Assembly (NCBI GenBank): GCA_018262975.1
Contig: JADFDG010000019.1
Location: 1 to 64,000, forward strand
Direction: 5' to 3'
From: Gammaproteobacteria bacterium
Lineage (GTDB): Bacteria; Pseudomonadota; Gammaproteobacteria; Pseudomonadales; JADFDG01
Length of the DNA stretch: 64,000 bases
This document shows positions 1 through 64,000 of the stretch, in pieces. Numbering within the stretch: the first letter of the stretch is position 1; the number at the start of each line of letters is the position of its first letter. The notes below the pieces were generated by a model. It was not told the DNA's origin, ran no database searches, and saw nothing but the letters and a program-made list of their open reading frames with translations. A program made the position numbers and the translations under genes.

Positions 1-2
1 TG

Positions 3-74
3 GCCTATGGCTACCGCGATGATGCCTACTTCTTCCTCAAGATCCGGGCGGCCTTCCCCGGAAATGGGAGATGA
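3..74 (+). CDS. C-terminal tail of a probable transposase (partial)
   Basis: The first frame that is open from the left edge encodes about 23 residues ending AAFPGNGR before TGA. The stretch GYRDDAYFFLKIRAAFP resembles the end of DDE transposases of the ISL3-like type, where an R-rich/aromatic tail follows the catalytic domain. This is recognition from memory of such tails, not an alignment. The rest of the gene lies left of the window, so whether it is an intact element cannot be judged. It reads towards the aceA terminator. Confidence 0.4.
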   Translation, partial: AYGYRDDAYFFLKIRAAFPGNGR

Positions 75-77
75 ACC

Positions 78-105
78 AAAAAAAAGGGCCGCCTCGCGGC
101 GGCCC
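78..105 (-). terminator. Rho-independent terminator of aceA
   Basis: A perfect 8-bp stem (GGGCCGCC, loop TCGC, GGCGGCCC) lies about 25 bp past the aceA stop. On the minus strand the stem is followed by a run of eight U residues, read as A at 78-85 on the plus strand. This is a textbook intrinsic terminator for the minus-strand transcript. Confidence 0.85.
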
Positions 106-129
106 TCCTTGAAACAGGTCAGCGCTGCA

Positions 130-1731
130 TCAGCCGCCGAACTGGTTCATGGTGTTCTTCGACGCGTCGCCCGCCTTGAGGGCGTTGTCGCCGGAGAACA
201 TTTCCTTGTGGTCGTCACCGATGTCGGAACCGGCCATGTTCTGGTGCTTCACGCAGGCGATGCCTTCACGGATCTCCTTGCGCTGCACGCCAGCCACGTA
301 AGCCAGCATGCCCAGCTCGCCGAAGTAGCCCTTGGCCAGTTCGTGGGTGGACAGGGCGGCCGTGTGGTAGGTCGGCAGCGTGATCAGGTGGTGGAACACA
401 CCGGCTTCGCGGGCGGCGTCGGCCTGGAAGGTGCGGATCTTCTCGTCGGCTTCCTTGGCCAGGTCGGTGTTGTCGTAGTCCACGCTCATCAGCTTGGCAC
501 GGTCGTAGGCGGATACGTCCTTGCCGGCCTTCACCCAGCGGTCGTAGGCCTGCTGGCGGAAGTTCAGCGTCCAGTTGAACGACGGGCTGTTGTTGTAGAC
601 CAGCTTGGCGTTGGGGATCACCGCCTTCACGCGGTTCACCATGTGGGCGATTTCCTCGACGTTCGGGGTCGGGGTCTCGATCCACAGCATGTCGGCGCCG
701 TTCTGCAGCGAGGTCACGCAGTCCAGCACCACGCGGTCGATCTGGGTGCCTTCGCGGAACTGGTACAGGCCGGAGGCCAGGCGGGTCGGGCGGTGCAGCT
801 TGCCGTTGCGCTTGATCAGGATCTCGTCATCGGTCGCTTCGGAGATGTCGATTTCCTTGGTGTCCAGGTAGCTGATGTACTGGGACGCGATGTCGCCAGG
901 CTTCTTCACCACCGGGATCTTCTGGGTCAGGTCGGCACCTTCGGAGTCGGTGCGGGCGACGATGACGCCTTCGTCAACGCCCAGTTCCAGGAAGGCCAGG
1001 CGCACGGCGTTGATCTTCGACAGGAAGTCTTCGTGCGGGACGGTGACCTTGCCGGCCTGGTGGCCGCACTGCTTGGCGTCGGAGACCTGGTTCTCGATCT
1101 GGATGGCGCAGGCGCCGGCCTCGATCATCTTCTTGGTCAGCAGGTAGGTCGCTTCCTCGTTGCCGAAGCCGGCGTCGATGTCGGCGATGATCGGCACGAC
1201 GTGGGTCTGGAAGCCGTTGATCTTCGCTTCAACCTCGGCAATCTTGGCCTTGTCGCCGGCCGCTTCGGCCTTCTGCAGGGCGCGGAACAGGTCGTTCAGC
1301 TCGCGGGCATCTGCCTGGCGCAGGAAGGTGTAGATCTCTTCGATCAGCGCCGGCACGGCGGTCTTTTCGTGCATGGACTGGTCGGGCAGCGGGCCGAACT
1401 CGGAACGCAGCGCGGCAACCATCCAGCCGGACAGGTAGATGTACTTCTTGTCGGTGGTGCCGAAGTACTTCTTGTTGGCGATCATCTTCTGCTGGGCGAT
1501 GAAGCCGTGCCAGCAGCCCAGCGACTGGGTGTACTTGCTGTTGTCAGCGTCGTACTCGGCCATGTCCTTGCGCATGATGGCCGCGGTGTAGCGGGCGATG
1601 TCCAGGCCTGTGCGGAAGCGGTTCTGCACGATCATGCGGGCCGCGTCTTCCGGGTGGATGGCACCCCAGGTGCCACCAAGCTTGGCCTTGACGGCGCGGA
1701 CGTGTTCGAGGGCGGAGGCGTAGGTAGTCAT
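130..1731 (-). CDS. aceA: Isocitrate lyase
   Basis: Cleaves isocitrate to glyoxylate and succinate, the first step of the glyoxylate shunt. The 533-residue product matches the long isocitrate lyase class of Pseudomonas and Acinetobacter rather than the roughly 430-residue E. coli enzyme. The active-site loop is seen as KQCGH near residue 220, followed by HEDF. The start chosen is the ATG giving MTTYASALEHVRAVKAKLGG, with AGGAG eight bases upstream. A longer frame begins further upstream but has no ribosome site. The gene is transcribed away from a LysR gene with a shared control region of about 180 bp, and malate synthase lies 11 kb away. Confidence 0.95.
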   Translation of the reverse strand: MTTYASALEHVRAVKAKLGGTWGAIHPEDAARMIVQNRFRTGLDIARYTAAIMRKDMAEYDADNSKYTQSLGCWHGFIAQQKMIANKKYFGTTDKKYIYLSGWMVAALRSEFGPLPDQSMHEKTAVPALIEEIYTFLRQADARELNDLFRALQKAEAAGDKAKIAEVEAKINGFQTHVVPIIADIDAGFGNEEATYLLTKKMIEAGACAIQIENQVSDAKQCGHQAGKVTVPHEDFLSKINAVRLAFLELGVDEGVIVARTDSEGADLTQKIPVVKKPGDIASQYISYLDTKEIDISEATDDEILIKRNGKLHRPTRLASGLYQFREGTQIDRVVLDCVTSLQNGADMLWIETPTPNVEEIAHMVNRVKAVIPNAKLVYNNSPSFNWTLNFRQQAYDRWVKAGKDVSAYDRAKLMSVDYDNTDLAKEADEKIRTFQADAAREAGVFHHLITLPTYHTAALSTHELAKGYFGELGMLAYVAGVQRKEIREGIACVKHQNMAGSDIGDDHKEMFSGDNALKAGDASKNTMNQFGG

Positions 1732-1814
1732 GGCGAGCTCCTGGAGAGTGGCTGGCTGGGCGGGTAGGCCGGCGGCCCGGGTATGGGGGGCAAGCAGGTT
1801 CCCGACTGGAGGCA

Positions 1815-1884
1815 CTATAGGAGCCACCCCCTGATTCTCCTAATTTATAGGTTTTATTTTGCCTATTTGATCTGTGAATATAGG
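1815..1884. promoter_or_regulatory. TATAGG repeat cluster, candidate operator between aceA and the LysR gene
   Basis: The sequence TATAGG recurs at 1816-1821, 1846-1851 and 1879-1884, so at spacings of 30 and 33 bp, close to three helical turns. The second copy belongs to the interrupted palindrome CCTAATTTATAGG (1839-1851). The third closes CCTAT-N13-ATAGG (1862-1884). The region is AT-rich in a GC-rich genome and sits between two divergent genes. Paired dyads of this size are what LysR-type regulators usually bind. The assignment to the adjacent regulator is inference. Confidence 0.6.
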
Positions 1885-1909
1885 CGGATCCGCGCCACCG
1901 GAGCCTGCC

Positions 1910-2863
1910 ATGCAACTCGAGAAGGCCGACCTGAACCTGCTGGTCTACCTGGACGTCCTGCTCCGGGAGAAGAACGTGACCCGGGCCGCCGAGCACCTGG
2001 GCATCACCCAGCCGGCCATGTCCAACGGGCTGCGCCGCCTGCGCGACATGTTCAATGACCCCCTGCTGGTGCGCTCCAGCGAGGGCATGACCCCCACCGA
2101 GCGGGCCCTGGAACTGCAACCGCGCATCCGCGCCATGCTCAGCGAACTGCAGCAGGTGCTGGAACCGCGCCAGGATTTCCGGCCGATCTCCAGCAACCGC
2201 GTGTTCCGCATCATGGTGAGCGACTACGCGGAAGCCACGCTGTTTCCCGCGGTGGTCAAGGCGCTGCGTTCCGAGGCGCCGAAGGTGGTGCTGGACATCC
2301 TCACGCCCTCCGATGTCAGCCCGCGCGACCTCGAGCAGGGCAAGGTCGACATGGCGATCAACCGCTTCAACGAGATTCCGCAGTCGTTCCACCAGGTGAC
2401 CCTGTGGCGCGACGATTTTTCCTGCGTGATGAACGCCAGCAACCCGATCGCCGAGCGCTTCAACCTCAAGACCTACCTGGATGCCCAGCACGTGTGGGTG
2501 AGCAAGACCGGCATGGGCGTGGGCTTCGGCGTCACCAGCGAGAAATCGGTGTCACTGGGCTGGGTGGACCAGGCGCTGGAGCGCATCGGCAAGAAGCGGC
2601 GCATGACACTGTTCACCCGCCATTACTTCCTGCCGGCGCTGCTGGTGCAGAACAACGACCTCGTGGCGACGCTGCCCAGCCGCATGGCGCGCCTGCAGGC
2701 GGAGGGCAATCCGCGCCTGGCGCTGCGCGAGCCGCCGTTCCACATCCCGGAATTCGAGCTGAAGATGGCGTGGAGCCCGCTGTTGCACCACAACCCGGCA
2801 CACCGCTGGATGCGGCAGCTGATCCAGTACGTCGCCCGCAAGGCTGCCGGCGACGCCCGCTAG
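1910..2863 (+). CDS. LysR-family transcriptional regulator
   Basis: This is a 317-residue LysR-type regulator. Residues about 8-65 form the winged helix-turn-helix (VTRAAEHLGITQPAMSNGLRRL), and the remainder is the periplasmic-binding-protein-like effector domain. The start is the ATG after GGAG at 1900-1903. It is divergent from aceA, and LysR proteins commonly control the neighbouring divergent gene, so control of isocitrate lyase is the natural hypothesis. The effector is unknown. Its stop overlaps the stop of the convergent kinase gene by four bases. Its N-terminus resembles the NodD/LeuO-like branch, which has DLNLLVYLDVLLREKNVTRAA-type spacing. Confidence 0.9.
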   Translation: MQLEKADLNLLVYLDVLLREKNVTRAAEHLGITQPAMSNGLRRLRDMFNDPLLVRSSEGMTPTERALELQPRIRAMLSELQQVLEPRQDFRPISSNRVFRIMVSDYAEATLFPAVVKALRSEAPKVVLDILTPSDVSPRDLEQGKVDMAINRFNEIPQSFHQVTLWRDDFSCVMNASNPIAERFNLKTYLDAQHVWVSKTGMGVGFGVTSEKSVSLGWVDQALERIGKKRRMTLFTRHYFLPALLVQNNDLVATLPSRMARLQAEGNPRLALREPPFHIPEFELKMAWSPLLHHNPAHRWMRQLIQYVARKAAGDAR

Positions 2864-3783
2864 CGCGCCGACAACGCCAGGCGTGCGGCACCGCGCACGC
2901 CGCTGCTGTCGCCGTGCCGCGCGCGCACGATGCGCGTGGTGAAGCAGTCGCTGAAGATCCAGCGTGGCAGTTCGCGCGGTAGCACCTCGTAAAGTTCATC
3001 GACGTTCGACATGCCGCCGCCAAGCACCACCACGTCCGGGTCAACGATGTTGATGACGGAGGCGAGGGCGCGCGCGAAGCGGTCCAGGTAGCGCGCCAGG
3101 CTGTCCCGGGCCTGCGCATCGCCACGGCGCGCGGCGGCGACGATCGCGGCGGCGTCGGCAGCCCGGCTGGTGACGCGCGCGTGGTCGGCGGCGAAGCCCG
3201 GCCCGGACAGGAACGTCTCGATGCAGCCGCGCTTGCCGCACCAGCAGGGCGGCCCGTCGTCGCGGCCTTCGCCCGGCAGCGGCCATGGCAGCGGGTTGTG
3301 GCCCCATTCGCCGCCGATGCCGTTCGCGCCGCCGAGCAGGCGGCCATGCGCCACCAGGCCGCCGCCCGTTCCGGTGCCCGCGATCACGGCGAATACCACG
3401 CCTGCGCCGGCGGCGGCGCCATCGTGTGCTTCGGACAGCGCCAGGCAGTCGGCGTCATTGGCCATCGCCACCGGCCGCGCCAGTGCCTGTTGCAGGGCCT
3501 CGCGCAGCGGGAAGCCGTTGAGCTCGGTGGTGTTCGAATTGCGCAGCAGGCCGCTGGCCGGTGACAGCGAGCCGGGGGTGCCGATGCCGACCGGCAGGCC
3601 GGGGCGTGCGGCTGCCTCGAGTGCCGTTACCTCGGCGGTGATGGCCTCGACGATGGCTTGCGCGCTGCCACGCGGGGTCGGTCGGCGGCGCCGCGCCCGT
3701 TCCCGGCCGTCAGCATCGATCAGGATGGATTCGATCTTGGTGCCGCCGAGGTCGACGCCGATGCAGGGGGAGTGCTCGATCAT
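2860..3783 (-). CDS. mak: ROK-family fructokinase
   Basis: A 307-residue sugar kinase that phosphorylates a hexose, most likely fructose to fructose 6-phosphate, with ATP. The N-terminal phosphate-binding motif GVDLGGTK, the acidic ANDADCLA segment, GTGTGGG and the zinc-binding ROK signature CWCGKRGCIE are all present. The runs GEWGHNPLPW, GGGMSNVDELY and HGDSSGVRGAA follow the E. coli Mak fructokinase closely, which favours fructose over glucose. Single gene, convergent with the LysR gene (four-base overlap) and divergent from the envelope operon. Confidence 0.85.
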   Translation of the reverse strand: MIEHSPCIGVDLGGTKIESILIDADGRERARRRRPTPRGSAQAIVEAITAEVTALEAAARPGLPVGIGTPGSLSPASGLLRNSNTTELNGFPLREALQQALARPVAMANDADCLALSEAHDGAAAGAGVVFAVIAGTGTGGGLVAHGRLLGGANGIGGEWGHNPLPWPLPGEGRDDGPPCWCGKRGCIETFLSGPGFAADHARVTSRAADAAAIVAAARRGDAQARDSLARYLDRFARALASVINIVDPDVVVLGGGMSNVDELYEVLPRELPRWIFSDCFTTRIVRARHGDSSGVRGAARLALSAR

Positions 3784-3926
3784 GGTGCGCGGCTATCTGC
3801 GGCAAGAGGGTTTGGCTCAGGTTAGCAGGTGGGCGGTGGCGCAAGGCAGGCGCCCGGTGGTGCTGACCGCACGCGGCAAGATCGATAATATCGGACATTG
3901 ATAAAGGTCATTGACAGGGACGCCTC

Positions 3927-6900
3927 ATGACGATGCGGAAGGCCGTTGGCAGCAGGGGCGCGCTGCGCCCGTGGGTCGTGGGGGCTTTGCTGGCGATCAC
4001 CACGCCTGCGGTACTGGCCAACTCGACGGGGATCTCCGGCTATTCCGGCAGCAGCGCGAACTGTACGAGTTGCCATACCGGCAGCAGTTACTTCGGCTAC
4101 AGCGCGGCCTTCAGCGGCGGCTCCAGTACCGTTGCCCCGGGCGGCAGCAGTACATATACGTTCAGTCTCACGCGCAGTAACGGCCCGATGGCCGCCAACG
4201 CCGGTTTCAACGTGTCCGCCAGCGGCGGCAGTTTCACCGCCGGTACCGCACAGCAAGTCCTGGGCGGTGAGCTCACGCACACTGGCCCGGCGGTGACCGG
4301 TGGCGGCAGTGCTGCCTGGAGCATCGAGTTCGCGGCGCCGGCAACGGTCGGCACGGTTACCCTGTATGGCTGCGGCAACCCGGTGGCCGTGGACGGCGAT
4401 ACCACCAACGACGGTCCAGCGCGCTGCAACACGCGCACCATCACCATCAATCGCTCGCCGACCGCCACCAACGATGCCATGTCGGTGGCGAAGAACTCGT
4501 CGAACAATTCGTACAGCGTCCTCGACAACGACTTCAGCGGCACCGGCAGCAACGACAGTGGCGACTCCATCTCGCTGACATCGGTGAGTACCGCCAGCCA
4601 CGGCACTACCAGCCGCGTCGGCAACACCATCCGCTATACGCCCACGGCGGGCTACGCCGGCTCCGACAGCTTCACCTACGTGGTCACCGATTCGCTCGGC
4701 GCCACCGACACCGGCACGGTCACCGTCACGGTGACCAACAGCGCCCCGGTCGGCGTGGTCGACAGCTACGGCGCCACCGAGGACACCGTACTCACCGTCA
4801 ACGCCGCCAGCGGTGTGCTGGCCAACGACACGGATGCCAACGGTGATGCGCTGACGGCCTCGGTGGTCTCCTCGCCATCGAAGGGCATCCTGAACCTGGC
4901 GTCCAACGGCAGCTTCACCTACACGCCGTCCAGCAACCAGACCGGGTCCGACAGCTTCGTTTACCGGGCCAATGACGGCAGTGCCAACTCGTCGAACACC
5001 ACGGTCAATATCACCATCAGCGCCGTGAACGATGCGCCGGTGGCCAACGCGAACAGCTACAACGCCACCGAGGACACCCTGCTGACGGTGGCGGTGGGCA
5101 GCGGCGTGCTGGCGAACGACACCGACGCGGAGGGCAGTGCACTGACTGCCGCGGTGGTCAGTACCACCACCCATGGCACCCTCACGCTCAACAGCAACGG
5201 CAGCTTCACCTACCTGCCTGCGGCCAACTACAACGGCAGCGACAGTTTCACCTACCGCGCCAATGACGGCAGCCTCAATTCCACGGCAGCAACGGTGACG
5301 CTGTCGATTGCCGCGGCGAACGACGCGCCGGGCGCCGCGGCGGATGCCTATTCGACGGATGAAGACACGGCCCTGGTGGTCAATGCCGCCAGTGGCGTGC
5401 TGGCCAACGATGGCGACGTCGATGGCGACACCTTGTCGGCGGTGAAGGACAGCGACCCCGCGCACGGCACGCTGACCCTCAACAGCAACGGCAGCTTCAC
5501 CTACACGCCGGCGCTGGACTACAACGGCCCCGACAGTTTCACCTACCACGCCACCGACGGCCTGCTGTCGTCGCCGGTGCGCACCGTGACCCTGTCGGTT
5601 TCCTCCGGCAATGACCCGCCCACGGTGGGCAACGACAGTTACTCGCTGGACGAGGACGGCAGCCTGGTGGTCACGGCCGGCGGCGGCGTGCTGGCCAATG
5701 ACAGTGACCTGGACAGTGACCCGATCACCGCCGTGCTGGCGAGCGGCCCGGCGCACGGCAGCCTGACGCTCAACGCCAACGGCAGCTTCACCTACACGCC
5801 GGCGGCGAACTGGTTCGGCGTGGACAACTTCACCTACCGCGCCAACGACGGCACGGTCAGTTCGCTGCTGGCTGCCACCGTTACCCTGACGGTCAACGCG
5901 GTCAATGACCTGCCGGTGATCGGCAGCAGTGCGGTCACCAGCGCCACCGAGGACACTGCCTATTCGTACGATGTGCAGGCGACCGACGTTGAAACGGCAG
6001 GGCTCGTGTATACCCTGACCTCGTCGCCGGACGGCATGGTCATCAATGCGTCGAACGGCCTCATCAGCTGGACGCCAACCAACGCGCAATCCGGCAGGTC
6101 CTGGCCGGTCACCGTGGAAGTGTCCGACGGTACGGCGACCGTGTCGCAGTCGTGGACTCTCGACGTGACGGCGGTGAACGACCCGCCGGCGCTGGCGGCG
6201 ATCCCGGCGCAGTCGGTGGTGGAATTGTCGGAACTGAGCATCAATGCCGGCACCTATGCGTCTGACGTCGATGATGCCAACGACGGCAATCTCGCCTGGA
6301 GCATCAGTGCCGAGAACGCGCCGGGCACCGTGGCGATCACCAACCGTGGCGTCATCACCTACACGCCGGGGCAGAACACCGACGGCACCTGGTCGGTGAC
6401 CGTGCGCCTGGCCGATGGCGGCGAGGACAGCGCGGCCGCCGCGACCCGCACTTTCTCCCTCACGGTGGTGCGCCTCGACGGTGACGGCGACGGCGTTGCC
6501 AACTACAACGACAACTGCGTGGCACTGGCCAATGCCGACCAGGCCGACAACGACGGCGACGGCACGGGTGGTGGCAGCGGCGGAATCAGCGGCGGTGATG
6601 CCTGCGACAGTGACGACGACAACGACGGCCTGAGCGATGTCGCCGAGCTCGCCAACCTGCTCGATCCGTTCGATGCCGGTGATGCAGCGACCGACCTCGA
6701 TGGTGACGGTCTGAGCAACCTGGACGAGTTCCTCGCCTGCCTGCCCGCGGACACGGATTGCGTGGCGATTTCGCAGGACTCCGTCGGGCCGGTGATCACC
6801 ACCGGTGGCGACATCGAGGTGGTTGCCGAGGGCTACTACACGCAGGTCACCGTATCCGCCACGGCGGCGGAAATCAGTTTCGGCCTGCCGACCGCGGTCA

Positions 6901-8426
6901 CCGCGGTCATCGACAGGCTCGACGGTGTCGATATCCCCGACACCCGGGCGTTGCCGCCGCTGCGCCCGGGCACCCACGTGCTGGAATGGATGGCGTCCGA
7001 TGCGGCGTTGCCCGTGCCGAACGTGACGCGTGAGACGCAGCAGGTGCGCATCGTGCCCACCATCACCGTCGGTGGTACCCGCGTGGTCGGTGAAGGCCAG
7101 ACCGCCGGCGTGCGCGTGCTGCTCAACGGCGAGTCGCCGCAGTACCCGGTGACGGTCGACTACACGATCGGCGGCCTCGTCGACGCGGCGGACATCGGCG
7201 TTGCCACCAGCGGCAGCATCACGATTCCCGCCGGTACCGAGGGCTGGCTGTACGTGCCGGTAGTGGCCGATGGTTCCGGCGAGGGCGACGAGACGCTGGT
7301 GTTCACGCTGGCCGGCGTCAGTGGCGGCAAGGCGGCGCTGGCCGGCAGTGCGGTCACGACCGTGCTGGTCACCGAGGGTCCGGCGGCACCGCGCGTTGGC
7401 GCGCTGGATGTCGTCCAGGGTGGCGATGCGCGCCGCACGGTCTATCGCAACGATGGCACGGTGACTGTCAGTGCGCTGGCCACTGACCCGGATGGCGATG
7501 TGCTGTCGTGGGACTGGTCGCTGTCGGCACCGGCTCTGGCGGGCACTGCCACCGGCGCAAGCTTCACCTTCGACCCGGCGCTGGTTGCCGCGGGTGCCTA
7601 CGACGTGGTGGTGCGCGTGTCCGATGGCCTGCACCTGGTCGAGCAGCGGGCCACGCTGCACGTGCTCAATGCACTGCCCGTGCTGGTGGATGATGGTTCC
7701 GATACCGACGGCGATGGCCGCAGCGACTACGACGAGGGCGTGGTCGATGCCGATGACGACGGGCTGCTCGATTACCTCGACCCGGTGGATTCGCCCGAAC
7801 AGGTTGCGCTGGCCATGACCGGAACCGGCGCGCCGCGGGTGGCGGTCGCGCAGCCGGGCGTGCAACTGGCCGCCGGTGCGCGTGCCGTGGCAGGGCAGGG
7901 CGGTGGCATCCAGGTGCAGATGTCCGCGGTGGTTGATGCAGACGGCGATCCCGTCAGCGACCCGGGACACCTGCACGTGGCGGCGGTGTTTGACTTCGAG
8001 TTGCGCAACGTGCCCGCTGACGGCATCGCGTCGGTCGTGCTGCCATTGCCGACGGCGTTGCCGCCGGGTGCCGTCTGGCGGAAGTTCCTCAACGGCGGCT
8101 GGTTCGATTTCGTGGAGGGTGCCGGCGACGCGTTGGCCTCGGCCGTGCCCGTCAATGGCAACTGCCCGGCGTTCGACGACGCGTCCTGGGTGGATGGCCT
8201 CGCGGCCGGTCACGCCTGCGTGCGCCTGACGCTCAGTGACGGCGGTCCCAACGATGCCGACGGCGTGGCGAACGGCGTGATCCGCGACCCGTCCGGTCCT
8301 GCCATCCCCGAGGCCGCGCCACCGCCGGCTCCTCCGGCAGGCGAGGTTGCCGGTGGTTCCGCCGGGTACTGGCTTGTCTTCCTGCTGGCGCTGGCCGGCG
8401 TATATCGCGCGCGTCGCAAGGACTGA
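3927..8426 (+). CDS. Giant secreted repeat protein with N-terminal CxxCH and C-terminal anchor
   Basis: A 1499-residue exported protein. It has a signal peptide (residues about 1-32) and then a domain with a single heme-type motif CTSCH at residues 46-50, resembling the choice-of-anchor V/reelin-like class. Next come Ig/cadherin-like repeats, four of them exactly 97 residues apart (motif NGSFTY near residues 328, 425, 522 and 619), and two more divergent repeats. A calcium-type D-rich thrombospondin-3 segment (DGDGDGVANYNDNC), a Calx-beta-like region, a PKD-like region and a second D-rich segment follow. A choice-of-anchor U-like domain ending DGGPNDADGVANGVI comes last. The extreme C-terminus is GGSAG, one hydrophobic helix and RARRKD, the layout of GlyGly-CTERM-like sorting signals. 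No sorting protease is seen in the window. First gene of a three-gene operon; function unknown, surface adhesion or redox display possible. Confidence 0.85.
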   Translation: MTMRKAVGSRGALRPWVVGALLAITTPAVLANSTGISGYSGSSANCTSCHTGSSYFGYSAAFSGGSSTVAPGGSSTYTFSLTRSNGPMAANAGFNVSASGGSFTAGTAQQVLGGELTHTGPAVTGGGSAAWSIEFAAPATVGTVTLYGCGNPVAVDGDTTNDGPARCNTRTITINRSPTATNDAMSVAKNSSNNSYSVLDNDFSGTGSNDSGDSISLTSVSTASHGTTSRVGNTIRYTPTAGYAGSDSFTYVVTDSLGATDTGTVTVTVTNSAPVGVVDSYGATEDTVLTVNAASGVLANDTDANGDALTASVVSSPSKGILNLASNGSFTYTPSSNQTGSDSFVYRANDGSANSSNTTVNITISAVNDAPVANANSYNATEDTLLTVAVGSGVLANDTDAEGSALTAAVVSTTTHGTLTLNSNGSFTYLPAANYNGSDSFTYRANDGSLNSTAATVTLSIAAANDAPGAAADAYSTDEDTALVVNAASGVLANDGDVDGDTLSAVKDSDPAHGTLTLNSNGSFTYTPALDYNGPDSFTYHATDGLLSSPVRTVTLSVSSGNDPPTVGNDSYSLDEDGSLVVTAGGGVLANDSDLDSDPITAVLASGPAHGSLTLNANGSFTYTPAANWFGVDNFTYRANDGTVSSLLAATVTLTVNAVNDLPVIGSSAVTSATEDTAYSYDVQATDVETAGLVYTLTSSPDGMVINASNGLISWTPTNAQSGRSWPVTVEVSDGTATVSQSWTLDVTAVNDPPALAAIPAQSVVELSELSINAGTYASDVDDANDGNLAWSISAENAPGTVAITNRGVITYTPGQNTDGTWSVTVRLADGGEDSAAAATRTFSLTVVRLDGDGDGVANYNDNCVALANADQADNDGDGTGGGSGGISGGDACDSDDDNDGLSDVAELANLLDPFDAGDAATDLDGDGLSNLDEFLACLPADTDCVAISQDSVGPVITTGGDIEVVAEGYYTQVTVSATAAEISFGLPTAVTAVIDRLDGVDIPDTRALPPLRPGTHVLEWMASDAALPVPNVTRETQQVRIVPTITVGGTRVVGEGQTAGVRVLLNGESPQYPVTVDYTIGGLVDAADIGVATSGSITIPAGTEGWLYVPVVADGSGEGDETLVFTLAGVSGGKAALAGSAVTTVLVTEGPAAPRVGALDVVQGGDARRTVYRNDGTVTVSALATDPDGDVLSWDWSLSAPALAGTATGASFTFDPALVAAGAYDVVVRVSDGLHLVEQRATLHVLNALPVLVDDGSDTDGDGRSDYDEGVVDADDDGLLDYLDPVDSPEQVALAMTGTGAPRVAVAQPGVQLAAGARAVAGQGGGIQVQMSAVVDADGDPVSDPGHLHVAAVFDFELRNVPADGIASVVLPLPTALPPGAVWRKFLNGGWFDFVEGAGDALASAVPVNGNCPAFDDASWVDGLAAGHACVRLTLSDGGPNDADGVANGVIRDPSGPAIPEAAPPPAPPAGEVAGGSAGYWLVFLLALAGVYRARRKD

Positions 8427-8429
8427 AGC

Positions 8430-9329
8430 ATGAACAAGGGATTGCTGCTGGCGCGCGCGTTGCCGCTGTTGCTGGGCGTGCAGGTTGCGCATGGCGCCGG
8501 GGAGGAGTCGCCCTGGGTGATCGATGGCGAGGCCACCGTTGGCTATGACAGCAACGTCGCGCGCGCCGCCTTCGATCGTGATGTCATCGACGATGCCTTC
8601 GCCGGCGGATCGCTGGCGCTGGCCTGGAACCGCGAGCTGGGCATGATGAGTGCGTTGACGCTGCGCGGCTTCGTCGATGGCGAGGTCTTCGCCGACCTCG
8701 ACGGTCTCAATCGTGCCGGCGCCGGCGTGCAGGGAATCTATCGATGGCAGCGCAAGCTTGGCTTCTCGGCCCCATTCTTCCAGGCCAGCCTGGGCGTCCA
8801 GACCAACGACTACGGCGTGGCCCTGCGCGATGAAGACCGCTACACGGCGCAGGTGTTCGTCACGCGCCGCTTCACCGACGCGTTCCGCGCTTCGCTGGGG
8901 CTGGAGGCGGCGTCACAACGCGCCGATGGCGAGGCGTATGACGTTGACAGTGCCCGCCTGTTCGTCAATGGCGATCTGGCGCTGGGTGGCCCGTGGGCGG
9001 TGTACGGAACCTACAGCGCGCAGACGGGCGACGTGGTGTCCTCCGCGCAGTTCCGCTTCTGTAACGGTGCACTTGCGCCGGATATCTTCGCGCTGGTGGA
9101 TGCGGCCGAGGCCATCGAGCCGGATACCGCGCTCAACGAGACGCTCTGCGGTGACTGGCTGGCCTACCGCCTCGATGCGCTGACGCATGTTTTCGTGCTG
9201 GGCGCCAACCGCGGCTTCGGCCATGCGCTGTCCATGGACCTGTCGGCCCAGCACGTGATCGTGCAGGCCGACGGTGATAACGAATACCAGCGCACCATCG
9301 TGCGTGCTGGCATCCTGGCGAGGTTCTGA
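8430..9329 (+). CDS. Predicted outer-membrane beta-barrel protein
   Basis: A 299-residue protein with a signal peptide (cleavage near AHGAGEE, about residue 22). It then has alternating amphipathic strands such as DGEATVGYDSNVARA and ends in a phenylalanine (AGILARF), as outer-membrane barrels do. The opening is typical of porin-like or DUF-type surface barrels in which GYDSN marks the first strand. Only three bases separate it from the stop of the giant repeat protein, and the lipoprotein gene follows four bases after its stop, so the three are surely co-transcribed. The specific family is not recognised. A role as the barrel partner of the flanking CxxCH proteins is inferred from position only. 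Confidence 0.7.
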   Translation: MNKGLLLARALPLLLGVQVAHGAGEESPWVIDGEATVGYDSNVARAAFDRDVIDDAFAGGSLALAWNRELGMMSALTLRGFVDGEVFADLDGLNRAGAGVQGIYRWQRKLGFSAPFFQASLGVQTNDYGVALRDEDRYTAQVFVTRRFTDAFRASLGLEAASQRADGEAYDVDSARLFVNGDLALGGPWAVYGTYSAQTGDVVSSAQFRFCNGALAPDIFALVDAAEAIEPDTALNETLCGDWLAYRLDALTHVFVLGANRGFGHALSMDLSAQHVIVQADGDNEYQRTIVRAGILARF

Positions 9330-9333
9330 CGGC

Positions 9334-11583
9334 ATGAAACCCAAGCATTGGCTGTATGCGCTGTATGCCGCCGCGGTATTCGTGCTGGCCGGTTGCGATG
9401 AGCGCGGTGATGAAACCCTGCCGGTAGCGGCCCTGCCGGAGGACTCGCCCGACGCCTTCCTGCAATACCTGAATACGCAGCCGGCACTGGCGGCGGGAGA
9501 CTATGAGGTCGTCGTCGCGACCACGTGGCCCAACAGTTACGGGCAGTACCGGCTGAGCGTCACCATGGCCGATGGGGATACCCGGGAGTTCGCCGGCGGC
9601 TGGGCCGGCTCCGGTGGCCGCAACGCGCACGACATGCGTAATCCGCGCCACACGATTTCCTTGTCCCGCGCCGGCGGGCTCACCGTCGCGCTGGAAGCCA
9701 GCACCAGTGGTTACCTGTACCTGGTGCGCAATGGCCAGGTCATTGCCCAGGATGGCAGCAGTGGTCCCGGCGGCACGCCGCTGATCGACCTGCCCGTCAG
9801 TGCGATCAGTTCTGCGGCGTACGGAGCCGCGTACTACGCGGCCGTCGACCCGGATGGCGAGCGGGCCACCGTCGAGGATTTCAAGCGACGCAACTGCTTT
9901 GTCGCCGGCCACCCCGACTGCGCAGTGGAGACCGTGGGCTACCAGGCGCACGTGGTGTTCCGCGACAGCAAGGACCTGGGCTACGGTCGCAACATGTACG
10001 CGCGCCGCAATTCGCGCGGCACCGTTGACACCGCCGACGACAGTTTTGCCTTCTTCGTGGACAACTACGTGGTCCGCCTGCAGCCGGGCAGCAGCACCAA
10101 CTACGGTCCCATGAACGTCGAGCCGGCCGTGCGCGAGGACCGGGACTATCACCGCGGTACCAACGCCATCGAGTTCACGCCGATCGACCCGGACGATCCG
10201 GCCTCGGAACGCATCACCCGTTTCTTCACCTACAGTCCTGCCGGTGAACGCATTACCTCCGCCGACCTGGACGGGCGCGGCGTCAAGCACATGCCCGGCA
10301 TGTGCTTTGCCTGCCACGGCGGCCGGCTGCTGCCGCTGGAACCCGACGGCAGTTTCCCGCTGCAGGCGCTGCGCTCCGCCAAGTACAACCTGCTCGAACT
10401 CGACACCTTCGACTACTCCGCCGAGGCGGGCTTCAGTCGCGCCGAACAGGAAGCGGACTTCCGCCTGATGAACCGCTTCGTCTACGAGTCGTGGCAACAA
10501 ACCGGGGCGCGCGACGACAGCGAGCCGGGCAAGTGGCATGCCGATTTTGCGCTGGAGATCGCCGCCGGCCATTACGGCGGTGCCGCGTTCCCCGCGGCAA
10601 CCTACCAGGACGATTTCGTCCCCGCCGGCTGGCAGGCGGCGCCCGGCCGGCCGGAAGGCATCGAGCAGTTGTACCTGCGCGTGGTTGCGCCGCACTGCGT
10701 TGCCTGCCATTCCCAGCAGGGCACGCGTGCCGGGCAGATCGCCTCGACTTACGGCAATGCGATCAACTTCAGCAGCTGGGAGAAGTTCATCAGCTACCGC
10801 GAGGTCATCATCGACTACGTGTACCGGCGCGGGGTCATGCCGCTGGCGCTGCGCAACTACGAGGCGTTCTGGCGCGACCCGCAGGACAAGCCGGCGTTGC
10901 TGGCATCCTTCCTGTCGGAGCCCGCCCTGTTCGATGCCGCGGGCAGGGTGCTCGTCCCGGGGCTGCCCGTGGCCCGACCGGGCGCCGACCGGGTCGCTCC
11001 CTCGCCGGTACGCCTCGATGGCACGGCCAGCGGCTTCGCGCAGGTTTACGACTGGGACATTGTCCATGCGCCGCTCGGCGCAACGGTGTCGCTGGATGAC
11101 GACCGCTCGGCCCGGCCCTTGCTCACTGCCGACATGGACGGCGACTACCTGTTGTCCCTGCGGGTGGCCAACAGCCAGGGCGTGAGTGCAGCCGTCGAGA
11201 TGACGGTCACCATCGACAGCGGCATGGCCGACCCGGCGACACTCACTTTCGAAAACGACATCCAGCCGTTGCTGGAGAACCCGCTGTCGGCCGACGCCTG
11301 CACGCTGTGCCACGTGGCGTCATCGCCATACCCGGGTATCCCGGTGTCGTATGACCCGGCCGACAACCCGCGCGTCTACCGTGACGTGCTGGCGCGCATC
11401 AACCTGGCCGAGCCGGAAAACAGTGCGCTGCTGGTCAAGCCGACCGGCTTGCGCCATGGCGGCGGCATCCAGATGGACCTGTCGAGCGTGGAAGGCCGCG
11501 ATGCCTACAACACCATCCTGGCGTGGATCCGTGCCGGCGCGCCGTGCAGCGACCAGCGGCCGCTGCCGGCGAGTTGCCAGTAA
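9334..11583 (+). CDS. Three-heme-motif c-type lipoprotein
   Basis: A 749-residue protein starting MKPKHWLYALYAAA with lipobox LAGC (Cys21), hence a predicted lipoprotein. Three cytochrome c motifs are visible: CFACH at residue 324, CVACH at 455 and CTLCH at 656. The start used is four bases after the previous stop; an in-frame start 60 bases upstream would bury the signal peptide. Residues about 560-630 look like an Ig-like domain (SPVRLDGTASG to VTIDSG), and residues after 640 resemble the cytochrome c segment found in many hypothetical proteins that bind one heme near the C-terminus (FENDIQPLLENP). Substrate unknown. No catalytic domain is recognised, so electron transfer or heme-dependent sensing is all that can be inferred. 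Confidence 0.8.
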   Translation: MKPKHWLYALYAAAVFVLAGCDERGDETLPVAALPEDSPDAFLQYLNTQPALAAGDYEVVVATTWPNSYGQYRLSVTMADGDTREFAGGWAGSGGRNAHDMRNPRHTISLSRAGGLTVALEASTSGYLYLVRNGQVIAQDGSSGPGGTPLIDLPVSAISSAAYGAAYYAAVDPDGERATVEDFKRRNCFVAGHPDCAVETVGYQAHVVFRDSKDLGYGRNMYARRNSRGTVDTADDSFAFFVDNYVVRLQPGSSTNYGPMNVEPAVREDRDYHRGTNAIEFTPIDPDDPASERITRFFTYSPAGERITSADLDGRGVKHMPGMCFACHGGRLLPLEPDGSFPLQALRSAKYNLLELDTFDYSAEAGFSRAEQEADFRLMNRFVYESWQQTGARDDSEPGKWHADFALEIAAGHYGGAAFPAATYQDDFVPAGWQAAPGRPEGIEQLYLRVVAPHCVACHSQQGTRAGQIASTYGNAINFSSWEKFISYREVIIDYVYRRGVMPLALRNYEAFWRDPQDKPALLASFLSEPALFDAAGRVLVPGLPVARPGADRVAPSPVRLDGTASGFAQVYDWDIVHAPLGATVSLDDDRSARPLLTADMDGDYLLSLRVANSQGVSAAVEMTVTIDSGMADPATLTFENDIQPLLENPLSADACTLCHVASSPYPGIPVSYDPADNPRVYRDVLARINLAEPENSALLVKPTGLRHGGGIQMDLSSVEGRDAYNTILAWIRAGAPCSDQRPLPASCQ

Positions 11584-11603
11584 GGTCGGGGGAGGGCGGG
11601 GGC

Positions 11604-12332
11604 TCAGTAGCCGCGGCGCGGCGTGCTGTAGCCCTTCACCGAGGAGAACGGCGGGGTGCGGCCGACGATGGCCTCCACCAGCATGAGTTCCTCGTCGGTG
11701 TGGTTCTTCATGGGGGCGGGGGTGATCAGCTTGCCGCCATCCGGGTTCGCCAGCACGTAGCGCGGTGCGTCGTGGTGCACCGAGCGGATGTTCTCGAACT
11801 CTTCGGGATTCTCGTTGGCGTTGATGTCGACGACGCCGTAACAGGTGCACACGTAGCTGGCATCCGGCATGGCTTCCGCGTACACGCCGGTGCCGCGGAT
11901 GCCGATGGTGGCGGTGGTGGTGCTCAGCGTGTAGTTCTTGCCGGTCTTTGGACGCTGGCCGAACACGGACAGCAGGGCGCCGCTGACCAGGCGCAGGCCC
12001 TCGGCAAAGGTGTCGCTGGACGAGGCCAGCTGGATACGGCTGTTCTCGCGCAGGATGTGGGCATCCTGGCCGACGCGGAAGATCACCAGGCTGTTGCTGC
12101 CGGTTTCCACCGTCGAGCGGGTGCCGATGCGCGTGTTGCGGTCGGCCTGCTTGCCGTCGACACGCACCGTGCCGCGCACGTCGTAGATGGAGCGACCGGC
12201 CGGCAGCTCCTTCGGTACCTGGCCGCCGAGGGCATGTACAAGCGGGGCGAGCAGGCTGCCGCCGGCCAGGACGAATCCCGAGGCCAGGCTGCGTTGCAGG
12301 AAACGGCGGCGTTCTTCATCGAACTCGAACAT
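11604..12332 (-). CDS. FecR-domain protein with Tat-type signal
   Basis: A 242-residue protein. The start EERRRFLQRSLASG followed by a hydrophobic stretch is a twin-arginine export signal. The body (residues about 50-170) is a FecR domain, seen in VRVDGKQADRNTRIGTRSTVETGSNSLVIF and in TATIGIRGTGVYAEA. Such domains occur in sensors and in many secreted proteins of unknown role. Two cysteines in VCTCYG are unusual for the domain. It faces the envelope operon with only 20 bases between stops. No sigma factor or TonB receptor is adjacent, so a classical FecIR role is not supported. Confidence 0.8.
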   Translation of the reverse strand: MFEFDEERRRFLQRSLASGFVLAGGSLLAPLVHALGGQVPKELPAGRSIYDVRGTVRVDGKQADRNTRIGTRSTVETGSNSLVIFRVGQDAHILRENSRIQLASSSDTFAEGLRLVSGALLSVFGQRPKTGKNYTLSTTTATIGIRGTGVYAEAMPDASYVCTCYGVVDINANENPEEFENIRSVHHDAPRYVLANPDGGKLITPAPMKNHTDEELMLVEAIVGRTPPFSSVKGYSTPRRGY

Positions 12333-12593
12333 GTGGAAGTCCCTTTCGCGAACGGGTTTCAGTGCAGTTATAGCACAGCGGGGCCGGCTTGCCCGGTGCT
12401 CCCGTCGCGGGTGACCCGGCAGTCAGGCTGGCCGGTCGATTTTCCCGACCGGTCAAAGGCTTGCATGCGACCGCACGGTCATGAAGGCCGGGCGGATTTC
12501 CGGTAGGATTGCCGCCTCTGCCATGCCCCTGCGCCCGCAGTTTGTCCAGCCGGTGCAGCACCGTCCAACCTGACAAGAGGCCTTCCGGATCCC

Positions 12594-14795
12594 ATGAGCC
12601 AGCGCATCACGATCGGCAATCTCTCCATCGCCCGCGAAATCCACGACCTGGTGGTGAACGAAGCCGCCCCGGGCACCGGCGTGGCGCCGGCGGCGTTCTG
12701 GACCGCGCTGGAGCAGATCCTCGCCGACCTCGCGCCGAAGAACCGTGCGCTGCTGCGCAAGCGCGATGCCATCCAGGCGCAGATCGACGACTGGCACAAG
12801 GCCCGTCGCGGCCAGCCGCACGATGCCGCCGCCTACAAGAAATTCCTCACCGATATCGGTTACCTGGTGCCGGAAGGCCCGGACTTCACCGTCAGCACCA
12901 CCAACATCGACGACGAGATCGCCCACATCGCCGGCCCGCAGCTGGTGGTGCCGGTCAAGAACGCGCGCTACGCGCTGAACGCCGCCAACGCGCGCTGGGG
13001 TTCGCTCTACGACGCGCTGTACGGCACCGACGTGATCGACGAGGCCGACGGCTGCGAGAAGGGCAAGGGCTACAACCCGAAGCGCGGCGCGAAGGTCATC
13101 GCCTGGGCCAAGGCCTTCCTCGACGAGCACGTGGCGCTGGCCGAGGGCTCGCACGTTGACGCGGTGAAATACGCCGTCGAGGGTGGCCATCTCGTGGTTA
13201 CCCTGAAAAACGGCAAGACCGTCGGTCTCAAGCACCCGGGCGAGTTCCAGGGCTACACCGGCGACGCCGCGAAGCCGTCGGGCGTGCTGGTCAAGCAGCA
13301 CGGCCTGCACATCGAGATCCAGATCGATGCGAACCACCCGATCGGCAAGGACGATCCGGCCAACGTCAAGGACGTGTGCCTGGAGTCCGCCATCACCGCC
13401 ATCCAGGACTGCGAGGATTCCGTCGCCGCCGTGGATGCCGAGGACAAGGCCGAGGTCTACCGCAACTGGCTGGGCCTGATGAAGGGCACGCTGGTCGAGA
13501 CCTTCGACAAAGGTGGCAAGCAGATGACCCGCCGCATGAACCCGGACCGCGAGTTCACCGCGCCGGACGGCAAGGGCAAGGTCGTGCTGCACGGCCGCGC
13601 GCTGCTGCTGGTGCGCAACGTCGGTCACCTGATGACCAACCCGGCGATCCTCTTCAAGGGCGAGGAAGTGCCGGAAGGCATCATGGACGCCATGGTCACC
13701 GTGCTGTGCGCGATGCATGACCTCAAGCGCACCGGCACGCTGAGCAACTCGCGCACCGGTTCGGTCAACATCGTGAAGCCGAAGATGCACGGCCCGGAGG
13801 AAGTCGCCTTCGCCTGCGAGATCTTCACCCGTGTCGAGGACGCCCTCGGCCTGCCGCGCAACACCCTGAAGATCGGCATCATGGACGAGGAGCGCCGCAC
13901 CACGGTCAACCTCAAGGAATGCATCCGCGCCGCGAAAGAGCGCGTGATCTTCATCAACACCGGCTTCCTGGACCGCACCGGCGACGAGATCCACACGTCG
14001 ATGGAGGCGGGCCCGATCGTCCGCAAGAACGACGTCAAGAAAGAGAAGTGGATCTCCGCCTACGAGAACTGGAACGTCGACATCGGCCTGGCCTGCGGCC
14101 TGCAGGGCAAGGCGCAGATCGGCAAGGGCATGTGGGCGATGCCGGACCTGATGAAGGGCATGGTCGAGCAGAAGATCGCGCACCCGATGGCCGGCGCCAA
14201 CACCGCCTGGGTGCCGTCGCCGACCGCCGCCACGCTGCACGTCACGCACTACCACAAGGTCAACGTGAAGGCGCGCCAGGAAGAGCTGAAGTCGCGCGCC
14301 CGCGCGTCGCTCGATGACATCCTGACCCCGCCGCTGCTCACCGGCACCAAGCCGTCGGCGCAGGAAGTGGTCGAGGAACTGGACAACAACTGCCAGGGCA
14401 TCCTCGGCTACGTGGTGCGCTGGATCGACCAGGGCGTCGGCTGCTCGAAGGTGCCGGACATCAACGACATCGGCCTGATGGAAGACCGCGCCACGCTGCG
14501 CATCTCCAGCCAGCACGTCGCCAACTGGCTGTACCACGGCCTGTGCACGGAAGAGCAGGTGATGGACGCGATGAAGCGCATGGCCGTGAAGGTCGATGCG
14601 CAGAACGCCTCGGACCCGCTGTACCGTCCGATGGCGCCGCTGTTCGCGGATTCGGTCGCCTTCAATGCCGCCTGCGAGCTGGTGTTCCAGGGCCGCATCC
14701 AGCCCAACGGCTACACCGAGCCGGTGCTGCACCGTCGTCGCCGCGAGGCGAAGGCGCTGTTCGGCTCGCAGGTCGGCAAGGGCTGCGCCGGCTGA
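12594..14795 (+). CDS. glcB: Malate synthase G
   Basis: Condenses glyoxylate with acetyl-CoA to malate, the second step of the glyoxylate shunt. The product has 733 residues, the usual length of the monomeric G form (about 720-730). The N-terminus [20 protein letters not shown] and blocks such as [39 protein letters not shown] and the C-terminal domain are all characteristic. The upstream 260 bp (12333-12593) separates it from the FecR gene and should hold its promoter; no clear motif was identified. The gene stands alone and is followed 12 bp later by a palindromic repeat. Confidence 0.97.
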
Positions 14796-14807
14796 TTGCA
14801 CGCTCCC

Positions 14808-14880
14808 CTGTAGCGAGGGGGCCATGCCCCCGATTGCTCTTTTCAACCGGACAATCGGGGGCGTGGCCCCCTCTCTACAG
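14808..14880. repeat. Palindromic intergenic repeat, copy 1 (full)
   Basis: The left arm CTGTAGCGAGGGGGCCATGC and its near-inverse in the right arm (ending CCCCCTCTCTACAG) enclose an 18-bp core. Each arm is itself a small palindrome (GGGGGCCATGCCCCC). One of seven related sites in the window. It lies between glcB and the SCP2-like gene and can form a long hairpin, so it may also act as a transcript end. Confidence 0.85.
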
Positions 14881-14914
14881 TCAGTTACCAATAACAACAA
14901 ACCGCGGAGCCCCC

Positions 14915-15451
14915 ATGGCAGAACCGCTTGCTGCTCCCACCGGCGGTCCAGCCGCGCAGAAGGCCTACGTCGCGCTCATGATGGGCGTCATCGGCCGCGG
15001 GCTGGTCTCGCTCAGCCGGGTCGATGACGAGGTGCGCCGCGAGCTCGCGGCGTTTCCCGCCGGTTACACCATCTGCATGAAGGTGATGCACGGCGGCCCG
15101 TCGTTCGCCGTGGAAGTGCAGGGCGACGGCACGCTGCGCCTGCTCAAGGATTTCACCGGCCGCGCCACGCTCAACGCCGTGTTCAAGCACGTCACCCACG
15201 CCTTCCTGGTGTTCTCCTTCCAGGAGGGCACGGCGCGCGCGTTCGCCAATGACCGGCTTTACGTCGATGGCAACATCTCGCACGCCATCCGCCTGGTCCG
15301 CTGCCTGAACCGCATGGAAACCATCATCCTGCCGAAGTTCGTCGCCGAGCGTGCCATCAAGCGTTACCCGCACATCCGGCTCGGTGACAAGCTGTCGCTG
15401 GCCACCCGCACTTACGGCCAACTGGTCGCCAACCTCATCAAGGGAGCCTGA
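14915..15451 (+). CDS. Small SCP2-like protein next to an alcohol dehydrogenase
   Basis: A 178-residue soluble protein without signal peptide or transmembrane segment. The body (FAVEVQGDGTLRLLKDFTG and the following hydrophobic stretch) resembles the sterol-carrier/SCP2-like lipid-binding fold. This is weak recognition only. The start is the ATG at 14915, with GGAG eight bases upstream; a longer frame runs back into glcB and is not supported. The stop precedes the GTG start of the iron-dependent dehydrogenase by two bases, so the pair is translationally linked. The natural guess is that it binds or presents a hydrophobic alcohol or aldehyde to the enzyme. Confidence 0.6.
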   Translation: MAEPLAAPTGGPAAQKAYVALMMGVIGRGLVSLSRVDDEVRRELAAFPAGYTICMKVMHGGPSFAVEVQGDGTLRLLKDFTGRATLNAVFKHVTHAFLVFSFQEGTARAFANDRLYVDGNISHAIRLVRCLNRMETIILPKFVAERAIKRYPHIRLGDKLSLATRTYGQLVANLIKGA

Positions 15452-15453
15452 CC

Positions 15454-16656
15454 GTGAAACAGCCCGCGCCCGGCAAGTCCTTCTACGAATTCTATTGCCC
15501 GGTGAAGATCATCGCCGGCTTCTCCGCGCTGGAGCACGTGCCTTTCGAGCTGGGCATGCTGCAGGCGCGGCGCCCGATGGTGATCACCGACAAGGGCGTG
15601 ATCGCCGCCGGCCTGATGAAGCACGTCGAGAACGCGCTGGCCGGCACCGACCTCACGCTGGCCGCGGTGTTCGACGACGTGCCGCCGGATTCCAGCCTGG
15701 AGACGGTGCGCGAGGCCGCGTGCCTGTACCGCGCCAACCAGTGCGACGCCATTCTCGCGGTCGGCGGCGGCTCGGTGATCGACACCTCCAAGGGTGTGAA
15801 CATCCTCGTGTCCGAGGGCGGCGACGACCTCGAGAAGTTCTCTGGCGCGCACCACCTCAAGCGTCCGTTGAAACCGCTGTTCGTGATCCCGACCACCGCC
15901 GGCACCGGTTCCGAGGCGACCATGGTCGCGGTGATCTCCGACAAGCAGAAGGGCGTGAAGATCCCGTTCACCTCCTACTTCCTGATGCCCAATGCCGCGG
16001 TGCTCGACCCGCGCATGACCATGACCATGCCGCCGCACATCACGGCGATGACGGCCATGGATGCGATGACGCACGCCATCGAGTCGTACACCGGCATGGC
16101 GCAGAACCCGTTGTCCGAGGCGTTTGCCTCGCGCGCCATCCGCAAGATCAGCGAGAACCTGCTGAAGGTGATGGACAACCCTGCCGATGCGGAAGGGCGC
16201 CTGGCACTGGCGCAGGCTTCCACGCTGGCCGGCGTGGCGTTCTCCAACTCGATGGTGGGCCTGGTGCATGCGCTGGGGCACTCGCTGGGTGCGCTGTGCC
16301 ACCTGCCGCACGGCCTGTGCATGAGCCTGTTCATGCCGTACGTGATGGACTACAACAAGGACGTCAACGCGGAGAAGGTTGCCGAGTTGCTGCTGCCGCT
16401 GTGCGGGCCGGAGGTCTACGCCGCCACGCCGAAAGAGCAGCGCGCGGACAAGGCCATTGCCCACATCCGCTGGCTGCGCGACGAGTTGCATGCGCGCTGC
16501 AAGCTGCCGCGCACGCTGCTGGAGACCGGCAAGGTGAGCGAGGAGCAGTTGCCGGCGATCGCCGAGATGGCGCTCAACGACGGACCGATCATCTTCAACC
16601 CGAAGGAAGCCGATCTCGAGGACCTGCTGCACGTCCTGCGCGCCGCCTGGCAATAA
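15454..16656 (+). CDS. Iron-containing (type III) alcohol dehydrogenase
   Basis: A 400-residue NAD(P)-dependent dehydrogenase of the iron-ADH family. The nucleotide-binding GGGSVIDTSKG (residues about 104-114), the PTTAGTGSEAT motif and the metal ligands in MDAMTHAIES, HALGHSLG and HGLCMSLF are all visible. The start codon is GTG, chosen because AGGGAG lies eight bases before it and no ATG fits. Substrate cannot be told from sequence; a long-chain or unusual alcohol is possible given the lipid-binding-like partner gene. Both genes sit between two copies of the palindromic repeat. Confidence 0.9.
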   Translation: MKQPAPGKSFYEFYCPVKIIAGFSALEHVPFELGMLQARRPMVITDKGVIAAGLMKHVENALAGTDLTLAAVFDDVPPDSSLETVREAACLYRANQCDAILAVGGGSVIDTSKGVNILVSEGGDDLEKFSGAHHLKRPLKPLFVIPTTAGTGSEATMVAVISDKQKGVKIPFTSYFLMPNAAVLDPRMTMTMPPHITAMTAMDAMTHAIESYTGMAQNPLSEAFASRAIRKISENLLKVMDNPADAEGRLALAQASTLAGVAFSNSMVGLVHALGHSLGALCHLPHGLCMSLFMPYVMDYNKDVNAEKVAELLLPLCGPEVYAATPKEQRADKAIAHIRWLRDELHARCKLPRTLLETGKVSEEQLPAIAEMALNDGPIIFNPKEADLEDLLHVLRAAWQ

Positions 16657-16672
16657 CCCCGAACCTCGTTCC

Positions 16673-16746
16673 TGTAGAGAGGGGGCCATGCCCCCGATCA
16701 GCTGGAGATAGCGGGAAAATATCGGGGGCATGGCCCCCTCTCTACA
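16673..16746. repeat. Palindromic intergenic repeat, copy 2 (full)
   Basis: TGTAGAGAGGGGGCCATGCC and the exact inverse arm ending CCCCCTCTCTACA flank a core of about 22 bp. The right arm overlaps the stop codon of the minus-strand MscS-type channel (16742-16744), so the repeat supplies the end of that reading frame. Also a plausible terminator for the convergent dehydrogenase and channel genes. Confidence 0.9.
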
Positions 16747-18244
16747 TCGAGTCGCGCAGGCCGAAGAAGTGGCGGATGCGCCCGAGCAGTTCGCCACGCT
16801 GGCGGGCGACTTGTTGCGGCGACGCCTGCACCCCTTTCTCCAGCGTTTCCAGCGCTGCCTGCCGCTCGGCCAGCAGGTGGCTGATTTCCTCGGCAATGCC
16901 TGGCCGCGCCAGGATCAGGTCGGCGAACGACTGCTTGTCCAGCCGGTAGCATTCCACGTCGGTGGTGGCGGTGACCGTGGCACGGCGCGGCGCACCGGTC
17001 ATCAGCGCCATTTCCCCGAAGAAGTCGCCGGCGCGCAGCCGGTTCACCTCGCGTTCGCTGCCGTCGGGCAAGTCAATGGTCACGCGTGCGTCGCCACTGG
17101 TCACCAGGTACAGCCAGTGCGCGGTGGCACCCTTGCGGGTGATGACGTCGCCGGCGGCGTAGGGCGCGTAGGTGAGGCGTGCTGCCAGCGTTTCGCGTTC
17201 CTCCGCGGTCAGGCTGCGGAACAGTTCGGCGCGTTGCAGGGCGCCCATGCGCCGATCCATTTCGCGGCGACTGCGAGCTTCCTCGAATTCGGCGTTTTCG
17301 TTGACCGTGCGCAGCCGGTACTGCGGCATGGCCAGCGGTATGCCGGCCCGTCGCAGCGCGGCATACACGTGCGCGCGCACCAGGCTGTCGGTGGGGTCGT
17401 CACGCAGCAGGTCGGTCAGCCAGTAGCGGACCGCGTACTGGCACAAGCCGCCGTCGAAGCCCATCAGGACGCAGTCCGGTTGCGGGTCAAGCGACACGTT
17501 GGGGATGCGGGTGCCGACCAGTTCGCCCTGCACCGCGCTGATCACGCGTGCCGGCGGCACGTCGTTGGGCGCCTCGAAGCGGATCCAGCGGCGCCACTGC
17601 GGTGGACCGTCCTCGCGACGTCCCAGCACCATGAAGCGGTTCTTCATCAGCACGCTGTTGGGCAGGAACACGATCTCGCCGTTGCGGGTACGTATGGCCG
17701 TTGACCGCCAGCGCACCTCGATGACCTTTCCGGACAGGTCATCGACCTTGATCCAGTCGCCCAGTTGCAGTGAATCGTCCAGCTGCAGGGCGATGCCGCC
17801 GAGGATGTTGCCCAGGGTGTCCTGCATCGAGAAGGCGATGATCGCGGTGACCACCGCCGAGGCAGTGACCAGCCCGGTGAATTCCACGCCGGCATAGCGC
17901 AGGCGCACGAACGCCCACGCCACGTAGCCGATCACGACCACGATGTCCTCGGTGATGCGTGGCGGGGTGATGCGCAGGCGCGGGAACAACAGGCGGAACA
18001 GGACCATGCCGAACAGGCGGATCAGGCCGATGCCGATGGCGATCACGCCGGCTTCGTGCAGCACCTGGCTGACGGTCGGCAACTCGGGGGTGACTACCCG
18101 CGTGATCGCCGAGACGGCGGCGCCGAAGGCGGCGATGGCCAGCGTGGAGTAGAGCGTTGGCCGGTCCTGCGGGCGCTGGCGGAACAACAGCAGGGCCGCG
18201 AGCAGCGCGGCGCTGCCGAGCAGCAGGACTTCGGTGGTCTCCAT
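16742..18244 (-). CDS. MscS-type mechanosensitive channel with cyclic-nucleotide-binding domain
   Basis: A 500-residue inner-membrane protein. About four hydrophobic helices fill residues 1-150. They are followed by the MscS pore and beta domain (FSMQDTLGNILGGIALQLDDSLQLGDWIKV, then WRSTAIRTRNGEIVFLPNS). Residues about 340-470 form a CRP/cyclic-nucleotide-binding domain with the phosphate cassette FGEMALMTGAPRRATV, which suggests gating by cAMP or cGMP, as in the bCNG subfamily of MscS channels. It is last in the minus-strand block and follows the PLD-like gene by only six bases. Confidence 0.9.
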   Translation of the reverse strand: METTEVLLLGSAALLAALLLFRQRPQDRPTLYSTLAIAAFGAAVSAITRVVTPELPTVSQVLHEAGVIAIGIGLIRLFGMVLFRLLFPRLRITPPRITEDIVVVIGYVAWAFVRLRYAGVEFTGLVTASAVVTAIIAFSMQDTLGNILGGIALQLDDSLQLGDWIKVDDLSGKVIEVRWRSTAIRTRNGEIVFLPNSVLMKNRFMVLGRREDGPPQWRRWIRFEAPNDVPPARVISAVQGELVGTRIPNVSLDPQPDCVLMGFDGGLCQYAVRYWLTDLLRDDPTDSLVRAHVYAALRRAGIPLAMPQYRLRTVNENAEFEEARSRREMDRRMGALQRAELFRSLTAEERETLAARLTYAPYAAGDVITRKGATAHWLYLVTSGDARVTIDLPDGSEREVNRLRAGDFFGEMALMTGAPRRATVTATTDVECYRLDKQSFADLILARPGIAEEISHLLAERQAALETLEKGVQASPQQVARQRGELLGRIRHFFGLRDSM

Positions 18245-18250
18245 GGCGGC

Positions 18251-18772
18251 CTACAGGTGCAGCCGGCGCAGCGCGTTGCAGGGCGCGCCGCGGCTGAATG
18301 CCTCGTCGAACCATGCCGCGCGGTCGCGGGCGGTGTTCAGGTTGCGGAAGGTGACCACGGCTGACGCCGACTCGAATTCCGGTCGGCGGATCAGCCCGAT
18401 CTCGTCGACGATGAGCAGCGCTTCGCGCGTCTTGGCGTACTCGTCACGCAGTTCGCGCACGTCGATGAAGGTGGGGAAACGGTGCCAGAGCGTGACCAGG
18501 CGGTGCGTCTCCCGTTCGGCGGGGCGTGGGTCGTTGATCAGCAACTGGATGCGCGCCACCTTGCTGCGTCGCGCGATGAAGCCGGCCACCAGCGTGGCCA
18601 GTGCCTCGCGGTTGTACAGTGCCGGCTCGGTGTCGTGCGAGAGGATGCGGATGGTGCGCGTGGCCTGGGCCACCATGCGGTCGGTGGCCGCCACCAGGTC
18701 GGCGAACTCGGTGGTGTGTATCACCGCCTCGCTTTGCCCGAGCACCTGGCTGTCCATGTCGTGCCCGGCCAT
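18251..18772 (-). CDS. Uncharacterised protein, possibly phospholipase D-like fold
   Basis: A 173-residue cytosolic protein. The start (MAGHDMDSQVLGQS) was chosen because GGAGG lies eight bases upstream and the preceding GNAT gene ends 17 bp before. The pattern RTIRILSHDTEPALYNREAL and RIQLLINDPRPAERETHRLV looks like the body of HKD/PLD-type folds, but no HxK motif is present, so it is not a phospholipase. It has usually been found next to GNAT genes, as here. Function unknown; possibly it works with the acetyltransferase. Confidence 0.6.
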   Translation of the reverse strand: MAGHDMDSQVLGQSEAVIHTTEFADLVAATDRMVAQATRTIRILSHDTEPALYNREALATLVAGFIARRSKVARIQLLINDPRPAERETHRLVTLWHRFPTFIDVRELRDEYAKTREALLIVDEIGLIRRPEFESASAVVTFRNLNTARDRAAWFDEAFSRGAPCNALRRLHL

Positions 18773-18789
18773 CGTGCGCGCCTCCGGTC

Positions 18790-19224
18790 TTACTGGGGAT
18801 CGAGGGTCTTCACCATCAGCCGGTGCGGGATGCCGGCTTCCACGAAGATACCACCATCGACCAGGAACCCGGCAGCCTCGTAGAACGAGGTGGCGTGGGT
18901 CTGCGCGTGCAGGAAGATCTCCCGCAGGCCCTGGGCACGGGCCTCGGCGATGGCCGCATCCAGCAGCGCGCGGCCGATGCCCTCGGTGCGGCGCTCGAGC
19001 AGCACCGACAGCCGGCTGATCTGCCCGGATGGCAGCAGGCGCACGCAGCCCAGTGCCTGGCCGGCCGGATCCTCGGCGAGGAAATGCACGCTGTCGTCGT
19101 CGTGCTCGTCCCACTCCATGTCCTCCGGCACGTGCTGTTCATCGATGAACACGGTGCGGCGGATGCCGGCCAACGCCTCGCGGTCGTCGGCCCAGCGGGT
19201 CTTGCGGATGCGGAAATCGCTCAT
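18790..19224 (-). CDS. GNAT-family N-acetyltransferase
   Basis: A 144-residue GNAT acetyltransferase that should transfer an acetyl group from acetyl-CoA to an unidentified amine. The acetyl-CoA loop is the EGIGRALLDAAIAEA segment (residues about 80-95), and the N-terminal pattern RRTVFIDEQHVPEDMEWDEHDDDSVH is the ElaA-like subgroup. It starts three bases after the roxA stop, so it is co-transcribed with roxA. The substrate is not predictable. Confidence 0.85.
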   Translation of the reverse strand: MSDFRIRKTRWADDREALAGIRRTVFIDEQHVPEDMEWDEHDDDSVHFLAEDPAGQALGCVRLLPSGQISRLSVLLERRTEGIGRALLDAAIAEARAQGLREIFLHAQTHATSFYEAAGFLVDGGIFVEAGIPHRLMVKTLDPQ

Positions 19225-19227
19225 CGA

Positions 19228-20427
19228 TTACTCCGGTGACTGCCCGTCGGGCAGGTACAGGTGACCGCTGTTGAACAGGTGCAGCAGCAGCGCCGCGGCG
19301 GCGTCGTCGGCCAGCGCCTCGCGCAGCGGACCGCAGTCCGGCCGGCGCTGGTCGGCCAGCGTGGTGGCCAGTGCCTGCATGGCCTGCGAGCCGTGCAGGT
19401 CGTAACGCTCGCCATCGACGAACAGCGCCGGCGTGCCGCTCGTTTCCACCACCAGGAAGCGGCTGCCTTCGTCGCGGCAGGCGTGGCTGGCACGCAGCAG
19501 CGCGCGGGCGAGGGTGGCGCGCGTGTAGCGCCGTGCCGGCGCCTCGGTGGCGTGGTCGCCGTACTTGGGCTCCGACAACCAGCGGCCGAGGAAATCCTCG
19601 AGCGCCCCGGGGGCATCGACCAGCGCGTGGATGCGGGCGCGCAGGGCCTTGAGGGCGGCGGGTGTCATGCTGCCGGGGTGTGCTGACGGCTTGCTGCCGG
19701 CATCGCCATAGCGCTGCAGTTCCGGCGTGCGTTCGACCAGGTAATTACAGAAGGCATCCAGCAGCTCACGGTCGCTGGGCGCGCGGAAGCCCACCGAGTA
19801 CGTCATGCATTCGCCGCGCGCCACGCCCCAGTGCGCCAGTCGCGGCGGCAGGTACAGCAGGTCGCCCGGTTCGCAGACGAACTCGGCGGTGACCTTCATT
19901 TTCCTGAGGATGCGCAGGTCCGGGTGCGGCAGCAGGTCCTTGTCGTCGACCTCCGGGCCGATCTTCCACACGCGCGTGCCGTGGCCCTGGATGAGGAACA
20001 CGTCGTAGCTGTCGTAGTGCGGGCCCACGCCGCCGCCATCCACCGCGTAGCTCACCATCAGGTCGTCGATGCGCCAGTTGGGCAGGAAGTTGAAGCGCTC
20101 CAGCAGGTCCGCGGCGGCGGGCAGGTAGTGGTCCACCGCCTGCACCAGCAGCGTCCAGTCGCGGGCCGGCAGCGACTTGAAACTCTTCTGCGTGAACGGA
20201 CCCCGGCGCAGCTCCCAGCGGTTGTCCGGGTGCTTGAGCACGATGCGCGATTCGACGTTGTCTTCCAGCGCCAGTCCGGCCAGGTCGCCACCGTCGAGCA
20301 GCCCGGCGAGTTCCGGCACCGCGTTCTTGATGAACAGCGGCTTCTGCTGCCAGTAGTCACGCAGGAACTGCGCGGGCGTCAGGTCGCCGAGGCGGCGCAG
20401 CGTGTCCTTGCCGAGCCAGTCGGACAT
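19228..20427 (-). CDS. roxA: 50S ribosomal protein L16 arginine hydroxylase (RoxA/YcfD-type)
   Basis: A 399-residue JmjC-type Fe(II)/2-oxoglutarate oxygenase. The iron triad is in GPHYDSYDVFLIQGHGTRVW (HxD) and the later His in the cupin barrel. The N-terminal QFLRDYWQQKPLFIKNA is the diagnostic YcfD start. The E. coli enzyme hydroxylates an arginine of ribosomal protein L16 and is tied to growth under nutrient limitation and oxygen supply. The gene follows purB by six bases and precedes GNAT by three, giving a tight minus-strand operon. Specificity for L16 is inferred by family. Confidence 0.88.
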   Translation of the reverse strand: MSDWLGKDTLRRLGDLTPAQFLRDYWQQKPLFIKNAVPELAGLLDGGDLAGLALEDNVESRIVLKHPDNRWELRRGPFTQKSFKSLPARDWTLLVQAVDHYLPAAADLLERFNFLPNWRIDDLMVSYAVDGGGVGPHYDSYDVFLIQGHGTRVWKIGPEVDDKDLLPHPDLRILRKMKVTAEFVCEPGDLLYLPPRLAHWGVARGECMTYSVGFRAPSDRELLDAFCNYLVERTPELQRYGDAGSKPSAHPGSMTPAALKALRARIHALVDAPGALEDFLGRWLSEPKYGDHATEAPARRYTRATLARALLRASHACRDEGSRFLVVETSGTPALFVDGERYDLHGSQAMQALATTLADQRRPDCGPLREALADDAAAALLLHLFNSGHLYLPDGQSPE

Positions 20428-20433
20428 GGGCGT

Positions 20434-21846
<1,413 letters not shown>

Positions 21847-21913
21847 CTATACGAGGGGCGGCGGAATGGGGGGCGGGCGGGACGAACTGGCGGCAATCGT
21901 ATACCCGCGGGGC

Positions 21914-21943
21914 AAAAAAAAGCCCCGGGGAATCCCCGGGGCT
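21914..21943 (-). terminator. Rho-independent terminator after monomeric Idh
   Basis: AGCCCCGGGG, loop AAT, CCCCGGGGCT form a perfect 10-bp stem. On the minus strand it is followed by seven U residues (A at 914-920). It sits about 30 bp past the idh stop and before purB, so idh is transcribed as its own unit. Confidence 0.9.
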
Positions 21944-21973
21944 CGTTACCGGTGCCGGTCAGGCACCGGGCAT

Positions 21974-24214
<2,241 letters not shown>

Positions 24215-24383
24215 CGGGGTCTCCTGACATGAATCGTGCGTAGACGCTCCATCGGCTGCCTTGTGGGTGACCGGTGGTTGGCGATCTACAGGGTTTTTCC
24301 TCGCGCCAAGTCTGACCTGCGTTGGGGATATTGCAAGCCAGAACAAAGAGTTGTAACGGGTTGTGACGTCTTGCCCGGGTGTG

Positions 24384-24992
24384 TCACAGCGCCTCCAGCA
24401 TCCGCCGTGCGCCCAGCAGCAGGTGCCAGCGCCGGCCACCCAGGTGGTGCCAGAGGTGGGCGGCGCGGACGCCGGCGAACAGGCAGGCGCGGATGCGCGC
24501 CGCCACTTCCGGGGCCTGCAGCTGGCGGGGGTCACCCTTGACCTGCACGCGGAAGCGCAGGGCGCCGAAGGTGTCCACGTAAAGGGCGGCGATCTTCGCC
24601 ACGACGTCGTCGGGGATGTGTTCGCCCGCCGGGCCGGCACCCTCGGCGACCTGGTCCAGGCGGGTACGGATGATCTGCTGCATGTCCGGGTCGCCGCGCA
24701 GGATGCCGTTCAGGTGCAGCATCGCCATCACGTAGGAGATGCGGTTGGTGCTGTCGCGGCCGGTGTCGCGACGCAGCACCTGGCCGAGGAATTCGCGGCC
24801 GGTCCGCAGGGCGGCCGGGTCCGGGAAGATGTCGGCCACGGTATCGGCGTCGAGCGCGAACAGGCTGTTGACGCTGGCGGTGAACTCGCGGGACGGCGCC
24901 TGGCCGTGGTTGGCGATGTCGTCCACCAGCACGGCGGCCTGGAACACGGCGGCGAGGGCGGTGAGGCGGTCTTTCATTGCTTGGTCGGCCAT
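24384..24992 (-). CDS. hflD: High-frequency-lysogenization-type protein HflD
   Basis: A 202-residue helical, membrane-associated protein of the HflD family (about 205-215 residues). In E. coli it affects the stability of phage lambda CII; its housekeeping role is unclear. The family feature seen is [23 protein letters not shown] near the start. It follows mnmA with a short gap of about 15 bp, as in the widespread order mnmA-hflD-purB. Confidence 0.9.
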
Positions 24993-25007
24993 GCTGTCCT
25001 TCTCGTC

Positions 25008-26150
25008 TCAGTGCGCCAGGCAACTGCCGGCCCAGGCCTCGGGGAATGCCGGCGCGGTGGCCTCGATCACGCCGCCGCCGAGGCAGCGCTCGCCGTCGTA
25101 GAAGACCACGGACTGGCCCGGCGTCACCGCGCGCTGCGGTTCGTTGAAATGCACGGCGAGGCCGCCCCGGCCGTCGCTTTCCACCACGCAGCCCTGGTCG
25201 GGCTGGCGGTAGCGGGTCTTGGCGGTGCAACGGTATGGCAGTGCCGGCCCGGCGTGGTCGATCCACCAGGGCACGTGCACGGTGAGGGTGCGCGCGTACA
25301 GCAGCGGGTGGTCGCCCTGTGCCACCACCAGGCGGTTGCTGGCCAGGTCCTTGCCGACCACGTACCAGGGTTCGTCGCTGCCGTCTTTTGTGCCGCCGAT
25401 GCCGAGGCCCTGGCGCTGGCCGAGCGTGTAGTACATCAGGCCGTGGTGCTCGCCGATGACCTTGCCGTCCGGCAGCACCATCCGGCCCGGTTGTGCCGGC
25501 AGGTATTTCTTCAGGAAGTCGGCGAACTTGCGCTCGCCGATGAAGCAGATGCCGGTGGAATCCTTCTTGGCGTGGTTCACGAAGCGGTATTTCGCGGCGA
25601 TCTCGCGCACCTGGCTCTTGGGCAGGTCGCCGACCGGGAACAGCGTCTTCGCGAATTCGCGTTCGCCCACCGCGTGCAGGAAATAGCTCTGGTCCTTGTT
25701 CGGGTCGAGCCCGCGCAGCAGCCAGGTATGGCCGTCCACGGTCTTCGTGCGGGCGTAGTGGCCGGTGGCGATGAAGTCCGCGCCGAGGGTGAGCGCGTAG
25801 TCGAGGAAGGCGCGGAACTTGATCTCGCGGTTGCAGAGGATGTCCGGGTTCGGCGTGCGGCCGGCCTGGTACTCGGCGAGGAAGTGCTCGAAGACGTTGT
25901 CCCAGTATTCCGCGGCGAAATTGGCGGTGTGCAGCGGGATGCCGAGGCGGTCGCTGACGGCCTGCGCGTCAGCGAGGTCTGTCATCGCCGTGCAGTACTC
26001 GGTGCCGTCGTCCTCGTCCCAGTTCTTCATGAACAGGCCTTCGACGGTGTAGCCCTGTTCGATGAGCAGGGCGGCCGATACCGACGAGTCGACGCCGCCG
26101 GACATGCCGACGATCACCTTGCGGCCGTTGCCGGGCAGGGTCCCGCTCAT
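25008..26150 (-). CDS. mnmA: tRNA-specific 2-thiouridylase MnmA
   Basis: A 380-residue enzyme that thiolates U34 of tRNA-Lys, -Glu and -Gln using sulfur passed along the Tus relay and ATP. The PP-loop is [10 protein letters not shown] (residues about 14-23). The catalytic cysteines are in [12 protein letters not shown] and GICFIGER. The ATG start overlaps the nudJ stop by four bases (ATGA), which is why the short start was chosen over a longer frame. The Tus proteins that deliver sulfur are encoded at 44-46 kb. Confidence 0.97.
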
Positions 26151-26626
26151 GCCGGCGCCAGGCCGCGACGGGCGAGGTCGTCGGCGTCGAAGATCAGGTC
26201 GAGCGGGAAGCGCTTGCCGGCGGCGTGGTCTTCCACGCAGCGCAGCACCAGCGGGCTGCGCAGGCGCTCGGGGTGCGCGCGCAACTCCTCCAGCGTCAGC
26301 CAGTGCAGGGCCTCGATGTCCTTGTCGATCGCGTAGCCGTCCACCTGTTCGAGGATCGTGCCGGCGAAGCAGACGCGGAAATAGGTGGCGCCGTTCTTCG
26401 GGCTGGTCCACACGTACAGGCCCAGCAGGTGCGTCGGTTCGATGCGGAAGCCGGTTTCCTCCAGCGCCTCGCGGCGGGCGCCCTCGACGAGCGACTCGCC
26501 GCCCTCGAGGTGGCCGGCCGGCTGGTTGTACACCGGCACGCCGTGCGGGCTTTCCTGGACGACCAGGTAGCGGCCGTCACGTTCGACGACGGTGGCAACG
26601 GTCAGGTGCGGATCGAACTGGCTCAT
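26147..26626 (-). CDS. nudJ: NUDIX hydrolase NudJ
   Basis: A 159-residue phosphatase/pyrophosphatase. The NUDIX box is [19 protein letters not shown] (residues about 41-60). E. coli NudJ removes phosphate from thiamin pyrophosphate-type and nucleotide substrates. Context (rluE, nudJ, mnmA, hflD) is that of E. coli. First gene of the minus-strand operon; divergent from moaC by about 90 bp. Confidence 0.92.
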
Positions 26627-26719
26627 CGGTGGTATTGGGAATCGCGTGGCGGGGCGCCTATGCTAATGGATAGCCGCCGCCCCATAAACGCCGGGCGGCA
26701 CTGACGGACACCCGATTCC

Positions 26720-27208
26720 ATGCCCGAACTGACCCACCTGAACGCCCGCGGTGAGGCGCACATGGTCGACGTCGGCGCCAAGGCCGACAGTGGCCGCCGC
26801 GCGGTCGCCGAGGCCGTCGTGCGCATGCGCCCGGACACGCTCGCCCGCATCGTCGCCGGCAGCCTGCCCAAGGGCGACGTGCTGGCCACCGCGCGCATCG
26901 CCGGCATCATGGCCGCCAAGCGCACGCCGGACCTGATCCCGCTCTGCCACCCGCTGCCGCTCAGCGGTGTCGAGGTGGACCTGGTGCCGCTGCCCGCGGG
27001 TGACGGCCTTGCCATCACCGCCACCTGCCGGGTCACCGGCAAGACCGGCGTGGAGATGGAGGCGCTCACCGCGGCGTCGGTAGCGGCACTGACCGTTTAC
27101 GACATGTGCAAGGCGGTGGAGAAGGGGATGGTGATCGAGTCGGTGCGCCTGCTCGAGAAAGAAGGCGGGAAAAGCGGCCACTGGCTGGCCGGGGGAGACA
27201 AGCCGTGA
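26720..27208 (+). CDS. moaC: Cyclic pyranopterin monophosphate synthase MoaC
   Basis: A 162-residue enzyme that makes cyclic pyranopterin monophosphate in molybdenum cofactor synthesis. The signatures [16 protein letters not shown] and [20 protein letters not shown] are intact. The stop TGA overlaps the GTG start of moaD (GTGA), which indicates translational coupling. The usual partner moaA is not in the window. The cluster is inserted into the otherwise conserved order nudJ-rluE. Confidence 0.96.
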
Positions 27209-27459
27209 TCCAGGTGCTGTTTTTTGCCAGCGTGCGTGATCGCCTCGGCGTGGAATCGGTGAGCGTCGATCCCGCCGACGCGGGCGAGACGCTGGAATCC
27301 TTGCGCCGGCACCTGGCCGCGCGCGGCGGTGCCTGGGAAGCCGTGCTCGGCAGTGACGACCGCCTGCTGGGCGCGGTCAACCACAACATCGTACCGATGC
27401 ACACGCTGGTGTTCGACGGCGACGAAGTGGCGTTCTTCCCGCCGGTCACCGGGGGCTGA
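27205..27459 (+). CDS. moaD: Molybdopterin synthase small subunit MoaD
   Basis: An 84-residue ubiquitin-like sulfur carrier ending in the essential Gly-Gly (PPVTGG), which receives the sulfur used to form molybdopterin. Start codon GTG overlaps the moaC stop. The moaE GTG start follows four bases after its stop. Works as a complex with MoaE. Confidence 0.93.
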
Positions 27460-27463
27460 GCCG

Positions 27464-27931
27464 GTGGCCGACGTCATCCGCGTCAGTGCCGCCGACTTCG
27501 ATGTCGCCGTGGAATACGCCGCGCTGCGCGGCGCGTCGGACACGGGTGCGATTGCCCTGTTCGTCGGGCTGGTGCGCGATTTCGGCGATCGCCCGGACGT
27601 GCGCGGACTGGTCCTCGAGCACTACCCCGGGATGACCGAGAAATCGCTGGCGGCGCTGGTGGTGGAGGCGCGTGCGCGCTGGGCAGTGCAGGACGTGCGA
27701 ATCGTCCACCGCGTGGGCGCGCTGGCGCTGGCCGACCAGATCGTGCTGGTGGGCGTGTCGGCGGCGCACCGCGCCGATGCGTTCGCGGCCTGCGAATTCC
27801 TGATGGACCGCCTCAAGACCGCGGCCCCTTTCTGGAAGCGCGAGACCGACGCGTCGGGGATTTCCCGCTGGGTCGACCAGAAGGCGACGGACCTTTCCCG
27901 CGAGGCGCGCTGGACGGACCCCGAGGAGTAG
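27464..27931 (+). CDS. moaE: Molybdopterin synthase large subunit MoaE
   Basis: A 155-residue catalytic subunit that inserts two sulfurs into cyclic pyranopterin monophosphate with MoaD. The blocks [21 protein letters not shown] and RVGALALAD, and the C-terminal APFWKRE containing the catalytic lysine, are all present. GTG start. Its last 119 bases are overlapped on the other strand by the tail of rluE. Confidence 0.93.
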
Positions 27932-28475
27932 GGGCGGGGACGGCGATCTCGCGGTATTCGCCGGGGGCCAGGCCGTCGAGGTTCCAGTCGCCGATCGCGC
28001 GGCGGACCAGGCGCAAGGTCGGGAAGCCCACGGCGGCCGTCATGCGCCGCACCTGGCGGTTGCGGCCCTCGGTGATCACCAGTTCCAGCCAGGTGGTCAC
28101 GTCGTTCTTGCGGTAGCGGATCGGCGGGTCGCGCTCCGGGATCGCCGGCGGCGCGATCACGCGCACCTTTGCGGGCAAGGTTGGCCCGTCATTCAGCAGA
28201 ACACCCGTCCGTAGCCCGTGCAGGGCCGCTTCGTCCGGCGCGCCCTCCACCTGCACCCAGTAGGTCTTCGGCAACTTGTGCTTCGGGTCGGCGATGCGCG
28301 CGATCAGGCCGCCATCGTCGGTCAGCGCGACCAGTCCCTCGGAATCGCGGTCCAGCCGTCCGGCCGCGTAGATGCCGGGAATCCGGATCCAGTCGGCCAG
28401 CGTCGGCCGCCCCTCGCTGTCGGTGAACTGGCACAGGACATTGAAGGGCTTGTAGAAGAGAACGAGTCGGGCCAT
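27813..28475 (-). CDS. rluE: 23S rRNA pseudouridine synthase RluE
   Basis: A 220-residue RsuA-family synthase that makes pseudouridine 2457 in 23S rRNA. The catalytic aspartate is in [13 protein letters not shown] (residues about 39-51), and [18 protein letters not shown] marks the RsuA-type core. No S4 domain is present, as in RluE. After residue about 180 it has a basic Pro/Ser/Arg/Lys-rich tail of about 38 residues that is encoded antisense to moaE. The gene is divergent from icd by 63 bp, the E. coli arrangement. Confidence 0.9.
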
Positions 28476-28538
28476 ATACTCAAAGCCGGTTTCACTGATG
28501 CAAACAGGGCAGTCCTGCAGGACACAGGAGTAGAGCAG

Positions 28539-29798
<1,260 letters not shown>

Positions 29799-29817
29799 TC
29801 GCTGCGGCGATCCTTCC

Positions 29818-29873
29818 AGGTAGCGAGGGCGCCATGCGCCCGGTCATCGCGGGCATGGCCCGCTCGCTACGGG
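29818..29873. repeat. Palindromic intergenic repeat, copy 3 (variant)
   Basis: AGGTAGCGAGGGCGCCATGC and a near-inverse arm (GGCATGGCCCGCTCGCTAC) flank a short core. It differs from the other copies (GGCGCC instead of GGGGCC), so it is an older or subfamily copy. It lies between icd and the convergent cold-shock gene and may end both transcripts. Confidence 0.75.
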
Positions 29874-29883
29874 GACGTGTCAG

Positions 29884-30153
29884 TCAGGCCGTGCGCTGGA
29901 AGTGCTTGGGGTCGTTGACCGCTTCGCGCGCGAGCCCCTCGCGCGGCTCTTCCCGCAGTGTCAGGTTGATGGCATGCGAGCCCTTGGCGACTTCCTTGAT
30001 GTCGAAGTTCACCGGCTGGCCCGCCTTGAGGGTCTTGTAGCCGTCCATGTTGATGTAGGAGTAATGGACGAACAGGTCCTCGCCGCCATTGTCGGGGCGG
30101 ACGAAGCCGTACCCCTTGGCGTTGTTGAACCACTTCACGTGTCCGGTAGCCAT
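29884..30153 (-). CDS. Cold-shock domain protein (CspD-position)
   Basis: An 89-residue nucleic-acid-binding protein. The start MATGHVKWFNNAKGYGFVRP carries RNP1 (KGYGFV) and RNP2 (DLFVHYS). After the cold-shock barrel it has a short tail. It lies immediately upstream of and divergent from clpS, which is where cspD sits in E. coli and Pseudomonas. CspD there inhibits replication in stationary phase, but one domain-family match cannot separate CspD from other cold-shock proteins. Confidence 0.88.
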   Translation of the reverse strand: MATGHVKWFNNAKGYGFVRPDNGGEDLFVHYSYINMDGYKTLKAGQPVNFDIKEVAKGSHAINLTLREEPREGLAREAVNDPKHFQRTA

Positions 30154-30337
30154 GGCCGATCCCTCGTCTGGTCCGTGCGGCGACGGCCGCTTCTTGTTGT
30201 TGTCTGGCCTATCCCTGTGCCTGCCCTGGCCGGCATCCGTGCTATAAGTAAACGACACGAAAACCGCCGGAACAGGTGCCCGGGAACTCTCGATCATGGC
30301 TCCCGGCGACGTCAAGTACCCCATATCGGCTGGCCCC

Positions 30338-30366
30338 TTGAACGGGGGATGACCGGTCGCCATATA
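30338..30366 (+). promoter_or_regulatory. Candidate sigma-70 promoter for clpS
   Basis: TTGAAC (-35) and CATATA (-10) are separated by 17 bp, the optimal spacing, and end about 23 bp before the preferred clpS ATG. The 224-bp gap from the cold-shock gene would hold both promoters. Inferred from sequence only. Confidence 0.5.
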
Positions 30367-30389
30367 GAACGCACGTTGTGAACAGGTTC

Positions 30390-30764
30390 ATGTTTCTGCA
30401 GACATACGCGGTGGCACAGGCCCAGGGTGGCGATGCCGGCCGTGACGACGAGCCCGGCCAGCCCGGTGGTGGCGTCGGCCTGGCCGTCGATACGGCCAAG
30501 CCGGCGCTCAAGCCGCCGGCGATGTTCAAGGTCCTGTTGCTGAACGACGACTTCACGCCCATGGACTTCGTCGTCGAGGTGCTGGAAAGCTTTTTCTCGA
30601 TGAACCGCGAGCAGGCCACCCGTGTCATGCTCACGGTGCACACGCAGGGCAAGGCGGTCTGCGGAATCTACTCACGCGACGTGGCGGAAACGAAGGCCGA
30701 GCAGGTCATAGACTACGCTCGTCGCCACCAGCATCCGCTCATGGCAAAGATCGAGCAGGCGTGA
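30390..30764 (+). CDS. clpS: ClpS adaptor
   Basis: A 124-residue adaptor that delivers N-degron substrates to ClpAP. The conserved core [22 protein letters not shown] and the binding-pocket segment [16 protein letters not shown] are intact. The start is uncertain: a GTG at 30378 extends the protein by four residues, but the candidate promoter would leave it almost no leader, so the ATG was preferred. The roughly 45-residue N-terminal extension is longer than usual. It precedes clpA by 69 bp. Confidence 0.92.
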
Positions 30765-30833
30765 AACCCGCGGCTCTATCATTGGTCTGACGTAGTATCA
30801 GTTGCACGGCGCAACGCCCAGGGGGAATCGGCC

Positions 30834-33113
30834 ATGCTCAGCAAGGACCTCGAGGTAACCCTCAACTTCGCCTTCCGCGACGCGCGGGCGAAGCGTCACG
30901 AATACATGACCGTCGAGCACCTGTTGCTCGCGCTGCTCGACAACGAGTCCGCGGCCAAGGTGCTGCGTGCCTGCGGTGCCGACGTCACCGGCCTGCGACG
31001 CGACCTCACCCAGTTCGTGGACGAGACCACGCCGCTGATTCCCGGCCACGACCAGGACCGCGAGACCCAGCCCACGCTGGGCTTCCAGCGCGTGCTGCAG
31101 CGCGCCGTGTTCCACGTGCAGTCCTCCGGCAAGAAGGAAGTCACCGGCGCCAACGTGCTGGTGGCCATCTTCAGCGAGCAGGAAAGCCAGGCCGTGTATT
31201 TCCTGCGCAAGCAGAACATCGCCCGCATCGACGTGGTGAACTACATCGCCCACGGCATCAGCAAGGTGCAGGACGACACCAGCCTGCCGCCGCCGGCCGC
31301 CGGCAACGAGTCGCCGCAGGAAGAAGAGGGCGGTGGCGAGGCCGCGCAGGGCACCAACCCGCTGGACGCCTACTCGTCAAACCTCAACCAGGCGGCGCGC
31401 GACGGTCGCATCGACCCGCTGGTGGGCCGCGAGGAGGAGATCGAGCGCGCCGCGCAGATCCTCTGCCGCCGCCGCAAGAACAACCCGCTGCTGGTGGGCG
31501 AACCCGGCGTCGGCAAGACCGCCATCGCCGAGGGCCTGGCCAAGCTGATCGTTGACGGCAAGGTCCCCGAGCCGCTGAAGGAGAGCGTGGTCTACTCGCT
31601 GGACCTCGGCGCGCTGCTGGCCGGCACCAAGTACCGCGGTGATTTCGAGAAGCGCCTGAAGGCCCTGCTGGGCGAGCTGAAGAAGCGTCCGGGTGCCATC
31701 CTGTTCATCGACGAGATCCACACCATCATCGGTGCCGGCGCTGCCTCCGGCGGCGTCATGGACGCCTCCAACCTGCTCAAGCCGATGCTCGCCTCCGGCG
31801 AGATCAAGTGCATCGGTTCGACCACCTTCGGCGAATACCGCGGCATCTTCGAGAAGGACCGCGCGCTGTCGCGCCGCTTCCAGAAGATCGACGTGCCCGA
31901 GCCGACCGTCGACCAGACCTACGAGATCCTCAAGGGCCTGCGCGAGCGCTTCGAGGAGCACCACAACGTGCGCTACTCGGACAACGCGCTGAAGGCCGCC
32001 GCCGAGTTGTCGGCGCGCTACCTGCACGACCGCTTCCTGCCGGACAAGGCCATCGACGTGGTCGACGAAGTGGGCGCCTTCCAGCGCCTGCAACCGGAGG
32101 GCAAGCGCAAGAAGACCATCTCGGTGCCGGATGTCGAGAACATCATCGCCAAGATGGCGCGCATCCCGCCCAAGACGGTGTCCGCTTCCGACAAGAAGCA
32201 GCTGGGCAACCTCGAGCGCGACCTGAAGATGACCGTGTTCGGCCAGGACGAGGCCATCGACGCGCTGAGCGCGGCGATCAAGCTGTCGCGCGCCGGCCTC
32301 AAGGCACCGGAGAAGCCCATCGGTTCCTTCCTGTTCGCCGGCCCCACCGGCGTCGGCAAGACGGAAGTGAGCCGCCAGCTGGCCAAGACCATGGGCATGG
32401 AACTGGTGCGCTTCGACATGTCCGAGTACATGGAGCGCCACACCGTGTCGCGCCTGATCGGCGCGCCGCCGGGCTACGTCGGTTTCGACCAGGGCGGCCT
32501 GCTCACCGAGGCCATCACCAAGCACCCGCATTGCGTGCTGCTGCTGGACGAGATCGAGAAGGCGCACCCGGAAGTCTTCAACCTGCTGCTGCAGGTGATG
32601 GACTACGGCAAGCTCACCGACAACAACGGGCGCAAGACCGATTTCCGCAACGTGATCCTGGTGATGACCACCAACGCCGGCGCCGAGAGCATGGCCAAGC
32701 GCGGCATCGGTTTCACCCAGCAGGACAACAGCACCGACGCGATGGAAGCACTGCGTCGCCTGTTCACGCCGGAGTTCCGCAACCGCCTGGATGCCATCAT
32801 CCAGTTCCGCCCGCTCGACGCGCAGGTGATCCTCGGCGTGGTCGACAAGTTCCTCACCGAACTGCAGGCGCAGCTGGACGACAAGAAAGTCATGCTGCAC
32901 GTCGATGACGACGCGCGGAAATGGCTGGCGGACAAGGGCTACGACAAGGCGATGGGCGCGCGCCCGATGGCACGCCTGATCCAGGACGAGATCAAGAAGC
33001 CGCTGGCCGAAGCGATCCTGTTCGGCGCGCTGGCGGAGAAGGGCGGCGACGTGCACGTGACGGTGCACGAGGGCAAGCTCGATCTGGAGATCGATGCGCG
33101 CGTCCCGGCCTGA
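30834..33113 (+). CDS. clpA: ClpA, ATPase subunit of the ClpAP protease
   Basis: A 759-residue AAA+ unfoldase. N-domain (residues 1-150), then D1 with Walker [14 protein letters not shown] and Walker [10 protein letters not shown], then D2 with [13 protein letters not shown] and [13 protein letters not shown]. The linker between N-domain and D1 is acidic and Gly/Glu-rich. Length and order match ClpA of gammaproteobacteria. With ClpS and the transferases at 33-35 kb it degrades proteins bearing destabilising N-termini. Confidence 0.97.
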
Positions 33114-33120
33114 CCGCTAC

Positions 33121-33147
33121 CTGTAGCGAGGGGGCCATGCCCCCGAT
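33121..33147. repeat. Palindromic intergenic repeat, copy 4 (half)
   Basis: Only the left arm TGTAGCGAGGGGGCCATGCC is present. It is followed at once by the clpA/infA terminator, so the partner arm has been lost or the copy was never whole. Confidence 0.7.
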
Positions 33148-33151
33148 CCGT

Positions 33152-33186
33152 GCAAAAAGAAGGGCGCCCTCGGGCGCCCTTCTTGC
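33152..33186. terminator. Bidirectional terminator between clpA and infA
   Basis: AAGAAGGGCGCCC and its inverse GGGCGCCCTTCTT form a 13-bp stem with a two-base spacer. A run of five A residues precedes it (U on the minus strand for infA), and TTCTT follows on the plus strand. It can end both convergent genes. Confidence 0.85.
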
Positions 33187-33194
33187 GTAACGGT

Positions 33195-33413
33195 TCAGCG
33201 CACCCGGAAGGTGATGCGACCCTTGGTGAGGTCGTACGGGGTCAGTTCGACCTTGACCTTGTCGCCGGTGAGGATGCGGATGTAGTTCTTGCGCATCTTG
33301 CCGGAAATGTGGGCGGTCACGACGTGGCCGTTTTCCAGCTCGACGCGGAACATGGTGTTCGGGAGGGTTTCGGTGACAACCCCTTCCATCTCGATGACGT
33401 CGTCTTTCGACAT
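33195..33413 (-). CDS. infA: Translation initiation factor IF-1
   Basis: A 72-residue factor, the exact usual length. [39 protein letters not shown] and [14 protein letters not shown] are all conserved. Its position after clpA on the opposite strand is the conserved order. Confidence 0.98.
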
Positions 33414-33512
33414 GAATCCTCAGCCTGGTACAGGTGGCGCAAACAGCGGGGGGTGCCCCGCGGAAGGGCGCCACTGTAGCCGAAACCGGCCCGAGCCGGA
33501 AGTGGCGGGGCC

Positions 33513-34262
33513 TTACAGGGGGGGCAGGGAGGTGCTGGCGGGCCGGTAGCCGTCGGGGTCGGGGCGCAGCCACTGGTGGCCGTCGAAGTACTCCAGCGGC
33601 TGGTACTCGCGCTTGTAGCTCATCTTCCGGCACTGGCGGATCCAGTAGCCGAGGTAGACGTAGCCGAGGCCGCGCTTGCGGGCCTCCATGACCTGCCAGA
33701 GGATCACGTAGCGCCCGGGGCTGCGAGGCTCCTCGTCCGGGTCGTAGAAGGTGTAGACCGCCGACATGCCGCCATCCACGTGGTCGACCACGGCCAGCGC
33801 CACCAGCCGGCCGTCGGCGCGGAACTCGTAAAAGCGGGAGTTGCCCCACGAGCACAGCAGGAACGAGCGGAACTGGTTGCGGCTGGGCGGGTACATGTCG
33901 CCGTCCTGGTGACGGGCGTTGATGTACTTCTCGTACAGCGCGTAGTACTCGGGCGTGTAGCGCGGCGGGGCGGAAATCACCATCAGGTCGGCGTTGCGTG
34001 CCAGGCAGCGGCGCTGCGTGCGCGTCGGCTCGAAGGCGTGGGCGGCGATACGCACCGGGATGCAGGCGTGGCAGGTGCCACAGTGCGGGCGGTAGATGAA
34101 GTCGCCGCTACGGCGGAACCCCACCGCGGTCAGCTGCGAATAGACGTCGGCCGACACCTCGGTCTTGGGATCGAGGAACAGGGTCACGGCCTCGCGGTCC
34201 GGCAGGTAACTGCAACGGTGCGCGGGCGTGCAATAGAACTTGAGAGTCTGGAGGTTGCTCAT
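33513..34262 (-). CDS. bpt: Aspartate/glutamate leucyltransferase (Bpt)
   Basis: A 249-residue tRNA-protein transferase that adds leucine to N-terminal Asp or Glu, turning them into ClpS substrates. The signature CGTCHACIPVRI, SNFKxSRSQ-type segment and C-terminal YIGYWIxxxxKMxYK pattern (YLGYWIRQCRKMSYKREYQP here) are those of the Bpt/Ate1 fold. The start is the ATG ahead of SNLQTLKFY. Pairs with aat 60 bp upstream on the same strand. Confidence 0.92.
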   Translation of the reverse strand: MSNLQTLKFYCTPAHRCSYLPDREAVTLFLDPKTEVSADVYSQLTAVGFRRSGDFIYRPHCGTCHACIPVRIAAHAFEPTRTQRRCLARNADLMVISAPPRYTPEYYALYEKYINARHQDGDMYPPSRNQFRSFLLCSWGNSRFYEFRADGRLVALAVVDHVDGGMSAVYTFYDPDEEPRSPGRYVILWQVMEARKRGLGYVYLGYWIRQCRKMSYKREYQPLEYFDGHQWLRPDPDGYRPASTSLPPL

Positions 34263-34323
34263 GCGATGCCGGCAGCCCTGGATAGCCCGAGTGTAGGCCA
34301 GCAAGGGCGGGACCGGAACGGGG

Positions 34324-35043
34324 TCAGTTACAGTCCGGCGCCGGATCGATACGCCAGTCGGGTGGGGGTTGCGCCACGGCGTCGGCCACGATGCCGGCGA
34401 AGGTCGCCCGCGGCATGAAGGCGGCGCCGAAACGCGCCAGGTGCGCGGTCTGCATCTGGCAATCCACCAGCGGGAAGTCCCAGGCAGCCAGCTGGCGGCA
34501 GAGTACGGCGAACGCGGCCTTGGAGGCGTCGTCGGCGCGGGCAAACATCGATTCGCCGAAGAACATGCGTCCCAGCGCCACCCCGTACAGGCCGCCGGCC
34601 AGTTCGCCGTCCTGCCAGGCTTCCACGGAATGGGCGTGCCCTGCCTCATGCAGGCGTACATACGCCTCGATCATCTCGCGGGTGATCCAGGTGCCGGCCT
34701 GCCCGTCGCGCGGCGCCGTCGCACAGGCCTCGATCACCGCGCGGAAGGCGCGGTCAACGGTGAAGGTGAACGTCTGCCGGTTGAGGGTACGGCGCAGCGA
34801 GCGGCCGATGTGTACCTGCGCCGGGTCGAGCACGAAGCGCGGATCAGGTGACCACCAGAGGATCGGGTCGCCGGTGCTGAACCAGGGGAAGATTCCGCGC
34901 GAATAGGCGGCCACCAGGCGCTCGACGGAGAGGTCGCCGCCGACGGCCAGCAGGCCGTCAGGGTCGCGCAGTGCGCGCGTGAGCGGCGGGAAGGCGTGCG
35001 GGTCGTCGCCAAGCAGGGCCAGCCGGATGCCTGCGCCTGCCAT
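34324..35043 (-). CDS. aat: Leucyl/phenylalanyl-tRNA-protein transferase
   Basis: A 239-residue enzyme that adds Leu or Phe to N-terminal Lys or Arg. Seen: [45 protein letters not shown] and [18 protein letters not shown], the diagnostic Aat blocks. It shares the N-degron role with bpt, clpS and clpA, all within 5 kb. Confidence 0.96.
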
Positions 35044-35064
35044 GACGGACGACCCGCGGGTCGC

Positions 35065-36033
<969 letters not shown>

Positions 36034-36111
36034 TCATTCTGCAGGGAGGGCGTGCGGTGGCCATGATAAGGCAAGGCGGGTGGCGATGGGTTTGATCCTG
36101 CCGGCAACCGC

Positions 36112-37017
36112 TCAGGGCTCGTCCGCATTGACAAGATGGGTGGAGGCGCCGAAGCGGCGTGACAGGTTGAAGCCGATGGTCCAGCCAACCGGCGTGGACA
36201 CCAGCGGGCTGTCGGCGAACGACGCGTCGTCCAGCAGTTCGGCGCGCACGAACAGCGAGGCGCTGCTGACGCCGCTGCGCCGCGAGAGGCGCCAGGTCAG
36301 GTGCGAGCCGCCGTAGCCGCCGTCGGCCTCGTAGGCCGGGCGGGTGGCGGTGGCGTACGCCGGGTCCACGCCGTAGAAGTAGTCCTGGTAGGCACGTTCG
36401 GCGAAGGTTGCCGCGGCGCTCATCCCCCACGACCAGCCGCCGCCCAGGCGGTGGTCCAGTGACAGGCCCGGCTCGATGCGCGAGCCGACGTTGTGCAGGC
36501 CGCCATCGTAGATCGCCAGCGCGGCACGCCACGGCAGGCGCACGTTCAGGCGCCAGCGGCCGTCTGCCGATGACCACGCCTGCCAGCGCAGGCGCAGGCC
36601 GGGTTCCACCAGGGCGTGCAGGTCCGGCATGCCGGCACGTTCGGGGTTGTCGCCGGTGCTGGACGGCGGGTTGGCCGACAGCACGGCATCAACGGCCAGC
36701 GCCGGTCGCCGCCACAGCACGCCGCGGCCGCCTTCGTGGCCGAGCAGCACGCGGTCCGAGCGCCAGGTGAACCAGGGGTAGGGCAGGCCGTAGGTGCTGT
36801 AGTGCTCCGAGCCCGGGTAGTCGCGCACCCAGGCGCCGGCGATGCCCAGGCCCCACTCCCAGCGCGGCAGGCCGCGCGGCGCGCCGCCGGCCGGTGGCGC
36901 TGCGCTGGCAGCGGCCGGGCCAGTCGCGGCCGGTACGGGTTCCGTGGCCACGGCGGCGGACGGGGCCAGCGCCAACGGGGCGGCAAGCAGCAGGGCGCAC
37001 GCGGGGAGCCGGTTCAT
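36112..37017 (-). CDS. MipA/OmpV-family outer-membrane protein
   Basis: A 301-residue exported protein: signal peptide (residues about 1-24), Ala/Pro-rich linker, then the barrel region beginning EWGLGIAGAWVRDYPGSEHY, which is the MipA/OmpV opening. The family includes scaffold proteins of murein hydrolases and porin-like barrels. The end STHLVNADEP lacks the usual final aromatic. It lies between trxB and the divergent ftsK, an addition to the canonical order. Confidence 0.85.
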   Translation of the reverse strand: MNRLPACALLLAAPLALAPSAAVATEPVPAATGPAAASAAPPAGGAPRGLPRWEWGLGIAGAWVRDYPGSEHYSTYGLPYPWFTWRSDRVLLGHEGGRGVLWRRPALAVDAVLSANPPSSTGDNPERAGMPDLHALVEPGLRLRWQAWSSADGRWRLNVRLPWRAALAIYDGGLHNVGSRIEPGLSLDHRLGGGWSWGMSAAATFAERAYQDYFYGVDPAYATATRPAYEADGGYGGSHLTWRLSRRSGVSSASLFVRAELLDDASFADSPLVSTPVGWTIGFNLSRRFGASTHLVNADEP

Positions 37018-37115
37018 CGGGCCGAATTCCTCACTACGGATGCGATGGATTCCCTACAATAACCGGCCATGCAACGACTGCCGAGTTTTCCGTACATGCT
37101 GTCGAGTACCGCCAC

Positions 37116-39458
37116 GTGACGCGCAAGGCCAAGGCAAGTTCCCTGCCGGACGTGGCCCGTCGGCGCCTGCGCGAGGCGCTGGGCATCGGCCTGCTGGCAC
37201 TGGCGGCACTGGTGGCGTTGTCACTGTCCACCTACTTCCGCAACGATCCCGGCTGGTCGCACATGGGCCAGAGCGGCCCGGTGGTGAACTCCGGCGGGTT
37301 CATCGGTGCATGGGTTGCCGACATCCTGTTCGTGCTGGCCGGTTACCTGGCGTGGCTGCTCCCGCTGGTGCTGGCCCTGCGCGGCTGGTTCATCGTGCGC
37401 CACCCGCTGGAAGTGGTGGACATCCCGCCGCCGCAGCGCTGGTTGCGCCGCGGCGCCTGGGTGGTGCTGGTGCTGGCCGGCTGCGCGCTGTTGTCCATCC
37501 ATTTCACGGTGCCGAAGTCCGGCGTGGCTGGCATGGCCGAGACGCTGCAGGAAGTGCTGCCGGAAACGGCCGGCGGCATCATCGGTTCGGTCATCGGGCG
37601 CGCGTCGCTGGCCGCGTTCAACCTTATCGGCAGCACGCTGCTGCTGCTGGCGCTGCTGCTGGCCGCCATCCGCGTGGTGACCGACGTGTCCTGGCTGCGT
37701 GTCGCCGAGACCACCGGGCAATGGACGCTCGCCCTGGTCGACTGGCTCAGGCAGTCGTTCGAGGACCGCCGCCAGCGCGTGGTGGTCGAGCGCGAGGCCG
37801 AGGTGCTGGTGGAAAAGCGCGAGGCTGCCTTCCGCGAGCACCAGGCCAAAGTCGAGAACCGCAAACCGCCGGAGATCGCCGAGCCGCCACCGCCGCCCAA
37901 GCCCAGCGTGCGCGTGCAGAAGGAAAAGCAGCGCAACCTGTTCGAAACCGAGGTGAGCGGCGAGTTGCCGCCGCTGTCGCTGCTCGACGCCGTCGACAAG
38001 ACCCAGAAGAAGGGCTACACGCGCGAGGCGCTGGAGTCCATGTCGCGCCTGCTGGAGCTGAAACTGGCCGACTTCGGCATCGAGGCGCAGGTCACCGGCG
38101 TGTTGCCCGGCCCGGTCATCACCCGTTTCGAGATCCAGCCGGCCGCCGGCGTGAAGGTCTCGCGCATCACCAACCTGGCCAAGGACCTGGCGCGTTCGCT
38201 GGCGGTGATCAGCGTGCGCGTCGTCGAGGTGATTCCCGGCAAGACCGTGGTGGGCATCGAGATCCCCAACGAGAAGCGGGAGATGATCAAGCTGTCGGAG
38301 GTGATCGCCTCCGGCGCGTTCGACGAAGCGCAGTCGCCACTGACGCTGGCGCTGGGCAAGGACATTGCCGGCAACCCGGCGGTGGCGGACCTGGCGAAGA
38401 TGCCGCACCTGCTGGTGGCCGGTACCACCGGCTCGGGCAAGTCCGTGGGCCTGAACGCGATGCTGCTGTCGCTGCTGTACAAGTCCACGCCGGAACACGT
38501 GCGCCTGATCCTCATCGACCCGAAGATGCTGGAGCTGGCGGTCTACGACAACATCCCGCACCTGCTCACGCCGGTGGTCACCGACATGAAGGAAGCCGCC
38601 AGCGCGCTGCGCTGGGGCGTGGCCGAGATGGAGCGCCGCTACAAGCTGATGGCGCAGCTGGGCGTGCGCAACCTCGGTGGCTTCAACAAGAAGGTGATGG
38701 ATGCCAAGAAGGCGGGCGAACCGATCAAGGATCCGCTGTGGCGCCAGCAGGACACCGCCACGCAGACCGAGGCGCCGGAACTCACCACGCTGCCGTACGT
38801 GGTCATCGTGGTGGACGAATTCGCCGACATGATGATGGTGGTCGGCAAGAAGGTGGAGGAGCTGATCGCCCGCATCGCCCAGAAGGCGCGCGCCGCCGGC
38901 ATCCACCTGATCCTGGCCACCCAGCGGCCGTCGGTGGACGTGATCACTGGCCTGATCAAGGCCAACGTGCCGTCGCGCATTTCCTTCCAGGTGAGTTCAC
39001 GCATCGACTCGCGCACCGTCATCGACCAGGGCGGCGCCGAACAGCTGCTCGGCCACGGCGACATGCTGTACCTGCCGGTGGGCACCAGCGTGCCCGAGCG
39101 CGTGCACGGTGCGTTCGTGTCCGACGAGGAAGTGCACCGCGTGTGCGACGACTGGCGCCGGCGCGGCGCCCCGAATTACATCGAGGAAATCACCCGCCAG
39201 GCCGAGGACGGCAGCGGTGTCCAGGGTGGTTATGGCGGCGACGGCGAGGAGGGCGGCGATCCCGAGTCCGACCCGCTGTACGACCAGGCGGTGGCCTTCG
39301 TCATCGAATCGGGCCGGGTGTCCATTTCCTCGGTCCAGCGCAAACTCAAGATCGGCTACAACCGCGCAGCCCGGCTGGTGGAAGCGATGGAGGCCGCCGG
39401 CCTCGTCAGCGCCATGCAACCGAACGGCCAGCGCGAGGTCATACGGCCAGGCAGCTGA
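37116..39458 (+). CDS. ftsK: DNA translocase FtsK
   Basis: A 780-residue protein that pumps chromosomal DNA at the division septum and activates XerCD. Four or so hydrophobic helices fill residues 1-180. A charged linker (residues about 200-300) is shorter than in E. coli. The motor has Walker A AGTTGSGKSVGLN and Walker B YVVIVVDEFADMMM. The winged-helix gamma domain DPLYDQAVAFVIESGRVSISSVQR is at the C-terminus. The start is a GTG; no suitable ATG precedes the first helix. Expected in the inner membrane. Confidence 0.95.
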   Translation: MTRKAKASSLPDVARRRLREALGIGLLALAALVALSLSTYFRNDPGWSHMGQSGPVVNSGGFIGAWVADILFVLAGYLAWLLPLVLALRGWFIVRHPLEVVDIPPPQRWLRRGAWVVLVLAGCALLSIHFTVPKSGVAGMAETLQEVLPETAGGIIGSVIGRASLAAFNLIGSTLLLLALLLAAIRVVTDVSWLRVAETTGQWTLALVDWLRQSFEDRRQRVVVEREAEVLVEKREAAFREHQAKVENRKPPEIAEPPPPPKPSVRVQKEKQRNLFETEVSGELPPLSLLDAVDKTQKKGYTREALESMSRLLELKLADFGIEAQVTGVLPGPVITRFEIQPAAGVKVSRITNLAKDLARSLAVISVRVVEVIPGKTVVGIEIPNEKREMIKLSEVIASGAFDEAQSPLTLALGKDIAGNPAVADLAKMPHLLVAGTTGSGKSVGLNAMLLSLLYKSTPEHVRLILIDPKMLELAVYDNIPHLLTPVVTDMKEAASALRWGVAEMERRYKLMAQLGVRNLGGFNKKVMDAKKAGEPIKDPLWRQQDTATQTEAPELTTLPYVVIVVDEFADMMMVVGKKVEELIARIAQKARAAGIHLILATQRPSVDVITGLIKANVPSRISFQVSSRIDSRTVIDQGGAEQLLGHGDMLYLPVGTSVPERVHGAFVSDEEVHRVCDDWRRRGAPNYIEEITRQAEDGSGVQGGYGGDGEEGGDPESDPLYDQAVAFVIESGRVSISSVQRKLKIGYNRAARLVEAMEAAGLVSAMQPNGQREVIRPGS

Positions 39459-39476
39459 TCAAATCCAGGTGAAAAC

Positions 39477-40097
39477 GTGACCCGTCTGATTCTCGCTTTT
39501 GCACTCGTACTGCCCGTGTTCGCCCATGCCACCGACGCGGTGACCCGGCTGGCCGACAAGCTGGCGGCCGCGCGCAGCCTGTCGGCGTCCTTCGAGCAGA
39601 CCGTGGCTGGCGCCAACGGCGCGGTGTCGCAGCGTTCCACCGGCACCATGATGGTGTCCCGCCCGCAACTGTTCCGCTGGGAAGTGCAGACGCCGTTCGC
39701 GCAGCTGATCGTCGCCGACGGCAAGGAGGTGTGGGTGCATGACCCCGACCTCGACCAGGCGGTGGTGCGCCGCTTCGATCGCCAGCTGGCCGATACGCCG
39801 GCACTGCTGTTCGGTGGCGACGCCAGGCGCATCGGCGAGCGCTTCCGGGTGAGCGTGCTGGAAGACAAGGGCGGCAGCCTGCGCTTCGAGCTGTCGCCGG
39901 TCAGCGAGGACGCCCTGTTCGAGACGCTGCGCGTGGGCTTCAAGGGCGACGCGCTGCGCGACATGACCCTGGTGGATGGCCTGGGCCAGAAGACCACCAT
40001 CACCTTCAGCGACGTGAAACTCAACCCGGCCATTCCGCCGGCGCGTTTCGTGTTCACGCCGCCGCCCGGCACCGACGTGATCCGTGAAACGGACTGA
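39477..40097 (+). CDS. lolA: Periplasmic lipoprotein chaperone LolA
   Basis: A 206-residue carrier that takes lipoproteins from LolCDE to LolB. Signal peptide (residues about 1-20, ending AHA), then the LolA barrel with SASFEQTV and GTMMVSRPQLFRWEV. GTG start preceded by AGGTG. Its last bases overlap the start of rarA by 14, so the two are coupled. Confidence 0.92.
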   Translation: MTRLILAFALVLPVFAHATDAVTRLADKLAAARSLSASFEQTVAGANGAVSQRSTGTMMVSRPQLFRWEVQTPFAQLIVADGKEVWVHDPDLDQAVVRRFDRQLADTPALLFGGDARRIGERFRVSVLEDKGGSLRFELSPVSEDALFETLRVGFKGDALRDMTLVDGLGQKTTITFSDVKLNPAIPPARFVFTPPPGTDVIRETD

Positions 40098-41469
40098 CGC
40101 GCAACCGGACCTGCTTGCCGGCGAGCCCGATCTTGCCGGCATGCCGCTGGCCGCGCGCCTGCGGCCGCGCAACCTCGCCGAGTACGTCGGCCAGCAACAC
40201 CTGGTGGGTCCCGGCAAGCCGCTGCGCAAGGCGGTGGAAACCGGCCACCTGCATTCGATGATCCTCTGGGGGCCGCCCGGCGTGGGCAAGACCACGCTGG
40301 CGAAGTTGTGCGCCACCCAGGTGGATGCGCGCTTCGAGACGATCTCTGCCGTGCTGGCGGGCGTGAAGGAAATCCGCGAGGTGGTCGAGCGGGCCCGCCA
40401 GGCACTGTCCCAGGGGTGCCGCACGGTGCTGTTCGTCGACGAGGTGCACCGCTTCAACAAGGCGCAGCAGGACGCGTTCCTGCCGCACGTGGAGGAGGGG
40501 CTGCTCACCTTCATCGGCGCCACCACCGAGAACCCGTCGTTCGAGCTCAACAGCGCGCTGCTGTCACGGGCGCGCGTCTACGTGTTGAAGCCGATCCCGG
40601 CCGAAGACCTGGCAGCGCTGCTTGATCGCGCGCTCACCGACCCGGTACGTGGCCTGGCCGGCGGGCATGTCACTTTGACCGCCGACGCGCGCGAACGGCT
40701 GTTGCTGGCCGCCGACGGCGACGCGCGCCGCCTGCTGAACCTGCTGGAAATCGCCCACGACCTGGTCGACGAGGCGGACGGCGCGCGAACCATCGATGCC
40801 GCCGCGCTCGATGAAGTGCTGCGCACCGGTACGCGCCGCTTCGACAAGGGCGGTGACGTCTTTTACGACCAGATTTCCGCGCTGCACAAGTCGGTGCGCG
40901 GCTCCAGTGCCGACGGCGCGCTGTACTGGCTGGCGCGCATGCTCGACGGCGGCTGCGACCCGCTGTACATCGCCCGCCGCGTGGTGCGCATGGCCAGCGA
41001 GGACATCGGCAACGCCGACCCGCGCGCGCTGGACCTCGCCATGGCGGCATGGGACGTGCAGGAACGCCTCGGCAGTCCGGAAGGTGAACTGGCCATCGCG
41101 CAGGCGGTGGTGTACATGGCGGTGGCGCCCAAGAGCAACGCCGTCTACAAGGCGTACAACCAGGCCATGGACTACGTGCGCGGCCGCGGCAGCGAGGAAG
41201 TGCCGCTGCACATCCGCAATGCGCCCACGAAGCTGATGGGCGAACTGGGCCACGGCGCCGAATACCATTACGCGCACGACTGGCCGGGCGCCTACGTACC
41301 CGGCGAGAACTACCTGCCCGAATCGAGCCGCGACGTGCGCTTCTACCAGCCGGTCGATCGCGGCCTCGAGCAGCGCATCGCCGAGAAGATGGCCCACTGG
41401 CGCGCGCTGGACGCCGCCAGCGACTGGCAGCGCTACGGCGCGCCGCGCAAACCCGCGAGGAAGCCCTGA
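40084..41469 (+). CDS. rarA: Replication-associated recombination protein A (RarA/MgsA)
   Basis: A 461-residue AAA+ protein that acts at stalled replication forks. The Walker A is GPPGVGKTTLAKL, the Walker B VLFVDEVHRFNKAQQ, and the C-terminal oligomerisation half AMKYNKP-like region is represented by SNAVYKAYNQAMDYVRGR. The GTG start lies inside lolA. Its stop overlaps the crcB start by one base. Confidence 0.95.
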   Translation: MKRTDAQPDLLAGEPDLAGMPLAARLRPRNLAEYVGQQHLVGPGKPLRKAVETGHLHSMILWGPPGVGKTTLAKLCATQVDARFETISAVLAGVKEIREVVERARQALSQGCRTVLFVDEVHRFNKAQQDAFLPHVEEGLLTFIGATTENPSFELNSALLSRARVYVLKPIPAEDLAALLDRALTDPVRGLAGGHVTLTADARERLLLAADGDARRLLNLLEIAHDLVDEADGARTIDAAALDEVLRTGTRRFDKGGDVFYDQISALHKSVRGSSADGALYWLARMLDGGCDPLYIARRVVRMASEDIGNADPRALDLAMAAWDVQERLGSPEGELAIAQAVVYMAVAPKSNAVYKAYNQAMDYVRGRGSEEVPLHIRNAPTKLMGELGHGAEYHYAHDWPGAYVPGENYLPESSRDVRFYQPVDRGLEQRIAEKMAHWRALDAASDWQRYGAPRKPARKP

Positions 41470-41849
41470 TGAATGCCCAGGTCCTGTTGGCGGTGGCGGC
41501 CGGTGGCGCGCTCGGCTCGGTCGGTCGGTACCTGGTCGCGTCGGTCTGGTTGCCGCCGGCCGGTCCGCACGCGCTGCCCTGGGGCACGCTGGCGGTGAAC
41601 ATCGCCGGCTCGTTCCTGTATGGCCTGCTGTTCGCCGTGCTGACCCAGTACCTGCCGGCCAGTGGTACACTGCGCGTCGCGCTGCTGGCCGGTTTTCTCG
41701 GTGGTTTCACCACGTTTTCCAGCTTTTCCTTCGAGACCGTGCGCCTGTTCCAGGAAGGCCAGCCGGCACTCGCCATCGTCTATGTCCTTGCCAGCGTGCT
41801 GAGCTGCCTGCTCGCCGTGTGGCTGGGACTGGCGCTCGTCAAACCGTAA
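41469..41849 (+). CDS. crcB: Fluoride channel CrcB (Fluc)
   Basis: A 126-residue membrane protein with four hydrophobic segments that exports fluoride as a dimer. The characteristic GGFTTFSSFSFET pore motif and NIAGSFLYG are present. It overlaps rarA and precedes serS by 15 bp. No fluoride riboswitch was seen upstream, as expected for an in-operon position. Confidence 0.95.
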   Translation: MNAQVLLAVAAGGALGSVGRYLVASVWLPPAGPHALPWGTLAVNIAGSFLYGLLFAVLTQYLPASGTLRVALLAGFLGGFTTFSSFSFETVRLFQEGQPALAIVYVLASVLSCLLAVWLGLALVKP

Positions 41850-43151
<1,302 letters not shown>

Positions 43152-43160
43152 GGCCCTTCC

Positions 43161-43230
43161 TGTAGAGAGGGGGCCATGCCCCCGACGCTTTTGCCTTCTT
43201 GGGCAATCGGGGGCATGGCCCCCTCTCTAC
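43161..43230. repeat. Palindromic intergenic repeat, copy 5 (full)
   Basis: TGTAGAGAGGGGGCCATGCC and its exact inverse arm CCCCCTCTCTAC flank a 14-bp core. Starts nine bases after the serS stop and ends at the stop of the minus-strand YbiB-like gene. Like the other copies it sits in a convergent gap and could end both transcripts. Confidence 0.9.
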
Positions 43231-44243
43231 GAAGAGCGTAGGGCTGTGCGGTCGCGTGATTCCCACCATTGTTCGGCGAGCGCCTGGGCGTCGGCCTGGC
43301 TGGCGGCCTTGCCCAGCCAGTACAGCGTCATCGCCACGGTGCCGGTGATGGCAGCCACTCCGTAAGGGTGCGCGCGCTCGCCGCGCCACACCGCGCGCAA
43401 CGCGTCGACATCCAGCGCCTCTTCCTTGTCCTGCCTGCCATCCAGCAACGCCGGCCATTCCTCGTTGAATTGCGCGCCGTCCACCACCCGTTGCACGGCG
43501 GTAATCGCGTCCGGGCGTCGCTCGGTTTCACCGGCTTCGCCCTTGAACACCGCCAGGTTGCGATAACCCAGCAGCACGGCCGACTCCTGGTGGATGGGCC
43601 GGTAGCTCGGGTGGAAAATGCCGTGGAAAACCAGCGTGGCATCCGCCGGGTTGAGCATGCGCGACACGGTGTGCACCGGTGAGCGCAGGCCCAGCACGTT
43701 GCGCAGGCTGATGATCTCCGCCAGCTTCGGTGCGAACACCGCCAACGGCAGGTACGCAAAGCCGCGGCCATCCAGTTGCCTGCGCGCGTCGTCGAGCGTG
43801 CGCGCCAAGGGGATGCCCAGTGCGGCCAGCGCGTCCTCGGTGTACAGGCGGTTGAGCGTGTGGCCGCCGGCACCGTGCATCAGTACGCGCACGCCGTTGG
43901 CGGCCAGCAGCAGGCACGCGGCCAGGTACCAGGGCAGGTGGTTCTTCTTGCCCGCGTACGAGGCCCAGTCGATGTCGGCGCGCAGCGCGGTGCGCTCCGG
44001 CGGCATGGCCGCGCGGGCCGCACGCGTGAAACCGGCGATTTCCTCGCCGGTTTCCTCTTTCACGCGCAACAGCGTCAGGAAGGCGCCCAGCTGGATGTCC
44101 AGCACCTCGCCGCGCAGGATCATCGACATCGCCTCGAAGGCTTCCTGCTCGCTGAGCGCCCGCGAACCCCTGCGGCCCTTGCCGAGGATGCGCACGTATT
44201 GTGCGAACGGGTGCTCGAAGTCCTTGTAGTGGTTGCCGGTCAT
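43227..44243 (-). CDS. ybiB: YbiB/TrpD2-family protein
   Basis: A 338-residue relative of anthranilate phosphoribosyltransferase (TrpD2 subgroup). In E. coli YbiB binds nucleic acid instead of acting in tryptophan synthesis. Seen: MTGNHYKDFEHPFAQYVRILGKGRRGSRALS at the start and HGAGGHTLNRLYTEDAL in the cleft. The family is often linked to dsr/tus sulfur-relay genes, as here, where it is the last of the run tusD-C-B-E-ybiB. Confidence 0.85.
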   Translation of the reverse strand: MTGNHYKDFEHPFAQYVRILGKGRRGSRALSEQEAFEAMSMILRGEVLDIQLGAFLTLLRVKEETGEEIAGFTRAARAAMPPERTALRADIDWASYAGKKNHLPWYLAACLLLAANGVRVLMHGAGGHTLNRLYTEDALAALGIPLARTLDDARRQLDGRGFAYLPLAVFAPKLAEIISLRNVLGLRSPVHTVSRMLNPADATLVFHGIFHPSYRPIHQESAVLLGYRNLAVFKGEAGETERRPDAITAVQRVVDGAQFNEEWPALLDGRQDKEEALDVDALRAVWRGERAHPYGVAAITGTVAMTLYWLGKAASQADAQALAEQWWESRDRTALRSS

Positions 44244-44245
44244 GG

Positions 44246-44596
44246 TCAGAAACAGTTGGTGGGGCGGGGCAGGCCGGCGATCCTGGCGATGATCAGGGCC
44301 GGGCTTTGTTTCGACGGAAACAGCTGCATCAGGTAGGCGCTGGTGCCCTTGTCCGGGCCCAGTGCCTTACCCACCGCCTTCACCAGCACGCGGGTGGCCG
44401 GTGACAGGCGGTGCTCGGCGTAGAAGGCGCGCAGTACGTCGATCACCGCCCAGTGCTCGTCACCGAGCGTGATGTCGGCTTCCGCGGCCAGCGCCGTCGC
44501 CACCTCGCGGTCCCATTCCGACAGCTGTTTCAGGTAACCGTCGCGATCGCGCGCCAGCGTGCGCGTGCCCACCTGCAGGTCGTGTTCGCCGGCCAT
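44246..44596 (-). CDS. tusE: Sulfur-relay protein TusE (DsrC-like)
   Basis: A 116-residue protein that accepts sulfur from TusBCD and passes it to MnmA. The C-terminal tail is RIAGLPRPTNCF with one conserved cysteine next to last, and no second cysteine as in DsrC, which fits the tRNA-thiolation role rather than dissimilatory sulfite reduction. It starts close upstream of ybiB. Confidence 0.9.
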   Translation of the reverse strand: MAGEHDLQVGTRTLARDRDGYLKQLSEWDREVATALAAEADITLGDEHWAVIDVLRAFYAEHRLSPATRVLVKAVGKALGPDKGTSAYLMQLFPSKQSPALIIARIAGLPRPTNCF

Positions 44597-44600
44597 GTGC

Positions 44601-44912
44601 TCAGAACCAGCTCGCCGTGCGCGGGCAGCGCTCGGTCAGTTCGACGAAGCCGTTGTCGTCCACCAGGCGCACGCCCGGGTGCAGGCGATGGGCCAAGCCG
44701 CGGGCGTCAATGTCCGGCAACAAGGCGTACAACTGCACGCCCGTGGCGGCCGCCTCGCGCAGCAATTGCGACGGCCCGGGCGCGTGGGCAACGGCCGCGT
44801 ACACGCCGTCGCCGGTCAGCAGGAGGGTGTCGCCGGCGCCGGCCACGCGCAGCGCGTCGGCCAGGGCGGTGCCGGCGGTCGGTGCGGTGCTGACGATGTG
44901 CAGGGTGCTCAT
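44601..44912 (-). CDS. tusB: Sulfurtransferase complex subunit TusB
   Basis: A 103-residue DsrH-like subunit of the TusBCD complex. Start MSTLHIVSTAPTAG, with the family LLLTGDGVYAAV. It lies in the run tusD-C-B-E with short gaps (four bases to tusE). Confidence 0.88.
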   Translation of the reverse strand: MSTLHIVSTAPTAGTALADALRVAGAGDTLLLTGDGVYAAVAHAPGPSQLLREAAATGVQLYALLPDIDARGLAHRLHPGVRLVDDNGFVELTERCPRTASWF

Positions 44913-44919
44913 GCGGGAC

Positions 44920-45276
44920 TCACAGGGTGATGACGCGGTCGTGGTTCACGAACAGTTCGCGCAAGGCCGTGGCGTCGAGCGCGGTGGCGCCGCCCAGCAG
45001 GTGCCCCGCATCCAGCCCGCGTTCGGCCAGCGCGCCGGCATCGGCGTACACGCGCGTGATGTCGTAGGCCTCGAACGCGCCGAGCATGGCCTGCACGGGT
45101 TGCGCGGCGATGGACCCGGGCTGTTGGCCGGGCTGCAATTGCCAGACGCCGTCGCCGCTGAACAGCACCGCGATCTCGGCGGCGAAGGCCGACAGCAGCA
45201 GGGCGGCATCGATGGCTTCGCGGGCGCGCGCGCTGCCGTAGGGTGAACCGCGGACGACGACGAGGATCTTCTTCAT
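44920..45276 (-). CDS. tusC: Sulfurtransferase complex subunit TusC
   Basis: A 118-residue DsrF-like subunit. Start MKKILVVVRGSPYGSARAREAIDAALLLSAF, ending FVNHDRVITL. Start chosen because it follows tusD by ten bases and keeps the typical N-terminus; a long upstream frame runs into the repeat and is spurious. Confidence 0.9.
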   Translation of the reverse strand: MKKILVVVRGSPYGSARAREAIDAALLLSAFAAEIAVLFSGDGVWQLQPGQQPGSIAAQPVQAMLGAFEAYDITRVYADAGALAERGLDAGHLLGGATALDATALRELFVNHDRVITL

Positions 45277-45286
45277 GGCATCGCTC

Positions 45287-45679
45287 TCAGCCGCCGAAGG
45301 TGATGACGCGATCGGATTCCAGCGCCGCCTCGGCCAGTTGCCCGAGCCCGGACAGTACGAACGCGGGGTCGAGGTTGGCGGCGGTCCGCTCGTAGCGCTC
45401 GCGTTCGCCCTCGTCGAGCAGGCCGCGACGCAGGGCGGCGGCGATGCAGACCACCAGTTCGATGCCGTTGGCCAGCGCGAAATCACGCCACTGCGCGACC
45501 GTATCCACCTCATCCTGCGGCGGCACCGCCAGCGCGGTGGCGTTATGCACGCCCTCGCCGTAGAAGAACACCCGGCTGACCGTGTGGCCGCGTGCCAGCG
45601 CCGCACGCGCGAAGCGCAGCGCACCCTGGCTGGCGGCGCTGGACTGGGGGGCGGCGAGGACGAGCAGGGCGTAGCGCAT
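45287..45679 (-). CDS. tusD: Sulfurtransferase complex subunit TusD
   Basis: A 130-residue DsrE-like subunit carrying the catalytic cysteine in ELVVCIAAALRRG (near residue 79). Receives persulfide and passes it to TusE. It is the first gene of the operon. The ORF could be extended upstream across the palindromic repeat, but the ATG ahead of RYALLVLAAPQSS gives the family start. Confidence 0.9.
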   Translation of the reverse strand: MRYALLVLAAPQSSAASQGALRFARAALARGHTVSRVFFYGEGVHNATALAVPPQDEVDTVAQWRDFALANGIELVVCIAAALRRGLLDEGERERYERTAANLDPAFVLSGLGQLAEAALESDRVITFGG

Positions 45680-45746
45680 CGGCGGGGCAAGGGTCCGGTC
45701 AGGTGTCCCATGATAACCGGCTCCCACTGACCCGCGCCGATGCCGA

Positions 45747-45807
45747 TGTAGAGAGGGGGCCATGCCCCCGACGATTTTCTGGTCGGGGGCATGGCCCCCT
45801 CGCTACA
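45747..45807. repeat. Palindromic intergenic repeat, copy 6 (full, short core)
   Basis: TGTAGAGAGGGGGCCATGCC and the arm ending CCCCCTCGCTACA flank a core of about 10 bp. It lies between tusD and tRNA-Ser. Together with copy 5 it brackets the tusDCBE-ybiB block. Confidence 0.9.
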
Positions 45808-45843
45808 GGGGTGCGGGTTGGGTATCCTTGCGCCGTCGACTGC

Positions 45844-45933
45844 GGAGAGGTGGCAGAGTGGTCGATTGCATCGGTCTTGAAAACCGACGGCTCCGCGAGG
45901 GGCCCGTGAGTTCGAATCTCACCCTCTCCGCCA
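45844..45933 (+). tRNA. tRNA-Ser (anticodon UGA)
   Basis: Class II tRNA with acceptor GGAGAGG/CCTCTCC, long variable arm, anticodon loop CTTGAAA (UGA) and T-loop GTTCGAATC. G is the discriminator and an encoded CCA ends at 45933. It is single, upstream of cls, and the REP-like copy 6 precedes it. Confidence 0.95.
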
Positions 45934-45955
45934 TTTCCTTCCTTGCGGGTCATCC

Positions 45956-47404
45956 ATGACGGATTTCGACTGGCAGGTGCTGATCGAAACCTGGTGGCCC
46001 CCGCTGGTGGGTCTGCTTGGCGTGGTGGCCGCGCTGCTCTCCACTGTCCATGTCTCGCTGACCAAGCGCAACGTGCAGGCCCGCGCCGGCTGGGTCGCGC
46101 TGGTCTGGCTGGTGCCGGTCATCGGTGCCGCCCTCTACCTTCTGCTGGGCATCAACCGCATCCGCCGCCGCGCGGTTGCCATGCACCGTCGCGTCGCCTT
46201 GCCGGTTTCCTCGGCGGTGGTGCCGGTATCCGGCGGCGAATTGCCCGAATCGGTCCGTGCCATCAATCGCGTGGTCAACCAGGTCACGCGGCGTCCGCTG
46301 CTGGCCGGCAACGAGGTGCGCATACTCGACGATGGCCGCGTGGCCTGTGACGCCATGGTCGCTGCCATCGAGGGCGCACGCCGCTCGGTCTCGCTGTGCA
46401 CCTACATCTTCGACAACGATCATGTGGGTCAGCGCGTGGTGGCCGCGCTGGTCGCCGCGCACCAGCGTGGCGTGGACGTGCGCGTGCTGGTCGATGCCGT
46501 GGGCCTGCGCTATTCGTGGTTCAACCCGGTCGACCGGCAACTGGCCGCCGCCGGCGTGCGCATCGCGCGTTTCCTGCCGCCGCGTTTCCTGCCCTGGCAC
46601 CTGCCGTACGCCAACCTGCGCAACCACCGCAAGATCCTCGTGGTCGACGGCGAGACCGGCTATACCGGCGGCATGAACATCCGCGCCGGCTACCTGCTGC
46701 CCCCGCACCATCCCGACGCGATCATCGACCTGCATTTCGAATTGCGCGGCCCGGTGGTGGCGCAACTGCAACGCAGTTTCCAGGAAGACTGGTTGTTCGT
46801 GTCCGGGGAAGTGCTGGCCGGTGAGACCTGGTTCCCGCCGTTGCCGCCGGCAGGCGACGTGCTGGCCCGCGGCATCAGCGACGGGCCCGACGAGGACGCC
46901 GACAAACTGTTCTGGACCTACATGGCCGGTATCCAGGGCGCGCAGCATTCGCTGTGGATCCTCACGCCGTATTTCCTGCCGGAACCGGAACTGGTGGCCG
47001 CCTTGTGCGGCGCCGCCATGCGCGGCGTGCAGGTGAACATCGTGCTGCCCGAACACAGCAACCTGCCGCCGGTGGACTGGGCGTCTACCTCGACGGTGGA
47101 GGAGTTGCTGGCCCGCGGTTGCCGCGTCTGGCTCACCCCGGCGCCGTTCGACCATGGCAAGTTGTTCCTGGTCGACGACGCCTGGTCCTTGCTGGGCTCG
47201 GGGAACTGGGACCCGCGCAGCCTGAAACTCAACTTCGAGTTCGCCGTGGAGTGTTACGACCCGGTGCTCGGGCGGCGCCTGCGCTACGTGGTCGAGGAGC
47301 GCCTGCAGCGGGCCCGCGAACTGTCGCTGACCGAGTTGCGCCAGCGCCCCTTCCTGGTCCGCCTGCGCGACGGTCTCGCCGGCCTGTTCACCCCCTACCT
47401 GTAG
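45956..47404 (+). CDS. cls: Cardiolipin synthase-type phospholipase D protein
   Basis: A 482-residue inner-membrane enzyme that condenses phosphatidylglycerol into cardiolipin. Two N-terminal transmembrane helices (residues about 10-65) are followed by two HKD motifs, NHRKILVVDGETGYTGGMN and HGKLFLVDDAWSLLGSGN, each with conserved H, K and D. The stop TAG is provided by the start of a palindromic repeat remnant (CTGTAGCGAGGGG). Confidence 0.92.
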   Translation: MTDFDWQVLIETWWPPLVGLLGVVAALLSTVHVSLTKRNVQARAGWVALVWLVPVIGAALYLLLGINRIRRRAVAMHRRVALPVSSAVVPVSGGELPESVRAINRVVNQVTRRPLLAGNEVRILDDGRVACDAMVAAIEGARRSVSLCTYIFDNDHVGQRVVAALVAAHQRGVDVRVLVDAVGLRYSWFNPVDRQLAAAGVRIARFLPPRFLPWHLPYANLRNHRKILVVDGETGYTGGMNIRAGYLLPPHHPDAIIDLHFELRGPVVAQLQRSFQEDWLFVSGEVLAGETWFPPLPPAGDVLARGISDGPDEDADKLFWTYMAGIQGAQHSLWILTPYFLPEPELVAALCGAAMRGVQVNIVLPEHSNLPPVDWASTSTVEELLARGCRVWLTPAPFDHGKLFLVDDAWSLLGSGNWDPRSLKLNFEFAVECYDPVLGRRLRYVVEERLQRARELSLTELRQRPFLVRLRDGLAGLFTPYL

Positions 47405-47413
47405 CGAGGGGGG
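47400..47413. repeat. Palindromic intergenic repeat, copy 7 (remnant)
   Basis: Only TGTAGCGAGGGGGG of the left arm is kept. Its TAG is the stop codon of cls. Taken as a decayed copy because of sequence and position. Confidence 0.5.
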
Positions 47414-47571
47414 ACAGGTTCGCCAGCGCGTGAGAGAATGCTCACAAAGCGTTCCGCCTTAACGGCTGGGCGGGTGGGTGCCCGGGGGCTATCGTTGCGC
47501 CCGCGCCGCGGGAAGCGGCGCCCGGGCGGCCGCACCGCCCGGACCAACGCAACGGAACGCCGGGGGAAAGC

Positions 47572-48231
47572 ATGGCCATCAAGGTACTTGTCGTCGACGA
47601 TCACGATCTGGTCCGCATCGGCATCAGCCGCATGCTGGAGGACGTGGAGGGCATCCGCGTGGTCGGCCAGGCCGCCAGCGGCGAGGACGCCGTGAAGATG
47701 GTCCGCGACCAGGCCCCGGACGTAGTGCTCATGGACGTGCAGATGCCCGGCATCGGCGGCCTGGAGGCCACCCGCAAGATCCAGCGCATCGACGATTCGG
47801 TGCGCGTCATCGCCGTCACCGTCTGTGACGAGGAGCCGTTCCCGTCGCGCCTGCTCAAGGCGGGTGCCTCCGGCTACCTCACCAAGGGCGCCGACCTGCA
47901 GGAAATGGTGAAGGCCATCCGCGTGGTGAACGCCGGCCAGAAATACATCAGTTCGGAAATCGCCCAGCAGATGGCCCTCAAGCCGTTCAAGGAAGAGCAG
48001 GCTTCGCCGTTCGACCAGCTCTCCGAGCGCGAACTGCAGATCACCATCATGGTGGTCAACTGCCAGAAGGTGCAGGAGATCTCCGACAAGCTCTGCCTGA
48101 GCCCGAAGACCGTGAACAGCTACCGCTACCGCATCTTCGAGAAACTCGGCATCAACTCCGACGTGGAGCTGACCCTGCTGGCGGTACGCCACGGGCTGGT
48201 CGACGCCGGGGTGGCCAGCGGCGCCGCCTGA
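47572..48231 (+). CDS. uvrY: UvrY/GacA-type response regulator
   Basis: A 219-residue NarL-family regulator. The receiver has the acid pair DDHD near residues 8-11, phosphorylation Asp in VVLMDVQMPGIGG (residue about 54) and the conserved Thr and Lys. The LuxR-type HTH is SEREL...EISDKLCLSPKTVNSYRYRIFEKL. It precedes uvrC by ten bases, as uvrY/gacA does in E. coli and Pseudomonas, where it controls CsrA-binding small RNAs. The sensor kinase is not in the window. Confidence 0.93.
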   Translation: MAIKVLVVDDHDLVRIGISRMLEDVEGIRVVGQAASGEDAVKMVRDQAPDVVLMDVQMPGIGGLEATRKIQRIDDSVRVIAVTVCDEEPFPSRLLKAGASGYLTKGADLQEMVKAIRVVNAGQKYISSEIAQQMALKPFKEEQASPFDQLSERELQITIMVVNCQKVQEISDKLCLSPKTVNSYRYRIFEKLGINSDVELTLLAVRHGLVDAGVASGAA

Positions 48232-48241
48232 AACCCTGCGC

Positions 48242-50113
48242 ATGAGCGACGCCGCCGCGGGCGAGGGCACCACTCAGCAGTCCGCGTTCGACGCCGACGA
48301 TTTCCTGCGCACCGCCAGCCGCCTGCCCGGCGTCTATCGCATGTTCGATGCCGACGGACGCATCCTGTACGTCGGCAAGGCGCGCAACCTGCGCAACCGC
48401 CTGTCCAGCTACTTCCAGAAGAATCTGTCGTCGCTGAAGACACAGGCGCTGGTCAAGCGCATCGCCCATATCGAGACCACGGTCACCAGCACGGAGACCG
48501 AGGCCCTGCTGCTCGAGCAGCAGCTGATCAAGTCGCTCAAACCGCCGTACAACATCCTGCTGCGCGACGACAAGTCGTACCCGTACATCCACGTCACCAC
48601 CGCCGACGAATTCCCGCGCATGCGTTTCTACCGCGGCGCGCGCAAGGTGCCTGGCCGCTTCTTCGGGCCGTTCCCGCACTCGGTGGCGGTGCGCGACACC
48701 CTCAACCTGCTGGAGAAGATCTTCCGGGTGCGCACCTGTGAGGACAGCTTTTTCCGCAACCGCTCGCGCCCCTGCCTGCAGTACCAGATCGGCCGCTGCA
48801 GCGCGCCCTGCACCGGCCTGCGCAGCCGCGACGACTACGCCCGCGACGTGCGCCACCTGCTGATGTTCCTTGAAGGGCGCAGCGACGACATCACTGCCGA
48901 ACTGGTGGCAGCGATGGAAGCGGCCAGCGTGCGCCTCGAGTTCGAGCAGGCCGCGGTGTTGCGCGACCGCATCGCCGCGCTGCGCCACGTGCAGGAAACC
49001 CAGGCGGTGTCCAGGGAGGGCGGTGACGCCGACGTGTTCGCGGTGGAGGCGCGGCCCGGCGGCACCTGCGTGCAGGTATTGTTCGTGCGTGGCGGGCGCG
49101 TGCTGGGCAGCAAGAGCTGGTTCCCGTCGGCGGCCGATGGTGAACCTTCCGCGGTGCTCGACGAGTTCCTGCCGCAGTTCTACCTGTCCGCTGGTGACGA
49201 TGCCGATGGCGGTCGCGAAGTGCCACGCGAAGTGATCCTCTCGCATGAACCCGAGGACACCGGCGCGCTGGCCGAACTGCTGGCCGCGCGCGCCGGCCAC
49301 AAGGTGCGCTTCACCGCCAGTGTGCGCGGCGACCGCGCCGCCTGGTTGCGCATGGCCGCCACCAACGCCACGCAGGCCCTCGGCACGCACCTGGCCAGCC
49401 GCCAGAACCTGCGCCAGCGCTTCGATGCGCTGGCGGCCGCGCTGGGCTTGCCGGACGTGCCGGCGCGCATCGAGTGTTTCGATATCAGTCACACCATGGG
49501 CGAGGGGACGGTGGCCTCCTGCGTGGTGTTCGACGGCAACGGCCCGCTCAAGCGCGAATACCGCCGCTTCAACATCGAGGGCATCACCCCGGGTGACGAC
49601 TTCGCCGCCATGGACCAGGCCTTTCGCCGCCGTTACACGCGCTTGAAGGAGGAGGGCGCCTCGCTGCCGGACCTGGTGCTGATCGACGGCGGCGCCGGCC
49701 AGCTGGGGCGCGCCGGGGCCGCGGCCGCCGAGATGCAACTGGAGGGCGTGCAACTGGTGGGGGTGGCCAAGGGCCCGTCGCGCAAGGCCGGCCTGGAGAC
49801 CCTGCACCTGCCCGGCAGCGACCAGGCACTGGCGCTGCCGGCGGACCATCCCGGCCTGCTGCTCATCCAGCAGGTGCGCGACGAGGCGCACCGCTTCGCC
49901 ATCGCCGGCCACCGCGCGCGGCGGGCCAAGGCGCGTCGCGAGTCGCCGGTGGAAGGCATCCGCGGCATCGGCCCCAAGCGCCGGCGCCTGCTGCTCACCC
50001 ACTTCGGCGGCTGGCAGCAACTCGAGCGGGCCAGCGCCGCCGACATCGCCCGCGTGCCCGGCATCGACGAGCGTCTGGCCGGCGAGATCTACAAGGCGCT
50101 TCACCCCGATTGA
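48242..50113 (+). CDS. uvrC: Excinuclease ABC subunit C
   Basis: A 623-residue nucleotide-excision endonuclease. GIY-YIG domain (PGVYRMFDADGRILYVGKARNLRNRL, residues about 22-47), UVR region near residue 200-240, RNase H-like C-terminal nuclease (FDISHTMGEGTVASCVVFD and LVLIDGGAGQL) and a helix-hairpin-helix at the end. Expected length about 600-620. Located between uvrY and pgsA. Confidence 0.97.
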   Translation: MSDAAAGEGTTQQSAFDADDFLRTASRLPGVYRMFDADGRILYVGKARNLRNRLSSYFQKNLSSLKTQALVKRIAHIETTVTSTETEALLLEQQLIKSLKPPYNILLRDDKSYPYIHVTTADEFPRMRFYRGARKVPGRFFGPFPHSVAVRDTLNLLEKIFRVRTCEDSFFRNRSRPCLQYQIGRCSAPCTGLRSRDDYARDVRHLLMFLEGRSDDITAELVAAMEAASVRLEFEQAAVLRDRIAALRHVQETQAVSREGGDADVFAVEARPGGTCVQVLFVRGGRVLGSKSWFPSAADGEPSAVLDEFLPQFYLSAGDDADGGREVPREVILSHEPEDTGALAELLAARAGHKVRFTASVRGDRAAWLRMAATNATQALGTHLASRQNLRQRFDALAAALGLPDVPARIECFDISHTMGEGTVASCVVFDGNGPLKREYRRFNIEGITPGDDFAAMDQAFRRRYTRLKEEGASLPDLVLIDGGAGQLGRAGAAAAEMQLEGVQLVGVAKGPSRKAGLETLHLPGSDQALALPADHPGLLLIQQVRDEAHRFAIAGHRARRAKARRESPVEGIRGIGPKRRRLLLTHFGGWQQLERASAADIARVPGIDERLAGEIYKALHPD

Positions 50114-50175
50114 CCGCGCCACAGGGGGCTTGCCGGTCGGCTATACTGGATCCTTACACAGCCCGTCGTGCCCGC

Positions 50176-50769
50176 ATGAGCCGCCCATCCCTTTTCAACG
50201 TCCCCACGATCCTCACGCTCGCGCGGATTGCGATGATTCCGCTGTTCATCGGCGTGTTCTACCTGCATTCCTGGTGGGGTAATGCCATCGCCGCGGCCAT
50301 CTTCCTGATCGCCGGTCTCACCGACTACCTTGACGGCTACCTGGCGCGCCGCCTCAACCAGTCGACGCGCTTCGGCGCCTTCCTGGACCCGGTGGCCGAC
50401 AAGTTGATGGTGGCGGCGGCACTGGTGCTGCTGGTGGAGTACCACGCCAATGCCTGGCTGGCGATTCCCGCCATCGTCATCATTTCCCGCGAAATCGCCG
50501 TGTCGGCGCTGCGCGAGTGGATGGCGGAGATCGGCGCCCGTGCCGCGGTCGCGGTGTCGTATATCGGCAAGGTGAAGACGGTCATGCAGATCACCGCCAT
50601 CACCCTGCTGCTGGCCTTCGAGCCGCAGTTCATCGAGGGCCGCAAGATGGTGTTCACGCCGTTCTTCGTCTTCAACTACGTGCTGCTGTACATCGCCACC
50701 GCGCTCACGCTGTGGTCGATGCTGGTGTACCTGAAGGCCGCCTGGCCGCACCTGCGCGACGACGCCTGA
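50176..50769 (+). CDS. pgsA: CDP-diacylglycerol-glycerol-3-phosphate 3-phosphatidyltransferase
   Basis: A 197-residue membrane enzyme that makes phosphatidylglycerol phosphate. The CDP-alcohol motif DGYLARRLNQSTRFGAFLDP...D is complete, with four to six hydrophobic helices. The start is the ATG ahead of SRPSLFNVPTILTL; upstream bases read in frame but overlap uvrC. It supplies substrate to cls. Upstream of the tRNA cluster as in other gammaproteobacteria. Confidence 0.95.
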   Translation: MSRPSLFNVPTILTLARIAMIPLFIGVFYLHSWWGNAIAAAIFLIAGLTDYLDGYLARRLNQSTRFGAFLDPVADKLMVAAALVLLVEYHANAWLAIPAIVIISREIAVSALREWMAEIGARAAVAVSYIGKVKTVMQITAITLLLAFEPQFIEGRKMVFTPFFVFNYVLLYIATALTLWSMLVYLKAAWPHLRDDA

Positions 50770-50835
50770 AGGCGCGCCGCCACGCCATCATTGCTTGACA
50801 GGGCAGGGGGCGTGGCTAGAATAGCTGCCTCTTCC

Positions 50836-50911
<76 letters not shown>

Positions 50912-50920
50912 GATTCAAGG

Positions 50921-50951
50921 AAACCCCGGCATCCTGTTCCGGGGTTTTTTT
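50921..50951 (+). terminator. Rho-independent terminator after tRNA-Gly
   Basis: AACCCCGG, nine-base loop and CCGGGGTT followed by a run of T residues to 50951. Perfect 8-bp stem with a strong U tail, between tRNA-Gly and tRNA-Cys. The last two tRNAs would need a leaky terminator or their own promoter. Confidence 0.9.
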
Positions 50952-50993
50952 CTGGGATGAGGCGCATCTGCCCGCGCCGCATCAAGGTTCCAA

Positions 50994-51067
50994 GGCTGGG
51001 TGGCAGAGTGGTCATGCAGCGGACTGCAACTCCGCGTACGCCGGTTCAATTCCGACCTCAGCCTCCA
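50994..51067 (+). tRNA. tRNA-Cys (anticodon GCA)
   Basis: GGCTGGG/CTCAGCC acceptor with one G-U pair, anticodon loop CTGCAAC, T-loop GTTCAATTC, encoded CCA (51065-51067). Confidence 0.95.
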
Positions 51068-51076
51068 TCTTCCGGC

Positions 51077-51096
51077 CCCCGGCACCTGCGCCGGGG
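51077..51096 (+). other. GC-rich hairpin between tRNA-Cys and tRNA-Leu
   Basis: CCCCGGC, loop ACCTGC, GCCGGGG. A perfect 7-bp stem without a U run, so a processing or weak pause structure rather than an intrinsic terminator. Confidence 0.5.
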
Positions 51097-51125
51097 TGTC
51101 CTGCTCCGCTCAAGCGCAGTCCCCC

Positions 51126-51212
51126 GCCCGGGTGGCGAAACGGGTAGACGCAAGGGACTTAAAATCCCCCGCCCCAACGGGCATGCCGGTTCGAGTCCGG
51201 CCCCGGGCACCA
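51126..51212 (+). tRNA. tRNA-Leu (anticodon UAA)
   Basis: GCCCGGG/CCCGGGC acceptor, anticodon loop CTTAAAA, long variable arm, T-loop GTTCGAGTC, encoded CCA to 51212. Last gene of the conserved core; the gene content changes right after it, and tRNA-Leu 3' ends are common integration targets. Confidence 0.95.
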
Positions 51213-51382
51213 ATTAAATCAGTATGTTACGCGACATTTGGCGGCGGAGACGTTTCCTGCTGGACGAAATGTGTACTTTCCGTCTCCGTTCGGTCTCCGT
51301 TGGGCAGATGCATGCTCGCCATGCATGGCTAATCTGCCCTTGCTCGCGGTGACTTGCGCTGATCGTTGAGTGTTCCGTCCTA
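51213..51382. other. Boundary segment between tRNA-Leu and the accessory island
   Basis: No gene. It contains CGGAGACG (51246 region) followed by inverse-oriented CGTCTCCG copies and then GGTCTCCG, a short dyad cluster of the kind seen near attachment sites. No integrase and no copy of the tRNA-Leu 3' end were found within the window, so an att site is only a suggestion. Confidence 0.35.
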
Positions 51383-52252
51383 TCAAGCGGAACTCGTCCC
51401 GCCCGAGGCGGTGAAGCTCTCTTGAATCAAGCGTTCAAGAATCGCCGTTTGACTCACGCCCTGCTGGGTGGCCAGCCAGTCCAGCTGATCCTTTGCGGAC
51501 TTGGTCAGCGGCAGGTGATACGGCTTCTTCGCCTTGCCGGAGTCGCGGAACTTCTTCTGGCTCCACGTCTTCTTCATCGTGTCCAGGAACAGTCGCTTCT
51601 CGGCCGCGTTGCCCTCAGAGAGACGGTCCAAGGCTATCAGTATCGCCGCATAGCGCTCCTTGGGGGTGACCGGCATCGGGATGAATGATGACTTGTAGCC
51701 CTTCACGATGTAGGTCCAGGCCCAGTCAAGCTGTACCTCGTCCTTGGGGTTCAGCCATTTCGTCTCCTTGTCTGGAGTGCGCATCCGACCCCAATACAGT
51801 TTCTGCTGCTCAAGAAACTGCTCTTTCGCCGCCGGCGTGGCGTTCCAGCAATCAATGGCCAGGATGATCGCATCCCGCCTCCTGGTGCTTGCCACGGCCA
51901 TGAGGGGTTGGATCTGGAAGTAGTTGTTTGGGTTGGTGGCTAGGCGTTCGAGTTGCAGGTAAAGCCAGACGATCAGGCGGTCGTCATCCTTGTCGATCCA
52001 GCGGAACGCGCTCTCCGAAACAATCTGGTCCCTATGGGCGTTCAGGATCTCCTGAATAGCTTCGGGCGGGTTTGTATGGCCCGCGATCAAGCCGGCGATC
52101 GTCTGAATGACCTGGCTCGGATTAAGGGACTCGTCGCTCTGGAGCTGGACACCCTTGCTCATCAGGAAGCGCCAGAGCCACCGGATATCCCGGTCCTTGA
52201 AATGCTGCAACTCCTTCGGGAGTGCTGCCGGGAGGTTTGCGTGCACGGCCAT
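51383..52252 (-). CDS. Uncharacterised protein with ribbon-helix-helix-like C-terminus
   Basis: A 289-residue soluble protein. Residues about 245-280 (LTKSAKDQLDWLATQQGVSQTAILERLIQ) read like a ribbon-helix-helix or short helical DNA-binding segment. The preceding 240 residues are helical with no recognised family. The start is the ATG after GGAG; a GTG one codon upstream is also possible. It points towards tRNA-Leu and is the first gene of the accessory island. Function unknown; a DNA-binding regulator is the best guess. Confidence 0.6.
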   Translation of the reverse strand: MAVHANLPAALPKELQHFKDRDIRWLWRFLMSKGVQLQSDESLNPSQVIQTIAGLIAGHTNPPEAIQEILNAHRDQIVSESAFRWIDKDDDRLIVWLYLQLERLATNPNNYFQIQPLMAVASTRRRDAIILAIDCWNATPAAKEQFLEQQKLYWGRMRTPDKETKWLNPKDEVQLDWAWTYIVKGYKSSFIPMPVTPKERYAAILIALDRLSEGNAAEKRLFLDTMKKTWSQKKFRDSGKAKKPYHLPLTKSAKDQLDWLATQQGVSQTAILERLIQESFTASGGTSSA

Positions 52253-52255
52253 CAC

Positions 52256-52801
52256 TTTGTCTCCACTATAGAACCGTCACTTGGTCGTGTGACTAGGTAG
52301 GGGAGACATTGTGCATTCAGGCGACTCGCCCGTCAACACACTAGTCAGGTTTATGATGCATTTACGTAGTCTTTCTGTCGGATTGTTCGTAGTGATTTAT
52401 GTCGTGTTTTCAGTGGACGGTACCTGCTGAGCCGAGGAAACAGGCCGATTTTACGGCGGAGACCCATCCGAACTGGACCGACTGTTCTCACTATACCTCG
52501 CTTTTCGGCTGATGGCGGTTGCCATCTGTCGGCCCATGCTCCTGCCCTGGCTGGACTGATGACGGAGCGTTGCGCTGCCCAGTCGCAGGGGCGGCGTGGT
52601 CGTGCCGATGGGCGTAATGGTAGCGGGCGGCCGGCCTGGCAGACTTCCTCCTCCGCGCGAATGCAGGGCAACCCCAAGCGCATGGCTAGGTGCGACAAAC
52701 GCGCCGCGGATGTGGCGTCTGCCCGACGTCCGGGTGGCGGCATATGTGGCAAGAGATGGCTCACTGTGCTGAACCATGGGGTGAGTGCCCAAGGGGAGGC
52801 T
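52256..52801. other. Non-coding stretch of the island
   Basis: 546 bp without a supported gene. Several frames stay open by composition only. No RNA gene, terminator or strong repeat was recognised. The AT-rich middle (about 52330-52420) contrasts with both sides. Confidence 0.5.
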
Positions 52802-54096
52802 ATGGGAATGCCGGCCGTGAAGCAGCCAATATCAGTGACCCGGGACGAGCTATATGAATTGGTCTGGTCTTCGCCCATGGCGGAGGTCGCAGCAAAATTC
52901 GGGGTTTCCGGTAGTTATCTGACGCGGATCTGCAAGGCCCTCAATGTGCCCCAGCCGAGGGCAGGGCACTGGGCGAAGGTGGCTGCGGGCCAGGCGTCTC
53001 CACCCCGCTGCCCCTTGCCTGCAGCTCGTCCAGGCGATCCGCAGGTCTGGCAGCGGGGCGCGTGGCCACCGCAGGAGGTCCGGGTAGATCCGGTCCCTCC
53101 TGACCCGCGGGCTCGACGCAAAGGGTTGCCGAAGGGGCCGCTGCCCGGTCGCCATCCGCTGTTAGCCGGCGTAAAGGAGCTCCTTGATGAGGCCCGCAGG
53201 AGCTACCGCGCCGACTATCAAAAGCCCCGTACCGGCAAACTCGTCGACGTCGTCGTATCGAAGTCGGGTATCGATGCCGCCCTGCAGCTGGCCAACCAGA
53301 TCTACCTCGCCCTGGAGGCCAGGGGTCATCGGGTCGTGCTGGCGCCGAGGGGCTGGGGGGTATCGCGCCCCGAGTTTGATGAACGGGAAAAGGCGGGGCG
53401 CAGGCAATTCGCGCCGGACCTATGGGGACCGTCACGGTTGACCACGGCTTACCTCGGTTCTGTTCCGATGGGCCTGACCATTGTCGAGCTCTCGGAGCGA
53501 GCGGAGTTCAGTACGTCGATGGCAGGTACGTGCGGCTAACCGACCTGACCCCGGCGCAGCGACGGATGAATGGGCCTGGGACCTGGCGGCAAATGGAAGA
53601 GTTCCCCAGTGGGCGCTTCATGTTGGTGGCCTATTGCCCCGAGCAGGCTGCGGGTTGGCGGGAAGAGTGGAGGGAGTCTCATCAGGGCGAACTACTTAAG
53701 AAGATTCCCGCCATTGTCCGAAGTCTGGAGCGGGCAGCTCCAAAGGTTGCCCAAGCGATGAGGGCTGGGCGTGAAAAGGAGGCGATACGGAAACAGGCCG
53801 AGGACGCCGCCCATGCAAGGTGGTTGGCAGAGGAAGACTGCCGCAGGCGGGAGCTTGCAAGGCGAACAAGCCGGGAAGACCTTCTTCGCATCATTTCGCT
53901 GTGGTCGGAATCCCGCACTGTCGAGATATTCCTTTCTGAGATCGAGAGGGGGCTCGCTGAGGCTGATCTGAACGATGATGAGCGCCGGCAATTGCTTGGT
54001 CGATTGCAAGCGGCTCGTGACCTGGTATCGGGTAGCAGTGCGCTTCAGCTATTCGCAGAATGGCACCTTTCGAGGGATCTGCAATTTGGGCCGTGA
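52802..54096 (+). pseudogene. Frameshifted HTH-containing hypothetical protein
   Basis: Two frames join near 53506. The 5' part (from MGMPAVKQPISVTRDELYELVW) has an HTH-like segment MAEVAAKFGVSGSYLTRICKAL, followed by a GHWAKVAAG motif typical of a known but uncharacterised family. It ends in a new frame at residue about 240. The 3' part resumes in the -1 frame with VQYVDGRYVRLTDLTPAQRR and an acidic/basic coiled tail. One missing base after GCGGAG would restore a single protein of about 431 residues. No slippery heptamer is seen, so a mutation is more likely than programmed frameshifting. Confidence 0.65.
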
Positions 54097-54207
54097 CTAT
54101 GCGCTCGCCAGTCTGATGCGCGGAATGACGTGTATCGCAACGGAATCCTGTGAATTTCTACGGACATGACTCATCGCATGAGGAAGTTTGCGTTGAGGAG
54201 ATCCACC

Positions 54208-54396
54208 ATGAAAATCATTCGTCTCGCTGCCGTCAAGGAAGCTACTGGTCTCGGCCGGTCATCAATCTACAAATTCATGGATGAAGGTACCTTTCCAAAA
54301 TCGATTCGACTGACCGGAAAGTCTGTTGGCTGGATTGATCAGGAGATCGAGGCCTGGGTTCAGGAGCGCATTGCAGAACGTGACAAGAAGTCTTGA
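54208..54396 (+). CDS. AlpA-family excisionase-like regulator
   Basis: A 62-residue MerR-like DNA-binding protein. Sequence IIRLAAVKEATGLGRSSIYKFMDEGTFPKSIRL...GWIDQEIEAWV is the classic AlpA pattern. Start chosen after GAGGAG seven bases upstream; an in-frame ATG earlier lacks a site. AlpA proteins act as excisionases or activators in integrated elements, so this marks the island as mobile or formerly mobile. Confidence 0.88.
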   Translation: MKIIRLAAVKEATGLGRSSIYKFMDEGTFPKSIRLTGKSVGWIDQEIEAWVQERIAERDKKS

Positions 54397-54819
54397 TTGC
54401 ATCAGATAGATTTGCCAATGAGATTTACCCGTTCTATATCGCCATTAATCAATCCTGACCATGCCCAGAGGCCCGGCTAGACGCTGGCCCTCTGGGCGGC
54501 CGGAAGGTCGGGTCGCCTCAGATAACTTCCGGTCGTATAACCAACTAAAATCGAAACCTGTAGGGTGTGAATTGAACCAGGAATGACGCCGAAATATCGC
54601 GTCTCTCCTGGAAATTCGGTCGGATACCTATCGTGGCCAGTGAGCGAAGCCTTGGATTCTCGAATTATGGATTGTTTACAATTCCCATTTTTCATGTAGT
54701 CCACAGATGCAATCGGGACGATCCGAAGGAATCGGCCATGAGATATTTGTATGCATGGAGAGTAAATATTTAGGATGAAGACAGTTCCTATGGCGAATAC
54801 ACGCCAGGAGGAACAAGAC
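54397..54819. other. AT-richer non-coding stretch before the HUH Rep gene, with an inverted repeat
   Basis: No convincing gene. It contains the inverted repeat GCCCAGAGG (54463-54471) and CCTCTGGGC (54489-54497) with 17 bases between. Such a dyad upstream of a rolling-circle initiator might belong to a replication origin or be a terminator for AlpA. A short minus-strand frame here has no support. Confidence 0.45.
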
Positions 54820-55971
54820 ATGATTAGCTGCAAGACTCAGCGACTGGGTATTCATATCCCTCTGCAGGAATACCGCCGTCAAGTGAGCCCGGATCTGCCC
54901 ATGCTCTGGCGCATGGCTGGATTCAAGCCCGTCAGTCAGTCCCGCGCACTGCGGGATATCGAGGCGTTTGTCGACAAAGTATTGTCGTCAAGCGAGCCCG
55001 CGATCATCGAGGGTTGCCATGCATCTCCGGTGTTCGGTGTGTCCGTAACCCGGATCGGCCGTGAGCTCCTGGAGACATTGCCACTGCTGGGGCTGTTTGA
55101 CAGTGAACACGATTACACCGAGAAGCCGTACGCCTTCCTTGATGCCTGCTGGCTAATCGAGAGCATGTATCGAATCGATCTCTCTCGGGTTTGGGCTGAT
55201 CCCCATGCCCAACTCGCCAGCTATTCCGATGCGTTGAACGGCGTGGTCGACAAGATCCGCCTTTCGGCGCGACAGGAATGGTTCCGTCGCGGGCCAAGTG
55301 ATCGACGGTACGAGGCGGGTTACCGAGCCAACAAAATCCGCCAGTACGTCTCCGGGCTTCTCCAACGGCACGCGAAGTTGCTGCTGGTTCGTGTCGATCT
55401 CGGCTACGCACGCTTTGCACGGCAATCCCTCACCATAGGCAGGCTGCGAGATGATCTTCGGGAGTTTCTGTTCCTGAAGGAACGCGGACATCCGGCCTTC
55501 CAGCACCTGGTTGGTTATATCTGGGCGATCGAGGATGGCCACCGCAAGGGGCCGCATGTTCACCTGCTGCTGATCTACAACGGCGCTGCGGTCTGGCAGG
55601 ACGTCAATATCGGCCGTACGGTTTGCGGGCTTTGGGAGAACCGTGTGACAGGCGGTGTTGGTACATCGCGCAATTGCAATGCAAAAAAGGAGGAGTACGA
55701 AGAGCTCGGGATCGGGTTGATTGAGCGTCATGACCCGGACGCTTGCGAGCGGGCGGTCTTCTTCGCCACTTACCTGGCAAAAGATCCCCATGGCCCTGAT
55801 ATCGAAGATTCCCAGTACGTGCGCATGAAGCCAGCCGGCACTGATGTGTTCGGTACCGGGGAGCAGGGCATGGATGAGTCCCGTTCTGGGCGTCCGCGCA
55901 TTCTTCCGCAAACGTGGACAGCCGAAGACATGCATAACGTCCGTTGGCCTAACAGTAGGTGGTGCCGCTGA
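54820..55971 (+). CDS. HUH rolling-circle replication initiator, inovirus Gp2 type
   Basis: A 383-residue protein. The HUH motif is GPHVHLLL with His246 and His248, and a tyrosine motif YLAK (Tyr318, Lys321) follows in the correct order. The layout (AlpA-like gene upstream, HUH protein, ATPase downstream) matches inovirus Gp2-type proteins in integrated elements. Start chosen at the ATG with AGGAGGA seven bases before it; two earlier ATGs lack a site. It should nick one DNA strand at an origin and attach covalently. Not seen: an intact virion structural set, so it is not a whole inovirus. Confidence 0.75.
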   Translation: MISCKTQRLGIHIPLQEYRRQVSPDLPMLWRMAGFKPVSQSRALRDIEAFVDKVLSSSEPAIIEGCHASPVFGVSVTRIGRELLETLPLLGLFDSEHDYTEKPYAFLDACWLIESMYRIDLSRVWADPHAQLASYSDALNGVVDKIRLSARQEWFRRGPSDRRYEAGYRANKIRQYVSGLLQRHAKLLLVRVDLGYARFARQSLTIGRLRDDLREFLFLKERGHPAFQHLVGYIWAIEDGHRKGPHVHLLLIYNGAAVWQDVNIGRTVCGLWENRVTGGVGTSRNCNAKKEEYEELGIGLIERHDPDACERAVFFATYLAKDPHGPDIEDSQYVRMKPAGTDVFGTGEQGMDESRSGRPRILPQTWTAEDMHNVRWPNSRWCR

Positions 55972-56018
55972 TTTCTTACGGCGCTCTCCAATGTCATGAA
56001 CAACGTTGGGGAGCGCTC

Positions 56019-57269
56019 ATGGATACATATGGAAGTCAGGAGTCTGCAAAAGACAACCCGTTGAAGGTGGCTCGGTCATTGCTCGGTGCAGCGGCCTTCC
56101 GGCTGGCGACCGAGCTTGAACCCGGGCATCCGGACTACCTTGCGATTTCACGTTATTACTCACCGCTATGCATCTCCCTGGGAAAGACCATCGACCGCCA
56201 GCATGGCGTGGACTGGGTGCCGGCGGATGAAGGGAACGGGTTTTTCCTCGTGCTGGGCTCTTCTGGGTCCGGCAAGACGGAGACCTTGAAGACTATCGGC
56301 AGGCAACTCGCCTGGTGTGGGTATCCAGTTCTGGTGCTCGACTTTCATGGTGACGTCCAGTTCCCGGGATTGAACTCGGTGCTCATGTCGTCAGGGGCGG
56401 TGAGTCAAACGGGGGTCAATCCGATGGACCTCGACTGTTTTCTTGATGATCGCGTTGGCCTGTACGAGCAGCGTGCCCGGCTTGTCGAGATGATCCAGCG
56501 GGCCGTGCCCACGCTCGGGGCCCGCCAGAAGATCCTGCTGCTGGATGCCATTGCCGAGGCATACGAACGGTCAGGATTCCGGGATGATGATCCGGGTACT
56601 TGGGGAAACCAGCCGCCGTCCTTGAGTGACGTCAGCCGGATACTCGACCGCTGGCGCACCGATCCCAAAATGGCCGGTGTCCGTCAATCGCTGCCGGGCT
56701 GCATTGCCGCCATCCGCCATGAGTTCGATCATCCCGTGTTCAAGAAGCGGGAGCATCTGACGCTGGAAGGCTTGCTTCGGTGGAATATCCGCGTGGACCT
56801 GAGCACCCTGACGGATGGCGTTCGCTACATCGTCGCCGAGACGCTGCTGCGCAAGGTATTCCGGGCGCTGCAGATCAAGGGTCCGATCCCGGTAAAACCT
56901 GCGAACGATACCGAGCGGTTCCGGCTTTTCATCCTGATCGACGAGGCCAAGATCCTAAGCCTTGGGCGCGGGGACGCCGAGTCCAGCAGCCATATCCTGA
57001 ACATCCTCGCGACGGAGGGTCGCAAGTTCGGTATTGGCCTGGTCATTGCCTCCCAGTTGAGCAGCCACTTTGGCGCGGAGCTGAAGGCCAATGCTGGCAC
57101 CTGGCTGGTGCTGAAGCCGATGTTCGAGGAAGAGGCCAGGAAGAATGCACCCAACGTGTCAGTACGCCCCGCTGATCTCATGCAATTGGTAGGCAAGGGG
57201 GATGGCTACCTGCGGGATCGTTCCCATCCGGTGGGGCGGCGGATTCAGGTGGTGCAGACGTCGGGTTAG
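56019..57269 (+). CDS. HerA/FtsK-like P-loop ATPase
   Basis: A 416-residue ATPase. Walker A GSSGSGKT (residues 80-87), Walker B region LFILIDEAKIL (about 302-312), and an ILATEGRKFGIGLVIASQ segment typical of HerA-like DNA pumps and conjugation ATPases. No transmembrane helix was recognised. Start taken at the ATG after GGGGAG; a GTG 60 bases upstream overlaps the Rep gene. The gap to the Rep stop is 47 bp, so the two are probably one operon acting on the nicked DNA. Family recognised by motifs, not by search. Confidence 0.75.
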   Translation: MDTYGSQESAKDNPLKVARSLLGAAAFRLATELEPGHPDYLAISRYYSPLCISLGKTIDRQHGVDWVPADEGNGFFLVLGSSGSGKTETLKTIGRQLAWCGYPVLVLDFHGDVQFPGLNSVLMSSGAVSQTGVNPMDLDCFLDDRVGLYEQRARLVEMIQRAVPTLGARQKILLLDAIAEAYERSGFRDDDPGTWGNQPPSLSDVSRILDRWRTDPKMAGVRQSLPGCIAAIRHEFDHPVFKKREHLTLEGLLRWNIRVDLSTLTDGVRYIVAETLLRKVFRALQIKGPIPVKPANDTERFRLFILIDEAKILSLGRGDAESSSHILNILATEGRKFGIGLVIASQLSSHFGAELKANAGTWLVLKPMFEEEARKNAPNVSVRPADLMQLVGKGDGYLRDRSHPVGRRIQVVQTSG

Positions 57270-57276
57270 TACGCGT

Positions 57277-58596
57277 TCAACGCTCGGCACTCAACCCCAG
57301 TTCCTCCCACATCCAGCCGAAGTCATACGCAGGCATGCCTCGCTGCGTGGCGCCTTGCGCCGTACTGCGCTCAAGGTCCTTGAGCCAGGCAATGGTGCGC
57401 TCGCGGCCGGCCTTGGTTTTCACCGCCTGGGCCGGCGTCTTGTTGCCGAGCGCCGGGATGGGCATGCGCATGGTTTCGCGGTAGTGGCGATCGAGAATGG
57501 CGAGGATCATGTCGTGCTGCTCCTCCGGCGACGGCATCGCTGCCGGGGCGGCACCGCCACCGGGCACCGGCATGGCATTGAGGTCCATTTCCTCGTAGCG
57601 GGTCAGGGCAGGGCCGACCTTGTCGCCCAGGGCCTCCTGCAGCATCAGCAATCCGCGCTCCATGCGTTGACGGGAGTTCGTCGTGAACACCAGGTGCTTG
57701 CGCTCGAGCACGGCATCGCCGAGCAGTGTGCCGGCCGGGCTCACCGATTGGGACTTGCGCCGTGACTTCGGTTTGCCTTCCGGTGCTTCACCGCTGGCGA
57801 GCCAGACCCAGCGCAGGTGGTGATCGGATGCCGGCTCCCAGCCGGGGAGGGTGTTCATGATGGCGGCGATCTCGTCGGCACGGGCCAGCAGCGGCAGCCG
57901 GCTCTTGCTCAGGAGGAGTTCATCGCCATCGCGATTGACGACCTGCGGGCGTGGCGCGAACTTGCCGGCGTACTGCCACGCGATCCAGGCGGCCGTGCTC
58001 AGCGAGGGCATCGGGTCGATACTGCTGTCTGCCTTGCGCAGGCTGGCATAGGCCTTGAGCAGGCCCTTGGTCTCATCGGGGCGAATGGGCAGGACACCGC
58101 CGGCCAGCACGTACTCCTCGTGCACGCGCAGCACCCGGGCGCAGATCACGTCCCAGCGCGAGAGGCACTGGCTGCCGGACTTCTCGTGGACGAATACCGG
58201 CTCTTCGGTCTTGCCCTTTGGTACGTCCAAAGGGCGCAGGGTCAGGCCGGTACCCGGCTGGACATCAGTGACCTCGTACAGGCGCAGCCGGCTGTCGATG
58301 AGCGCCTCCAGATACTTGCGGGCGTAGCCGTTTTCCCGCCAGCCGGCGCGCTTCAGGTAGTCGGCCGCCATGCAGGTGCCGTCGGCGCGGCGCCGGGTGG
58401 CGAAGTCCTCGAAGACAGTGGCGATGAACTCGCCGGACTGGTCGCCGACGATGTCGCTGATATCGGCAGGGTCGACGTCCAGGGCCTCGGCGGCGTGTTC
58501 CATATGCCCCCGGATCACCTCCCCGAAGAGCGACTTCCACTCGGGCCGGGTGGCGTATTTCTGCATGTTGGTGATCAGGGAACCGGTCTTGCTCAT
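57277..58596 (-). CDS. Uncharacterised 439-residue protein of the island
   Basis: A soluble protein starting MSKTGSLITNMQKYATRPEW, with no recognised catalytic motif. The last part RHYRETMRMPIPALGNKTPAQAVKTKAGRERTIAWL resembles the toxin-binding tail of MbcA/ParS/Xre antitoxins (short segments of the form PALGxxTPxxA..GR), but the rest does not match. Ribosome site is weak. It is divergent from the AbiEi-type gene by 156 bp and convergent with the ATPase. Function unknown. Confidence 0.65.
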   Translation of the reverse strand: MSKTGSLITNMQKYATRPEWKSLFGEVIRGHMEHAAEALDVDPADISDIVGDQSGEFIATVFEDFATRRRADGTCMAADYLKRAGWRENGYARKYLEALIDSRLRLYEVTDVQPGTGLTLRPLDVPKGKTEEPVFVHEKSGSQCLSRWDVICARVLRVHEEYVLAGGVLPIRPDETKGLLKAYASLRKADSSIDPMPSLSTAAWIAWQYAGKFAPRPQVVNRDGDELLLSKSRLPLLARADEIAAIMNTLPGWEPASDHHLRWVWLASGEAPEGKPKSRRKSQSVSPAGTLLGDAVLERKHLVFTTNSRQRMERGLLMLQEALGDKVGPALTRYEEMDLNAMPVPGGGAAPAAMPSPEEQHDMILAILDRHYRETMRMPIPALGNKTPAQAVKTKAGRERTIAWLKDLERSTAQGATQRGMPAYDFGWMWEELGLSAER

Positions 58597-58710
58597 GGCG
58601 GGAACTTGGGGGAGGTGGGCGGAGGGGAGCATTTCACCAGAGTCCGCAGGGGAGGGGGCAGATTTACTCCGGCGCATCCTGGTAGCCGACTGGCAATCCT
58701 GGTTGCAGGG

Positions 58711-58738
58711 TGTCAGATATAGACATACCTTTCTGACA
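58711..58738. promoter_or_regulatory. Inverted repeat ahead of the AbiEi-type gene
   Basis: TGTCAGA (58711-58717) and TCTGACA (58732-58738) form a perfect 7-bp dyad with a 14-base gap that includes an AT-rich ATATAGACAT stretch, ending 14 bp before the ATG. AbiEi antitoxins autoregulate by binding inverted repeats at this place. Confidence 0.6.
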
Positions 58739-58752
58739 AAGGAGTCACGACC

Positions 58753-59364
58753 ATGAGCCGTCTTGCCGAGAGCATCCTGTCTGCTGCCCGGGCGATGCCC
58801 GAGGGCGGTCTGTTGTCCCCCAAGGAGTTCCTGCATCTGGGGTCGCGGGCTGCCATCGACAAAACCTTGTCCCGGCTGACCCAGGAGGGGAAGTTGCTGC
58901 GGGTGAGTCGTGGTGCGTATGTCGCGCCCCGCGAGGGCCGATTTGGTTCCCGTCCGCCGTCTACCGAATCCGTGATGCAGGCCATCGAGGCCAGCTGCGG
59001 TGAAACGGTCGTGGCCAGCGGCGCGGCTGAAGCCAGCGCGCTGGGCCTGACCACGCAGGTGCCGATCCGTGAGGTCTCTCTCACCTCCGGTGCATCCCGA
59101 ACCTTGCATCTCGGCACCCGGTGCGTGGAGCTCAAACATGGCAACCGTTGGCAACTGCTGCTGGGCAAGCGCCCTGCGGGCAAAGTGATCCGTGCGCTCT
59201 CTTGGCTGGGGCCGGAGGCTGCGCCGGCGGCGCTTAAGCAACTGCGCGCCAAATTGCCCGATTCCGAATGGGAGGCCCTGCGCGGCGCGCGGGCCGCTTT
59301 GCCGAGCTGGATGGCCAAAGTGGTCAGCGAGAACCTGCAAAGTGAGGCAGGGGCGCATGGCTGA
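58753..59364 (+). CDS. AbiEi-type antitoxin (type IV toxin-antitoxin)
   Basis: A 203-residue protein with the DUF6088/AbiEi N-terminal winged helix (FLHLGSRAAIDKTLSRLTQEGKLLRVSRGAYVAP). AbiEi antitoxins repress their own promoter and counteract the AbiEii nucleotidyltransferase. AAGGAG is nine bases before the start. The stop overlaps the ATG of the toxin remnant (ATGGCTGA), as in intact abiE operons. The partner is broken, so this is an orphan antitoxin. Confidence 0.8.
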   Translation: MSRLAESILSAARAMPEGGLLSPKEFLHLGSRAAIDKTLSRLTQEGKLLRVSRGAYVAPREGRFGSRPPSTESVMQAIEASCGETVVASGAAEASALGLTTQVPIREVSLTSGASRTLHLGTRCVELKHGNRWQLLLGKRPAGKVIRALSWLGPEAAPAALKQLRAKLPDSEWEALRGARAALPSWMAKVVSENLQSEAGAHG

Positions 59365-59485
59365 TTCCTGGTTTTCGCTCCGCCGGGAAGATCAGGTTGA
59401 AGCTCTGGAATTTGCCGCGGCTCGTAGTGGGCGGCCTGCGCGCTTGCTCGAATAGGACATCCGGGTGGTCTGGGTGCTCCGCCAT
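59357..59485 (+). pseudogene. Decayed AbiEii nucleotidyltransferase toxin remnant
   Basis: The frame begins MADSWFSLRREDQVEALEFAA, which is the usual AbiEii start, overlapping the antitoxin by eight bases. It meets TAG after about 32 codons, where the family has LLEKD followed by VVW. Reading on gives DIRVVWVLRH before a second stop, and the remaining roughly 250 residues are missing. The K-to-stop change plus the deletion leaves no active toxin. Confidence 0.75.
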
Positions 59486-59615
59486 TGACATCGAGGCGGC
59501 GGGCTGGCTGTCATTTGGGGCCGCCATTCGCCTGACCTATCCGAAATGGCTGGCTGGAAGGACGGCCATCATCCCGGGCTCAGCCCAGCAAACACAAGGC
59601 GTCCGGGTTGCCAGG

Positions 59616-59652
59616 TGTCGGGTTTTTGCAGACCCTGAATGTCGGGTTTTTG
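59616..59652. repeat. Two 13-bp direct repeats ahead of the second AbiEi-like gene
   Basis: TGTCGGGTTTTTG occurs at 59616-59628 and 59640-59652, a spacing of 24 bp, ending 16 bp before the ATG. Direct repeats at this distance from a self-regulated antitoxin suggest binding sites; this is inference. Confidence 0.6.
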
Positions 59653-59668
59653 TAGGGGGGGGACGCCA

Positions 59669-60079
59669 ATGACCAAGAAGACTTTGGCTGACCGGATACA
59701 GATCCGGTTGGCCCGCAAAAAGGACAACGTGTTCCTGACCCGAGAATTCATGGATCTCGGCGGGGAGGACCAGGTACTGCGCGCCTTGCGCACCCTCGTG
59801 CGTCAGGGGCGCCTGGTGAAGCTGGGCTACGGCGTCTACGGCCGTGCCGCCACATCCCGCCTGTCCGGGCAGCCGGTGCTCTTCAACCCCAATGGCTTCG
59901 CCGGGGCGGCCCGGGAGGCGCTGACCAAGCTGGGCGTGGCTTGGGAGCCCACCGAGGCCGAGCAGGCCTACAACGAGGGCCGTTCGACGCAGGTGCCTGT
60001 AAATACGGTGGTTAGGGTCAAGGGTCGTTTCTCCCGGCGCTTGAGTGACGGTGCCTCGGAGCTAGTCCTGGAGCGTTAA
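59669..60079 (+). CDS. Second AbiEi-like (DUF6088) protein without toxin
   Basis: A 136-residue protein with DUF6088-type start LADRIQIRLARKKDNVFLTREF and the family segment LRALRTLVRQGRLVKLGYGVYGR. Preceded by a GGGGGGG run that can serve as ribosome site. No nucleotidyltransferase follows it, so this is another orphan. It may repress other promoters in the island or represent a remnant pair. Confidence 0.75.
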   Translation: MTKKTLADRIQIRLARKKDNVFLTREFMDLGGEDQVLRALRTLVRQGRLVKLGYGVYGRAATSRLSGQPVLFNPNGFAGAAREALTKLGVAWEPTEAEQAYNEGRSTQVPVNTVVRVKGRFSRRLSDGASELVLER

Positions 60080-60164
60080 TTCCACCCTGCGGGCTCTTTG
60101 GGCGTTACTGGTGCACGCTGGCCGGTCCGGCCGGGGCGTGCTGGGTGTGCCAATGCTTGCGGAT

Positions 60165-60181
60165 GAGATACAATGTATCTC
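60165..60181. promoter_or_regulatory. Palindromic operator of the RelB/YafQ operon
   Basis: GAGATACA-A-TGTATCTC is a perfect 8-bp dyad around one base, and a partial copy GATACATC follows directly. It lies 29 bp before the antitoxin ATG. RelB-family antitoxins repress their own operon at such palindromes. Confidence 0.75.
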
Positions 60182-60209
60182 GATACATCAATCCATTAGA
60201 GAGGTCCAT

Positions 60210-60488
60210 ATGGCGACTACGGCCATGGTCCACGTCCGGGTGGACGAGCAAGTCAAAGAGCAGGCAACTGAAGCGCTGGCAGCGATGGGGTTGTCTGTTT
60301 CCGATGCGGTACGGGTGTTCTTGATCCGGGTTGCGGCGGAGAAACAGTTGCCGTTTGCAATCAAGGTTCCCAATGCCGAAACGCGGTCTGCCATGGCCGA
60401 GGCTGACGGCATGGTGCGCGCGCATCGCGCCCGCTTTGACTCTGCAGGCGAACTGCTGAATGACCTCGAAAAAAACAGCCGCAAGTAA
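60210..60488 (+). CDS. RelB/DinJ-family antitoxin
   Basis: A 92-residue ribbon-helix-helix antitoxin (MVHVRVDEQVKEQATEALAAMGLSVSDAVRVFLIRV). Binds DNA and neutralises the downstream ribonuclease. Ribosome site AGAGAGG precedes. Overlaps the toxin start by 29 bases, so translation is coupled. Confidence 0.92.
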   Translation: MATTAMVHVRVDEQVKEQATEALAAMGLSVSDAVRVFLIRVAAEKQLPFAIKVPNAETRSAMAEADGMVRAHRARFDSAGELLNDLEKNSRK

Positions 60489-60789
60489 GCGGGCGCCGTT
60501 ACCGCGCGCATCCGATTACACCAAGGTGTTCCTGAAGGATTGGGAGCGCCTGTCTCGGTCCGGTCGTTACGACATGAACCGGTTGAAGGAGGCAATGACG
60601 CTGATCGTTGCCAATGATGCGCCGCTAGGGGCGGAATGGAAGGATCACGAGCTGACCGGTGACTGGGCCGATCATCGTGAGTGCCATATCGGCGGCGACT
60701 TTCTGCTTGTCTACAGGGTCGACGACAGTGGTAAGCATGGCGTTGTCGTGTTTGTCAGAACGGGTACACATGCTGAATTGTTTGAGTGA
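60460..60789 (+). CDS. YafQ-family mRNA interferase toxin
   Basis: A 109-residue RelE-superfamily toxin of the YafQ branch, which cleaves mRNA at the ribosome. Catalytic-type residues are kept in DHELTGDWADHRECHIGGDFLLVYRV and the C-terminal RTGTHAELF. The intact pair suggests it is functional. Convergent with jetD with 18 bp between stops. Confidence 0.9.
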   Translation: MTSKKTAASKRAPLPRASDYTKVFLKDWERLSRSGRYDMNRLKEAMTLIVANDAPLGAEWKDHELTGDWADHRECHIGGDFLLVYRVDDSGKHGVVVFVRTGTHAELFE

Positions 60790-60807
60790 TAACTGCGACG
60801 GAACTGC

Positions 60808-61974
60808 CTATTCGTAGGGATTGGGCGCGCTATTGCGCCATTCGCGCAGCGCGCGATGGACACGGTCGACTGGCAGGTATTCCTGTTCAAGTCGCCCCCT
60901 TTCCGCAGTGACCAGGACGCGATAGAGACTCTCCTCAGGCGGGAATAGATTGGCCGGCGCGTCCGGCCCTGCAATTGCGGGCTCTACCACAGCACGTTCT
61001 TTCAACGACTGAAATGTGGCCTCGTCCATCAAGAGCGCCGTCAGCCCGGGCCGCCATGTCCTTGCTCTCGCAAGCATGGCCATTCCCCAACTGTCCAGGT
61101 CACCCCAGTAGGCGATGCGTTTCCCGTCGAAGGCTGCACCAGCCAACCATTCGAGATTCAGGCCTGCGCCCAAAATTGCCACCGTACCCTCAAGTCGTGG
61201 CAATTGGTGTACGCATTTCTCATTTTCGACAACCAGGATATTGGGGGCGGGCAGTGCGGTTTTGGCAAGGTCTGTGGCCCGTACCCGCTGACGTGCGAAG
61301 GGCAACAGATCCTCATCAAGTGGAACGACCAGTAGCCAGTGTTCGCCTTCCTCAACGCAGCCGAGGAATTGAGTTAGCCCCTGTGGGCTGCATTGCCCTT
61401 CAAAGCGAGCATCAAGAAATGCTTTGAGTAGCGGCTGGTTTCTCTCGAGAAACTTGGTGTCCACACCGGGATGGTCGGCGCCTACTGCGCGTAACGGGCG
61501 ACCCATGCCGCATCCTGGCTCCAGCCGAGTGGCAAGCCAGGCCATGGCAACCACATCGTCTTCAGCCTGTGCTTCATGCAAGGACAGGCGTCGAACGATT
61601 ACCCGATGAAACTGAACATCCACTGCAGCGATGAGACGCTTCAGTCGCTGAGCGCTCGCCACGGTGTCACTGTCCGCGGTTGCAAACGCGAGCTCATCAA
61701 GAGTGCTCAGTTCCCATGCGACGGGAATGTCCAAAGGCTCTGCGCCGGATTGGTATCTTACAGATTCCCAATGCACGTGGCCGATAGAGACGTTACGCCA
61801 TGCCGACAGGTGGGCGCGGAGTTTCGCAGGGTCATTCCGGAAGGTATCGGGCGAAGGTTTCCCAATATTGATTCGAAGCGGCAAGGCGTCTTCTCCGAGA
61901 AGAAACGCTTCGCGGTGGTCGGCTGATTGCCACTTGCGTCTCAGATCCTTGGCGATCTCTTCCGGATTCTTCAT
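60808..61974 (-). CDS. jetD: Wadjet subunit JetD (toprim nuclease)
   Basis: A 388-residue protein. DUF3322 N-terminal half, then DUF2220 with the toprim motif YWGDLDSWGMAML (around residues 288-300, acidic metal ligands D-D). In type I Wadjet JetD cuts plasmid DNA loaded by the JetABC SMC machine. Start at the ATG of MKNPEEIAKDLRRKW, overlapping the jetC stop by four bases (ATGA). Last gene of the minus-strand operon. Confidence 0.88.
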   Translation of the reverse strand: MKNPEEIAKDLRRKWQSADHREAFLLGEDALPLRINIGKPSPDTFRNDPAKLRAHLSAWRNVSIGHVHWESVRYQSGAEPLDIPVAWELSTLDELAFATADSDTVASAQRLKRLIAAVDVQFHRVIVRRLSLHEAQAEDDVVAMAWLATRLEPGCGMGRPLRAVGADHPGVDTKFLERNQPLLKAFLDARFEGQCSPQGLTQFLGCVEEGEHWLLVVPLDEDLLPFARQRVRATDLAKTALPAPNILVVENEKCVHQLPRLEGTVAILGAGLNLEWLAGAAFDGKRIAYWGDLDSWGMAMLARARTWRPGLTALLMDEATFQSLKERAVVEPAIAGPDAPANLFPPEESLYRVLVTAERGRLEQEYLPVDRVHRALREWRNSAPNPYE

Positions 61975-64000
61975 GGGGCCGCAGTCTCCTGACGAGCCAA
62001 AACGTGCTTGTCGAGTTCCTCCCAGGTGATTGAGCTCATGCCTGAGCAGGCACCTCGGCGGTGCACCAGAATGGCTGAGCGTGTATGGCTTCGCAGCAGC
62101 CTGAGTTCCTTGTTGGGTGTGACAAACAGCGGGTGCAGGCCAAACTCGGAAAGAGCGGAAATAATGCGCCCGGCGACGGTGTGAGAGCTCCGGGAAAAAG
62201 CCTCGTCGAGGACAACAGTGCCAAACAGCGGCCGTGAACTCCCCGGTGGGCACAGCGCGTAACTCAGTGACGCCGTCAGGACGTGGCTGGCGATGATTTC
62301 TTTTTCACCTCCACTGCCGCCCTTGGAATCGGTCCTGGTTTCGATGATTGCCCGTGAATCTCTGTCGATCACGGACACGGAGAACGACAATCTGTACCGG
62401 GGGTCAAGCATGGCCAAGCTTCCGGACGCCCGCTTGCGATCGGCAGCATCGCGCAGAAGTGAAACTACCTGCTGTAGCGCTTTGTAGTGGCTCTCGCCAT
62501 TGTCTTCCTTGAATCTGGCAGACCGAAGATTCTTGAGGGCCAGTTGCAGGTCATCAAGGCTGGCGTGTCTGATCCGCTTAGGGTCAAGCCGCAGAAAGTG
62601 TCCGGCGGAAAAGTCGACTCGGCGGAGCGTGTTATTCAGGTCATCAATTCTTTCTTCGATGATGCTGACTTCATTGTCGATATCGCTAAGGAGTTGTGTT
62701 ACCCCTTGGTCGGACGACTGGTTCAGGTAGTCCTGGAAGCGCTGCTGCTTGGCAGGCAGGTCCTCCTGCTCAAGGATGCGAAGACGGTCAAGGTACGCCG
62801 GCAGGTCGCCCAGATCGGTACCTGCCTCGGCCAGGGAACCCCTGTCCTCGCGCTTGGCGGCGCCCATATCGCTGACGATGCGACGCTCGCATGCGCTTAG
62901 GTCGGTACGCAGCTTCGAGATTTTTGTCTCGAGGTCGTTGATGCAAGAGCGCTCGATATCGGGAAGGTCGGACAGGCTTACCCCATCAAGGTTTGGCTCG
63001 TGGCCAACCAAGTGCTGCCGTTGTTCGGCGTCCAGCCCGATCCCGACACGCTTGTGCGCTCGTTCCCGGTCGTCCTGTGCTTGCTGCAACGCATTGGCTT
63101 GGGTTCCCAGGGATACCTGAATCTCCCGAAGCGAAGCCTGAATTCCCTTCGCATTCCGCTCTGCGTCTTGCCAAGCAGCGTGGGCCTTCCCGGAGTCGGA
63201 GGAGGGATCTGTCAGTCTGGCAAGGCGGTCTTCAAGCTCACGAACCCTGGTGTTGGCGGATTCAAGGTCAATGTCCTGAAACTGCAGGGTCGCCAGATGA
63301 TCCAGCAGGCTGAGTTTGTGCGCTATCTCGTCAAGTTGGTTCCGGCTGGTACGGAGTGCGTCCTGGATTTCCCTCAGGTCTCTTTCAGTAGCGGCCAGAG
63401 CATCCTGCAACTGGACAAGGCGGTCCTTGTTGTCGAACCCGGTGCACCAATCCTGGCTGAGCGGTACCTGATCGAGCTTGTCAAAGAATCCGCGTTGGCC
63501 AGACATCAAGCCTTCAACGGTCATCGCGAACGGCAGGTTATGGAGATCGTCGCTGGAGGCGACGCAGTGCCGATCATTTTCGGCAAGCAGGTGCTTTACC
63601 GTCTCCCGATAGGGGTGATTTGCGAAATCCAGCTTGCGGGTGTAGCCATCTTCCTTAAAGCGAGGCATCCCGACTGGCGTCACAACCTCCAGCAGCCTGA
63701 CGTGCATTTGGTTGTCCCGCTTGTTAACCCATCGCAATGCCTCTTTAAGGCGATTTGATGGGACCAGTACCCTGAGCCTATGACCGCCGATCGCGCGCTC
63801 GATGGCGCCGCGCCAGGAGTTCTCAGTGGGCTTGACCTGAATGAGCTCGGCAACGAAGGGCACGTCTCCTTCGTTAAGGTTGAGGTGTTCGGCGAGCTTT
63901 ACCCTGAAGTTGTGGTACTTGGGAGAGATGTTGGAGTTCGGTCTGGCGCTGGATTCTCTGATTTCGTCCAGATACTGATCTCGCTGCTCGCGAAGCAAGT
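61971..64000 (-). CDS. jetC: Wadjet subunit JetC (MukB/SMC-like), C-terminal part
   Basis: 676 or more residues are visible and the N-terminal part runs off the right edge. The segment FVAELIQVKPTENSWRGAIERAIGG is hinge-like, then coiled coils, then the ABC signature GGSGGEKEII and Walker B VVLDEAFSRSS. The product is the SMC motor of type I Wadjet; jetA and jetB should lie upstream, outside the window. About 1100 residues are expected in full. Confidence 0.88.
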   Translation of the reverse strand, partial: LLREQRDQYLDEIRESSARPNSNISPKYHNFRVKLAEHLNLNEGDVPFVAELIQVKPTENSWRGAIERAIGGHRLRVLVPSNRLKEALRWVNKRDNQMHVRLLEVVTPVGMPRFKEDGYTRKLDFANHPYRETVKHLLAENDRHCVASSDDLHNLPFAMTVEGLMSGQRGFFDKLDQVPLSQDWCTGFDNKDRLVQLQDALAATERDLREIQDALRTSRNQLDEIAHKLSLLDHLATLQFQDIDLESANTRVRELEDRLARLTDPSSDSGKAHAAWQDAERNAKGIQASLREIQVSLGTQANALQQAQDDRERAHKRVGIGLDAEQRQHLVGHEPNLDGVSLSDLPDIERSCINDLETKISKLRTDLSACERRIVSDMGAAKREDRGSLAEAGTDLGDLPAYLDRLRILEQEDLPAKQQRFQDYLNQSSDQGVTQLLSDIDNEVSIIEERIDDLNNTLRRVDFSAGHFLRLDPKRIRHASLDDLQLALKNLRSARFKEDNGESHYKALQQVVSLLRDAADRKRASGSLAMLDPRYRLSFSVSVIDRDSRAIIETRTDSKGGSGGEKEIIASHVLTASLSYALCPPGSSRPLFGTVVLDEAFSRSSHTVAGRIISALSEFGLHPLFVTPNKELRLLRSHTRSAILVHRRGACSGMSSITWEELDKHVLARQETAAP

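Follow-up and report, generated by a model that had tools for sequence, protein, structure and literature searches.

The window, a stretch of 64,000 nucleotides from a gammaproteobacterial genome assembly, contains three adjacent genes on the same strand, here called A, B and C, which are separated by gaps of 3 bp (A-B) and 4 bp (B-C) and lie between a LysR/ROK-kinase region on one side and a convergent FecR gene on the other (Table 1). A preliminary description of the DNA had read the three genes as one operon with these spacings, which are exact when C starts at the ATG at position 9334. This start yields a protein with a signal peptide and the lipobox LAGC; a longer version beginning at the GTG at 9274 was dropped, as it overlaps B and ruins the signal peptide. 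The single CxxCH motif previously noted in A and the three in C were confirmed in position, and B contains none. When the proteins were shuffled with their composition preserved, CxxCH motifs arose by chance at a mean of 0.001 per protein for A and 0.0028 for C, and three or more were obtained for C in 0 of 20,000 shuffles. The sole other CxxCH in a long open reading frame of the scan, CGTCH, is found in 33513-34661, which we read as an arginyl-tRNA-protein transferase unrelated to the operon.

Table 1. Genes, domains and motifs of the A-B-C locus, with positions in the window
Feature	Position	Strand	Remarks
Gene A, surface stalk protein, 1499 aa	3927..8426	+	
Choice-of-anchor V domain (NF041895) of A, carries CxxCH	3990..4415	+	100.6 and 107 bits against a cut-off of 42
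CTSCH heme-c motif of A, aa 46-50	4062..4076	+	
Choice-of-anchor U domain of A, aa 1353-1460	7983..8306	+	
GlyGly-CTERM-like sorting tail of A, GGSAGYWLVFLLALAGVYRARRKD (Gly/Ser, hydrophobic, basic)	8352..8423	+	
Gene B, 12-stranded outer-membrane beta-barrel, 299 aa, without known family	8430..9329	+	
Gene C, three-heme-motif lipoprotein, 749 aa, lipobox Cys21	9334..11583	+	
C heme motif 1, CFACH, aa 324-328	10303..10317	+	31/31 relatives
C heme motif 2, CVACH, aa 455-459	10696..10710	+	Cys and His columns 31/31
C Met502 (GxMPL), candidate distal ligand of heme 2	10837..10839	+	31/31; putative ligand role
C PKD domain between hemes 2 and 3, approx. aa 548-628	10975..11220	+	
C heme motif 3, CTLCH, aa 656-660	11299..11313	+	CxxCH or CxxxCH in 31/31
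C His708, candidate distal ligand of heme 3	11455..11457	+	31/31; putative ligand role
FecR-domain protein, convergent neighbour	11604..12332	-	Homologues near the operon in 12 other loci

The A protein consists, in order, of a signal peptide (AVLA/NS), an N-terminal domain with the heme motif, eight tandem-95/cadherin-like repeats, a TSP3 repeat, the choice-of-anchor U domain and the C-terminal sorting tail, and its N-terminus scores above the curated choice-of-anchor V cut-off. In all 22 A proteins with a complete N-terminus, the heme motif was located within about 110 residues of the start. The domain surrounding it, however, is of three types among the relatives: choice-of-anchor V (the window, L053, L066, L068 and L069), a cytochrome-like domain in which a Met-Pro may supply a ligand (eleven loci), and a Granulosicoccus type, in which the protein also has a cytochrome c domain (43-50 bits against a cut-off of 27). 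When the types were placed on the tree of C proteins, at least four changes were required, one of them in the lineage of the window, which groups with two relatives whose A is of another type. That the motif stays while the domain around it is exchanged is difficult to account for unless the heme matters. The repeats, if extended, would put the heme tens of nanometres from the anchor, judging by the domain count, and a heme so far from its anchor suggests that A is a tip meeting something and not a link in a continuous wire.

A tail of Gly/Ser, hydrophobic and basic residues is visible by eye in A and its relatives, and the NCBIfam GlyGly-CTERM model has no match on A. As this formal model gives no score, sorting by rhombosortase is argued from the composition of the tail and the presence of the partner enzyme. 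The host genome encodes a rhombosortase (TIGR03902, 134 bits against a cut-off of 84), the type II secretion (T2SS) protein GspD (548 bits) and CcmF. A rhombosortase above cut-off was found in 14 of 15 operon genomes, compared with 58 of the other 191 genomes from the order (Fisher p 1.8e-6, uncorrected for kinship). GlyGly-CTERM, rhombosortase and T2SS together put proteins on the surface; on the route taken by VesB, the tail leads to rhombosortase, then to attachment of lipid, T2SS and the surface (PMC6219818). In Shewanella, T2SS has been implicated in exporting the surface cytochromes MtrC and OmcA (PMC1974784). Given CcmF, T2SS and rhombosortase in the genome, hemylation of A is plausible, as is its surface anchoring, and the earlier proposal that A is surface-anchored can be regarded as likely from the sorting tail and these enzymes.

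The AlphaFold2 model of B (pLDDT 91.3) is a 12-stranded outer-membrane barrel of high confidence, in agreement with the barrel first predicted. No known family matched B, and a Foldseek comparison with solved structures returned many porins but none that was close, the best TM-score of only about 0.6 (COG4313 channel 4rl8) giving B no fold identity beyond that of a generic porin. An assignment to MtrB/PioB was rejected, since B had no match and the one hit among its relatives (E=0.006) was taken as chance; PF11854 (MtrB/PioB) is absent from the host genome. An autotransporter was likewise rejected, as PF03797 had no hit on B and hit 1 of 25 relatives at E=0.023, and homology between B and the autotransporter barrels of the wider set was not detectable. 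The lumen of a 12-stranded barrel should leave no room for a heme protein. In two Oleispira MAGs only (L051 and L054), A and B form a single open reading frame. At the joint, a hydrophobic stretch is preserved together with an AxA site like that of a signal peptidase (AQA/E, SHA/E), as though the sorting tail of A and the signal peptide of B were one shared segment.

C had been described as a lipoprotein, a view borne out by its signal peptide and by a lipobox Cys that is present in 31 of 31 aligned sequences. Mean column identity across this alignment is 26% (n=31). No variation was seen in Cys21, the nine residues of the motifs, Met502 or His708; beyond these, His, Met or Cys is conserved in 80% or more of the rows only at the initiator Met, Met221, Met320 and Cys748. 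The second heme motif of L071 and the third of several relatives is CxxxCH, which, like CxxCH, is a known heme-c spacing. Pfam Cytochrom_C matches 24 of the 31 C proteins and Cytochrome_CBB3 23 of them (best E 2e-7). C therefore has the marks of a c-type cytochrome, namely attachment motifs under purifying selection and candidates for distal ligands, and the motifs, kept in 31/31 C and 22/22 A proteins, behave under selection as heme-c motifs would. The two-heme core and the Met are kept even in distant Ig-rich lipoproteins (L035-L047; 12-14 of 14 sequences).

The structural model of C (pLDDT 84.5, pTM 0.84) contains no heme. Solved relatives were found by Foldseek at E<=0.001 for the PKD domain only, with which the profile search agrees; the heme regions had no match at this threshold, and no fold was identified for the heme 1 region. 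Ahead of heme 1 lies a conserved domain (aa 160-320, containing DLGYGR among other conserved stretches) that belongs to no known family. Identification of C as a MauG/CCP protein was rejected: Pfam gave no match in the 31 members at E<=0.1, hhalign to the CCP of the same genome returned a probability of 7.5% over 13 columns, and MauG/CCP was absent from the best 50 fold matches. After the lipobox the protein starts with C-D-E, which would favour the inner membrane by the rules of E. coli and which the relatives do not keep.

A search at the level of the order (295 genomes) found complete operons in four other genera, with proteins 34-38% (A), 36-43% (B) and 48-50% (C) identical to those of the window. 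A wider scan, using one genome per species, gave 30 usable loci, 29 of which were evaluable for B-C order, as L071 begins at a contig end. In these other genomes B lies directly before C at 26 of the 29 loci, and an A-type gene precedes B at 25 of the 26 (the exception being L064); spacing is usually -4 to +40 bp, with 4-bp overlaps frequent. The preliminary description had named missing co-occurrence of the genes elsewhere as its own refutation, a test that it has survived. The loci with C but without B (L065, L074 and L077) are clustered relatives, so C can function alone. Relatives are rare in the phylum at large, and no C homologues were found on plasmids. The named records among the usable loci are gammaproteobacterial, Pseudomonadota or unassigned MAGs, with one exception, L062, a MAG that carries the name Pedobacter. 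Its C falls firmly together with the C of the unassigned L052, beside the window, and we suspect that the label is mistaken. The A-B-C operon is real and conserved, and is undescribed in the libraries searched, in which no literature on heme-bearing GlyGly-CTERM or choice-of-anchor proteins was found.

As in MtrCAB, PioAB and Omb-Oma-Omc, a barrel, a cytochrome and a surface heme protein are encoded together. However, B has 12 strands and no similarity to MtrB/PioB, C has three heme motifs as opposed to about ten hemes, and the surface partner A is an Ig stalk with one motif, so that neither the 26-stranded barrel nor the membrane-spanning chain of about ten hemes typical of Mtr and Pio was found. 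Cyc2 likewise combines few hemes with a small outer-membrane barrel, but there an N-terminal cytochrome is fused directly to a barrel of 16-17 strands, whereas in A-B-C the heme motifs and the 12-stranded barrel are on separate proteins, B being without CxxCH; even where A and B are fused, in Oleispira, a long distance separates the heme domain from the barrel. The Gly/Ser-hydrophobic-basic tail of A, encoded in a genome with rhombosortase and T2SS, resembles by eye that of GlyGly-CTERM/rhombosortase proteins such as VesB, from which A differs as a cargo carrying a heme motif. Its N-terminal domain is that of choice-of-anchor V/MXAN_6652 family surface proteins, but A is in an operon with a barrel and a multiheme lipoprotein, and its relatives swap other domains into the slot. 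In the two-gene relatives (L036-L047), a lipoprotein resembling C, including its two-heme core and Met, is found beside an outer-membrane barrel; that barrel, however, is PF03797 and not detectably related to B, the Ig repeats are inside the C-like protein, and there is no A gene. A-B-C probably works like a surface cytochrome system and is outside the known porin-cytochrome families. The earlier statement that the set fits no recognised porin-cytochrome system was upheld, B and C falling in no known family and the features of Mtr, Pio and Cyc2 being absent.

FecR homologues (42-64% identical) were located near twelve other operon loci and a CHASE2-adenylate cyclase near eight, with genomes fetched twice counted once. 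In the Granulosicoccus group, a Crp-like regulator and a cyclase-FHA protein are encoded downstream of the operon. In the window no CHASE2 gene adjoins the operon, the closest homologue being on another contig. The FecR and CHASE2 genes are divergent or convergent. Biofilm in Burkholderia is controlled by an operon that contains FecR and a CHASE2 kinase (PMC5192318). The FecR, CHASE2-cyclase and Crp/cyclase genes near the operon point to a role in signalling.

The operon, the motifs and their conservation, the barrel model and the maturation and sorting enzymes can be read from the sequence; from these we infer hemylation, localisation, complex formation, redox task and a link to signalling, in the following arrangement. 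A would be exported by Sec and acquire a single heme close to the mature N-terminus while in the periplasm; rhombosortase would cut it, and after lipidation it would leave through type II secretion, its Ig stalk then standing on the outer leaflet and bearing the heme domain at the far tip. C would be an outer-membrane lipoprotein with three hemes: a core of two, for which Met502 is a likely ligand, and a third, with His708, set apart by a PKD spacer. The B barrel would seat A and C at the membrane. The likeliest task would be to exchange electrons with, or to sense, an extracellular redox partner, with a report to the nearby FecR/CHASE2-cyclase (or Crp/cyclase) signalling genes. A-B-C is very likely an undescribed heme-bearing cell-surface machine, and probably a redox-active, rhombosortase-anchored surface cytochrome module. 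That it forms one outer-membrane assembly showing covalent heme c at the surface, with electron exchange with or sensing of an extracellular redox partner as its task, is given about an even chance.

A rival reading is a sensory device, in which O2, NO, sulfide or a similar gas or redox state would be detected by the hemes at the surface with no net electron flow, and B/C would relay the signal, either to periplasmic FecR and the CHASE2 adenylate cyclase or to Crp-type regulation. Consistent with this, FecR lies near most loci of the window's clade and CHASE2-cyclase near many, Granulosicoccus has the Crp-like regulator and adenylate cyclase, and the Burkholderia operon controls biofilm (PMC5192318). 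The FecR and CHASE2 genes are, however, outside the operon and missing at several loci, and Met502 and His708 suggest hemes whose ligation is complete, a state in which gases are rarely bound; a purely sensory device is considered unlikely. A true porin-cytochrome conduit, passing electrons from C through B to A, would suit the Mtr/Pio-like outline of barrel, lipoprotein cytochrome and surface cytochrome in one operon. Against it are the 12 strands of B compared with 26 in MtrB (PMC7198977) and about 17 in Cyc2 (PMC10654088), a host genome without an MtrB/PioB match, only three plus one heme motifs, and the position of the motif of A at the far end of an Ig stalk, and we consider such a conduit highly improbable. 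Geometry makes it unlikely that electrons could pass without a break from C to the tip of A, and the periplasm-to-surface electron flow through B envisaged at first is unlikely for 12 strands and a motif lying beyond about a dozen Ig-like domains.

Nothing specific was found for heme delivery or for metal or polymer oxidation, which had been raised at the same time. A surface oxidative enzyme system for polymer, metal or peroxide, in which C would be the catalyst and A a stalk that binds the substrate, could make use of the conserved, family-less domain of C before heme 1, but C is not MauG/CCP by Pfam or profile comparison and the aa 160-320 region has no fold match among the best 50 solved structures; this possibility is rather improbable. 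We are equally doubtful of an adhesin system with structural heme, in which A is a matrix or contact adhesin and B its anchor: most of A is made up of cadherin-like and TSP3 repeats, a composition seen in large adhesins, and the A-B fusion exists, but the three hemes in C and the retention of the heme motif despite replacement of the N-terminal domain of A would be left unexplained. The more specific form of the surface-assembly reading, that marine and oil-associated gammaproteobacteria possess a separate kind of outer-membrane redox machine, with no relation to Mtr, Pio or Cyc2, where an Ig stalk tipped with heme is planted by rhombosortase beside a small barrel and a triheme lipoprotein for electron exchange with, or sensing of, an extracellular partner, is put forward tentatively, at somewhat less than an even chance.

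If correct, this would constitute a new type of surface cytochrome in bacteria with no known habit of extracellular electron transfer (Alcanivorax, Oleispira, Granulosicoccus and an invertebrate symbiont). It would also show that rhombosortase and T2SS are able to display heme proteins, and would provide a test of function for the CxxCH of choice-of-anchor V domains. As the operon is present in Alcanivorax sp. 1008 (L060), a named and apparently cultured strain, these questions are directly testable.

In two Oleispira MAGs (L051 and L054), the predicted surface stalk protein A and the predicted outer-membrane barrel B were found fused in a single ORF, with a hydrophobic segment at the A/B joint followed by an AxA signal-peptidase-like site. 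The fusion is possibly a processed polyprotein. An N-terminal extension was present on B in loci L067-L070, with a weak LysM match in some, and would place the N-terminus on the periplasmic side.

Coordinates of the fusion ORFs and of the acidic patch in lipoprotein C
Feature	Sequence	Position
A-B fusion ORF	L051	5356-9996
A-B fusion ORF	L054	5233-9924
Acidic patch of C	window	9394-9435

The wider relatives (L036-L047) comprise two genes: one encodes a barrel of ~500 aa, the other an Ig-rich lipoprotein that carries CxxCH and is 1200-1800 aa long. PF03797 was found in the one such barrel scanned, and a caspase-like (Peptidase_C14) gene lies immediately upstream in L037, L039, and L047. In five Granulosicoccus loci (L072, L073, L075, L078, and L081), genes for a Crp-like regulator and for an adenylate cyclase-FHA protein come after the operon, as does one for a Ser/Thr kinase in the first three. 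The genes 5' of the operon look, by eye, like T6SS accessory genes. The operon of L062, a contig from a MAG labelled Pedobacter, clusters inside the gammaproteobacterial set; this MAG is probably mislabelled or contaminated.

In C and its relatives, an acidic patch (for example, ERDDTE, GGDEYEG, or GSDDTDI) directly follows the predicted lipidated Cys. Lipoprotein surface-export signals are known from other phyla, and the patch is reminiscent of these.

Follow-up and report, generated by a model that had tools for sequence, protein, structure and literature searches.

An AlpA, HUH Rep and HerA-type ATPase trio as a candidate replication and processing module of a defence-loaded island behind tRNA-Leu

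We report that AlpA, a strong hairpin, an HUH/Tyr Rep and a HerA/FtsK ATPase follow one another in an island that starts directly 3' of tRNA-Leu(TAA) in the window (the whole 64,000-nucleotide stretch of gammaproteobacterial DNA analysed). The trio lies within an integrated island in one relative; its recurrence in other genomes, together with a fusion of Rep and HerA, suggests a previously undescribed nickase-plus-pump machine. We favour, with moderate confidence, the reading that the trio is the replication/processing module of an I55-like integrative island, a type characterised by AlpA and an inovirus Gp2-like protein, which is inserted behind tRNA-Leu(TAA), carries many defence genes, and in which nickase and HerA motor would act on the excised DNA. 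For islands that have no transfer genes, it is an open question how they excise, replicate and come to be loaded into helper phages, and a nickase joined to a HerA pump would represent a concrete, testable machine for the replication/loading step.

Island setting and gene content

The tRNA-Leu(TAA) gene, the final member of a tRNA-Gly/Cys/Leu run preceded by uvrC and pgsA, is the left border of a low-GC island; the GC content falls from ~0.64-0.73 to 0.51-0.60 over the greater part of the island as far as 57 kb. The following features were annotated:

51126..51212, + strand: tRNA-Leu(TAA) (ARAGORN)
51383..52255, - strand: 290-aa protein of unassigned function (phmmer match in G1095a, E 9e-77)
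54208..54396, + strand: AlpA, excisionase/regulator family (PF05930, 75.8 bits, cut-off 21)
54463..54497, no strand: hairpin, candidate Rep nicking site/origin (fold against shuffles; putative function)
54820..55971, + strand: HUH Rep, YagK/YfjJ (inovirus Gp2-like) family, 383 aa (PF11726 YagK_YfjJ_C)
56019..57269, + strand: HerA/FtsK-superfamily ATPase with DndH/DptH-type motor domain, 416 aa (PF01935)
57277..58683, - strand: ~468-aa protein of unassigned function (phmmer)
58753..60079, + strand: cargo, AbiEi/DUF6088 (58753-59364) and a second DUF6088 (59639-60079) (PF19570, PADLOC AbiEi)
60460..60789, + strand: cargo, RelE/YafQ-type toxin gene (TIGR02385, 82.6 bits)
60808-62253, - strand: cargo, Wadjet type I JetD (PADLOC E 2e-146)
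61971 to C10:65288, past the window end, - strand: cargo, Wadjet type I JetC (PADLOC E 4e-270)

Wadjet JetB and JetA come next, outside the window (on L004). A close copy of the ~468-aa protein (phmmer E 1e-275) lies next to Reps elsewhere in the genome, on contig C2, and relatives of the 290-aa protein were present in 7 of the 21 neighbourhoods L041-L061, near Rep or AlpA in several. The C-terminus of the latter protein is weakly RepA-regulator-like. On the window's contig (C10), which ends at 73,967, we found neither integrase, YqaJ, RecT-like or DUF932 genes nor a tRNA-Leu repeat of ≥14 nt; this may be an island remnant, or the assembly may lack the far end of the island. For the right end the YqaJ-bearing pieces C25, C26 and C2 were examined, and none was joinable to C10.

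The trio and its recurrence

The original prediction had described AlpA, a dyad-containing gap, an HUH initiator with HVH and YLAK and a HerA-like ATPase as a compact unit, and this was borne out by Pfam, the motifs and the comparison of folds with shuffles. AlpA has the ribosome site GAGGAG. The best 45-nt fold in the AlpA-Rep gap has a predicted energy of -29.1 kcal/mol vs a shuffled mean of -15.9 (sd 2.8), a value reached by 0/200 shuffles and, in a second run, by 0/100. In the dyad at 54463-54497 a stem of 9 bp is followed by one C.C mismatch, 5 further bp and the loop TAGAC; its 9-bp arm alone was matched in 4.6% of shuffles. A second dyad (54500-54532, 7 bp) was not above chance, 7-bp stems being present in 53% of shuffles. 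Hairpins between AlpA and Rep were also detected in G331 and in a P. nitroreducens plasmid (0/100 shuffles each), and no common sequence was found among the Rep-upstream hairpins, except that L005 and L052 have the same CCCAAA loop.

The Rep frame (54775-55971) matches PF11726 with 33.2 bits (cut-off 25.8), and its start is better placed at ATG 54820 (Shine-Dalgarno AGGAGG) than at the listed ATG 54775, which gives 383 aa. It carries the motifs KGPHVHLLLIY (H261, H263) and TYLAKD (Y333), and the HUH pair and the catalytic Tyr are invariant in 14/14 aligned Reps. Neither outcome that would have refuted the original prediction, a trio that is not conserved or a mutated catalytic Tyr in relatives, was observed. 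In G883 the HerA-adjacent Rep is devoid of the HUH and Tyr residues, and on the opposite side there is a second, intact Rep. The AlphaFold model of Rep (pLDDT 76) had 'Inovirus Gp2' as its top viral-library match (E 3e-8), and against solved structures no Foldseek match had E <0.001, with Thg1 scoring equal to HUH nucleases. The nearest Rep relative is L051, with the gene order AlpA-DUF3987-Rep.

For the ATPase frame (55959-57269) the PF01935 HerA central domain scored 26.4 bits (cut-off 23.2). Its start is better placed at ATG 56019 (Shine-Dalgarno GGGGAG) than at GTG 55959, giving 416 aa and, with both starts corrected, a Rep-ATPase gap of 47 nt. In profile comparison the best match among solved structures is DptH (7es4_A, E 1.7e-18); the structure model (pLDDT 59.6) was too poor for structure search. 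Invariant elements are Walker A GSSGSGKT, Walker B DE (D328 E329), the arginine finger R355 and the sensor Q366, where the criteria for the sensor Q and the preceding arginine finger were taken from PMC10853773.

When the trio was sought in other genomes it proved to be conserved: AlpA and Rep adjoin the ATPase at 7 of the 11 short-frame ATPase loci from two genome searches, and therefore the trio is not a chance neighbourhood. In G331, AlpA is followed by Rep and HerA as a single 859-aa protein. G940 has the order Rep-AlpA-HerA at the same uvrC-pgsA-tRNA-Leu chromosomal site as the window. The trio is also present in G883 and G959 and at two loci in G1095. One of these, G1095a, is a trio-bearing island with both ends found, 36,637 bp in length, with a tyrosine integrase, 24-bp tRNA repeats, YqaJ and defence genes; among its 10 large proteins scanned no capsid or conjugation families were detected. 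The element had originally been predicted to be small, and this did not hold, since the trio is located in large integrative islands (36.6 kb in G1095a) with integrase, recombination genes and defence cargo. YqaJ is present in the G940 and G1095 islands, and the cargo of the relatives comprises type I restriction or dynamin-like genes, that of the window Wadjet and AbiE-like genes. Sister elements (L051, L052, L054, L060 and L085) have another motor-like gene, DUF3987, near AlpA/Rep, and HerA is absent from most AlpA/Gp2 elements examined here; HerA is thus not essential to that kind of element.

The ATPase is most closely related (54-57% identity) to the C-terminal motor of L022, a defence protein of the DndH type. 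In a tree, in which the AU tests were picked after the tree was viewed and the G883 branch is very long, this motor is nested among the Rep-linked ATPases, and hence its defence role looks derived. This suggests Rep-linked ATPases as a likely source of the motor domain in one anti-phage defence protein. At least one DndH motor would then have come from a mobile element, as predicted by the published idea of 'HerA/FtsK capture' (PMC10853773). The motor sources given there are D5-helicase operons, Orc/CDC6 operons, cellular FtsK, DndE fusions and eukaryotic elements; the main text has 0 matches to HUH or 'rolling circle'. The nesting fits the capture idea; a Rep-linked source was not found described.

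Proposed mechanism and alternatives

In our proposal AlpA would mediate excision of the island, and Rep would nick at a hairpin origin, with 54463-54497 as the best candidate, via Tyr333 and remain attached to the 5' end. The HerA-type ATPase and Rep (one chain in G331) would form a ring motor that drives DNA. The pumping, whose direction and purpose are presumed, would serve either to replicate the excised circle in rolling-circle mode or to load it into the transfer or packaging path of a helper. HerA/FtsK motors are mainly known as double-strand pumps and are therefore a poor fit to single-strand displacement. The 'replication/mobilisation core' of the original prediction would be a plausible description of the trio. 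More tentatively, we propose that HUH Rep and HerA represent a distinct two-part, sometimes one-chain, machine of satellite-like islands, where the nickase would load a ring pump that replicates the excised island and threads it into the helper's transfer path, and from which DndH-type defence may have taken at least one motor.

It is possible, if rather unlikely, that the ATPase is instead a coupling-type motor that passes Rep-bound DNA to a helper's phage packaging or conjugation channel and not a replication motor. In ICEs of Gram-positive bacteria and AICEs of actinomycetes, FtsK-like proteins act in this way next to rolling-circle relaxases. The ATPase shows a weak likeness to TrwB-type coupling proteins. 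I55-type islands are without transfer genes of their own, and a jumbo phage mobilises one of them (PMC12595487). However, the general family tables list no membrane-anchoring domain, and mating-pair genes were not detected among the scanned window or G1095a island proteins.

That Rep and HerA form an anti-invader system, akin to nuclease-plus-HerA pairs and DndH, would agree with the DndH-type motor as nearest relative, the PADLOC matches to DndH and mad8 and the neighbouring defence genes. We consider it improbable, since what recurs beside HerA is a replication initiator with AlpA rather than a restriction nuclease, the pair in G1095 is accompanied by integrase and recombination genes, and the DndH motor is nested among the Rep-linked ones. 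A still slimmer chance is given to a partition motor that maintains or segregates the excised circle: one plasmid each of Azospirillum and Nostoc encodes short, distant HerA relatives, which follow parA-parB in the former and are located close to parA-parB in the latter, but these are only ~30% identical, parA/parB were not recognised beside the trio loci in the general annotation, and the nickase fusion argues for action at the nick. Finally, a decaying leftover with neighbours assembled by chance as cargo is very improbable, for although integrase and att repeat were not found on the window's contig and the ATPase is an orphan behind transposase-like frames in G008 and G112, all three frames are intact with good ribosome sites and the trio is kept at 7/11 loci.

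Comparison with known systems

Several identities were rejected. An inovirus, from which the original prediction had rightly set the element apart, is not indicated, with no coat or assembly genes among the scanned proteins, including those near the trio; a free-standing small plasmid or satellite disagrees with the location in large integrated islands. Rep was unmatched in a phage collection (50,697 records), in which the ATPase had a single, distant match. Among viral contigs there were 0 relatives of the ATPase, 1 of Rep and 0 of the G1095a ATPase; the ATPase profile retrieved 2 distant relatives, with no Rep recognised among the frames listed. Plasmids yielded 9 records with Rep relatives and 49 with ATPase relatives, none of them holding both among the matches listed. 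The cyanobacterial plasmid ATPases have no Rep link and lie in a neighbourhood that we take to be MADS-like.

AICEs and ICEBs1/Tn916-type ICEs combine a rolling-circle initiator or relaxase, an Xis-like factor and an FtsK-superfamily motor, as does the trio. The trio differs in its Rep and motor families, its Gram-negative hosts and the lack of mating-pair or conjugation genes among the scanned window proteins and the 10 large G1095a island proteins. AAV Rep, Helitron and TraI are HUH proteins with built-in motors and, like G331, have nickase and ATP-driven DNA motor in one chain; their motors are SF1 or SF3 helicases, whereas that of G331 is of the HerA/FtsK type. CP4-57-type islands (AlpA-YfjI-YfjJ) share AlpA and a YfjJ-family Rep with the window; in these, as in the E. 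coli CP4-57 order, DUF3987 lies upstream of Rep, whereas in the window the HerA ATPase lies downstream. In DndFGH/SspFGH the C-terminal motor of DndH belongs to the same ATPase family, but the window ATPase is stand-alone (Rep-fused in G331) and without the N-terminal DndH domains, and the PADLOC and Pfam tables for the window proteins scanned list no DndF/DndG-like genes.

The I55 family of Pseudomonas fluorescens SBW25 comprises IntY, AlpA, a Gp2-like protein, YqaJ, RadC and defence genes, and only in 2025 was a jumbo phage reported to move one such AlpA/Gp2 island (PMC12595487). Like the window, these islands have AlpA, an inovirus Gp2-like protein and defence cargo but no transfer genes, and they share with G1095a the presence of YqaJ, of a tyrosine integrase and of a tRNA repeat. 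They insert at tmRNA, in contrast to tRNA-Leu for the window's island, and have the integrase and YqaJ that were not found on the window's contig. A further difference is the HerA-type ATPase, coupled to the Gp2-like Rep in the window and fused to it in G331; HerA has 0 mentions in the main text of that paper (PMC12595487).

Layout and conservation of the nickase-motor locus

The conserved chromosomal stretch of the window (uvrC, pgsA, tRNA-Gly, tRNA-Cys and tRNA-Leu(TAA), the latter at 51126-51212; uvrC and pgsA were identified by reading translations) is followed by a lower-GC stretch carrying AlpA and, after a gap of 378 nt, a YagK/YfjJ-family Rep and a HerA-family ATPase. The overlapping Rep and ATPase frames were corrected because ribosome sites favour the following starts:

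54208-54396, AlpA
from ATG 54820, Rep, 383 aa
from ATG 56019, HerA-family ATPase, 416 aa

Upstream of AlpA, overlapping frames at 52706-53539 and 53422-54096 may represent one frameshifted gene. The protein encoded at 51383-52255, with relatives in the neighbourhoods L100, L049 and L058, has a weakly RepA-regulator-like C-terminus; its gene is often divergent near AlpA/Rep and perhaps encodes a copy-number regulator. At 57277-58683 and on another island of the same genome (L006, 8317-9648) closely similar, function-unassigned proteins are Rep-adjacent, and a full Wadjet type I set (JetD, C, B, A), adjoining AbiE-like and RelE-like genes, extends on the window island from 60808 to position 67459 of the contig (C10).

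The original observation that AlpA, Rep and ATPase form one unit was borne out in other genomes. Searches covered the genome itself, 145 relatives, 369 genomes of the class, 390 of the order and, using a profile, 398 of the phylum (the sets overlap). The class and order searches combined yielded 11 ATPase loci (E 1e-8 or better, open frames <900 aa), and seven have AlpA and Rep beside the ATPase: the window, G331 (as a fusion), G940, G1095 (two loci), G883 and G959, where the last two are related genomes with an identical arrangement. The combination of AlpA and Rep was not seen beside the ATPase in G008 and G112, which belong to one genus and have transposase-like frames upstream of the ATPase, or in G668 and G164, where approximately 1.5 kb of flank was covered. 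The remaining class and order matches are frames of 1702-1865 aa, i.e. of DndH size, and the phylum profile search (E 1e-10) matched three other genomes (G668 again, G719 and G531), with a Rep seen in none of them.

In G331 a single 859-aa frame carries both PF11726 (45.8 bits) and PF01935 (37.4 bits), with AlpA (53.9 bits) in front and dynamin-like genes after it, and in G940 Rep, AlpA and ATPase lie behind the same uvrC-pgsA-tRNA-Leu stretch as in the window. G940 and the two G1095 loci have Reps that match PF11726 and AlpAs that match PF05930; the G883 Rep and AlpA-like gene fall below Pfam level and were assigned using phmmer (E 1e-4 and 3e-11). The trio is a genuine conserved module.

The Rep and the hairpins upstream of it

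All 14 aligned Reps keep the HVH motif and the Tyr (residues 261, 263 and 333 of the window Rep, numbered on the 398-aa frame), and one Rep with intact HUH and Tyr is present at each of six trio loci (the G959 Rep is outside this count). The AlphaFold model (pLDDT 76, pTM 0.74) matches 'Inovirus Gp2' (E 3e-8) and phage GpA in a viral structure library, and parvovirus NS1 (Z 7.6) and Helitron (Z 7.5) among solved structures. Since Thg1 enzymes score equally, the fold match alone is not decisive, and at the sequence level the identity of the Rep is decided by the ordered motifs together with PF11726. An extra Rep having neither HUH nor Tyr is present in G883 and at one G1095 locus (G1095b), which suggests a pairing of a catalytic with a non-catalytic Rep. 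Tandem Reps are a recurring arrangement (L101, 8867-10273; L102, 5190-8958; L057, 4764-8792).

The dyad predicted at 54463-54497 (9 bp, a C.C mismatch, 5 bp and the loop TAGAC) is real in that 0/200 shuffles fold equally well. Both G331 and plasmid DNA of P. nitroreducens likewise have a strong hairpin between AlpA and Rep (0/100 shuffles each), with weaker ones in six more gaps (shuffle frequencies 0.01-0.07). The hairpins compared have no common sequence and share architecture at most, and they could act as terminators too. Upstream of the Reps of loci L005 and L052, hairpins with quite different stems have an identical 6-nt loop, CCCAAA, possibly a nick-site signature.

What is observed is the conserved adjacency, the one fusion, the intact catalytic residues and the integrated-island location in a relative. 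We propose that AlpA would drive excision, that the Rep would nick at the hairpin and that the HerA ring may drive DNA at the nick, either as replication motor or as transfer pump.

Relationships of the HerA-family motor

By profile, the closest solved relative of the window ATPase is DptH (7es4, E 1.7e-18). Walker A, Walker B DE, arginine R355 and glutamine Q366 are invariant, and such motifs have been described for the HerA/FtsK clade (PMC10853773). A tree of 22 rows places the window ATPase in a pair with the C-terminal part of a DndH-type protein from a Betaproteobacteria MAG (98/97), the operon of which matches the SspF, SspG and DndH models; both lie within a seven-row group (91/91) otherwise composed of Rep-linked or orphan ATPases. 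A single clade of all 10 DndH-like rows, nine of which were assigned to this type solely from their frame length (986-1865 aa), was rejected (AU p 0.0004), and so, less strongly, was a grouping of the five Rep-linked rows without the DndH row (AU p 0.026). It has been proposed that DndH captured HerA/FtsK motors repeatedly (PMC10853773); the main text of that paper has no mention of HUH or 'rolling circle'.

Sister elements (L051, L052, L054, L060 and L085) have a DUF3987 gene near AlpA/Rep, which suggests that HerA occupies a slot taken by another ATPase elsewhere. Distant short HerA-like ATPases (L122, L040) are encoded directly after parA-parB on an Azospirillum plasmid and in the vicinity of this pair on a Nostoc plasmid, and two IMG/VR contigs (L063, L064) carry ATPase relatives of 527 and 637 aa in phage-like or plasmid-like settings, with no Rep recognised among the frames listed for them.

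Kind of element

At one G1095 locus (G1095a), the last 24 bp of the tRNA-Leu 3' end recur as a direct repeat at a distance of 36,637 bp. The locus lies between the two copies, and a tyrosine integrase adjoins the tRNA. Its cargo includes type I restriction genes, helicases and putative RecT-like, YqaJ and DUF932 genes (the last three being our own labels for query sequences), and no capsid or conjugation family was found among the 10 large proteins scanned. Neither an integrase nor a tRNA repeat was found on the window contig. This contig stops (at 73,967) within the island or close to it, and the window copy is therefore not classed here as a complete member of the I55 type, the AlpA/Gp2-type island family of Pseudomonas fluorescens SBW25; more Rep, integrase or YqaJ genes of I55-like type are present on three further contigs of the genome (C2, C25, C26). 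In the open-access literature searched we found no description of the nickase-motor combination, be it as AlpA with HerA or as HerA with an HUH endonuclease or fusion. The I55 islands are reported to be marked by AlpA, Gp2-like, YqaJ, RadC, defence and integrase genes (PMC12595487), and the G1095a gene set is similar to this marker set. The nickase-motor module represents a variant of a known island kind.
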